From NCBI GenBank assembly GCA_029262315.1, contig JAJCZP010000186.1, forward strand, positions 1-35,647: 35,647 bases of DNA, written 5' to 3'. The position numbers were made by a program, and so were the translations under genes. Positions 1 through 35,647 of the stretch are shown here, in pieces (the stretch's first letter is position 1; each line of letters begins with the position of its first letter). Origin of the DNA: Deltaproteobacteria bacterium. Its GTDB lineage: Bacteria; Desulfobacterota; Binatia; UTPRO1. The notes beneath the pieces were generated by a model. It made no database searches and was not told the origin of the DNA. It was given only the letters and a program-made list of their open reading frames with translations.

Positions 1-117
1 TATCCACGCCCGCGCGGTATCTATTGGGACCTGCTGAAGGCCGCGGAGATCGAGGCCATTCCCGCCCTGCGCAAGCGCCTGAAACAGGGAACGCCGAACC
101 TGTCCCGCCGCGTCTGA
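1..117 (+). CDS. C-terminal end of an unidentified protein (partial)
   Basis: Frame 1 is open from the window edge to a TGA at 115-117 and gives the last 38 residues of a protein that starts outside the window. The tail contains YWDLLKAAEIEAIPALRKR and ends in SRRV, a basic, probably helical end. I recognise no family from so short a piece. It converges on the minus-strand DUF2203 gene with 48 bases between. The reading is supported only by an open frame with codon use like its neighbours, so moderate confidence. Confidence 0.5.
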   Translation, partial: YPRPRGIYWDLLKAAEIEAIPALRKRLKQGTPNLSRRV

Positions 118-119
118 GT

Positions 120-136
120 CCCCGGGCCGCACGGGG
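120..136 (+). terminator. Possible terminator hairpin after the partial gene
   Basis: A 5-bp GC stem, CCCCG (120-124) with CGGGG (132-136) around a 7-base loop, begins two bases after the TGA of the partial gene and lies between convergent genes. No T-run follows, so an intrinsic terminator is only a guess from position. Confidence 0.25.
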
Positions 137-165
137 CGAGATCGGTCACAGCAGGGGGAATCGCG

Positions 166-579
166 TCACTGCATGGGGGGAATGTCGCCGTCCGAGATGG
201 CTCGACGGCCCGAGAAACCCTCATCGGGCGTATGCCAGTAGGCCACCGCTTTCTCGCCATACTGCCAGCACAGTAACACGCGGGTGCCATCGATCTCGGT
301 CGGGAAATCGACCAACCCGAGGTCGATGCCCTTGAACTGGCAGCCCAGGCTCTCCACCTCGCCCACGCTGCCCTCGATCTCCCGAACGGACGGCTCGAGA
401 TCGGGTCGGAGCCGCAGGACCTCGGCGGTCGTGTGGGGCCCCGTCCCGGCCTCGTCTCCCATGTCCTGGAGGGCGACCCGGACGGTTCGCGCTGCCCGCT
501 GCATGCGCTCTACGAGCATCTCGAGCCTCGGAATCAAGGCATTGGCATCATCGACCGTGAAGTGCCTTTCGTCGTCCAC
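166..579 (-). CDS. DUF2203 domain-containing protein
   Basis: A 137-residue protein of the DUF2203 family, whose function is not established. The recognisable parts are the N-terminal FTVDDANALIPRLEMLVERM helix and the C-terminal signature GTRVLLCWQYGEKAVAYWH followed by a DEGFSGR box, which is strongly conserved in this family. I chose the GTG start at 579 because AGGA sits eight bases upstream and the family begins close to the FTVDDAN segment. An in-frame ATG at 630 has no clear ribosome binding site and adds 17 atypical residues. It is transcribed away from lon, with about 120 bases between the two starts that must hold both promoters. No predicted partner or pathway. Confidence 0.85.
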   Translation of the reverse strand: MDDERHFTVDDANALIPRLEMLVERMQRAARTVRVALQDMGDEAGTGPHTTAEVLRLRPDLEPSVREIEGSVGEVESLGCQFKGIDLGLVDFPTEIDGTRVLLCWQYGEKAVAYWHTPDEGFSGRRAISDGDIPPMQ

Positions 580-646
580 CAGGGAAATCCTAAAGAGTTT
601 CGCGGATCCTGTCGAGATTCTACCGGGCATCCTGCGGCCATCGGGG

Positions 647-675
647 TTGTCGGGGTATGCCTCCTGTACTATTTT
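647..675 (+). promoter_or_regulatory. Likely sigma-70 promoter of lon
   Basis: TTGTCG (647-652) and TATTTT (670-675) are separated by exactly 17 bases, and the predicted start of transcription (about 682) lies some 18 bases before the lon ATG. Each box matches four of six consensus bases. No sigma-32-type heat-shock sequence was seen here. Confidence 0.5.
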
Positions 676-699
676 TCGAGCCTGACGCGGGGGTTGGCG

Positions 700-3144
<2,445 letters not shown>

Positions 3145-3211
3145 GAAACTTCGGCCCGGCAGAAATTGCCGGCTCGGCACGCCAGCCTCCATCGTTCCGG
3201 CCGTTTGCGAG

Positions 3212-3227
3212 CGGCATCGCCTTTGCT
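3212..3227 (+). promoter_or_regulatory. Predicted sigma-54 promoter of the unknown gene at 3254
   Basis: CGGCATCGCCTTTGCT has GG and GC separated by ten bases and matches the GGCA[T/C]-N6-TTGCT form of the four promoters in the flagellar locus. Transcription would start near 3238, just before the GGAGGAG ribosome binding site (3241-3247) of the downstream gene. It differs from consensus in the first base (C for T). Confidence 0.65.
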
Positions 3228-3253
3228 TCCTTCCACCACGGGAGGAGCCAACC

Positions 3254-4066
3254 GTGCGTATCGAACCCGAACAGCAGATCGCTGCGCGAGCGCGTCAGCC
3301 CGAGAGCAGCCGCAGCGTAGACAAAGGCTTTGCGTCGACGCTCACGGCCGCACGAGATGCCAGTACCGCCGGACCACCGACCGTCGATCCAAACCGCCCG
3401 GCGGCCGAGCAGTGGGGCCAGTGGGGTCAGGGAGCAACGCCGGCTGGCTTCGGCCCTGCCCCCGAGTCCGCGCAGTTCGCGCATCACCCGACCGGCCCAG
3501 ACGCCGGAGCCCATCCGCTGAACTCGCGAGGGAATACGGTCGCCAATCCCGCGTTCACGGTTCCAGGCTACACGACCCGCGGAACGCCGGTCCCGCCAGG
3601 CTTCTACAACCTCGCCTACTACAATCAGTACCTCGCGGAAGGCGGCACCCCGCTGGTCGGGTTTGACGCCCACGATCCCGCGAACGGCTCACTCACTGAT
3701 GTCTACGGGTCGTTTGGGGACGGACGCGAACGCGCAACGAGTTTCGTAAACGGCCTCATCGGCGCCGAGGGAGCAACACCCCAAGCGGCTGCGACCGTTG
3801 TGGCGCTGGAAACAGCGGCCGGTTCCGCGCGTGCGCCAATCGCGACAGAACAGGCCGCCGCATCCGTGGCCGCCGAGCCAACTCGAGCGCCGGCCCCGGC
3901 TGCGCCCGACCCTGCTCGCGAGCCGGTCGTGCCCTCGGCGAGCGCTGCGACATCCAACGATACGCCGACGGCGATCGATGCGAGGACACTGCTGACCGAT
4001 ACCGCTCAGCAGGCCGCGCGTCTGGCACTCCAAACACTCCTCGACGATCTCCTGAGCATCGCGTAG
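3254..4066 (+). CDS. Unknown cysteine-free protein under a flagellar-type sigma-54 promoter
   Basis: I do not recognise this 270-residue protein. The start is the GTG at 3254, six bases after GGAGGAG. It has no signal peptide, no membrane segment and no cysteine. Residues 1-95 are low in complexity with an EQWGQWGQG segment. Residues about 97-139 form an aromatic core (AFTVPGYTTRG, then PPGFYNLAYYNQYLAEGGTP). Residues 175-240 are an Ala/Pro-rich linker, and 241-270 form a predicted helical tail (ARTLLTDTAQQAARLALQTL). A sigma-54 promoter like those of the flagellar genes lies just upstream, so the inference is a flagellum-related product, perhaps an export substrate: the hook, hook-junction, FliK and FlgD proteins here are also cysteine-free. 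It is monocistronic and converges on the phosphatase gene. The coding call is firm, the function open. Confidence 0.8.
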   Translation: MRIEPEQQIAARARQPESSRSVDKGFASTLTAARDASTAGPPTVDPNRPAAEQWGQWGQGATPAGFGPAPESAQFAHHPTGPDAGAHPLNSRGNTVANPAFTVPGYTTRGTPVPPGFYNLAYYNQYLAEGGTPLVGFDAHDPANGSLTDVYGSFGDGRERATSFVNGLIGAEGATPQAAATVVALETAAGSARAPIATEQAAASVAAEPTRAPAPAAPDPAREPVVPSASAATSNDTPTAIDARTLLTDTAQQAARLALQTLLDDLLSIA

Positions 4067-4072
4067 CGGTTC

Positions 4073-4115
4073 CGGAACACGGGGCACTGGGTCGAACCCG
4101 GGGCGCCGTGTTCCG
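4073..4115. terminator. Bidirectional terminator-like hairpin between convergent genes
   Basis: A perfect 10-bp inverted repeat, CGGAACACGG (4073-4082) and CCGTGTTCCG (4106-4115), encloses a smaller GGGT/ACCC stem. It starts seven bases after the stop of the unknown gene and ends 12 bases before the stop of the opposing phosphatase gene. The place and stem strength suit a two-way terminator, though T-runs are missing on both sides. Confidence 0.55.
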
Positions 4116-4127
4116 TCCGACCGCGCC

Positions 4128-4796
4128 TCACGACGCGCGGCGCGGAAGTCCGTATCGCACGAGGTCGAGCAGTTCGCGAGGCGCTGCTATCGTCACGTCC
4201 GGGTGGCTCTCGACGACAGCGCTCCCGTTGAAGCCCCAGCGGACGCCGCACGTGGCCACCCCGGCAGCGCGACCGGTCGCCACATCGACCGCCGAATCGC
4301 CAATCATCAGGGTGGCGGCCGCCGGCACGTGAGTCTCCGCAATGAGCGACAGGAGCCCCGCCGGGTCCGGCTTCTTGACCGGCAGGGAGTCACCTCCGAT
4401 CAACCGGGGAAAGCGCTCGGCCAGCCTCAGGCCGTTGACGATCGTGTGGCTCATGTCCGCCGGCTTGTTGGTGAGTACGGAACACTGCGCCCCTTCGGCC
4501 ACGAGTGCATCGATGACTGGCCAAAGACCATCGTACACGGCGGCGTGGTCGAGGAGGTGCTCCCGGTACCACGGCATGAAGACCGCCACCGCCTCGTCCA
4601 GACGATGGGCATGCGTCGCGCCGAGCGCGCGCTCGACCAGCGTCCGGGCCCCCTGCCCCACGTAGCCCCAAAGGGTACGCGGGTCTTCGCGCGGTAGGCC
4701 GATCGACATCAGCGCGACATTGACAGCCTCAGCAAGGTCGTCCTTGGTATCAACGAGCGTGCCGTCGAGATCGAAGACGAGGTGCCGAAACATCAT
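4128..4796 (-). CDS. HAD-superfamily phosphatase, phosphoglycolate phosphatase-like
   Basis: A 222-residue haloacid dehalogenase hydrolase, cytoplasmic. Motif I is FDLDGTLVDT at the N-terminus (nucleophile is the first Asp), motif II is CSVLTNKP, the conserved lysine lies in LPVKKPDP, and motif III is MIGDSAVDVATGRAAG. A helical cap lies between motifs I and II, as in the Gph/PGP subfamily. The likely reaction is removal of phosphate from 2-phosphoglycolate or another small phosphate ester; the exact substrate cannot be read from sequence. The ATG at 4796 is directly followed by a second ATG (4793); a GTG at 4841 would add 15 residues. No good ribosome binding site favours one. It lies downstream of the iron-sulfur carrier gene on the same strand and may share its transcript. 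Confidence 0.88.
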   Translation of the reverse strand: MMFRHLVFDLDGTLVDTKDDLAEAVNVALMSIGLPREDPRTLWGYVGQGARTLVERALGATHAHRLDEAVAVFMPWYREHLLDHAAVYDGLWPVIDALVAEGAQCSVLTNKPADMSHTIVNGLRLAERFPRLIGGDSLPVKKPDPAGLLSLIAETHVPAAATLMIGDSAVDVATGRAAGVATCGVRWGFNGSAVVESHPDVTIAAPRELLDLVRYGLPRRAS

Positions 4797-4901
4797 ACAG
4801 GACCGCAAGCCCGGGCCCACGCGCACGATGGAGCGCCCCACGGAATCCCAAGCTGCCCCGGGCCCGAAGCACTCGCGCTGACGTGCGGGTTGGGCGGTGC
4901 T

Positions 4902-5270
4902 TCAGACCGCGAACGAGCTACCGCAACCGCACAGTCGTGCGGCCTTCGGATTCTTGAACTTGAACCCGGCGCCGTGCAGGCCGCTCACATAGTCGAGCAC
5001 GGTACCCTCGAGATACTCACGTGCCGCCCCGTCCACGACGACTTTGACGTCGTCCGCGGCGCCATCGAGTACGATGATGTCGTCATCCTTCGCCTGATCG
5101 TCGAACGCCATCGTGTAGGAGTACCCCGAGCAGCCATCGGGAGCGACGCCGACCCGCAACGCATGCCGCGGCCCGAACGATTCGCGCTCGCGCGCCTTCC
5201 GTACCGCCTCCACCGCGTCACCGGTCAGGGTGATGATCACCGTAGCGTCTGTCGATCCCTGCTCTTCCAT
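4902..5270 (-). CDS. A-type iron-sulfur cluster carrier (IscA/ErpA/HesB family)
   Basis: A 122-residue A-type carrier, which receives Fe-S clusters from a scaffold and passes them to target proteins. The three cluster-binding cysteines are present: one in APDGCSGYSY and two in the C-terminal CGCGSSF. The family core starts at VIITLTGDAVEAV, after about ten extra residues. The ATG at 5270 lies directly downstream of a well-spaced sigma-70 promoter, and the predicted transcript would start at or next to the ATG, so it may be leaderless. A GTG within ATVIITL is another possible start. No isc or suf genes are near, and the neighbouring flagellar activator ends 52 bases upstream. Which of IscA, ErpA or SufA it equals is not decidable here. 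Confidence 0.9.
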   Translation of the reverse strand: MEEQGSTDATVIITLTGDAVEAVRKARERESFGPRHALRVGVAPDGCSGYSYTMAFDDQAKDDDIIVLDGAADDVKVVVDGAAREYLEGTVLDYVSGLHGAGFKFKNPKAARLCGCGSSFAV

Positions 5271-5276
5271 ATCTCT

Positions 5277-5305
5277 ATGGTACGTTCGACCACACCTCGA
5301 GTCAA
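5277..5305 (-). promoter_or_regulatory. Sigma-70 promoter of the iron-sulfur carrier gene
   Basis: On the minus strand TTGACT (5300-5305) and TACCAT (5277-5282) are separated by 17 bases; -35 matches five of six bases and -10 four of six. The ATG lies only six bases after the -10 box, leaving almost no leader. It separates this gene from the flagellar activator transcript upstream. Confidence 0.5.
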
Positions 5306-5322
5306 CGTGCGTCCTCGCCGGC

Positions 5323-6453
5323 CTACAATCGGGGAGACGTCACCCCGATTTCTCGCAGCGGCTCCAAAGCCCGCGCCGTTCGGGCCGTTTTCGCCAGCAG
5401 ATCGAGCCCCAACCGACCGGCCTCACGCTTGCGTTTCAGCTTCTCGAGCAACGTTGTACGGTTCAGGTGCAACAATCTCGCGGCCTCCTTCTTGTTCCCA
5501 CCGCTGATGTCGAGTGCTCGCGCGATCATGCGATCCTCGATGGATTCCATCTCGTTGTAGAAATCGATTCCCTGCGCACCAAAATCCCATGGCGGCGTCG
5601 CCCACCCGTGCAGCCCCATCCCGCTACCGCGCTCGCGCACCTTCGCGGGCAGATCCTCGGCACGAATGATTCCGTTCCCAGAGCCGAGTACGATCGTCTG
5701 CTCGAGGAGATTCTTGAGTTCGCGCACGTTCCCCGGCCACTGGTAAGCGGTGAGAAAGCCCATGGCCTCCTCACTGACCTCAACTCGAGGCAGCCCCTTA
5801 CTCAGGTGGAAGTCCTTGAGGAACGACTCGACCAGAAGCGGAACGTCCTCGCGACGATCACGCAGGGCCGGCATCTCGATCGGCACGACGCGCAGGCGAT
5901 AGTAAAGATCCTCGCGAAAACTCCGGTCCCGAACGGCCTCTTCCAGATCCTTGTTCGTCGCCGCGACGATCCTGGCGTCGACGGACTGCGTCTGCATGCC
6001 ACCGACAGACTCGAACATGCCGTTCTCGAGCACCCGCAGCAGCTTCACCTGCAGTTTCGGCGTCATGTCACCGATCTCGTCGAGAAAGATCGTGCCACGG
6101 TCGGCGAGCTTGAAGCGCCCCGTACGCGCACAGACGGCGCCCGTGAAGGCCCCACGCTCGTGCCCGAACATCTCGCTTTCCAAGAGCTCTTCAGGGATGG
6201 CTCCACAATGCACTGGCACGAGCCGCTCGGCGTGTCGCCGGCTCTGCGCATGGAGCGCCTGCGCTACCAGCTCTTTGCCGGTACCGCTCTCGCCGGTGAT
6301 CAGCACGGTGACCGAGGTCGGGGCGACGCGCCGGATGATCTCGTAGACCGCCTGCATACGCGCGTGCCGACCGATGAGCCCCGCGAAGCCGGTGGGCACC
6401 GGCTCGCTCGTGCTGTCACTCACCATCCCCTGCATCTCGTAGCCCTGGTCCAT
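5323..6453 (-). CDS. FleQ-like sigma-54-dependent flagellar activator without receiver domain
   Basis: A 376-residue AAA+ activator of sigma-54 RNA polymerase. Only about 24 residues precede the AAA+ module (FAGLIGRHARMQAVYEIIRR), so there is no receiver or other sensory domain. Walker A is GESGTGKE at 54-61, the sigma-54 contact loop is GAFTGA at 101-106, and Walker B is TIFLDE at 121-126. The C-terminal Fis-type helix-turn-helix reads GGNKKEAARLLHLNRTTLLE, close in style to FleQ/FlrA. A tail of about 30 residues follows. The ATG at 6453 is chosen because GGAGG lies five bases upstream; the longer frame to 6501 covers the gene's own promoter. Placed after fliW at the end of the flagellar locus, it is the obvious activator of the sigma-54 promoters found here. 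It could equally be named flrC-like. Confidence 0.92.
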   Translation of the reverse strand: MDQGYEMQGMVSDSTSEPVPTGFAGLIGRHARMQAVYEIIRRVAPTSVTVLITGESGTGKELVAQALHAQSRRHAERLVPVHCGAIPEELLESEMFGHERGAFTGAVCARTGRFKLADRGTIFLDEIGDMTPKLQVKLLRVLENGMFESVGGMQTQSVDARIVAATNKDLEEAVRDRSFREDLYYRLRVVPIEMPALRDRREDVPLLVESFLKDFHLSKGLPRVEVSEEAMGFLTAYQWPGNVRELKNLLEQTIVLGSGNGIIRAEDLPAKVRERGSGMGLHGWATPPWDFGAQGIDFYNEMESIEDRMIARALDISGGNKKEAARLLHLNRTTLLEKLKRKREAGRLGLDLLAKTARTARALEPLREIGVTSPRL

Positions 6454-6507
6454 GCTGCCTCCTCGCTCGCTTGATCGCCGACACCCGTGTCGGTGGATCA
6501 CTGAGAG

Positions 6508-6523
6508 AGCAAGGCAAGTGCCA
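6508..6523 (-). promoter_or_regulatory. Predicted sigma-54 promoter of the activator gene
   Basis: The minus strand reads TGGCACTTGCCTTGCT, with GG and GC exactly ten bases apart, the closest match to the -24/-12 consensus in the window. Transcription would start near 6498, giving a leader of about 45 bases before the ATG at 6453. It implies that the activator gene is itself sigma-54 dependent. Confidence 0.75.
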
Positions 6524-6584
6524 AAAGCCCGACCCGGCCCGAAGAGACGAGGTCAACTCCTAGACACCTAGAATGTCAGGGAAA

Positions 6585-6600
6585 TGGGCATTGCCGCCCA
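6585..6600 (-). terminator. Weak terminator-like hairpin after fliW
   Basis: On the minus strand TGGGC and GCCCA form a 5-bp stem around six bases and are followed by TTT. It sits about 75 bases after the fliW stop and before the activator's promoter. The stem is short, so low confidence. Confidence 0.25.
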
Positions 6601-6675
6601 GCAACGCCAGCAAGGCCCATCTGTACAACCTTGTGCGCCACTGGCCAAAAATCGACGGCCGAGGCGCCGCGGGAG

Positions 6676-7179
6676 TCAGCGTTCCGTCTCGTGCTCCGCT
6701 GGCAGCTCCAGCACGGGGTAGCGGGAGTCCAGTTTCACGCCTTCGACGATGAGTTGCCGTGCGCGACGCGTACGCATGTCCACAACGACCGGAGCCATGA
6801 GGTTGACAGTCATCGCCCGTGGGTCCGACGGAATAGTGACGATGACGAAGAGAGCGACATCCCTCTCCTCCACCTCGAGGACCCGCGCGGCAAGCGCGAG
6901 CGGTGGCTCGTACCCGGCCACCAGCTCTGCTGGATTGGCGATCGCAAACCCTAGCTCGGGGTCATCGAGTGAGAGGAGCCACTTGAACGGTGACCCCGGA
7001 CGGTGTTCCAGAATCACGAAGCGTCGATCCATCGGAAAACCGATCGGGCCCTGCGGGAATTGGAGCACGCTGTCCGCAGACACTACGAACGTGCCGAATC
7101 GTTGCGACACGACGTCGATGGTCTCCTGGTCAGCCAGCGGGGCAACGATAGCCGTCAAGTCTTCAGCTGCGTCTTCCAT
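6676..7179 (-). CDS. fliW: Flagellar assembly factor FliW
   Basis: A 167-residue FliW protein. In bacteria where it has been studied, FliW binds flagellin and, when flagellin is exported, is freed to bind CsrA and stop it repressing flagellin translation. Family features include the segment SVLQFPQGPIGFPMDRRFVI, the SPFKWLLSLDDPELGFAI box and the C-terminal NLMAPVVVDMRTRRARQLIV stretch. The N-terminus carries about 20 residues before the usual family start (IDVVSQRFGTFVV). The ATG at 7179 overlaps the end of csrA by 17 bases; its GGAGG lies inside csrA, so the two are probably translationally coupled. A TTG at 7182 is an alternative start. The flagellin partner is not encoded in this window. 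Confidence 0.95.
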   Translation of the reverse strand: MEDAAEDLTAIVAPLADQETIDVVSQRFGTFVVSADSVLQFPQGPIGFPMDRRFVILEHRPGSPFKWLLSLDDPELGFAIANPAELVAGYEPPLALAARVLEVEERDVALFVIVTIPSDPRAMTVNLMAPVVVDMRTRRARQLIVEGVKLDSRYPVLELPAEHETER

Positions 7180-7411
7180 CAACGTACACCTCCCACGCGG
7201 CGGCCGCGTCGGTCAGACTTCCGGGGTCGGGAAGTCGAGCCTGAGCATTCTGCCCTTCCACGACTCGGAAAATCTCCTCGCGAAAGATGCGGATCTCCGC
7301 CGGTGCGGCAAACCCGAGCCGCACCTGCCCTCCTCGCACCTCCAGCACCTGCACACTCACATCATCACCGATGCGAATCCGCTCGCCGACCTTGCGTGTC
7401 AACACCAGCAT
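7163..7411 (-). CDS. csrA: Carbon storage/translational regulator CsrA
   Basis: An 82-residue CsrA, an RNA-binding dimer that blocks ribosome binding at GGA motifs of target messages. The N-terminus MLVLTRKVGERIRIGDDVSV matches the family, with RNA-binding residues L4 and R6 and the later IFREEIF segment that contains R44. A C-terminal tail of about 25 residues, longer than in E. coli (61 residues in total), ends in WEVYVDGRRS and overlaps fliW. The start is fixed by AGGAGG five bases before the ATG. The gene follows flgL by 24 bases and is therefore likely expressed with the late flagellar genes. The GGA in its own ribosome binding site could allow self-repression. Confidence 0.97.
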   Translation of the reverse strand: MLVLTRKVGERIRIGDDVSVQVLEVRGGQVRLGFAAPAEIRIFREEIFRVVEGQNAQARLPDPGSLTDAAAAWEVYVDGRRS

Positions 7412-7435
7412 GCCGCCCTCCTAGCGTCAGCTGCC

Positions 7436-8356
7436 TCATAGCCGAACGAAATCCAGAATGTTCGTGGCGAGCAGAGCTTGCCCCGCCGTCAGGGTCACCT
7501 CGAGCGCGTTCTGCAGCTGCGCCAGCTCGATCAACACCTGGGTCAGGTCCGCATCCTCGATCTCACCTTGCCGAGTCCGAGCGCCGACGATGGCGTCACG
7601 CATCTCCCCGTCACGGGTATTGAGACGCCCCAAACGACCGCCCACGCTCGCCCGCTCCTGGCGTGCCCCTTCGCTCGCGGCCTCGACATTGTCGATCGCC
7701 GCGATGATCCCGGTTCCGGGAGTGTCGACGTCGTTGTTCCGCAGGGCCGTCGTCAGCTGATGCACGGCGAGAATCGCGTCATCGAAGACCTGGTCGCCCG
7801 GAGTCGTCAACCGCACCAACTGGTCGGCCGCGGTCTGAATCGAGAACGGATCGGTCGGACCCGAGTACGTACTCCCGTTGACGTCCGGATCGTATGCGGG
7901 ATCGTCGAACCCGACGAACGGCGGAGTCCCCCGGGCGAGCCCGCCGAAGACATGCCGGCCGGCAACCGTCGTGTTACCCAGGCTGAGAAGTGCGCGTTCG
8001 ATCTGCTCGCTCTCCTCGGCCGCCGTCGCACGGCTCTCCGCGGTGTGTACGCCGCCCGAGAACGTCACCGCGAGTTCCTTGGCCCGTGTCAGTAGCGCAT
8101 GCACCTCGTCAAGCGCCGCATCCTCTGCACCGAGCACTGCCCGCCCGAACCCAACCCCGTCCAGCAACGACTCGAGCCTGCGGGTCTCGGCGCGAAACCC
8201 GTTCACGAGCGCGGTCCCGACTGGATCGTCGCTCGCAGCCTGCAATCGCTTCTGCGAGCTCACGACCGCCTGTGTGTGCACCAACTCGGATTGTAGCCGC
8301 GAGGTGTTCGCGCTGAGGACACGCACGAGCGCGCTCTGTGTCACGCGTTGAATCAT
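7436..8356 (-). CDS. flgL: Flagellar hook-filament junction protein FlgL (HAP3)
   Basis: A 306-residue FlgL, the second of two junction proteins between hook and filament, exported by the flagellar type III system. The N-terminus MIQRVTQSALVRVLSANTS and following helices (LQSELVHTQAVVSSQKRLQA) form the flagellin-like D0/D1 region with the SDDP turn. The C-terminal helix (LTQVLIELAQLQNALEVTL ending in NILDFVRL) completes it. The central part is short and Gly/Asp-rich. The ATG at 8356 has AGG seven bases upstream and follows the flgK stop by four bases; the long in-frame extension to 8662 is antisense-like sequence inside flgK. No cysteine, as usual for exported axial proteins. It lies in the flgM-flgN-flgK-flgL-csrA-fliW unit. 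Confidence 0.96.
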   Translation of the reverse strand: MIQRVTQSALVRVLSANTSRLQSELVHTQAVVSSQKRLQAASDDPVGTALVNGFRAETRRLESLLDGVGFGRAVLGAEDAALDEVHALLTRAKELAVTFSGGVHTAESRATAAEESEQIERALLSLGNTTVAGRHVFGGLARGTPPFVGFDDPAYDPDVNGSTYSGPTDPFSIQTAADQLVRLTTPGDQVFDDAILAVHQLTTALRNNDVDTPGTGIIAAIDNVEAASEGARQERASVGGRLGRLNTRDGEMRDAIVGARTRQGEIEDADLTQVLIELAQLQNALEVTLTAGQALLATNILDFVRL

Positions 8357-8360
8357 CCCA

Positions 8361-9740
8361 CTACCTGACCAGTCCGATGAGATCGTCGAGCATGCTGTTG
8401 CTGACCGAGATGAGCTGCGCGGCCGCCTGGAACGCACGCTGATACCGAATGAGGTCCGTGAACTCCTCCTCGAGGCTGACTCCGGACACCGAGTCGCGCT
8501 GCGCCGCCAGGGTACCCGCCACCTGCTCTTCGATAATTGCTTGATCGCTCGCGGACCGCGTCTGCTGGCCAATGCCGGCGTGGAAGGTGCCAAAGTACTC
8601 GCCGAGCGTCTGCCCGCCCAGTCCGGCAATGATGCGATTGTCCTGCACCGCGACGAGATCAAGCGCGTTGGTATTGTCCGCGGGGTTCGCGCCCTGCGCC
8701 GCGGCGATCCCGCGCGAATCAGCCAGCGCCACGGTCAGGTCCGCCGCCCCTGTTCCCGCAAAGAGGTCACCCCCGGGAAGACCGTCGAGATCGAATCCCG
8801 CGGCCTGCACCGCGTTCACTTCCAGGCGGAGGCCATCCGCCAATGCATCGAGGGCGGTCGCGCCCTGGACGAAGGTCGTGTCGCGCAATGTCTCCAGCGC
8901 CCCAAGGGCGCCCCCAAAGCCCGTACCAATCGGAATGAAGGCCCCGCTGTCGCCCACGACGCCCAGTCGGCTCAGCGTGCCACCGTCGAGTGCCCCCGTC
9001 GTGCTGGGTTCGGTTTGAAGATTGGTGGCAGACGAACCAAGGACGAGCGCCGTCCCGGTCCTTGCAAAAACGTTCACGGCGCCGTCGGCCTGCTCGACGA
9101 CGTTGATCTGCAGCTGCTGCGAAAGATCGCGCAACGCCTCCTGGCGGAGATCCTGCAGATCGTTGTCGGAGCTCCCCGCAACGCGCGCCGCCACGACCTC
9201 GCGATTGAGCGACGCTACTCTCTCCAGTAGCGCATTCGAGTCGCGCACCCCCTGGACGAAACGCGCGTCGGCCTCGCGCTGGAAGGAGGAAAAGGCGCCC
9301 GCTCCCTCGCGGATCCGTGCGGTCAGACTCTCGGCAGCAGACACCAACTCGCCTCGGGCCGCCAAGCTCGCCGGATCAGCGGCGACGGCGTTCGCCGTTG
9401 CGAAGAACTCCTGCAGCGCATCGCCAATCCCGCCACCTGTCACTGGAAAGTTGGCCTCGAGCCTCTGCAGCAAATCGCGGGTCGCGGTCGCGTCGCCGAA
9501 CGCAGAACCGTTGGCCAATTGACGCGCCTCGATGAACGGATCGACGATTCTATCGACGCCGGCCACGCGTACACCCGTTCCCGTGCGATCACCGTTGGGC
9601 GGAATGGCCTCGAGCTGCACACGCTGGCGGCTGAAGCCTGGCGTATTCACATTGGCGATATTGTGCCCAGTGACCTGCAACGCGCGCTGATGCGTAAGCA
9701 ACGCGTGCCGCCCGATGCTGAGAGGACCGAAGATCGCCAT
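8361..9740 (-). CDS. flgK: Flagellar hook-associated protein FlgK (HAP1)
   Basis: A 459-residue FlgK, the first hook-filament junction protein, built onto the hook end after the switch to late export. The N-terminus has the axial-protein signature GHNIANVNTPGFSRQRVQLE. The C-terminus has the conserved SLEEEFTDLIRYQRAFQAAA helix and ends SMLDDLIGLVR. Length is somewhat shorter than Salmonella FlgK (553), with a reduced middle region. No cysteine. The ATG at 9740 lies immediately after the flgN stop (no spacer), which suits coupling with its chaperone FlgN. Function is certain from both ends of the protein and from context. Confidence 0.97.
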   Translation of the reverse strand: MAIFGPLSIGRHALLTHQRALQVTGHNIANVNTPGFSRQRVQLEAIPPNGDRTGTGVRVAGVDRIVDPFIEARQLANGSAFGDATATRDLLQRLEANFPVTGGGIGDALQEFFATANAVAADPASLAARGELVSAAESLTARIREGAGAFSSFQREADARFVQGVRDSNALLERVASLNREVVAARVAGSSDNDLQDLRQEALRDLSQQLQINVVEQADGAVNVFARTGTALVLGSSATNLQTEPSTTGALDGGTLSRLGVVGDSGAFIPIGTGFGGALGALETLRDTTFVQGATALDALADGLRLEVNAVQAAGFDLDGLPGGDLFAGTGAADLTVALADSRGIAAAQGANPADNTNALDLVAVQDNRIIAGLGGQTLGEYFGTFHAGIGQQTRSASDQAIIEEQVAGTLAAQRDSVSGVSLEEEFTDLIRYQRAFQAAAQLISVSNSMLDDLIGLVR

Positions 9741-10193
9741 CTACGCGCTCCAACCAGCGCGCGCCACCGGGCTCGGCGTCCGGAGCGACGCACGCCCATC
9801 ATACTGCGTCTCCGGGAGTTCGCGCTTGATCACCGTGAGGAGGTCCGTCACCTGCGCCAGGGCCGCGCGAACCAATCCTTCGTTGATGTGCTGCGCTCGA
9901 CGAACAACCTCGGCCTCCGCGCGAATCGCTCGCACGAGATCGGTCAGCTCCGCATCACGCGCGACAGCTCCGTCGAGCGTCAATCCATCGAGACGCAGGA
10001 GCTTTCGACGAGTGGTCGACGCGCGGTGCCACTCCGCCTGCACCCCCTCGCGCTCTTTCAGACACGCGAGCAACGCCGTATGGTCGTAGGAAGCCGCCGC
10101 CGAACGCTCGGCGTCCAGAATGAGCGCGAGCCGGGCGCAATGCTCGCGCTCGACTTCGAGCAATGCTCGGAGCTGGGTGTCGCCATCTCGCAT
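9741..10193 (-). CDS. flgN: Flagellar export chaperone FlgN
   Basis: A 150-residue, mostly helical FlgN-family protein. FlgN is a cytoplasmic chaperone that keeps FlgK and FlgL ready for export. The N-terminus (LRALLEVEREHCARLALILD) and the following LLACLKEREGVQAEWHRAS helix are typical of the family, which is weakly conserved, so the call rests also on position between flgM and flgK. It contains cysteines, as expected for a protein that stays inside. The ATG at 10193 lies nine bases after the flgM stop; AGGCGG upstream can serve as ribosome binding site. Confidence 0.88.
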   Translation of the reverse strand: MRDGDTQLRALLEVEREHCARLALILDAERSAAASYDHTALLACLKEREGVQAEWHRASTTRRKLLRLDGLTLDGAVARDAELTDLVRAIRAEAEVVRRAQHINEGLVRAALAQVTDLLTVIKRELPETQYDGRASLRTPSPVARAGWSA

Positions 10194-10202
10194 CTCTACC
10201 GC

Positions 10203-10499
10203 CTAGGTCAGGAGCTCTCCCGCCACGTCCACGAGAAAGCGCTCGGCGACGGCGTGTGAATCGCGGTGATAGGTACCCGCCACGATCTCGGCCCGGAGCG
10301 CTGCCACGCGATCCGAAGCGACCTCGTTGATGTCACCGATGTCACGCCGTAGCTGGGCACGCAGCCGCGCGCCCTGTGAGAGTTCGACGCGGTCGCCCGA
10401 TCGGTGGCGCTGGGCGGACTCGCCGTCTGTCGCATTACCAACCGCGGCAGATCCTCCGATATCAGGCAATCCAGTTGCTGGTCGTTGTGTGATCTTCAT
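10203..10499 (-). CDS. flgM: Anti-sigma-28 factor FlgM
   Basis: A 98-residue FlgM, which holds FliA (sigma-28) inactive until the hook is complete and FlgM itself is exported. The N-terminus MKITQRP is typical, the middle is a disordered, Ser/Gly-rich stretch, and the C-terminal half (VELSQGARLRAQLRRDIG, then VAALRAEIVAGTYHRDSHAV) is the sigma-binding region. The ATG at 10499 has AGGAG eight bases upstream. A sigma-28-like promoter lies about 40 bases upstream, so flgM would be switched on by the factor it inhibits, as in enteric bacteria. It leads the flgM-flgN-flgK-flgL-csrA-fliW unit. Confidence 0.93.
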   Translation of the reverse strand: MKITQRPATGLPDIGGSAAVGNATDGESAQRHRSGDRVELSQGARLRAQLRRDIGDINEVASDRVAALRAEIVAGTYHRDSHAVAERFLVDVAGELLT

Positions 10500-10537
10500 G
10501 TCTTTCGCTCCTCGGCCTCAGGTGGCCCTCAGTCGGG

Positions 10538-10565
10538 ATATCGACACGGGCAACCGAAAGCTTTA
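10538..10565 (-). promoter_or_regulatory. Sigma-28 (FliA)-like promoter upstream of flgM
   Basis: The minus strand reads TAAA (10562-10565), 16 bases, then GTCGATAT (10538-10545). The consensus is TAAA-N15-GCCGATAA, so the -10 box matches six of eight bases and the spacer is one base long. It lies in the 92-base gap between flgJ and flgM and would give a leader of about 30 bases. Confidence 0.45.
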
Positions 10566-10591
10566 GTGCCGCTCCGGCGGAAAAGTGACGC

Positions 10592-11545
10592 TCAGCCGAT
10601 TCGCCCCTCGCTCCGCAGCTCAGGAATAAGTCCTGTTGGATCAATAGCTTGGCCGCCCTTGCGTACTGAGAAGTGCAGATGAGGTCCGGTGCTGCGACCG
10701 GTCGAACCCACGGTCGCAATCACATCTCCGGCGACAACGTTCTGACCGACGCCCACCAGAGTCCGATCGGCATGGGCATAGCTGGTCAACAACCCGTCAG
10801 GATGGCGCACCTCGACAACGTTCCCCGCCGAGCCGCGCCGGCCACTGAACACGACCTGCCCATCCGCAGCCACACGAATCGGCGTACCCCGCGGTGCGCC
10901 GAGATCGACACCGGCGTGAAAGCGATCGTGGCCCGTCAGCGGATCCACGCGCATGCCGAAGCCAGAAGTGATCCGCGGTTCGTCGAGCGGCGGACGTGGC
11001 GTCAGCGCCGCACCGACCCGGCCCGCGTTCGGCTGCACCGCCACCTCGGGTACACCAACGGGAGTCGCGGCCCGTGGGTCACTCGTCACCACGGGGGTGA
11101 CCATCACGTGACTTGCCACCGGGGTAGCCATCACGGGGTTGGTCGCGGACGACACCACCCCTGCTGGCTTGGCGCTCACATCGACACCTGCGGTTTGTAG
11201 ATCGGACACCGGGGCCCCTACGTCGGGAGATTTCACACTGCGTGCGCGGGCGAGGAGCTGCCCCTCGATCTGCTTCGCGAAACCGAGACTACCGTCCGCG
11301 ACGAGCGCGCGGGCGAGTTCGTGATCGAACGCGCCGTCGAGCGTCCGCCGTGAAGCCGAGGACTGCAACATCTCCGACTCGGGCACCGTGCGTCGCATGG
11401 CGGTAATGAGCTGCGTGACCAGAAGCGCCTCGAGATCGCGCGCCACGTCGTGGGCCTGTTTCGCGTCCGGCACGTCGGTCGTCCGCGGAGTCGCTCCCGC
11501 GCCAGGAAACGACAGCATCACGGGCGAGATCGGTGAGATCGTCAC
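10592..11545 (-). CDS. flgJ: FlgJ: rod-binding domain fused to M23 (LytM) peptidase domain
   Basis: A 317-residue protein for building the rod through the cell wall. Residues about 28-100 are the FlgJ N-terminal rod-cap domain (ARDLEALLVTQLITAMRRTV, later RTLDGAFDHELARALV). Residues about 105-185 are a Val/Pro/Ala linker. Residues about 190-305 are an M23 metallopeptidase domain: SGFGMRVDPLTG, zinc ligands H210 and D214 in HAGVDLG, H258 in YAHAD, and the HLHF pair H289/H291. Salmonella FlgJ carries a glucosaminidase domain there instead, so the bond cut would be in the peptide cross-links and not the glycan. No signal peptide, consistent with export through the flagellum. No cysteine. The ATG overlaps the flgI stop (ATGA). 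Confidence 0.93.
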   Translation of the reverse strand: MTISPISPVMLSFPGAGATPRTTDVPDAKQAHDVARDLEALLVTQLITAMRRTVPESEMLQSSASRRTLDGAFDHELARALVADGSLGFAKQIEGQLLARARSVKSPDVGAPVSDLQTAGVDVSAKPAGVVSSATNPVMATPVASHVMVTPVVTSDPRAATPVGVPEVAVQPNAGRVGAALTPRPPLDEPRITSGFGMRVDPLTGHDRFHAGVDLGAPRGTPIRVAADGQVVFSGRRGSAGNVVEVRHPDGLLTSYAHADRTLVGVGQNVVAGDVIATVGSTGRSTGPHLHFSVRKGGQAIDPTGLIPELRSEGRIG

Positions 11546-12648
11546 ATCATCACCAACTCGGCGTCGAGCGCGCCGGCCGACTCGATCGCCTGCAGCACCG
11601 CGATGAGATCTTGTGGGGTCACCCCGAGGGCGTTCAGGCCACCGACGAGGTCGCCGAGATCGATGCCCGGCTCGAGAATGGCAATCCGCTCCGCCTGCCC
11701 TTCCTCGATGAGCAAGGAGCTGTCCGGCACCACGACAGTCTCCCCCTCGGAAAACGGTGCCGGCTGCGATACCCCGAAATCCACCTTCACCGTCACCTGC
11801 AAGCTGCCGTGCGCGATCGCAACCGGCGCCACGCGCACATCCTGACCGATGACGATCGTGCCCGTACGCTCGTTCACGACGACGCGAGCCGCGCGATCGG
11901 GAACGACTTCAAGTCCTTCGATGGCCGCGAGGACGCGCACAGGCTCGTCTCCCAACGGCACCGTGACCTCGACCGTACCGGGATCCAGCGTACGAGCCGC
12001 CCCCTCGCCCATGTAGTCGTTGATCGCCAGCATGACGCGTCGGACCGTCGTCACATCGGCCTGACGTAGACCGAGTCGCAGCATGCCGTCCGTGGCCAGC
12101 GCCACTGGCACTTCGCGCTCGATGAGGGCCCCGTTCGGAATCACGCCTGCGGTCGGATGTCCACTCTGCGCGCCAGCGCCCGGCGCTCCGAACGCGAAAC
12201 CACCTCCAAGAGACACCGGCCCCTGCGCCACCGCATACACCTGCTGATCACCACCGTAGAGCGGCGTCATGACCAAAGTACCGCCGCGCAAGGACTCCGC
12301 GTCACCGATGGACGCGATCTGTACGTCGATGCGGCTCCCCGAGCGCGCGAAAGCCGGCAGCGTCGCCGTGACGACGACTGCCGCCGCATTCTCAACCCTG
12401 ATCTGCTTCGGGTCTACCGTAATGGCTACGCCGCGCCTGCGGAGCATGCTGATCACGCTCTGCACCGTAAAGAGCGACTGCTGCCCGTCACCGGTACCCT
12501 CCAAGCCGAGCACGATCCCGTACCCGCTGAGTTGATTGGTTCGTACGCCTTCGACGTCGACGAGGTCTTTGATGCGTGCCGCGTGCACGGGCGGTCGCCC
12601 CGCAAGTACGCCCAACACGAGCAGCACGATGATCGAGTAGGACCTCAT
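11542..12648 (-). CDS. flgI: Flagellar P-ring protein FlgI
   Basis: A 368-residue periplasmic P-ring subunit, the bushing of the rod in the peptidoglycan layer. A Sec signal peptide (residues 1-23, hydrophobic SIIVLLVLGVLAG, likely cleavage after VHA) precedes the mature start ARIKDLVDVEGVRTNQL, a family signature, followed by GYGIVLGLEGTGDG. The ending LNALGVTPQDLIAVLQAIES is also typical. The ATG at 12648 is chosen because GGAG lies eight bases upstream and the signal peptide starts there; another ATG at 12663 overlaps the flgH stop. The long frame to 12969 is non-coding sequence inside flgH. The mature protein needs FlgA for assembly, encoded two genes upstream. Confidence 0.97.
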   Translation of the reverse strand: MRSYSIIVLLVLGVLAGRPPVHAARIKDLVDVEGVRTNQLSGYGIVLGLEGTGDGQQSLFTVQSVISMLRRRGVAITVDPKQIRVENAAAVVVTATLPAFARSGSRIDVQIASIGDAESLRGGTLVMTPLYGGDQQVYAVAQGPVSLGGGFAFGAPGAGAQSGHPTAGVIPNGALIEREVPVALATDGMLRLGLRQADVTTVRRVMLAINDYMGEGAARTLDPGTVEVTVPLGDEPVRVLAAIEGLEVVPDRAARVVVNERTGTIVIGQDVRVAPVAIAHGSLQVTVKVDFGVSQPAPFSEGETVVVPDSSLLIEEGQAERIAILEPGIDLGDLVGGLNALGVTPQDLIAVLQAIESAGALDAELVMM

Positions 12649-12662
12649 GAGCTTGGCTCCCA

Positions 12663-13355
12663 TCAGAACGGCCACAGGTAGTCGATGATGGTCAGCCCCC
12701 ACCCCTCGCGCTGCTGGCGCCCGACCACGCCGACTCCGTAGTACTCCACGCGTGCCGACGCGAGACGCGTGGAGAGGACCTCGTTCCTCGTATCGATGTC
12801 TTCCGGACGTATCCAACCCGAGACGACTAGATGCTGGTTCTCCTGGTTGACGGCCACGATCTTCTCTCCCTCGACCCAGAGGTTGCCATTCGGCGCCACG
12901 GTCGTGACCTGAGCCGTGATCCGCCCTTCGAGTTCTCCGGCCCGGCTCGTGCTCCCCTCTCCGTCCCACTGGATGTCGGAGTTGGCCTCGATCAGCTGTG
13001 TCGGATTGATGTCCGGATTCTTCGCGGCCAGCGCCTGCGGAAACCCAAAGAACTCCGCTACGCTCAACAGGATGTTGGTCTGGTTCGACGTCGATGTATC
13101 CGCGTCCTTCTTTCCCGACGCGTTCTCATTAACGATGATGGTAATCAGATCACCGGGAAAACGTGCGCGCACGTCGGCGAAGAGATAGTTCGCCCCAACC
13201 TGGTCGCGCCAAAGCGAGCCACTCGTCCGCGCGCGCTGCGAGGGCGGCGGAACGGCCAACTCGCCACCGGTCATGCGAGGCTCGCGCATCAGGTACACCG
13301 GACCGCAGGCGCTTCCGAGGAGCGCGAGGCTCACCGTCGCCACCATGCGAACCAC
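12663..13355 (-). CDS. flgH: Flagellar L-ring protein FlgH (outer-membrane lipoprotein)
   Basis: A 230-residue L-ring subunit that forms the pore for the rod in the outer membrane. The N-terminus is a lipoprotein signal (VSLALLGSAC, lipidated cysteine at residue 17 of this start). Conserved parts are SGSLWRDQVGANYLFADVRA, GDLITIIVNENASGKK, and the C-terminal LVVSGWIRPEDIDTRNEVLS. The start is uncertain: a GTG at 13355 gives a basic residue before the hydrophobic core but lies very close to GGAGG, while the ATG at 13346 lies 11 bases after it. FlgH fixes the organism as having an outer membrane. It follows flgA by a few bases. Confidence 0.95.
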   Translation of the reverse strand: MVRMVATVSLALLGSACGPVYLMREPRMTGGELAVPPPSQRARTSGSLWRDQVGANYLFADVRARFPGDLITIIVNENASGKKDADTSTSNQTNILLSVAEFFGFPQALAAKNPDINPTQLIEANSDIQWDGEGSTSRAGELEGRITAQVTTVAPNGNLWVEGEKIVAVNQENQHLVVSGWIRPEDIDTRNEVLSTRLASARVEYYGVGVVGRQQREGWGLTIIDYLWPF

Positions 13356-13362
13356 GCCCTCC

Positions 13363-14310
13363 CTAGTAGTGAACCAGCACGACGCCACGATCGACGACCC
13401 TCCCCGCAAGCTCCTGCTGCGACTTCAGATTGACCACCCGGACCGACTCCCCCTCGGCCCCATGCTCCTGAACCTCGCCCGGAACGCTCAAGCGCATACC
13501 GAAGGTTTCGACCACGACCGTGACGAGATCGCCCCGCCGTACCAACAGCGGATTCTCCAGCGCACGAAAGGTGAGCACGGTACCGGCCGTCAGCGGAACG
13601 CGCGCCTGCATCCCAGTCGCCTGCTCGATCGTCGATACGACGTTCGCGGACGTCGTGCCCAGATCACGTTCCTCCACCGTGAGGTCATCCGCCTGCACGA
13701 TGGCGCCACGCGCGATCGGGCGCCGGGCGACCACGACCGGCCCCGCCGCGTCGATACGCGCCTGCACCGAGGCAGTCGTCACGACCCGCGCATCGACGAC
13801 GACCTCGACGTCGAAACGACGGTGCGTACCCCGCATCTCGGCCCGCGGCGGTACGACCTGCAACGCATAGTCGCCGAGCGGCACACGGACCGGGTGCGAG
13901 AGCTCGAGCGAGCGAATACGCTCACCGGGCCTGAGCAACGTCGGCCCGGCATTTTCAACGGCCCGCTTGATCTCCTCGGAGGAGATCTCCTGGGCTGCGC
14001 GCGCGATCCGCACCGACGGGGGAATGACGTAGCGTGTGCGCGAGGCGTCGAACCCCGCATCGCGCAGGCGGCGTAGGATCGTCCGTCCGTCGAGGCCGCG
14101 GCTCGCACCCGGCGCAGGCGCCGGTCCGAGCACGACTCCTCCGAACGCCACGGCCTCACCCTCGAGCGTGGCCACGTCTGCCAGGGTGATCGCCTCGTCC
14201 GCGACCGTCGCCGAGCGTCCGACCGCGATGCGACCACCGTCTGCCATGGTAGCCGCGGCGCTCCCACCGACCAGGAGCGCCGCCGCGACCATTCCTGTGA
14301 GTACCCGCAT
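13363..14310 (-). CDS. flgA: Flagellar P-ring assembly chaperone FlgA
   Basis: A 315-residue periplasmic FlgA, which assists polymerisation of FlgI into the P-ring. The start ATG at 14310 opens a Sec signal peptide (MRVLTGMVAAALLVGGSAAA). The C-terminal SAF-type domain is clear: VVVARRPIARGAIVQADDLT, then ATGMQARVPLTAGTVLT, and the family end SVRVVNLKSQQELAGRVVD. The protein is longer than the enteric form (219 residues) because of an N-terminal region with a SAF-like repeat. A TTG at 14325 is a weaker start. It lies between flgG and flgH, four bases after the flgG stop. Confidence 0.93.
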   Translation of the reverse strand: MRVLTGMVAAALLVGGSAAATMADGGRIAVGRSATVADEAITLADVATLEGEAVAFGGVVLGPAPAPGASRGLDGRTILRRLRDAGFDASRTRYVIPPSVRIARAAQEISSEEIKRAVENAGPTLLRPGERIRSLELSHPVRVPLGDYALQVVPPRAEMRGTHRRFDVEVVVDARVVTTASVQARIDAAGPVVVARRPIARGAIVQADDLTVEERDLGTTSANVVSTIEQATGMQARVPLTAGTVLTFRALENPLLVRRGDLVTVVVETFGMRLSVPGEVQEHGAEGESVRVVNLKSQQELAGRVVDRGVVLVHY

Positions 14311-14314
14311 GTGA

Positions 14315-15103
14315 TTACCGTCCAAGCGCAGCCGCCGTGCGGAGCATGTCGTCGACCGCCGACACCGCGCGGGAATTGATTTCGTACGCGCGCTGCGCGC
14401 TGATCATGGCGACCAACTCCTCGACCACACTGACATTGGAGTTCTCGAGAAATCCCTGCGCGAGCGCTCCGAGACCATCCTGTCCTGGCGTACCGAGTTG
14501 CGGCGTGCCGGAGGTCCCGGTTTCGGTGAACAGGTTCCGCCCTTCCGCCCGCAGCCCAGGCGGATTCGCGAATCGCACGGTCTGCAACTGCCCGACCTGA
14601 CTCGGTGCCGTCTGGCCGGAGAGCGTTACGCTCACAGTCCCGTCCGCACCGATGGTGATCGACTCTGCCGCCTGGGGGATCGAGATCTGCGGAGTCACCG
14701 CGTCTCCCGCCGAAGTCACGATCGTCCCGGTGGAGTCGAGCTTGAAAGCCCCCGAACGTGTGTACGCGGTCGAGCCATCGGGCAGCGTGACCTGGAACAG
14801 GCCGTCTCCCTCGACCGCGACGTCGAGCGGATTGGATGTCTGAAGGAAGTCGCCCTGTAGATAGACGCGCTGCACCGCGGCCGGACGGACACCGAGCCCG
14901 ACCTGGACACCGGTCGATACCTCGGTCGTGCTCGTCTCCGAGGCCCCGGGCTCCTTCAAGGTCTGATACATCAAATCCTCGAAGTCGGCCCGACTGCGTT
15001 TGAACCCCGTCGTCCCTACGTTCGCCAGGTTATTGGCGATGACGTCGATGTTCATCTGCTGGGCCTCGAGCCCAGTGGTTGCCGTATACAATGCACGAAT
15101 CAT
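14315..15103 (-). CDS. flgG: Flagellar distal rod protein FlgG
   Basis: A 262-residue distal rod subunit, exported through the flagellar channel. The N-terminal axial signature is intact: [20 protein letters not shown] followed by [23 protein letters not shown]. The internal GDGLFQV segment and the C-terminal [20 protein letters not shown] helix are standard; length matches FlgG of other bacteria (about 260). No cysteine. The ATG at 15103 lies 24 bases after the flgF stop. It belongs to the flgF-flgG-flgA-flgH-flgI-flgJ unit behind a sigma-54 promoter. Confidence 0.98.
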
Positions 15104-15127
15104 GATTGCTGCTCCTTGTCTCGAACC

Positions 15128-15853
15128 TCAGACCCGGCCGACGTCGGTGACCGCACGTGCCGTCATTTCATCCAGTCGTTCCGCCGCGCGCATATAGGCT
15201 TCGAAACCACGAACCGTCTCGATCATTTCCGCAAGCGCCTTTACGGGCGACACGTTGGACCCTTCGATCGCGCCCTGCGTAATCTGCACCAACGCGGGAT
15301 CGACATCGGTGATCTGCTGATTGCCGGGGTTGAACAGTGTGCCCGAGTCACGCCCGAGTCGCGCCGGGTTGGGCACCGTTCCGATCCGAAGCGTGTCGAC
15401 CTCCACACCGTTCACCGACACGGAGCCGTTGGCCGCGATCGAGAGGTCGCCGGGGGGGAGTTCGAGATCGCCACTCTCCCCCTGCACCCGCAGGCCCTCT
15501 TGCGACACGAGAAACCCCTCACCGTCGATCGCAAGCCCGCCCCGACGGGTCAGACGCTCGCCCGATTCGCCGAGAACCACGAAGAACCCATCTCCAGAGA
15601 TCGCTACGTCGAGCGGGGAACCCGTCGGCAGGATCTTGCCCTGCGCAAAGTCCGTATAGAGCCCCCCGCGGGTGATCGGCGTCGGCACGGCTACCGGATT
15701 GGTCTCGGTCGCACTGACACGCTCGGCCACCTGCACGAAACGCTCGCCCTTGAAGCCTGACGTCGTCGAGTAGGCCAGATTGTTGGCAATGACATCGAGC
15801 CGCGTCTGCGCTGCGATGCTGCCCGAGACAGCTGAGTAGAGTCCTGCGTTCAT
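15128..15853 (-). CDS. flgF: Flagellar proximal rod protein FlgF
   Basis: A 241-residue rod subunit of the FlgF type. N-terminal MNAGLYSAVSGSIAAQTRLD and VIANNLAYSTTSGFKGERF are axial-protein signatures, GDGFFVV and the C-terminal NVSPVKALAEMIETVRGFEA follow. Shorter than FlgG and directly upstream of it, as usual for FlgF. It could in principle be a second FlgG-like rod protein, but order and length favour FlgF. No cysteine. It is the first gene after a 108-base gap that holds a sigma-54 promoter about 40 bases upstream of the ATG. Confidence 0.93.
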   Translation of the reverse strand: MNAGLYSAVSGSIAAQTRLDVIANNLAYSTTSGFKGERFVQVAERVSATETNPVAVPTPITRGGLYTDFAQGKILPTGSPLDVAISGDGFFVVLGESGERLTRRGGLAIDGEGFLVSQEGLRVQGESGDLELPPGDLSIAANGSVSVNGVEVDTLRIGTVPNPARLGRDSGTLFNPGNQQITDVDPALVQITQGAIEGSNVSPVKALAEMIETVRGFEAYMRAAERLDEMTARAVTDVGRV

Positions 15854-15892
15854 ATTTTCGTCCTATTCTTCCGGCGCCCCTACCGCGGGTAG

Positions 15893-15908
15893 AGCAACGC
15901 CCATGCCA
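15893..15908 (-). promoter_or_regulatory. Predicted sigma-54 promoter of the flgF rod/ring operon
   Basis: The minus strand reads TGGCATGGGCGTTGCT, with GG and GC ten bases apart, one base from the consensus in the -24 box. Transcription would start near 15883, about 30 bases before the flgF ATG at 15853. It lies in the gap after the small membrane-protein gene. Confidence 0.75.
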
Positions 15909-15961
15909 GTACTTGGGCGTGTTTTGCCCCCGTTGGAGGCCGCCCGAGATCGATCTGCGCT

Positions 15962-16411
15962 TCAGGCGGCAGTTTTTGCCGCGACCTTTTTGCCGCGTCG
16001 GCCTCCCTGGAGGCCGACGAGCAATCGCACCTCGGCAACCGGCATGTCGACGCGCCGCGCGATCTCTTCGATCGGAGTCGCACGCGCGGCCAGATCGTTG
16101 ATCTGCCGTCGCAACGGTCCCGTCCCACTTTCCGCGGGCCGCGACGCCTGCACAGGCTGCTCGGCCGGCTCCATCCGCAGCTGACCGCGGAGCTCCTCGA
16201 GACGTCCCGCGAGCTGCGCATCGAGCACGCGCGCTTGCTCTGCGGCCTCGGCAACAAGCGCCTGGAGACCCTGCACCGCCTGCTTGAGACGCAGCTCGCG
16301 TTCCTCCCAGGCCGCGCTTGGATCACGCCCGAAGCGCCAGAGCGCCATGCCGAGCACGCCAATCACCACCGCGTCCAGGATCAACATGATCATACTGCCG
16401 AAGTCACCCAT
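15962..16411 (-). CDS. Small flagellar-locus membrane protein with HTH-like C-terminus (DUF2802/DUF6115-like)
   Basis: A 149-residue protein I cannot name. One N-terminal membrane segment (MIMLILDAVVIGVLGMALW, residues 7-25) is followed by a coiled coil (about 35-85), a short Glu/Pro/Ser-rich linker, and a C-terminal segment TPIEEIARRVDMPVAEVRLL (from residue 112) that looks like a small helix-turn-helix. A basic tail (GRRGKKVAAKTAA) ends it. Similar architectures (DUF2802, DUF6115) occur next to flagellar and chemotaxis genes in other bacteria; their role is unclear. The gene follows fliA by three bases and is the last of the fliL-to-fliA unit. The family assignment is from memory of architecture, not a search. 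Confidence 0.75.
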   Translation of the reverse strand: MGDFGSMIMLILDAVVIGVLGMALWRFGRDPSAAWEERELRLKQAVQGLQALVAEAAEQARVLDAQLAGRLEELRGQLRMEPAEQPVQASRPAESGTGPLRRQINDLAARATPIEEIARRVDMPVAEVRLLVGLQGGRRGKKVAAKTAA

Positions 16412-16414
16412 CGC

Positions 16415-17188
16415 TCACTCTTCCTTTCCGAAATGCTCGTGCAGCAGGCCCCGCATCCGAAGCAGCGCCTGCGCGTGCAACTGCGACACCCGCGACTCAG
16501 TGAGTTCGAGTACCGCGCCGACGGCCTTCATCGTGAGCCCGTCGTGATAGTAGAGCGCCACCACCGTCTGCTCCTTCGCTGGAAGGTGCTCGATGGCGCG
16601 TGCGACCAGGGACGCGCGTTCGCGCGTCAACACGTCCTGCATCGGATCGCGGACATCCCCGTCGAGCATGCGTTCGGCGTGAATCCGATCGTGCCCGCCG
16701 TCCATGCCGAGATCCTCGAGACTGAACAAGGTCATCTGCCCCACTTCCGTGAGCAGCACATGGAGAGCCGGCAGCGTATACCCAAGGGATTCGGCGACCT
16801 CCTCTTCCGTTGCGGGGCGGCCGAGCTTCGCTTCGAGCTGCTGATAGGTCTTTTCGAGCAGGCTCGCCTTCTGACGCACGCTCCGCGATACCCAGTCCAT
16901 CCCGCGCAATCGGTCCAGAATGGCCCCACGAATCCGAAACTGCGCATAGGTCTCGAAGGCCGCCTTCTTCGTGGGATCGTACTTCTTCAGAGCATCGAGC
17001 AATCCCTCGATCCCCCAACTCACCATCTCGTCGATCTCGACCTGCGGAGGCTTGCGTGTCGCCAGCCGCTGAACGAGCCAGCGCACCAACGGCAGATACC
17101 TACGAACCGCTTCGTCCGAGGCCTCCACGGGCGGCGGAGGCGCGCGTCGACCGGAGGTCGCGCGCTTAGTGTGGACCGCCCCCCTCAC
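16415..17188 (-). CDS. fliA: RNA polymerase sigma-28 factor FliA
   Basis: A 257-residue sigma factor of the FliA/WhiG type for late flagellar genes. Region 2 is typical (EIDEMVSWGIEGLLDALKKY, TYAQFRIRGAILDRLRGMDW, then VSRSVRQK), region 3 contains RPATEEEVAESLGYT, and region 4 ends with the helix-turn-helix LTESRVSQLHAQALLRMR. An N-terminal extension of about 25 Arg/Pro-rich residues precedes region 1.2/2. The GTG start at 17188 overlaps the flhG stop by four bases (GTGA). Its inhibitor FlgM is encoded six kilobases downstream, and a matching promoter lies upstream of flgM. Confidence 0.97.
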   Translation of the reverse strand: MRGAVHTKRATSGRRAPPPPVEASDEAVRRYLPLVRWLVQRLATRKPPQVEIDEMVSWGIEGLLDALKKYDPTKKAAFETYAQFRIRGAILDRLRGMDWVSRSVRQKASLLEKTYQQLEAKLGRPATEEEVAESLGYTLPALHVLLTEVGQMTLFSLEDLGMDGGHDRIHAERMLDGDVRDPMQDVLTRERASLVARAIEHLPAKEQTVVALYYHDGLTMKAVGAVLELTESRVSQLHAQALLRMRGLLHEHFGKEE

Positions 17189-18051
17189 CCAGCCTGCCCC
17201 GCCAACAGGCGCTGGAAGAAGAACTGCAACCCGCCCTTCGGAGCAACCGCCTCACGTGGCGCGGCCATCCGCGCCGCGAGCGCCGTAAAGGCACTCGCGG
17301 CCGCGGACCCGGGCGCCAGGTCCAACACTGATTGCTGACGACGCACGGCTTCCACAACCTCGGCATCGTGAGGGACGAAGCCTGCGTACGTCAGACCGAC
17401 GTTCAGGAACCTTTCCGTCACTCGCGTCAGTTGCGTGAACGTCTTGCGCGCCTCCCAATCGTTCCGCGCCATGTTCACCAGCACCGTGAACTCACGCTCG
17501 GCGTAGCGCGTCGCCAGAACCTTCACGAGCGCGTAGGCGTCGGTCAGGGACGTCGGATCCGGTGTGACGACGACCAAGGTCTCTTGCGCCGCCGTCGCGA
17601 AGAACAAGACGTTCTGCGAGATCCCCGCGCCCGTGTCGATCAAGAGCACGTCGCACGCTCCCTCGAGAGAATCGACCTCGCCGAGGAGCTGGAGTCGTTG
17701 CTCCTGACTGAGCTGGGTCAACTCCTCGAATCCGCTTGCCGCTGGGACCAGGCGTATCCCCGCCGGTCCTTCGACCAATGTATCGGCGATGCTGCATTCA
17801 CCGCGAAGGACGTTGCGAAGGCTCGCCGTGGGGTTCAGGCCGAGCAGCGTGTCGACGTTGGCCAGTCCAAGGTCGGCGTCGATGACGATGACGCGCTTGC
17901 CCGCCCGCTGCATGGCAATCGCGAGGTTCGCAACGACATTGGTTTTGCCAACACCGCCCTTTCCGCTCGCGACGGCGATCGTCTGCACGACGGCCGCTCC
18001 AACGTCGCCCGTCTCTTCCGGTGTGTTCAGTTCTTCTGCGCGATCAACCAC
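17185..18051 (-). CDS. flhG: Flagellar number regulator FlhG (FleN), MinD/ParA-type ATPase
   Basis: A 288-residue MinD-like ATPase that limits flagellum number, usually by acting on FlhF and, in Pseudomonas and Vibrio, on FleQ/FlrA. The deviant Walker A motif ASGKGGVGKTN (K31-T37 core) is followed by VIVIDADLGLANVDTLLG and VLLIDTGAGIS. The N-terminal activator helix that in FlhG carries DQAxxLR reads DRAEELN here, so the conserved Gln and Arg are changed. Order flhA-flhF-flhG-fliA is the same as in polar flagellates. flhF ends 20 bases upstream. Together with the FleQ-like activator in the window this suggests a polar, number-controlled flagellum. Confidence 0.96.
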   Translation of the reverse strand: MVDRAEELNTPEETGDVGAAVVQTIAVASGKGGVGKTNVVANLAIAMQRAGKRVIVIDADLGLANVDTLLGLNPTASLRNVLRGECSIADTLVEGPAGIRLVPAASGFEELTQLSQEQRLQLLGEVDSLEGACDVLLIDTGAGISQNVLFFATAAQETLVVVTPDPTSLTDAYALVKVLATRYAEREFTVLVNMARNDWEARKTFTQLTRVTERFLNVGLTYAGFVPHDAEVVEAVRRQQSVLDLAPGSAAASAFTALAARMAAPREAVAPKGGLQFFFQRLLAGQAG

Positions 18052-18071
18052 GTGTCCGTCCTCCGTCGTCC

Positions 18072-19118
18072 TCAGGCTGCAAGCAGCCAGTGCGCGAGCG
18101 CGTTTCCACTCGCTTCGGTCAAGTCTCCAGGCACTCGCTGTCCGGTTCCGAGCCAGCGCAGCCGCATACCGGTCTCGGCCACCCAGCTGCAGGTCGCACC
18201 GAGTCCCGGACTCTCATCGAGCTTCGTCACCACACATTCACGCGCGCCCAGTGATTCCAGGCGCGGCCATACGCGTTCGAGCGCTGATGCTGACAACCCG
18301 GTACTGACAACCGCCGTCACGCTCGCTTCCGAGCCAAGTCCGGACAGCAACGCCTGAAGCTCCTGTAGACTCGCGCGATCGCCCCCCACACCGGCCGTGT
18401 CTACGTAGACGGCATCACAATCACGGAGACGCTCCAGTGCCTCGCCGAGCTGCGCCGCGTTCTCCGCAACCTCGAGCCGGGCACCCAGAAGGCGTGCGTA
18501 CGCTTCGAGCTGCGCGTTGGCGCCAATCCGCTGTGTGTCGGCCATGACAAACCCGATCGCCTCGGCACCACCGCTGAGCGCGGCGGACGCGAGCTTGGCG
18601 ATGGTCGTCGTCTTGCCGCACCCGGTCGGCCCGACGAACGCCTCGACTCGGGGTGCAGTCTCCGGCTCGGTTGCGGCGAGATGTCGGGCCAGGCTCGCCT
18701 CCAGCGCCGCCTCGGCCTGGACTCCCGATGCCCGCCCCTTCTGAAACGCACGCGCAACACGGGTCGCGAGCGGCACTGCGACTCCGTGCAGCAACAGCCG
18801 CTCCGCCATCGCCCGGCCCTCGCCCCCGAGACGTCGTCCCGGCAAGGCCCCTGGGTTCGGCTCTGGCTCCATGCGCGCGACCCGCGCGCCGATCGTTCGC
18901 AGCTCTCGTGTGATCTCGGCAAGCTCGCCCTGCAGCGCGTCAGATGCAGCAGGAGCCACGTCCTGCTCGGCGGACACGTCGAGATCGACCGCCGCGGTAA
19001 TCTCCACGCCGTGCTCGCACGGCCGGGTTGCGAGAATGATCGCCTCCGGGCCGAGTGCCTTCTTGACCGCGCGAAGCGCGGCCGCGGGATCGGAACCGGT
19101 GAACCGTCGAAGCCGCAT
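18072..19118 (-). CDS. flhF: Flagellar placement GTPase FlhF (SRP family)
   Basis: A 348-residue SRP-type GTPase that sets where (often at which pole) a flagellum is built. The N-terminus MRLRRFTGSDPAAALRAVKK matches FlhF B-domain starts. The G1 loop is GPTGCGKT at 163-170 followed by TTIAKLA, and later G motifs include VMADTQRIGANAQLEAYA, AVYVDTAGVGGDR and VVTKLDESPGLGATCSWV. The C-terminal part is complete. The ATG at 19118 overlaps the flhA stop by one base (TAATG), so translation is likely coupled. It pairs with flhG directly downstream. Confidence 0.97.
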   Translation of the reverse strand: MRLRRFTGSDPAAALRAVKKALGPEAIILATRPCEHGVEITAAVDLDVSAEQDVAPAASDALQGELAEITRELRTIGARVARMEPEPNPGALPGRRLGGEGRAMAERLLLHGVAVPLATRVARAFQKGRASGVQAEAALEASLARHLAATEPETAPRVEAFVGPTGCGKTTTIAKLASAALSGGAEAIGFVMADTQRIGANAQLEAYARLLGARLEVAENAAQLGEALERLRDCDAVYVDTAGVGGDRASLQELQALLSGLGSEASVTAVVSTGLSASALERVWPRLESLGARECVVTKLDESPGLGATCSWVAETGMRLRWLGTGQRVPGDLTEASGNALAHWLLAA

Positions 19119-21265
19119 TAGTTTGGCGCTCCCATCGCGATCTCCCGCTGCGCGGGAGCTCCGAGCGCCGGACCGCGGTGCCCACTGGTTTCGTCATCGA
19201 GGCTCACCACACCGAGGGAATGAATCTTCACGTTCGACGGAATCTCGGCTGGTGACACTAGCGACAGACTCGGCAAGAAGCGCTCCGTCACTCGGCGGAG
19301 ATGCCCCCGCACCCCACTCGAGCACAGCACGAGCGGCTGCTGGTTCTGGATCGCGAACTGCTCGCACCAACTCGCGAGCTTTCCGAGCAACCGCTGCGCG
19401 AGCACAGGCTCGAGCGCCAGATAGGTTCCCTCGTCCGTGCGATGGATCGCGTCGCTGATCATCTTTTCGAGCCCAGGCGAGAGCGTGACCAATGGCAGCG
19501 TGCGATTCTCCGTCAGAAAACGGTTGACGATCGACCGAGACAGCGCCTGGCGCACATGCTCCGTGAGCGGCTGTGGATCCTTCGTGATCGGCGCATGATC
19601 GGCGAGAGCCTCGACGATCGTCAGCAGATCTCGAATGCTGACTTGCTCGCGCAGCAACTGCTGCAAGACCTTTTGCACCGCCCCGAGGGTCAACTGCTGC
19701 GGCACCAACTCCTCGACAGCCTTGGGATTCGTCTTCGCGAGGCCGTCCAAGAGGTTCTGTACTTCTTGTCGTCCGAGGAGTTCGTGGGAGTGACGACGAA
19801 TCAGCTCGGTGAGATGCGTCACGACCACGGTCGCACCATCGACGACAGTATAGCCGCCAAGCTGCGCCTGCTCACGATCAGCGGCAGCAACCCACAGGGC
19901 ATCGAGGCCAAACGCCGGCTCTTTCGTCGGCACGCCTTGAATACTCGGGCTCGCGCCTCCCGGGTTGATCGCCAGATAGTGCCCCATGCGAACCTCGCCG
20001 CGCGCGATCTCCGTGTTCTTCAGCAAGATCGTGTACTCGCCTGGCTTGAGCTGGAGGTTGTCGCGAATGTGCACGGGCGGCACTACGATCCCCATGTCCT
20101 GAGCCAGCTGTCGCCGGAGACTGCGAATCCGCTCGATCAGCTCCCCACCCTGTTCGGCATCCGCGAGCGGAACGAGCTCGTACCCGACCTCGAGTTCGAG
20201 CATATCCAGGACCGCCGGCAGGTCCGCCATGGGATCTGACGCCGCCTTCTCCGCGCCCCCCTCCCCCGCCACCTCGTCGGGCTCCTCATCCTGCCTACTC
20301 AGAGCGGCCATGCCTCCCACCGCGCCTGCGAGGGCGACGAACGGAACGAAGGGCAATCCCGGCAGAAGCGCGAACGCGCCTAGAATGCCTGAGACCAAAC
20401 CGAGCGCACGTGGGTTCAGTAGGAGCTGCGAGGTAACCTCGGTTCCCAGATCCGTGCCCGAGGCTGCGCGGGTCACGATGATACCCGCCGCGGTCGAAAT
20501 CAGCAGCGAGGGGAGCTGCGAGACCAGGCCGTCGCCGATGGTCAGAACCGTGTACACTTCGGCCGCTTCCTGCAAGGCGAGATCGCGCTGCACGATACCG
20601 ATAAACAAGCCGCCAATGATGTTGATAGCGGCGATCAGCAATCCGGCGATCGCATCCCCCCGTACGAATTTGCTGGCACCGTCCATCGCGCCGTAGAAGT
20701 CGGCCTCGGCTTCGATCGTCCGGCGACGCTCCCGCGCCTCGCGCTCACTCAGCATTCCCGAGTTGAGTTCGGCGTCGACCGCCAGCTGCTTGCCGGGCAT
20801 CGCATCCAAGGTGAACCGCGCCGCCACCTCGGCGATGCGCCCCGAACCCTTGGTGATCACGATGAAGTTAATGATGACGAGAATGAGAAAGACGACGAGT
20901 CCGACGACATAGCTGCCACCGACCACGAAGTTTCCGAACGCCTGAATCACGCTACCGGCGGATCCAGCGCCGTCAGCACCTCGAAGGAGGATCAATCGTG
21001 TCGACGCCACGTTCAGCGACAGACGGAAAAGCGTCGTCACCAGGAGCACGGTCGGGAAGGTCGAGAATTCCAACGGGTGGATGGTGTGCATCGCCACTAG
21101 CAGAATGATGAGCGACAGCGCGATGTTCAGGGTGAGCAACAGATCGAGCAACGGCGTCGGCAGTGGCACCAGCATGACGACGATCACGACCACGAACGAG
21201 AGCGGCACGACGAGCTCGCCGCCGCCCACGATACGGGCCATTGCCGCTGTCGGCTTCCCTGTCAC
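19118..21265 (-). CDS. flhA: Flagellar type III export protein FlhA
   Basis: A 715-residue inner-membrane core of the flagellar export gate. The N-terminal half holds about eight membrane segments (VVPLSFVVVIVVMLVPLPTP onward), with the conserved TLFRLSLNVASTRLIL loop and the cytoplasmic FHIPEP-type region RFTLDAMPGKQLAVDAELNS. The C-terminal half is the soluble domain that docks chaperone-substrate pairs. The GTG at 21265 has GGAGG upstream within flhB and directly abuts the flhB stop; an ATG at 21241 lacks a ribosome binding site. It is in the fliL-to-fliA unit. Confidence 0.98.
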   Translation of the reverse strand: MTGKPTAAMARIVGGGELVVPLSFVVVIVVMLVPLPTPLLDLLLTLNIALSLIILLVAMHTIHPLEFSTFPTVLLVTTLFRLSLNVASTRLILLRGADGAGSAGSVIQAFGNFVVGGSYVVGLVVFLILVIINFIVITKGSGRIAEVAARFTLDAMPGKQLAVDAELNSGMLSEREARERRRTIEAEADFYGAMDGASKFVRGDAIAGLLIAAINIIGGLFIGIVQRDLALQEAAEVYTVLTIGDGLVSQLPSLLISTAAGIIVTRAASGTDLGTEVTSQLLLNPRALGLVSGILGAFALLPGLPFVPFVALAGAVGGMAALSRQDEEPDEVAGEGGAEKAASDPMADLPAVLDMLELEVGYELVPLADAEQGGELIERIRSLRRQLAQDMGIVVPPVHIRDNLQLKPGEYTILLKNTEIARGEVRMGHYLAINPGGASPSIQGVPTKEPAFGLDALWVAAADREQAQLGGYTVVDGATVVVTHLTELIRRHSHELLGRQEVQNLLDGLAKTNPKAVEELVPQQLTLGAVQKVLQQLLREQVSIRDLLTIVEALADHAPITKDPQPLTEHVRQALSRSIVNRFLTENRTLPLVTLSPGLEKMISDAIHRTDEGTYLALEPVLAQRLLGKLASWCEQFAIQNQQPLVLCSSGVRGHLRRVTERFLPSLSLVSPAEIPSNVKIHSLGVVSLDDETSGHRGPALGAPAQREIAMGAPN

Positions 21266-22348
21266 TTAGCCCGCCCTCCGTGCGGCCTGGAGGCCATAGA
21301 TGTACGCTAGGATCTCGGCGACAGCGCGGTAGAGCTCGGCCGGAATCTCTTGCCCGATCTCCACGGTCCGAAAGAGTGCCCGCGCCAAGGCGCGCCGCTC
21401 GACAATCGGCACTCCGTTGCTGCGTGCGATCTCCTTGATGCGCGCCGCCATGTGCTCCGCACCCTTGGCGACCACACGCGGCGCACCCATCTGCCCCGAC
21501 GCGTAGCGCAGCGCGACCGCGACGTGCACCGGGTTGGTGATCACGACATCCGCCGTCGGAACCTCGGCGAGGCTCCGGTTCCGCGTCAGCTCCAGATAGG
21601 CGCCCTTCCTTCGCTGCCGAATCTCCGGATCACCTTCCGACTGCCGCCGCTCGTCCTTCACTTCGGACTTCGACATCTTCAGGCTCTGGGCGTGCTCCCA
21701 CCGCTGAAAGCCGTAGTCGGCGCCGGCGAGAACGATCAGCGCCGCGAGAGCCCACGCCACCAACTGCTGAATCTCGCCGCCGATGATCATCATGATCTCG
21801 CGTGGATGGCTGGACACGAGCGCGCCGATCTGGTCCTGCCCGCTTCTGATCAGGGTGAACGTGATCCAGCCGACCAGCGCGATTTTGACGATCGACTTCA
21901 GCAGCTCCACCAGGCCGCGCCGCGAGAAGATACGCTTCAGCCCCTTCGCCGGCGATGCCTTGCTCGGATCGGGGATGAGCTTCTTCGGAAGGAGACGTAG
22001 TCCCCCCTGCGCAACACCGCTCACCAGCGCGACGATCACAGTCGCAGCCATGATCGGCGCCAGCACCGCGAACCCCGCACCCACGATGCCCTGGAGCACC
22101 TCGTGCACATCGGCCTGGGTCAGATCAGCGCGCGTGACCCGGAGCAGATTGTCCCGCATCATGATGCGGAGCGACCCCACCGCCGCGTCGCCCCGCTGCG
22201 ACATGACGCACAGGGCCGTCAGCAGGATCGCCGTCGACGTCACCTCGACCGACCTCGGGGTTTGGCCCTCTTTGAGAGCCTCCTCGAGCTTCTTGGGAGT
22301 CGGCTCCTCGGTTTGAGTCGCGGGATCTTTGTCTGCGCCTTCAGCCAT
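21266..22348 (-). CDS. flhB: Flagellar type III export switch protein FlhB
   Basis: A 360-residue inner-membrane protein that switches export from rod/hook to filament substrates. The N-terminus DPATQTEEPTPKKLEEALKE is the family signature (EEPTPKK). Four membrane segments follow, then the charged linker KMSKSEVKDERRQSEGDPEI and the cleavage region VVITNPVHVAVALRY. The usual self-cleavage motif is NPTH; here it is NPVH (N272-P273-V274-H275), so Asn, Pro and His are kept and Thr is Val. The C-terminal domain is complete. The ATG at 22348 lies five bases after the fliR stop. FliK, its length-sensing partner, is encoded in the same locus. Confidence 0.97.
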   Translation of the reverse strand: MAEGADKDPATQTEEPTPKKLEEALKEGQTPRSVEVTSTAILLTALCVMSQRGDAAVGSLRIMMRDNLLRVTRADLTQADVHEVLQGIVGAGFAVLAPIMAATVIVALVSGVAQGGLRLLPKKLIPDPSKASPAKGLKRIFSRRGLVELLKSIVKIALVGWITFTLIRSGQDQIGALVSSHPREIMMIIGGEIQQLVAWALAALIVLAGADYGFQRWEHAQSLKMSKSEVKDERRQSEGDPEIRQRRKGAYLELTRNRSLAEVPTADVVITNPVHVAVALRYASGQMGAPRVVAKGAEHMAARIKEIARSNGVPIVERRALARALFRTVEIGQEIPAELYRAVAEILAYIYGLQAARRAG

Positions 22349-22353
22349 ATCCT

Positions 22354-23157
22354 CTAACCGAGCTCGTCCACGATGGTCAGGACCGAGCCCGCCACGTCGT
22401 AGAAGGACCTGACCAAGAGCTGAATTGTGTAAGGCAGCGCCGCCATCATCCCGAACAGGCCCGCGGCGACGTTCAACGGGAAGCCGACGATGAACACGTT
22501 GAGCTGCGGAATGACCTTGGCGAGGACGCCCATCGCCGCATTGACCATCAGCACCAGCAGCATCACCGGCGATGCGATCTTGAGCGCGATCACGAACATC
22601 GCCCCGGCCAGGGTCAGCAACATGCCGATGCCGTCGGTGGCAGGCATCCCGTTGCCGATCGCGACGAGGTCGAAACTCTCGGCGACCGCTCGAATGAGTA
22701 GATGATGACCGTCAATCGCCAGAAAGACGAGGAGCGCAACGACGTTGGAATACTGCGCCATGGTCGTCAGGCGGTTCCCGGTCTGTGGGTCGACGAGATT
22801 GGACAACCCGACGCCCATCTGAATGCCGCCCAGCTGACCGGCGAGCTGCATGCCTCCGAACACGAATTGCGACGCGAGCCCGATGGTGCTGCCGATCATT
22901 ATCTCACCGGCCACGATCCCCACCATGGCGAGCGGGGTCATCATCGCGGCCAACGCCTCGCCACGCTCGGGCGAGAGCAGGGGCATCATGGCAAGCCCGA
23001 TGAACAAGGCGAGCGCACCCCGCACCCGGACTGGCGCCAGGCGGGCCCCGAACACTGGAGCGATCAGGAACATTCCGCTCACGCGCGCCAGCACCAGCAC
23101 GAACAGGATGATCCACGACGGCGACGCGTCGAACAGGGCCTGAGGCATGAGGCTCAT
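22354..23157 (-). CDS. fliR: Flagellar type III export protein FliR
   Basis: A 267-residue polytopic inner-membrane export gate subunit. It starts near SWIILFVLVLARVSGMFLIA and contains the conserved GEIMIGSTIGLASQFVFGG and GVGLSNLVDPQTGN segments, and ends with the family-typical NVFIVGFPLNVAAGLFGMMA region. The ATG at 23157 overlaps the fliQ stop (ATGA), which fixes the start better than the longer frame to 23223 that would run into fliQ. Export gate order fliP-fliQ-fliR-flhB-flhA is intact. Confidence 0.97.
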   Translation of the reverse strand: MSLMPQALFDASPSWIILFVLVLARVSGMFLIAPVFGARLAPVRVRGALALFIGLAMMPLLSPERGEALAAMMTPLAMVGIVAGEIMIGSTIGLASQFVFGGMQLAGQLGGIQMGVGLSNLVDPQTGNRLTTMAQYSNVVALLVFLAIDGHHLLIRAVAESFDLVAIGNGMPATDGIGMLLTLAGAMFVIALKIASPVMLLVLMVNAAMGVLAKVIPQLNVFIVGFPLNVAAGLFGMMAALPYTIQLLVRSFYDVAGSVLTIVDELG

Positions 23158-23423
23158 CGCGTCATCCCCGGAATCGACTCGAACAGCGCCGTCGTGTAGT
23201 TGAGCATCTTCTGCAACATCCACGGCCCAAAGAGCGCGAGCGCCATGATCGCCGCGCCGATCTTCGGAATGAAGGTCAACGTCATCTCGTGGATCTGGGT
23301 GAGCGCCTGAAAGATGGCGACTGCCAGACCGGCGATCAGCCCGAGCGCCAACACGGGACCGGCGAGGATGATCGCCATCTCGAGCGCATCACGGCCGAGG
23401 CCAAGAACCGTTTCTGGCGTCAT
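23154..23423 (-). CDS. fliQ: Flagellar type III export protein FliQ
   Basis: An 89-residue inner-membrane protein, exactly the usual length of FliQ, with two hydrophobic hairpin segments (AIILAGPVLALGLIAGLAVA and IGAAIMALALFGPWMLQKML) around the conserved FQALTQIHEMTLTFIPKI. The ATG at 23423 has GAGG eight bases upstream; a GTG at 23432 lies too close to that site. It begins ten bases after the fliP stop and overlaps fliR. Confidence 0.96.
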   Translation of the reverse strand: MTPETVLGLGRDALEMAIILAGPVLALGLIAGLAVAIFQALTQIHEMTLTFIPKIGAAIMALALFGPWMLQKMLNYTTALFESIPGMTR

Positions 23424-23433
23424 ACCGGCCACC

Positions 23434-24165
23434 TCACTGGAAACTCCTGATGAGTGAACTGATGAGGAGGTTCCATCCGTCGACCAGCACGAAGATCATC
23501 AGCTTGAACGGCAACGAGATGAGAATCGGCGGCAGGGTGATCATGCCCATGGACGTGAGAATCGATGCCACCACCATGTCGAGCACCAGGAACGGGATGT
23601 AGATCATGAAGCTGATCTGGAACGCCGTTTTTAGCTCGGAGATCAAAAACGCGGGAATGAGAATCTGCGCCGACACGTCGGCCGGCGTCGCAGGCCTCGG
23701 CTGATTGCTGATGCCGACGAACAACGCCAGATCCTTCTCTCGCGTTTGCCGCATCATGAAGCCGCGCAATGGCTCGAAGCCGTCACGCATCGCCTCGAAC
23801 GCGGTGCTGTCATCCGCCAGGTAGGGCACTACCGCAGTGCGATGGACCTCCTGCAAGGTCGGCATCATCACGAACGAGGTGAGGAAGAGCGCCAGGGCAA
23901 TGATCACCTGGTTCGGCGGCATCTGCTGGGTACCGACCGCCTGACGCACGAACGACAGCACGATCACCATCCGCACGAACGCCGACATGCCGATCAAGAT
24001 CGAGGGTCCGAACGACAGCAGCGTGAACAGCAGCACGAGCTGCAGCGTCATGGCCAGCTGATCGCCGTCGCCGCCAAGATCGAGGGACAAGGCCGGGGCC
24101 CCCAGCGCCGTCGCAGGGACCAGCACCACGACCGCGCCGCACAACCATGTCAGCGCGTGTCTCAG
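23434..24165 (-). CDS. fliP: Flagellar type III export protein FliP, probable CTG start
   Basis: A polytopic export-gate subunit of 243 residues from the start proposed here. The mature part has LVLLFTLLSFGPSILIGMSA, VIVLSFVRQAVGTQQMPPNQ, LIPAFLISELKTAFQISFMI and the C-terminal LPFKLMIFVLVDGWNLL, all FliP signatures. FliP normally has a cleaved signal peptide with a basic start. There is no ATG or GTG in place: a CTG at 24165 gives (M)RHALTWLCGAVVVLVPATA ending ALGAPA, follows GAGG by seven bases, and overlaps the fliO stop (CTGA). A TTG at 24144 lacks both the basic residues and a ribosome binding site. The stop and family are certain; the start is inferred. Confidence 0.93.
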   Translation of the reverse strand: MRHALTWLCGAVVVLVPATALGAPALSLDLGGDGDQLAMTLQLVLLFTLLSFGPSILIGMSAFVRMVIVLSFVRQAVGTQQMPPNQVIIALALFLTSFVMMPTLQEVHRTAVVPYLADDSTAFEAMRDGFEPLRGFMMRQTREKDLALFVGISNQPRPATPADVSAQILIPAFLISELKTAFQISFMIYIPFLVLDMVVASILTSMGMITLPPILISLPFKLMIFVLVDGWNLLISSLIRSFQ

Positions 24166-24452
24166 GAAGCCCCCTCGGCACCAGCAACGCTATGGAGCTT
24201 CGGTCGCGCCGTGGGTGCCGGCGCGTCGAGCTCGGCCAGACAGGCAATCCGCTCGTCGGTCAGGCCAAGAAGAAGGCGCGTGCCCTCGATCTCGACGATG
24301 GCCAGTGCTCGCTTGGCGCCGAGGCCCTGACTGGCTACCACGCGAATGGGCCCATCGGGACGCTCCGCACGCGCGCGTAGCCACCAATGCAGTCCGCTCA
24401 AGCTGATGAGAAGCAGCCCGAGCAGTGCCAGCATTCCTAGATCGAGCGTCAT
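24162..24452 (-). CDS. fliO: Flagellar export assembly protein FliO
   Basis: A 96-residue FliO. FliO has one N-terminal membrane segment and helps FliP assemble. Here MTLDLGMLALLGLLLISLSG begins the protein and is followed by the basic loop LRARAERP and the conserved short beta-domain VVASQGLGAKRALAIVEIEG then TRLLLGLTDERIACLAEL. The ATG overlaps the fliN stop (ATGA) and its own stop overlaps the proposed fliP start. The family is weakly conserved, but the order fliN-fliO-fliP removes doubt. Confidence 0.92.
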   Translation of the reverse strand: MTLDLGMLALLGLLLISLSGLHWWLRARAERPDGPIRVVASQGLGAKRALAIVEIEGTRLLLGLTDERIACLAELDAPAPTARPKLHSVAGAEGAS

Positions 24453-24781
24453 CGCAGTCGTTCGACCCGCTCTGTCGGGCTGACGATCTCCGTCAGCCGA
24501 ACGCCGAACTTGTCGTTCACCATCACCGCTTCGCCGCGTGCGACCTGCTGCCCGTTGATCAGGACGTCGAGCGGCTCGCCCGCGAGTTTCGAAAGCTCGA
24601 CCACCGAGCCGGCGCTCAAACTGAGCAGCTGTCGCACCGGCATCCGCACACGACCGAGTTCGACCGTCACCGCCAGGGGGACGTCCAGAATGAGCTCGAG
24701 ATTCCCGCTATCCCCCTCCCGGGTGGCCGCCGCCTCGGGCGCCTCCGTTGGGGTCGTCGTCATTCCCTGCTCTGTCTCCAT
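24449..24781 (-). CDS. fliN: Flagellar motor switch protein FliN
   Basis: A 110-residue C-ring subunit of the motor switch. After about 35 variable residues the SpoA domain is clear: LELILDVPLAVTVELGRVRM, VRQLLSLSAGSVVELSKLAG, EPLDVLINGQQVARGEAVMV and NDKFGVRLTEIVSPTERVE. The ATG at 24781 has GGAG five bases upstream and follows the fliM stop by ten bases; the frame to 24850 would run into fliM. It is the normal short FliN and not a FliY fusion. Confidence 0.97.
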   Translation of the reverse strand: METEQGMTTTPTEAPEAAATREGDSGNLELILDVPLAVTVELGRVRMPVRQLLSLSAGSVVELSKLAGEPLDVLINGQQVARGEAVMVNDKFGVRLTEIVSPTERVERLR

Positions 24782-24791
24782 GCCTTCTCCC

Positions 24792-25895
24792 CTACTCGCT
24801 CGGTCCAAGGATACGCACCGCGTTGCTACCGCGACTGACTCCCGGCACACCGCTCATCAGTCGAATGCCCTCCGCGCAGAGCGAGAGGGGATCGTCGGAT
24901 GCCGCATCGAGCGCCAGCACGTCACCGGCGCGCCACTCCAACATCTGGCGCGTGGAAACGTCGCGCGTGCCGAGTTCGGCCGTTATCGTCACATCAGCGT
25001 CACGCACCGCGGCGGCTAGCACATGGCGCCATTCGCCATCCGGCCCAGCAGAGCTCGCGGCGCGCGGCTCGCCGAGCTTCGCCTTCAGCGGCTCGAGCGC
25101 TGGGAACGGAATCGCAATCGTCAGGGGCGCCGGACCCGTGGCGATGCCGCACTCGACCGGCAAGAGCAGCATGAGATCACTCATTCCGGTCAGGGCGACC
25201 GACGCCAGATTGGTCTCCGAACGCGCGAAGGTGAACGCCACCTTGTGCAGCGGTGCCCAAGCCGCCGCTAGATCCGCCAGTACGGCCGCGACGAGACGTT
25301 GCAGCATCTGCAGCTCGATCGCCGAGCTGGTGCGTCCCGCGAGATCACCGGGGACAGTTCCCGACCCGCCGAAGAAGCGATCCACGATGCCGAACGCGAG
25401 TTCGGGCGACAGAACGACGACGCCATGCCCACGCAGTGGCGCCATCGTAAACAGATGGAGACTCGCCGGCGTCTCGAGCCGATTCCGGAATGTGCCGTAG
25501 CGCAGCAGATCGGGCCGTCCGACCGAGACCTCCGATGGCGTCCCAGTGAACGCGGCCAGACTCTGCGGCAAGCGCCGTGCGAGCCGATCCTGCGCCAACT
25601 CTATCGCGGGAAACCGCTGACCAACGAAGCGATCCTCGCCAACGAGATCGTACGGGCGCACCTGCCCGTCGGGCAGCCCGCCGCCCCCGGCGACCACATC
25701 TCCGTCCTCGACACCGCGCAGCAGCGCCTGGACCTCGTCCTGCGAAAGCTTGTCGTCACCTGCCTGCGTCGACGGCGCCTCCGTTGTCGCGCCGGCGGCA
25801 TCTTGGCCACCGCCGTCGGTGCTCACGGGCTCGGCGGTACCGTCGGCGGGCCCGGCCTGCGCCTCATCGTTCTTGGGCTGCGTTTCGTCGCTCAC
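24792..25895 (-). CDS. fliM: Flagellar motor switch protein FliM with N-terminal extension
   Basis: A 367-residue C-ring subunit that binds phosphorylated CheY and connects FliG to FliN. The CheY-binding motif LSQDEVQALL lies at residues 50-59, although in most FliM proteins it is at the very N-terminus; the preceding ~48 residues are acidic and Ala/Gly/Thr-rich. The middle domain (RFPAIELAQDRLARRLPQSL, then FFGGSG) and the C-terminal SpoA domain (ELGTRDVSTRQMLEWRAGDV) are intact. The GTG at 25895 overlaps the fliL stop (GTGA). A GTG at residue 24 would shorten the extension but still leave about 26 residues before the motif. Confidence 0.97.
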   Translation of the reverse strand: MSDETQPKNDEAQAGPADGTAEPVSTDGGGQDAAGATTEAPSTQAGDDKLSQDEVQALLRGVEDGDVVAGGGGLPDGQVRPYDLVGEDRFVGQRFPAIELAQDRLARRLPQSLAAFTGTPSEVSVGRPDLLRYGTFRNRLETPASLHLFTMAPLRGHGVVVLSPELAFGIVDRFFGGSGTVPGDLAGRTSSAIELQMLQRLVAAVLADLAAAWAPLHKVAFTFARSETNLASVALTGMSDLMLLLPVECGIATGPAPLTIAIPFPALEPLKAKLGEPRAASSAGPDGEWRHVLAAAVRDADVTITAELGTRDVSTRQMLEWRAGDVLALDAASDDPLSLCAEGIRLMSGVPGVSRGSNAVRILGPSE

Positions 25896-26413
25896 TGAAC
25901 GATGAACTCCGTAAAGTAGACGGCACGAACGGTATCGTCATCAATCGCCTGGTTGACGCGATTGATGATGTCCTCGCGGAGATTCTGCTTCCCAGCCGGG
26001 GTGCGAATCTCTTCGAAGGTCTTGCTCGTCAGCAGCGTGAGCAGCAGGTCGCGGATCTGCGGCGTGCGCGCCTGCGCGTCAGGTGGCACGACATCGGTGG
26101 CAAACTCGATCTGGAATGTGGTCTTCAGGTAGCGACTGCCACCGTCGTCGGCGAGATTGGCGATGAACGGATCGATCTCGAGCATCGCGCCCGGCGCCGT
26201 CGGATCCGCCATGCCTGCGGTCGGATCGAGCGATGCAGCCTCCGCCTCGATGTCGTCCGGCGGCCCTCCGAGCAGACCGAGATACCACGCCGCGCCGCCA
26301 CCACCTCCACCGAGCAGAACGACAGCGGCCAGAATCAACGGCAGCTTCGACCTCTTCTTGGGCGCCTCGGCACCTTCATCCTCGCCCTCGCCCTGCTTCT
26401 CTTCATCAGCCAT
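25892..26413 (-). CDS. fliL: Flagellar basal body-associated protein FliL
   Basis: A 173-residue inner-membrane protein that surrounds the stator and supports torque. A charged cytoplasmic N-terminus (MADEEKQGEGEDEGAEAP) is followed by one membrane segment (PLILAAVVLLGGGGGGAAWY, about 25-44), an acidic linker and the periplasmic FliL domain (FIANLADDGGSRYLKTTFQI, ending VRAVYFTEFIVQ). The ATG at 26413 has GGAG seven bases upstream and is preferred over the frame to 26437. It leads the large fliL-to-fliA unit and has its own sigma-54 promoter about 60 bases upstream. Confidence 0.96.
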   Translation of the reverse strand: MADEEKQGEGEDEGAEAPKKRSKLPLILAAVVLLGGGGGGAAWYLGLLGGPPDDIEAEAASLDPTAGMADPTAPGAMLEIDPFIANLADDGGSRYLKTTFQIEFATDVVPPDAQARTPQIRDLLLTLLTSKTFEEIRTPAGKQNLREDIINRVNQAIDDDTVRAVYFTEFIVQ

Positions 26414-26473
26414 GCCAACGCTCCTCGCCCGGGACACGTCACCGACACCACTGCCGGCCTCGTCGGTCGGATG

Positions 26474-26489
26474 AGCAAGCGGTATGCCT
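26474..26489 (-). promoter_or_regulatory. Predicted sigma-54 promoter of the fliL operon
   Basis: The minus strand reads AGGCATACCGCTTGCT, with GG and GC ten bases apart and eleven of the same bases as the fliK promoter in order around the spacer. Transcription would start near 26463, leaving a leader of about 50 bases. It lies in the 258-base divergent gap between fliL and the CBS gene, in which I saw no other clear promoter. Confidence 0.7.
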
Positions 26490-26671
26490 GCGGATTTTCA
26501 CGGAGGCAGGCCCACAACTCCCTGAAAACACACGAGGCGCGGTTGGCCAGTGAACGTGACCCACGCACACGGGTCAGCAATCTGACCGCGAGCGTGTCGG
26601 AGAATCTGGCGTCTCGCTCAAGATTCGAGGCGCAGATGCCGATCTCGAGTCAGGAGTACGGAGACAGCATC

Positions 26672-27130
26672 ATGGCGCACGAACGACCACCGCAGGCACC
26701 ATCGGAGGACATCGGCGGCCGGCGCTCGTCACTCACCGTGCGTGCACTCATGACCCCGAACGTCGTAACCCTCGAGCAGCACCAGCCCATCCAAGAGGCG
26801 ATCAACCTGTTCGCCGGACGCGAGTTCCGCCACATCCCGGTGGTTGACGGCGATCGTCTGGTCGGCGTGCTCTCAGATCGGGACGCGCTCCGCGCCTTCG
26901 CGCGAAGCCAAGACCATTCGACTCCGATCCGTGCGATCATGCGTGCGGACCCGCACAGGGTCCAGACGCACACGCCGGTCGTCGAGGCGATCAGGCTCCT
27001 CCTGGAGCACCGGATCAACTGCCTCCCGGTCGTCGGCGCGCAAGAAACCCTCGTCGGCATCCTCACCACGACCGACCTGCTGCAGGCGCTCCTGCAACTC
27101 CACGAGAGCGCCGGGTCTCGGCCAGCGTAG
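26672..27130 (+). CDS. CBS-domain-pair protein inside the flagellar locus
   Basis: A 152-residue protein made almost wholly of two CBS motifs: residues about 21-76 (TVRALMTPNVVTLEQHQPIQ then FRHIPVVDGDRLVGVLSDRD) and 85-142 (IRAIMRADPHRVQTHTPVVE then INCLPVVGAQETLVGILTTT). CBS pairs bind adenine nucleotides (AMP, ATP, sometimes c-di-AMP or SAM) and act as sensors of energy state; here no effector domain is attached, so the output must be through a partner. The ATG at 26672 has GGAG eight bases upstream; an ATG at 26636 with GAGG five bases upstream is an alternative that adds 12 residues. It is on the opposite strand to all flagellar genes, divergent from fliL and convergent with flgE. A link to motility is unproven. 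Confidence 0.92.
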   Translation: MAHERPPQAPSEDIGGRRSSLTVRALMTPNVVTLEQHQPIQEAINLFAGREFRHIPVVDGDRLVGVLSDRDALRAFARSQDHSTPIRAIMRADPHRVQTHTPVVEAIRLLLEHRINCLPVVGAQETLVGILTTTDLLQALLQLHESAGSRPA

Positions 27131-27165
27131 CGCGACCGCACCCGGGCTCCGTGTAGCGGACGTGA

Positions 27166-27195
27166 TCCGGCGACGAGGCGGGCCTCGTCACCGGA
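27166..27195. terminator. Terminator-like hairpin between the CBS gene and flgE
   Basis: TCCGG-C-GACGAGG (27166-27178) pairs with CCTCGTC-A-CCGGA (27183-27195) around a 4-base loop, with one mismatch. It lies in the 75-base gap between convergent stops and could serve both. No T-run. Confidence 0.5.
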
Positions 27196-27205
27196 CCGAC
27201 GCCTG

Positions 27206-28507
27206 CTATCGGACGATGTTGATGAGATCGTTCAGGAGCGTGTCACTCGAGGTGATCACCCTGGCGTTCGCCTGAAAGCTCCGTTGCAGCGAGATCAGGT
27301 CGATGAACTCCTGCGCCAAAGACACGTTCGAGAGCTCAACCGCGCCACCGACGATCGTGCCGAGGCCACCGGACTCCGGCGAACCGATGGCGGGAGACCC
27401 CGAATCGATCGACTCGCGGAAGAGCCCATTGCCCAGCGGCAGCAACCCATCGGGAGCAATGAAGCTGGCGAGCGCGACCTGAAAGAGCGGCCGGCTCTGG
27501 CCGTTGTCGAAAATACCGGTCACGAAGCCGGTCTCGCTGAACTCCAGGTTCAGGAGTTGGCCGGCTCCGAAACCGTTCTGCGACTGGAAGCTCACGGCCG
27601 AAGGGCCGGCGAACTGCGTCAGGCCGTCGATACCCTCCCCAGGATCGGCCAAAGGATTGGGCGTTCCGAAGTCGAACTCGATGTCCTGAGAGTTCGCGCC
27701 GTCGAACTGAACGGTCGCGGCGCCTGGATCCGGGTTCAGAACGCTCAACGAACCATCAGGATTGAAGGTTATACTGTTGGTCCCGCCGAGGATGGCCAGA
27801 TCCCCAGCCGTACCACCCGAGAGCTCTCCGTCATCCACACCTACGTGGTACTCCCAGCTATTGCTCCCGGCCCGTGTGAAGAAGAAGTTCAGCGTATGCC
27901 GATCGCCGAGCGAGTCGAACACGTCGATCGAGTTCGTGAAATTCGAAGTCGCGAACGCGCTGTCGAAGTCCGTACCGTCAAAACCACCGGCGATCAGCGG
28001 CGCGTCCGCTTGCAGATTGGAGTCGACCGCCACCTGCGTCGTCGCCCGCGGCTGACTGCTCGCGCCCGTCACGTTGATGTCCGTTGGTGCGCCCACGGGG
28101 AGAAAGGTGTTGTTGAGCGCGAAACCCTGTACCGGCAGACCGTCGAACGTCGCCAGGCGGCCATCGACATCGAGCCGGAAGTTGCCGGCGCGCGTATACA
28201 GATTGCCGTCACCAGTCCGGACGACGAAAAAGCCGTTGCCCTCGATCGCAAGATCCGTCGGCCGGCCGCTCGACTCGATACTCCCTTGCGCGAACGACGG
28301 GTTGATCCGGCCGATACGAACGCCGAGACCGATGCGTCCGGTCACGCCGCCGCCTCCCTGCCCCGAGAGCAGGTCCGCGAACTCCGTGCGACTTCCCTTG
28401 AAGCCGATCGTGTTGACGTTCGCGATGTTGTTGCCCGTCACGCCGAGGGCAGCGCCCGTGGCCACCAGGCCACTACGGGCCGTCGAGAGTGCTCCGAAAA
28501 TTGCCAT
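27206..28507 (-). CDS. flgE: Flagellar hook protein FlgE
   Basis: A 433-residue hook subunit, exported by the flagellar type III system. The N-terminus MAIFGALSTARSGLVATGAA with NNIANVNTIGFKGSRTEFAD is the axial-protein signature; the C-terminal ELSNVSLAQEFIDLISLQRS helix and the end NDLINIVR are typical. Middle domains include GNGFFVV and hook-type regions. The ATG at 28507 has AGGAG six bases upstream; the longer frame to 28576 crosses the flgD end. No cysteine. It is preceded by flgD, the hook cap scaffold, and by fliK. Confidence 0.97.
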   Translation of the reverse strand: MAIFGALSTARSGLVATGAALGVTGNNIANVNTIGFKGSRTEFADLLSGQGGGGVTGRIGLGVRIGRINPSFAQGSIESSGRPTDLAIEGNGFFVVRTGDGNLYTRAGNFRLDVDGRLATFDGLPVQGFALNNTFLPVGAPTDINVTGASSQPRATTQVAVDSNLQADAPLIAGGFDGTDFDSAFATSNFTNSIDVFDSLGDRHTLNFFFTRAGSNSWEYHVGVDDGELSGGTAGDLAILGGTNSITFNPDGSLSVLNPDPGAATVQFDGANSQDIEFDFGTPNPLADPGEGIDGLTQFAGPSAVSFQSQNGFGAGQLLNLEFSETGFVTGIFDNGQSRPLFQVALASFIAPDGLLPLGNGLFRESIDSGSPAIGSPESGGLGTIVGGAVELSNVSLAQEFIDLISLQRSFQANARVITSSDTLLNDLINIVR

Positions 28508-28541
28508 GCCGTTCTCCTTCCGAATTGACTGCCCTGCCGAA

Positions 28542-29234
28542 TTAACTTCCCTGGACCTCACGGATCTTACTGACATCGTCCAGGGCGAGCCGTGTCTCCC
28601 CGAGGAGCAGCGCCGGAGGATCCGTCGCGAAATCGATACCCGTCACGCGCCCACGTACGAGCGTCTGCAGCGGGAGGGTTTGATCGCCGTTCCCCTGATC
28701 GATCAGTACCGTGTACTCGCCGTCGCTCAGCGCCGGGGCGCCGACGACGTTCTCGAGATCGAACTCGTGCATTCCAGCCTCGAGCGTCCCAAGGTCGAGC
28801 GTGGCGACCTCCTGCCCGCTCCCATCGATGACACGCGCCTCGACGGTGCCCGCCGTCGCCAACTCGAAGTGCAGCGACGACGACGCACCCTCCGCGACCG
28901 AAATGCTGATCCCCAATCCGTCCACTTCGCGTCCGAGCAGGCTCAGCATCTCGAACTGACTCGGAGCGGCTCCGCTCGGTTGCTCGAGCGCGGACAACTT
29001 GTCGTTGATCTCGGTCAGCTGCTCGAGCGAGGAGAACTGCGCCAGCTGCGCCGAGAAGTCCTCGCTGCTGACCGGGTCGAGCGGATCCTGGTTCTGCAAC
29101 TGCGTGATCAGCAGCGTGAGAAAGTCGTCGCGATTGACGACGTCGTTGGCCTTGGTTTCCTCGGGCGCGGAAAGATTGCGCAGGAGATCCAGGCCCGTAG
29201 AGACGGCGGAGGCTGCCAGTGTCGGATCGATCAT
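28542..29234 (-). CDS. flgD: Flagellar hook cap/assembly protein FlgD
   Basis: A 230-residue hook scaffold that caps the growing hook and is later replaced by FlgK. The N-terminal signature is clear: VVNRDDFLTLLITQLQNQDP then LDPVSSEDFSAQLAQFSSLE. The C-terminal FlgD Ig-like/tudor domain follows with SSLHFELATAGTVEARVIDG and the usual end region. No cysteine. The ATG at 29234 lies four bases after the fliK stop, so translation is probably coupled. It acts with FlgE, encoded 34 bases downstream. Confidence 0.97.
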   Translation of the reverse strand: MIDPTLAASAVSTGLDLLRNLSAPEETKANDVVNRDDFLTLLITQLQNQDPLDPVSSEDFSAQLAQFSSLEQLTEINDKLSALEQPSGAAPSQFEMLSLLGREVDGLGISISVAEGASSSLHFELATAGTVEARVIDGSGQEVATLDLGTLEAGMHEFDLENVVGAPALSDGEYTVLIDQGNGDQTLPLQTLVRGRVTGIDFATDPPALLLGETRLALDDVSKIREVQGS

Positions 29235-29238
29235 GACG

Positions 29239-30972
29239 TCATACCCTCAAGCTCAGGCGGCCGGCATCGAGCGGCGCGGCAGGGCCCGCGTCCTCGGTCG
29301 ACTCGCCGTCGCCGCGTCCGCCGTCTGGGGACGACGACGCGCCATCGTTGTCGCCGTGCTCGGCATTGTGAAAGTCGGCGGCGCCATGGTCGGGACTGAC
29401 GTCGACCGAGAATCCGGTTAGTCGGAGTTCGCTTCGTCCGAGGGCGGCCTCGAGCAGATGCTGCTGGCCATTGAGCAGTGCACGCGTGCCCTCATGCTCC
29501 GCCACGATCATGGCGCGGACACCGTCATCCAGCAGCTGCACGCGCACATCGATATGTCCGAGTCCGGGCGGATCGACGCGCAAGCGGATCTCGGAACCAC
29601 CACGAGCCGCCGACAGATAGAGACCATCGACGATGCGTTCGGCCAGCGCGGCAAACCCTTGCGACTGATCGATCCGGGCCACCAGGCTGGCCGGCGTGGA
29701 CGGCGTCGCTTGCGAGGCGGTGCCCGGAGCCAACGTTGTCCCGCTCGCGTCCGGATCGGCCCCGGCCACGGTGGACACTTGCCCGAGCGTCGCCTGCGCA
29801 CGCTGCCGTTGAACTGCCTCACGGGTCAGCCCCTGAACCGCCGGGGCGATGCCCGTGTCGCTGCCCGCACGGAGGAGCGCTACTCCGGCACTTCCCTCCT
29901 CAGTGTCAGCGTCGATCCCCGCAATGGCCGTCGCAGTGTCAGTGCTCGTCGCTGCCGCCGGATCCGCGGCCGCCGGCACGGCGCGTGACGCCGCGATGCC
30001 AGAGGCTGAGTCCCGGAGGCGTCGTGCCTCGACTCGCGGTTGCACGGCCGCCAGAATCGTGGGCTCGACATTGCCCTCAGGTCGGCTTGCAGCGCGTGTC
30101 TCCAGCGCACCGGCGGTCGGCACACGCTCCGTCTCCAGTGATGCCGCCTCGACCGACGGTGCGGGCCCCGGTGCCGCCTGCCGCCCTCCCGCCGCCGGCA
30201 CCGTCTCATCGGACGACGCGGCAGGATCTGATCCTGTTGCCGATGCGAGACCATCCCCAGAAGAGATCCGGCCACTGGTCGTGGCTGTCGTCTCCGTACC
30301 TGTTCCAGGCACACCCACGTCAGCAGGCGCGCGCGTCGATGATTCGACAGCCGGGCTTTGGGCGACACTCGCGTCGAGAACTCCCGGCCTGGCGGACGCT
30401 TGCCCACCAGAGGGAGCACCGCTCCGTAGCTCGGGATCGAGACCTCGTGCCGCGGTCGGTGGCCCTCCCGCCGATGGCAATACCCCTACGCCCGGCTCGC
30501 CACCGAGAGTCGGCAGCGCGGCCGACTGCTCCGCGCCCCCGGCAACCACAGTAGCGGCGTCGGGCGAAACGGCGCTGGGATCCACGATAGGGCTCGATCC
30601 ACGAACGACCGGAATATCAGCGGTGCCTTCTGGCACGTCACCACCAGACGCCCCCTCGGCCGTACTCCCGACCACCCCGATCGTCGCATCAAGGTCGATA
30701 TCCTGCGCAACGACACCGGGCACCGCGAGCTCGGATGCGAGCTCCGCCGCGACCACGCCTCCGTCGGGCCCCGTGTGGACCTCCGGTGTCGCCACCGCCG
30801 GCTGCTCCTCGAGGGCGCCGGCCGTCAGGACGCCGAGCGCTACCGAAAACTCGGTCGCCGACGCGGCGGGGGCGCTCCCCTCAGCGACGACTGCGCCGCT
30901 CGCGCCAACGGGACCACCCGTCGTCGGACCCGACTCTCCGCTCCCGCCCTGCAGTAGACTCTCGACGTGCAT
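29239..30972 (-). CDS. fliK: Flagellar hook-length control protein FliK
   Basis: A 577-residue exported ruler protein that measures hook length and flips FlhB to filament export. Most of it is a low-complexity Ala/Val/Gly/Pro/Thr stretch, expected of the extended ruler part. The C-terminal FliK domain is recognisable: GGSEIRLRVDPPGLGHIDVR, then VRAMIVAEHEGTRALL, then LEAALGRSELRLTGFSVDV. A His/Asp-rich tail and a Leu-Ser-Leu end follow. No cysteine. The ATG at 30972 is only 15 bases from the -12 box of its promoter, so the leader would be about four bases; the next in-frame GTG is some 70 codons on. Translation start therefore needs proof, although the family and stop are firm. Confidence 0.9.
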   Translation of the reverse strand: MHVESLLQGGSGESGPTTGGPVGASGAVVAEGSAPAASATEFSVALGVLTAGALEEQPAVATPEVHTGPDGGVVAAELASELAVPGVVAQDIDLDATIGVVGSTAEGASGGDVPEGTADIPVVRGSSPIVDPSAVSPDAATVVAGGAEQSAALPTLGGEPGVGVLPSAGGPPTAARGLDPELRSGAPSGGQASARPGVLDASVAQSPAVESSTRAPADVGVPGTGTETTATTSGRISSGDGLASATGSDPAASSDETVPAAGGRQAAPGPAPSVEAASLETERVPTAGALETRAASRPEGNVEPTILAAVQPRVEARRLRDSASGIAASRAVPAAADPAAATSTDTATAIAGIDADTEEGSAGVALLRAGSDTGIAPAVQGLTREAVQRQRAQATLGQVSTVAGADPDASGTTLAPGTASQATPSTPASLVARIDQSQGFAALAERIVDGLYLSAARGGSEIRLRVDPPGLGHIDVRVQLLDDGVRAMIVAEHEGTRALLNGQQHLLEAALGRSELRLTGFSVDVSPDHGAADFHNAEHGDNDGASSSPDGGRGDGESTEDAGPAAPLDAGRLSLRV

Positions 30973-30986
30973 CGCTGCCTACAGGC

Positions 30987-31002
30987 AGCAAGCGGGATGC
31001 CA
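30987..31002 (-). promoter_or_regulatory. Predicted sigma-54 promoter of the fliK-flgD-flgE hook operon
   Basis: The minus strand reads TGGCATCCCGCTTGCT, GG and GC ten bases apart, very similar to the fliL and flgF sites. It lies in the 108-base gap between the motE-like gene and fliK. Predicted start of transcription is near 30976, just four bases from the fliK ATG. Confidence 0.75.
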
Positions 31003-31080
31003 TCGGCGTCAGCCAACGCCCGTAAGCATCAGACGACTCGAGCACTCGGCAGAATCAGCCGCGCCCGGCAAGAACTGCCG

Positions 31081-31677
31081 CTACCGGCGGAGCGCGATCG
31101 CTTGCGTCAACACGATTGCGCGCGAGCGACTCATGAGGGGCAGAATCTCGCCGATCTGCTTCTCTTTCATGCGTCGGAAGATCGTGAGGATCGTGCGATC
31201 GTCGAGCTGATCGAGAATCGGCGCCGCATCGGCCGGCTTCATGGCGGCGTAGATCTTCGCGAGCGACTGCGCCGCCTCGGCGCCCGACGTCCGCCGCGTC
31301 TCCGCCTCACCGGAGAGCCGCTTTTCGATCTCCTCGAGGGTCGCGATCTTGGTCGTCACGTCCTGCTCCAGAACCTTCAAGCGCGCCGCACGCTGCTCGA
31401 GTTCCTGCTCCCGTGCATCCAACTCCTGCTGCCGTTGTTCGAGGTCGCTCAACAAGTCCAGGACCGGACGCTTCTGCGCCATCGGAGCGACCGGCTTCGG
31501 CTTGTCGCTAGCCATGGCCCTGCTCGCCCCCGAGGTGTCAGCCGCCGAGACTTCGCGAGCGGTCAGGAGGCCGCCAGTCCACACGCCCGCCGTCCCCACC
31601 TTCACGATCAACGCGACGATCAGAATCACCCGCAACCACGCTCGCCCCACCCCTACCGGCTTCTCGCTCATTTTCAT
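31081..31677 (-). CDS. MotE-like flagellar protein with MgtE-N-type C-terminus
   Basis: A 198-residue protein with one N-terminal membrane segment (RVILIVALIVKVGTAGVWTG, residues 16-35), a long coiled coil (about 72-130, DLLSDLEQRQQELDAREQEL onward) and a C-terminal MgtE-intracellular-N-like domain (KIYAAMKPADAAPILDQLDD then RTILTIFRRMKEKQIGEILP). The same architecture is found in MotE of Sinorhizobium, a periplasmic chaperone of MotC, and in many unnamed proteins placed after fliJ. The membrane segment could also be an uncleaved signal, leaving the rest periplasmic. The ATG at 31677 overlaps the fliJ stop (ATGA) and has GGAGG six bases upstream. It closes the fliF-fliJ unit. Confidence 0.88.
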   Translation of the reverse strand: MKMSEKPVGVGRAWLRVILIVALIVKVGTAGVWTGGLLTAREVSAADTSGASRAMASDKPKPVAPMAQKRPVLDLLSDLEQRQQELDAREQELEQRAARLKVLEQDVTTKIATLEEIEKRLSGEAETRRTSGAEAAQSLAKIYAAMKPADAAPILDQLDDRTILTIFRRMKEKQIGEILPLMSRSRAIVLTQAIALRR

Positions 31678-32126
31678 CGTTGCCTCCGTGCCCGCTCGTG
31701 TCGATCGATCGCCAGCTCGTCCAACTGCACCGCCGTCAGGCGCGCTTGCTCCTCGTCCGTCCGCCCGCGATGAATCTCCTCCAGGCGACGCACCTTCGAT
31801 TCATCGCGATGCGAGACCGTCAGCTCGTCCCGTTTGGCCGCCAGCGCCCGACCGACGTCCGCCATTGCGACCCGACAGGCGCGCTCGGCGCCAGCCAGCG
31901 CTTCCGCATAGTCACCACCGAGCCGCAGCGCTCCAGGCGTCAGGGTGTCGGTCTCGGCGGCGCGCCGCTGCTCCTCGGCCACGACCATTTGCGCCGCACA
32001 CGCAGCATCGGTCTCGCGCTCGAGCGAGCCCAACTGCTGCTCGAGTGCTGCCGCCTCGTGCTCGCGCAATCGTCGCAGTTGCGTCCGCAAACGCAGCAAT
32101 CTGCTCAATCGGAACGACTGCGCCAT
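31674..32126 (-). CDS. fliJ: Flagellar export protein FliJ
   Basis: A 150-residue, almost wholly helical protein, the usual size of FliJ, which forms the stalk in the centre of the FliI ATPase ring and brings empty chaperones to the export gate. The N-terminus FRLSRLLRLRTQLRRLREHE and the antiparallel coiled coil through LDELAIDRHERARRQR fit the family. The ATG at 32126 lies two bases after the fliI stop. FliJ is weakly conserved, so the name depends in part on its place between fliI and the motE-like gene. Confidence 0.92.
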   Translation of the reverse strand: MAQSFRLSRLLRLRTQLRRLREHEAAALEQQLGSLERETDAACAAQMVVAEEQRRAAETDTLTPGALRLGGDYAEALAGAERACRVAMADVGRALAAKRDELTVSHRDESKVRRLEEIHRGRTDEEQARLTAVQLDELAIDRHERARRQR

Positions 32127-32128
32127 GG

Positions 32129-33448
32129 TCAGCCCTCACCCACCAGCTGCGCCAGTGCCGCCAGACTCTCCTCGAGGGTGCAGCGCTCCACGAGCCCTTG
32201 TCGGAGAAATTCGTTGATCGCATCGATCTTCGCGATCGCCTCATCGATGCCAGGACTCGTCCCGGCGGTATAGGCGCCGATCTTGATGAGGTCCTCGGCA
32301 TCGAGATAGGTGGCCAGCCAGCGTCGCACTTTCGCGACCAGAGCAGCGTGCGCGGCCGGCACGATGTCGGTCATCAACCGTGAAATACTCTTCAGCACGT
32401 CGATGGCGGGAAAGTGGCCCTGATTCGCCAACTGCCGATCCAGAACGACGTGGCCGTCGAGGAGGCTGCGCGCGGTATCCGCCACAGGCTCGTTCAGATC
32501 GTCGCCCTCGACGAGCACCGTGTAGAGACCCGTCACCGTCCCACGACCCGTCGCGCCCGCCCGCTCCAGCAAGCGCGGGAGCAGGGCGAAGACGGAGGGC
32601 GTGTAGCCGCGCGCCGATGGGGGCTCGCCGACCGACAACCCCACTTCACGCTGTGCCATCGCCAACCGAGTCAGCGAGTCCATCATGAGCATGACATCGC
32701 CACCGCGGTCCCGAAAGTATTCAGCCAGTGCCGTCGCCAGGAACGCACCCCGCACGCGGACGAGCGGCGGCTGGTCGGACGTCGCGACGACGACGACCGA
32801 ACGCGCGAGCCCCTCAGGGCCCAGATCGCGCTCGATGAACTCCCGCACTTCACGTCCACGCTCGCCGATCAGCGCAATGACGTTGACACTTGCCTGGGTC
32901 GAACGAGCGATCATGCCGAGGAGCGCGCTCTTCCCGACGCCAGAGCCGGCGAACACGCCGAGGCGTTGCCCGCACCCACACGTCAGCAGGCCGTTCAACG
33001 CCCGGATACCGAGATCCAACGGCGTGCGAATCAAGGTCCGCGCCATGGGATTGATGTGCCCACCGTAGAGCGGAACCTCGCCCTCTGGCTCGATCGCCTC
33101 TCCGCCATCGATCGGATTCCCCAGACCGTCGAGCACTCGCCCGAGCAGCCCCGGACCGACCCCCACGAGCGGGCGATCCCCGTCGGCGACGATCCGACTC
33201 CCAGGCTCGATTCCGCTCACGTCGCCGAGAGGCATCAGTAGCACCCGACGCTGCCGAAAACCGACAATCTCCGCCGGCACACCTGAGCTCCCGTCGCGAC
33301 GTTCGATGGTGCAGATACCACCGATCGGCAAGCCGGGGCCCGTACCTTCGATCACGAGCCCGATCACATCCGTGACGCGCCCGCTGACGCGGACGGGATT
33401 CACCGAACGCAAGCGCTCGGTTGCAACGCTGAGATCCAGGCCGGTCAT
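32129..33448 (-). CDS. fliI: Flagellum-specific export ATPase FliI
   Basis: A 439-residue hexameric ATPase homologous to the F1 beta subunit, which powers early steps of export. Walker A is AGSGVGKS at residues 167-174, followed by VNVIALIGERGREVREFIER (a FliI hallmark), Walker B GGDVMLMMDSLTRLAMAQRE, the type III ATPase signature PPSARGYTPSVFALLPRLLE and VLVEGDDLNEPVADTARSLL. The ATG overlaps the fliH stop by four bases. Order fliH-fliI-fliJ is normal. Confidence 0.98.
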   Translation of the reverse strand: MTGLDLSVATERLRSVNPVRVSGRVTDVIGLVIEGTGPGLPIGGICTIERRDGSSGVPAEIVGFRQRRVLLMPLGDVSGIEPGSRIVADGDRPLVGVGPGLLGRVLDGLGNPIDGGEAIEPEGEVPLYGGHINPMARTLIRTPLDLGIRALNGLLTCGCGQRLGVFAGSGVGKSALLGMIARSTQASVNVIALIGERGREVREFIERDLGPEGLARSVVVVATSDQPPLVRVRGAFLATALAEYFRDRGGDVMLMMDSLTRLAMAQREVGLSVGEPPSARGYTPSVFALLPRLLERAGATGRGTVTGLYTVLVEGDDLNEPVADTARSLLDGHVVLDRQLANQGHFPAIDVLKSISRLMTDIVPAAHAALVAKVRRWLATYLDAEDLIKIGAYTAGTSPGIDEAIAKIDAINEFLRQGLVERCTLEESLAALAQLVGEG

Positions 33449-34107
33449 TCGGGTCGTGTCAATGCGGCGCGAATGGCGCCGATCTGACTGTCCACGCTGA
33501 GGTCAAGGTCCCCGGAGAGACTCTCGAGCACGCATCCGTTGTCGGCAAGCGTCTCGTCCGCGACGAGCTCCAGTTCCTGCACACCATCGAGGAGGTCCCG
33601 AAGATCGGGCAAACGCTCGATAAGAAAACGATGCAGCACGCAACCCGCGCGAATCTGGACGCGCTCGTGGTCGAGCGCTTGCTGCACGGCCTCGCGAATC
33701 ATCCCGAGCCAGCGTTCTGGGTTGTCCGCCAACTCTCGCTGCACGACTTTGCGAGCAATCCCGAGCGCGAGCTCGAGCAGCTCCCTCTGATAGCGTTCGA
33801 CCAGTGCGCCGCGAAAACGCACCACGTCCTCGGTGGCCGCAACCAACGCTCGTGCCGACATCATGATTTCCTGCTCGGCCTCGGCCCGGCCCGCCAGAAG
33901 CCCCTCTTCGTAGGCAGCGGCACGTGCCGCCTCTCCCTCTTCGAGGCTGCCCTCGCCCGCCGCAACCGGCATCGCGAAATCGGGAAACACCGTCGCAACC
34001 GGGGGTCCGGCGTCCACCTGGACGTTCTCAGCGACGAGGGGAAACGGCTCCATGTGCGTCGCGGCTGGCCGCACTCGATCAGACAAGCGCGTCCCCGTCC
34101 CCGACAC
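33445..34107 (-). CDS. fliH: Flagellar export regulator FliH
   Basis: A FliH-family protein, 220 residues from the GTG at 34107. FliH binds FliI and holds it at the C-ring. The N-terminus is variable (SDRVRPAATHMEPFPL); the middle has the AAYEEGLLAGRAEAEQE repeat-like helix with the spaced Gly pattern of the family, and the C-terminal V-ATPase E-subunit-like part (ELLELALGIARKVVQRELAD then IRAGCVLHRFLIERL) is clear. The start is uncertain: GTG at 34107 overlaps fliG by 29 bases, another GTG lies 11 codons in, and an ATG at 34053 avoids the overlap; none has a strong ribosome binding site. Confidence 0.92.
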   Translation of the reverse strand: MSGTGTRLSDRVRPAATHMEPFPLVAENVQVDAGPPVATVFPDFAMPVAAGEGSLEEGEAARAAAYEEGLLAGRAEAEQEIMMSARALVAATEDVVRFRGALVERYQRELLELALGIARKVVQRELADNPERWLGMIREAVQQALDHERVQIRAGCVLHRFLIERLPDLRDLLDGVQELELVADETLADNGCVLESLSGDLDLSVDSQIGAIRAALTRPE

Positions 34108-35134
34108 CCGCGATGACGATCTTGCCGTCCGCCTGCAGCTCGCGCATGGTCGCGATCACTTTCGACTGCGCCTCTTCCACATCGGCAAGCCGCGCGGGGC
34201 CAGCGGTCTCCAGATCCTCGCGCAGAATGTCAGCGGCGCGACTCGACACATTCGACAGGATCTTCCGTTTGAGCTCCGCACTGACCGTCTTGAGCGAGAG
34301 CAACAGCTCTTCGCGTGCGACGTCCTTGAGCAGAGCCTGCATGCCTCGATTGTCGAGCTGCAGCAGATCCTCGAACGTGAACAGCTGATCACGAATGGCC
34401 GCCGCAAGCTGAGCATCGCGCTGTTCGAGTTCCTCGAACACGCGCTCCTCGAGCGTCTTGTGGGCGTACTTCATGATCTCGGCCGCCACCTTCGGACCAC
34501 CCGGGATCGAGCCGGACTCCCGCACGAGGCCCTTCACCTGCTCGCGCAGCATCTCGCTGACCTCGGTGATCACGCTGGCCGGCACCGCCGTGTCGAGGCG
34601 CGCGAGCCGCTCGATCATGTCGGTCTGCATGGTCTCCGGGAGGTGCCCGATGATCTCCATGGCGCGTTCCGGACCCACGTACGCGAGGATGAGCGCGACG
34701 ACTTGGGGGTGTTCCGTCTCGAGCAGCTTGGCGACGCCCTCGGGAGGCACATCGCTGATCACTTCGGCGAGATCCCCCTCGGTCGAAGCTGGGGAGTGCT
34801 CGAGCGCCGCGAGAATCTCCCCGCGCGCACCCGCCGCAGGCGCACTCGGATCCGCAAGAGCCTTCGATACCACCGCCCGGGCGAAGGCCGGTCCGTTCAC
34901 TGACAAGCTCGGCGGACCGCCGAACTGCGCTCTGAAATCGTCCGCGACCTTCTCGACATCTTCGCCACTGACGGTGCGCGCCTTGGCGATGGCCTGCGAA
35001 ACGCGCCGAACGTCCGCGTCGTCGAGCCTTCGCAAGACCTCGCACGCGGCTTCTGGTCCGAGCGAGAGGAGAAGCACCGCGGCCTTCTCCGGCCCGGAAA
35101 GTGGCTGATCGCTCACGTGCTGGTTGCCAGCCAT
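34079..35134 (-). CDS. fliG: Flagellar motor switch protein FliG
   Basis: A 351-residue rotor protein that links the MS-ring to the C-ring and contacts the stator. The N-terminal FliF-binding domain starts at LSGPEKAAVLLLSLGPEAAC, the middle domain has the EHPQ motif (ETEHPQVVALILAYVGPERA) and the GGPKVAAEIMK linker region, and the C-terminal torque helix region has FEDLLQLDNRGMQALLKDVA followed by the acidic/basic pairs. The ATG at 35134 has GAGG ten bases upstream and overlaps fliF by 22 bases; a GTG at 35116 would give a 4-base GTGA overlap instead. Confidence 0.98.
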   Translation of the reverse strand: MAGNQHVSDQPLSGPEKAAVLLLSLGPEAACEVLRRLDDADVRRVSQAIAKARTVSGEDVEKVADDFRAQFGGPPSLSVNGPAFARAVVSKALADPSAPAAGARGEILAALEHSPASTEGDLAEVISDVPPEGVAKLLETEHPQVVALILAYVGPERAMEIIGHLPETMQTDMIERLARLDTAVPASVITEVSEMLREQVKGLVRESGSIPGGPKVAAEIMKYAHKTLEERVFEELEQRDAQLAAAIRDQLFTFEDLLQLDNRGMQALLKDVAREELLLSLKTVSAELKRKILSNVSSRAADILREDLETAGPARLADVEEAQSKVIATMRELQADGKIVIAGVGDGDALV

Positions 35135-35647
35135 TGGCGAATGACCTCGGCTGTATGCTCCGGATCATTGCGCGCCACGTCGAGGGCCAAGATACCGGGC
35201 GTCGGACCCTCGGGGAGTGCCAGACGATCGCCCCGCCCGCCCCCTGCCACCGGTGCGCGACCCGCCATGGCCAAGAGAAACGGTCGCACGACCCCGAGGG
35301 CGATGACCAACACCACGAGGAGCCCGCCGGCGCGCCAGAACACGTCGGACCACTCGCCCAGCATCGCCATGGTTCCCGGCGCTTCGGGCGGCGCCAGGGA
35401 TGGAGCCTCCTGGAAGGGCACGCTCGCAACCTCGATCTCGTCACCCCGCTCTTCGTTGAATCCAACGGCGCGCTTGATCAGATCCGTATAGCTTCCAACC
35501 TCCTCGGCCGAGCGCGGAACGAACGTGCGTTCCTCCCCCTCGCCGTCGTATTGACCGTCGAGCATGACTGCCACCGTAAGCTTCTTGATCGCGCCCATGC
35601 CATCGATGCGATGACTCGTGACCTTGCTGATCTCGTAGCTGAGCGCC
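35113..35647 (-). CDS. fliF: Flagellar MS-ring protein FliF, C-terminal part
   Basis: The last 177 residues of FliF, cut by the window edge. FliF forms the MS-ring in the inner membrane and houses the export gate. Visible are the periplasmic end (YEISKVTSHRIDGMGAIKKL, then TVAVMLDGQY), the segment before the second membrane helix (GFNEERGDEIEVASVPFQEA), the membrane helix itself (AGGLLVVLVIALGVVRPFLL) and the cytoplasmic FliG-binding tail ending VARNDPEHTAEVIRQWL. It overlaps fliG. The rest of the gene, and probably fliE, flgC and flgB, lie beyond the right edge. Confidence 0.96.
   Translation of the reverse strand, partial: ALSYEISKVTSHRIDGMGAIKKLTVAVMLDGQYDGEGEERTFVPRSAEEVGSYTDLIKRAVGFNEERGDEIEVASVPFQEAPSLAPPEAPGTMAMLGEWSDVFWRAGGLLVVLVIALGVVRPFLLAMAGRAPVAGGGRGDRLALPEGPTPGILALDVARNDPEHTAEVIRQWLATST

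Follow-up and report, generated by a model that had tools for sequence, protein, structure and literature searches.

The ORFX gene and the window

The window, the whole stretch of 35,647 nucleotides that was analysed (contig JAJCZP010000186.1 of assembly GCA_029262315.1, from a Deltaproteobacteria bacterium), contains an orphan gene, here called ORFX, beside a flagellar gene cluster. ORFX extends from 3254 to 4066 on the forward strand, with the stop codon ending at 4066, and encodes 270 amino acids from a GTG start. A ribosome binding site, GGGAGGAG, was found by sequence at 3240-3247 on the same strand, leaving 8 nt between GGAGG and the GTG, in line with the preliminary description, in which the site was called well placed. 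That description also denied the product a signal peptide, and a hydrophobic N-terminal stretch was indeed absent on inspection by eye. The gene was present as a single copy in its own genome (G000, 5.9 Mb in 298 contigs). The reading frame was judged to be coding because the product has 45% and 47% amino acid identity to its counterparts in two relatives (G001 and G003), with an excess of differences at codon position 3 (158 against 107 and 108 at positions 1 and 2 in one comparison, 175 against 103 and 98 in the other). The codon-position G+C of ORFX (0.72/0.62/0.71) was closer to that of fliK (0.78/0.62/0.71) than to that of any of the other ten genes compared.

The earlier view that ORFX belongs to no recognised family was borne out by searches of Pfam, NCBIfam, PHROGs and PDB sequences. 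No Pfam match was obtained at E<=0.001 or even at E<=1, and none to PHROGs or NCBIfam at E<=1. PDB sequence searches, performed with ORFX alone or with profiles, gave chance-level matches only (best E 0.34). When all six members described below were searched against Pfam at E<=1, a single unrelated match appeared in one member (E 0.16). At this threshold the Flg_hook domain (PF02120) was absent from all six, the FlgM domain (PF04316) was not matched, and no domain of the axial families (rod, hook, hook-associated, flagellin, FliD, FliE) was found. No description of the protein was met in a literature search that was not thorough.

AlphaFold models of ORFX were poor, with a mean pLDDT of 45.9 from six sequences and 46.7 from three; 199 of the 270 residues in the window protein scored below 50. 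A C-terminal helix was predicted in both models (243-269; 179-189). In the window protein it spans residues 243-269 (3980-4060, forward strand) and is the best-scored part, the mean pLDDT being 55 for residues 241-250, 85 for 251-260 and 88 for 261-270, which agrees with the helical tail described earlier. Low pLDDT fits disorder, and it fits a shallow alignment too; ORFX is most likely a largely disordered protein.

The absence of cysteine from the window protein had been noted as a likeness to the axial proteins, in favour of an export substrate or assembly accessory. The six members contain 0, 1, 0, 2, 1 and 0 cysteines, so that three of them have at least one, and the window has nine non-axial proteins that likewise lack it (those of fliW, csrA, flgI, flgA, fliA, fliR, fliQ and fliL, and the protein encoded at 31084-31677). 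The lack of cysteine should not be counted as evidence.

Judged by Pfam domains and gene position, the window encodes FlgA, FlgD to FlgN, FliA, FliG to FliI and FliK to FliR, together with FliW, CsrA, FlhA, FlhB and FlhF- and FlhG-like proteins. FlgN scored just below the cut-off, and the FliJ candidate gave no match. FlgB- and FlgC-like proteins, FliE and FliF were found in the relative G001. FliD is encoded on another contig of the window's own genome (G000:C245:12340-13032), and some flagellar genes of G000 therefore lie outside the window. Since the known flagellar parts are present as separate genes, ORFX looks like an addition and not like one of these parts in disguise.

Three further reading frames of the window were recorded. 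The FlgJ-like protein at 10595-11545 has a rod-binding domain, scoring just at the Pfam cut-off, joined to Peptidase_M23. A protein of 198 amino acids encoded at 31084-31677, between fliK and the fliI region, is kept in the relatives and gave a weak MgtE_N match below the cut-off; it is possibly a flagellar chaperone or a MotE-like protein. An open reading frame at 6749-7438 on the forward strand, first taken as a gene (relatives at about 52%), was rejected: it has no Pfam match, and it overlaps two genes of the opposite strand, csrA and fliW. Outside the taxonomic family, flagellar proteins close to those of the window were seen in G035 of family f6 (locus L041; FlgG 77%, FlgK 50%), but no FlhA was seen in its congener G029; this suggests loss or transfer of the flagellar cluster.

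The promoter and the upstream box

A sigma-54 (-24/-12) promoter, CGGCATCGCCTTTGCT, was predicted by sequence match at 3212-3227 on the forward strand. A site of this kind directly precedes ORFX in all six members, and for this reason the promoter proposed in the preliminary description is regarded as more than a chance match. The combination of promoter, ribosome binding site and MRI-type start was matched once in each family genome, each time at ORFX; the control was matched twice in 148 genomes, and the pattern is therefore not specific by itself.

Upstream of the promoter, sequence comparison revealed a box, CGGCAGAAATTGCCG, at 3157-3171 (forward strand). It is an inverted repeat, CGGCA-N5-TGCCG, and a probable site for a sigma-54 activator. 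The box at ORFX is exact in the window, L019 and L022, has one mismatch in L021 and two in L018 and L020. The gap between box and promoter is 40 nt in the window, L018, L019 and L020, 42 nt in L021 and 50 nt in L022. The same arrangement of box and sigma-54 promoter was found on the reverse strand of the window at flgF (15893-15981, box at 15967-15981) and at fliK (30987-31080, box at 31066-31080). Before the sigma-54 promoters of fliL and of the activator gene in the window, no box was present within two mismatches.

In the six family genomes the exact box with a promoter occurs at ten places, and the reversed control gave none. Three places are at ORFX (G000, G003, G004), three at flgF (G000, G004, G005), three at fliK (G000, G002, G004) and one before a histidine kinase gene, in G000 only; G001 has no exact composite site. 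Less perfect boxes were seen at other copies. One-mismatch boxes precede fliK in G005 and G003, and flgF of G002 has a one-mismatch box at a gap of 40 and an exact box at a gap of 23. Upstream of flgF there is a box-like repeat at about 100 nt in G003, and in G001 only G+C-rich matches with two mismatches were found. In genus g3 a gap of 40 nt is common to ORFX and flgF. Two-mismatch matches also arise in coding DNA by chance, and so count for little by themselves. Taken without a promoter, the box is not enriched in the genome (37 sites against 51 in the reversed control). At four more sites whose centres are alike (L074-L077), neither strand carries a strict sigma-54-like site within 100 nt.

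Outside the family the composite was matched seven times in 142 genomes (about 0.05 per genome), the control giving eight matches in all 148. One of the seven lies, as judged by eye and with the distance taken from base 1 of the sigma-54 site, 34 nt before an FlgF-like start in G031, a genome of family f8 (G031:C126:61817-61890, locus L037). The composite here precedes an FlgF-like protein in another family of the class, where flgF may have had the box for a long time.

The composite before the histidine kinase gene (G000:C99:9953-10038, equal to L084:1454-1539) precedes a protein with HisKA and HATPase_c domains and a hydrophobic N-terminal half. This kinase is possibly a further member of the regulon; the centre of its box is G+C-rich, and the box may also be a chance match.

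A candidate regulator is encoded at 5323-6501 on the reverse strand. According to Pfam it is a sigma-54 activator with an AAA+ domain and a Fis-type HTH, no receiver domain being matched, and a sigma-54-like site is present upstream of its gene at 6523. In G001, genes for a histidine kinase and a receiver-bearing sigma-54 activator (L078:8362-10637) are located directly before genes of the flgB, flgC, fliE and fliF type. This pair resembles the two-component systems FlgS/FlgR or FleS/FleR (names as in PMC3930126, in part). The two genomes together suggest two activators, one receiver-bearing (G001) and one receiver-less (window). An open reading frame of 870 amino acids without Pfam match (L078:5753-8365) adjoins the two-component genes of G001; it contains a sigma-54-like site at 5919, and its true start may lie later.

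The promoter architecture resembles known hierarchies. In Caulobacter the NtrC-type activator FlbD binds the ftr element in promoters of middle and late genes (PMC3930126 and PMC3096577, each in part); the likeness to the ORFX promoter is one of arrangement. In Helicobacter and Campylobacter the RpoN-dependent middle genes include those for the proximal rod, hook and hook-associated proteins, FliK, a minor flagellin and glycosylation enzymes (PMC3930126, in part).

The flagellar link had previously been drawn from the promoter. The preliminary interpretation is partly supported: the link is stronger than could be seen from the window, through conserved position and a conserved promoter in six of six genomes and a box common to flgF and fliK, and the cysteine argument fails. 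By these sequence features, ORFX very probably belongs to the flagellar sigma-54 regulon of the rod-hook stage.

Relatives, position and the N-terminus

ORFX is carried by all six members of the taxonomic family, in the same position next to the cluster of flagellar genes; these are G000 (the window's own genome), G001, G003 and the three genomes of genus g3 (G002, G004 and G005). Searching 58 related genomes at the protein level returned the own copy, the two clear relatives in G001 and G003 (46% identity), and two weak matches. The weak matches were rejected as relatives, that in G006 being antisense to a long hydrophobic open reading frame and that in G045 running through three stops. A pattern-based scan of genome contigs, which reaches close relatives only, gave the same two, in stretches that match G001 and G003 exactly. 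The copy in L006 could alternatively start one ATG earlier. The versions of g3 were missed by the protein search and recovered through synteny. The gene at this place in g3 encodes 178-190 amino acids and has the same start and a promoter of the same kind.

The genes for lon, an HAD phosphatase, the sigma-54 activator, flgL, flgK and further flagellar proteins follow the same order in all six genomes. Where this was tested, lon and ORFX are separated by a gene of the glycogen/starch-synthase type in both g2 members and in L018 of g3, and not in the window. Two genes separate ORFX from the HAD gene in g3, one of the oxidoreductase type, as tested in L018, and one of the LysR type, as tested in L019. 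ORFX stays while its non-flagellar neighbours change.

Identity between the two versions of ORFX is only 21-23%. Over the first 42 columns the observed alignment was reached by none of 1500 column shuffles, and again by none of 1500 when MRI was held fixed. The C-terminal 26 columns were marginal, 71 of 1500 shuffles reaching the observed value. Comparison of the two versions by hhalign covered the first 38 columns only (P 0.0039, probability 8.5%). Position, promoter and N-terminus together make it likely that the two versions are orthologous, and the middle part may have been replaced between them.

A profile built from the six rows found all six members among 148 genomes of the class. Weak partial matches (E 0.02-0.04) were given by G082, G113, G020 and another contig of G002, and the class genomes outside the family, 142 in number and including at least 11 with FlhA, gave no convincing match. 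Against 395 genomes drawn from the phylum, the profile returned the own genome only, the other five members evidently not having been drawn. The profile searches scored a limited number of candidates per genome. The promoter-RBS-MRI search gave 13 matches in the 142 genomes outside the family; all were read, and none had a GFxxxL start. Nothing resembling ORFX was seen among the genes close behind sigma-54-like sites in 14 stretches, which cover the flagellar regions of 8 of the 11 FlhA-bearing outside genomes; one product of these genes (L045) starts with MRI, and its beginning is like that of a signal peptide.

Neither carriers without flagellar genes nor a match to a non-flagellar family came to light: FlhA is present in all six carriers, and no family was matched. 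Co-occurrence with flagella is little evidence alone, the six carriers being from one family. FlhA was found in 17 genomes of the 58-genome sample, 11 of them outside the family. None of these 11 has a detectable ORFX, and the protein is therefore not generally needed for a flagellum.

The N-terminal 42 residues (3254-3379, forward strand), with an MRI start and GFASTL at residues 25-30, are a candidate early export signal according to the alignment of the versions and the model. M1, R2, I3, R14, G25, F26, A27 and L30 are invariant, and GFAxxL is kept in all six members. In both models a short helix begins at GFAxxL (26-36; 28-38), with low confidence (pLDDT about 50 in the window protein). 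The motif F-x-x-x-hydrophobic, recognised by the export gate, is thus present in the N-terminal region, and is a weak motif alone. FxxxL is a common motif and proves nothing on its own.

Early substrates use a hydrophobic N-terminus and the gate motif, such as 36-FLTLL-40 of FlgD (PMC8983047, in part); FLTLL is also found in the FlgD of the window. ORFX resembles FlgD and other early rod-hook substrates in its small hydrophobic start and its F-x-x-x-hydrophobic motif (same source), and differs from them in that the motif is closer to the start, no domain is common and export is putative. The motif F of ORFX is residue 26 in g1 and g2 and residue 28 in g3, which leaves about 20 residues (22 in g3) after positions 2-5. 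The motif is of the reported type and has the minimum spacing, but it is nearer to the start than reported and falls outside the 30-residue rule of early substrates. ORFX is therefore not classed as an early export substrate, though it may work like one.

A similar pattern was seen in FliK, an early substrate. In the first 120 residues of FliK from five members, that of G001 being left out, the invariant columns are M1, A27, F42, L46, S103 and G111, so that F42 and L46 are among only six. The N-terminal profiles of ORFX and FliK were not significantly alike (P 0.75). Both genes have the composite promoter and similar codon-position composition, and both proteins have a low-complexity body, a F-x-x-x-L kept in a variable N-terminus and, in the window, no cysteine. 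Unlike ORFX, FliK has the Flg_hook domain (PF02120) and is twice as long, and the true fliK is separately present in the window. FlgM is a short, disordered, exported protein with a helical C-terminus. ORFX is like it in disorder and C-terminal helix, but shows no match to PF04316, and FlgM is separately encoded in the window.

Possible roles of ORFX

Judged from the N-terminus, the chance that ORFX is exported by the flagellar apparatus appears even or slightly better. We consider it an evenly balanced proposition that ORFX is a rod-hook stage protein particular to this lineage, exported early and acting as an assembly accessory. It would be made together with the distal rod and hook-length proteins. 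The N-terminal signal, a small hydrophobic MRI start followed by the gate-recognition motif GFAxxL, would offer it to the export gate. It could then pass out through the rod or hook as these grow, travelling without a chaperone as a mostly disordered chain that ends in a helix, and would serve as an accessory and not as a major building block. A wider proposal, which we hold to be tentative and somewhat doubtful, is that ORFX founds a new class of early export substrate. Such a disordered accessory might be a second ruler, a plug or a factor in gate timing, and would have joined the rod-hook stage in a single lineage; the export tag and the C-terminal helix would be its most fixed parts.

Cytoplasmic proteins can belong to sigma-54 flagellar regulons, and co-regulation is therefore no proof of export. 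Disordered proteins with a C-terminal helix can serve as anti-factors, as in the FlgM type. ORFX could accordingly be a cytoplasmic regulator or checkpoint factor (FliX-like, or an anti-factor), made together with the rod-hook proteins and never exported. Co-regulation with flgF and fliK would fit equally well, and the control of the sigma-54 activator FlbD by FliX in Caulobacter offers a precedent (PMC3096577, in part). We nevertheless regard this as unlikely: the six members gave no Pfam match at E<=1 except the one at E 0.16, FlgM is present as a separate gene, and the retained GFAxxL would be left without obvious purpose.

Proteins have been reported to be secreted through the flagellar export apparatus in Campylobacter (PMC2764114, in part). 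The export-like N-terminus of ORFX, its fast divergence (21-23% identity between versions) and its restriction to one family would suit a non-structural protein secreted by this route for a purpose outside motility. Such a role appears improbable, as the promoter class is common to rod and ruler genes and nothing points to an outside target. A sigma-54 regulon protein without any flagellar role, its neighbourhood and box being due to chance or to a wider regulon, is very improbable: the lack of enrichment of the box alone (37 against 51), the composite site before a histidine kinase outside the cluster and the direct neighbours (lon, HAD, glycogen/starch synthase type, oxidoreductase, LysR) would fit it, but nine of the ten box and promoter places belong to the flagellar cluster or ORFX, and the position is kept in all six genomes despite the oxidoreductase-type and LysR-type genes before the cluster in g3.

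Roughly half of all flagellar proteins are regarded as specific to particular lineages (PMC12403147, in part). Disordered flagellar proteins diverge too fast for sequence searches, and synteny and promoter architecture here recovered three relatives that a protein search had missed. ORFX is a concrete and testable candidate for an extra component of the rod-hook stage. Should it be exported, it would show that an early export signal can be one of the few parts of a protein to be conserved.
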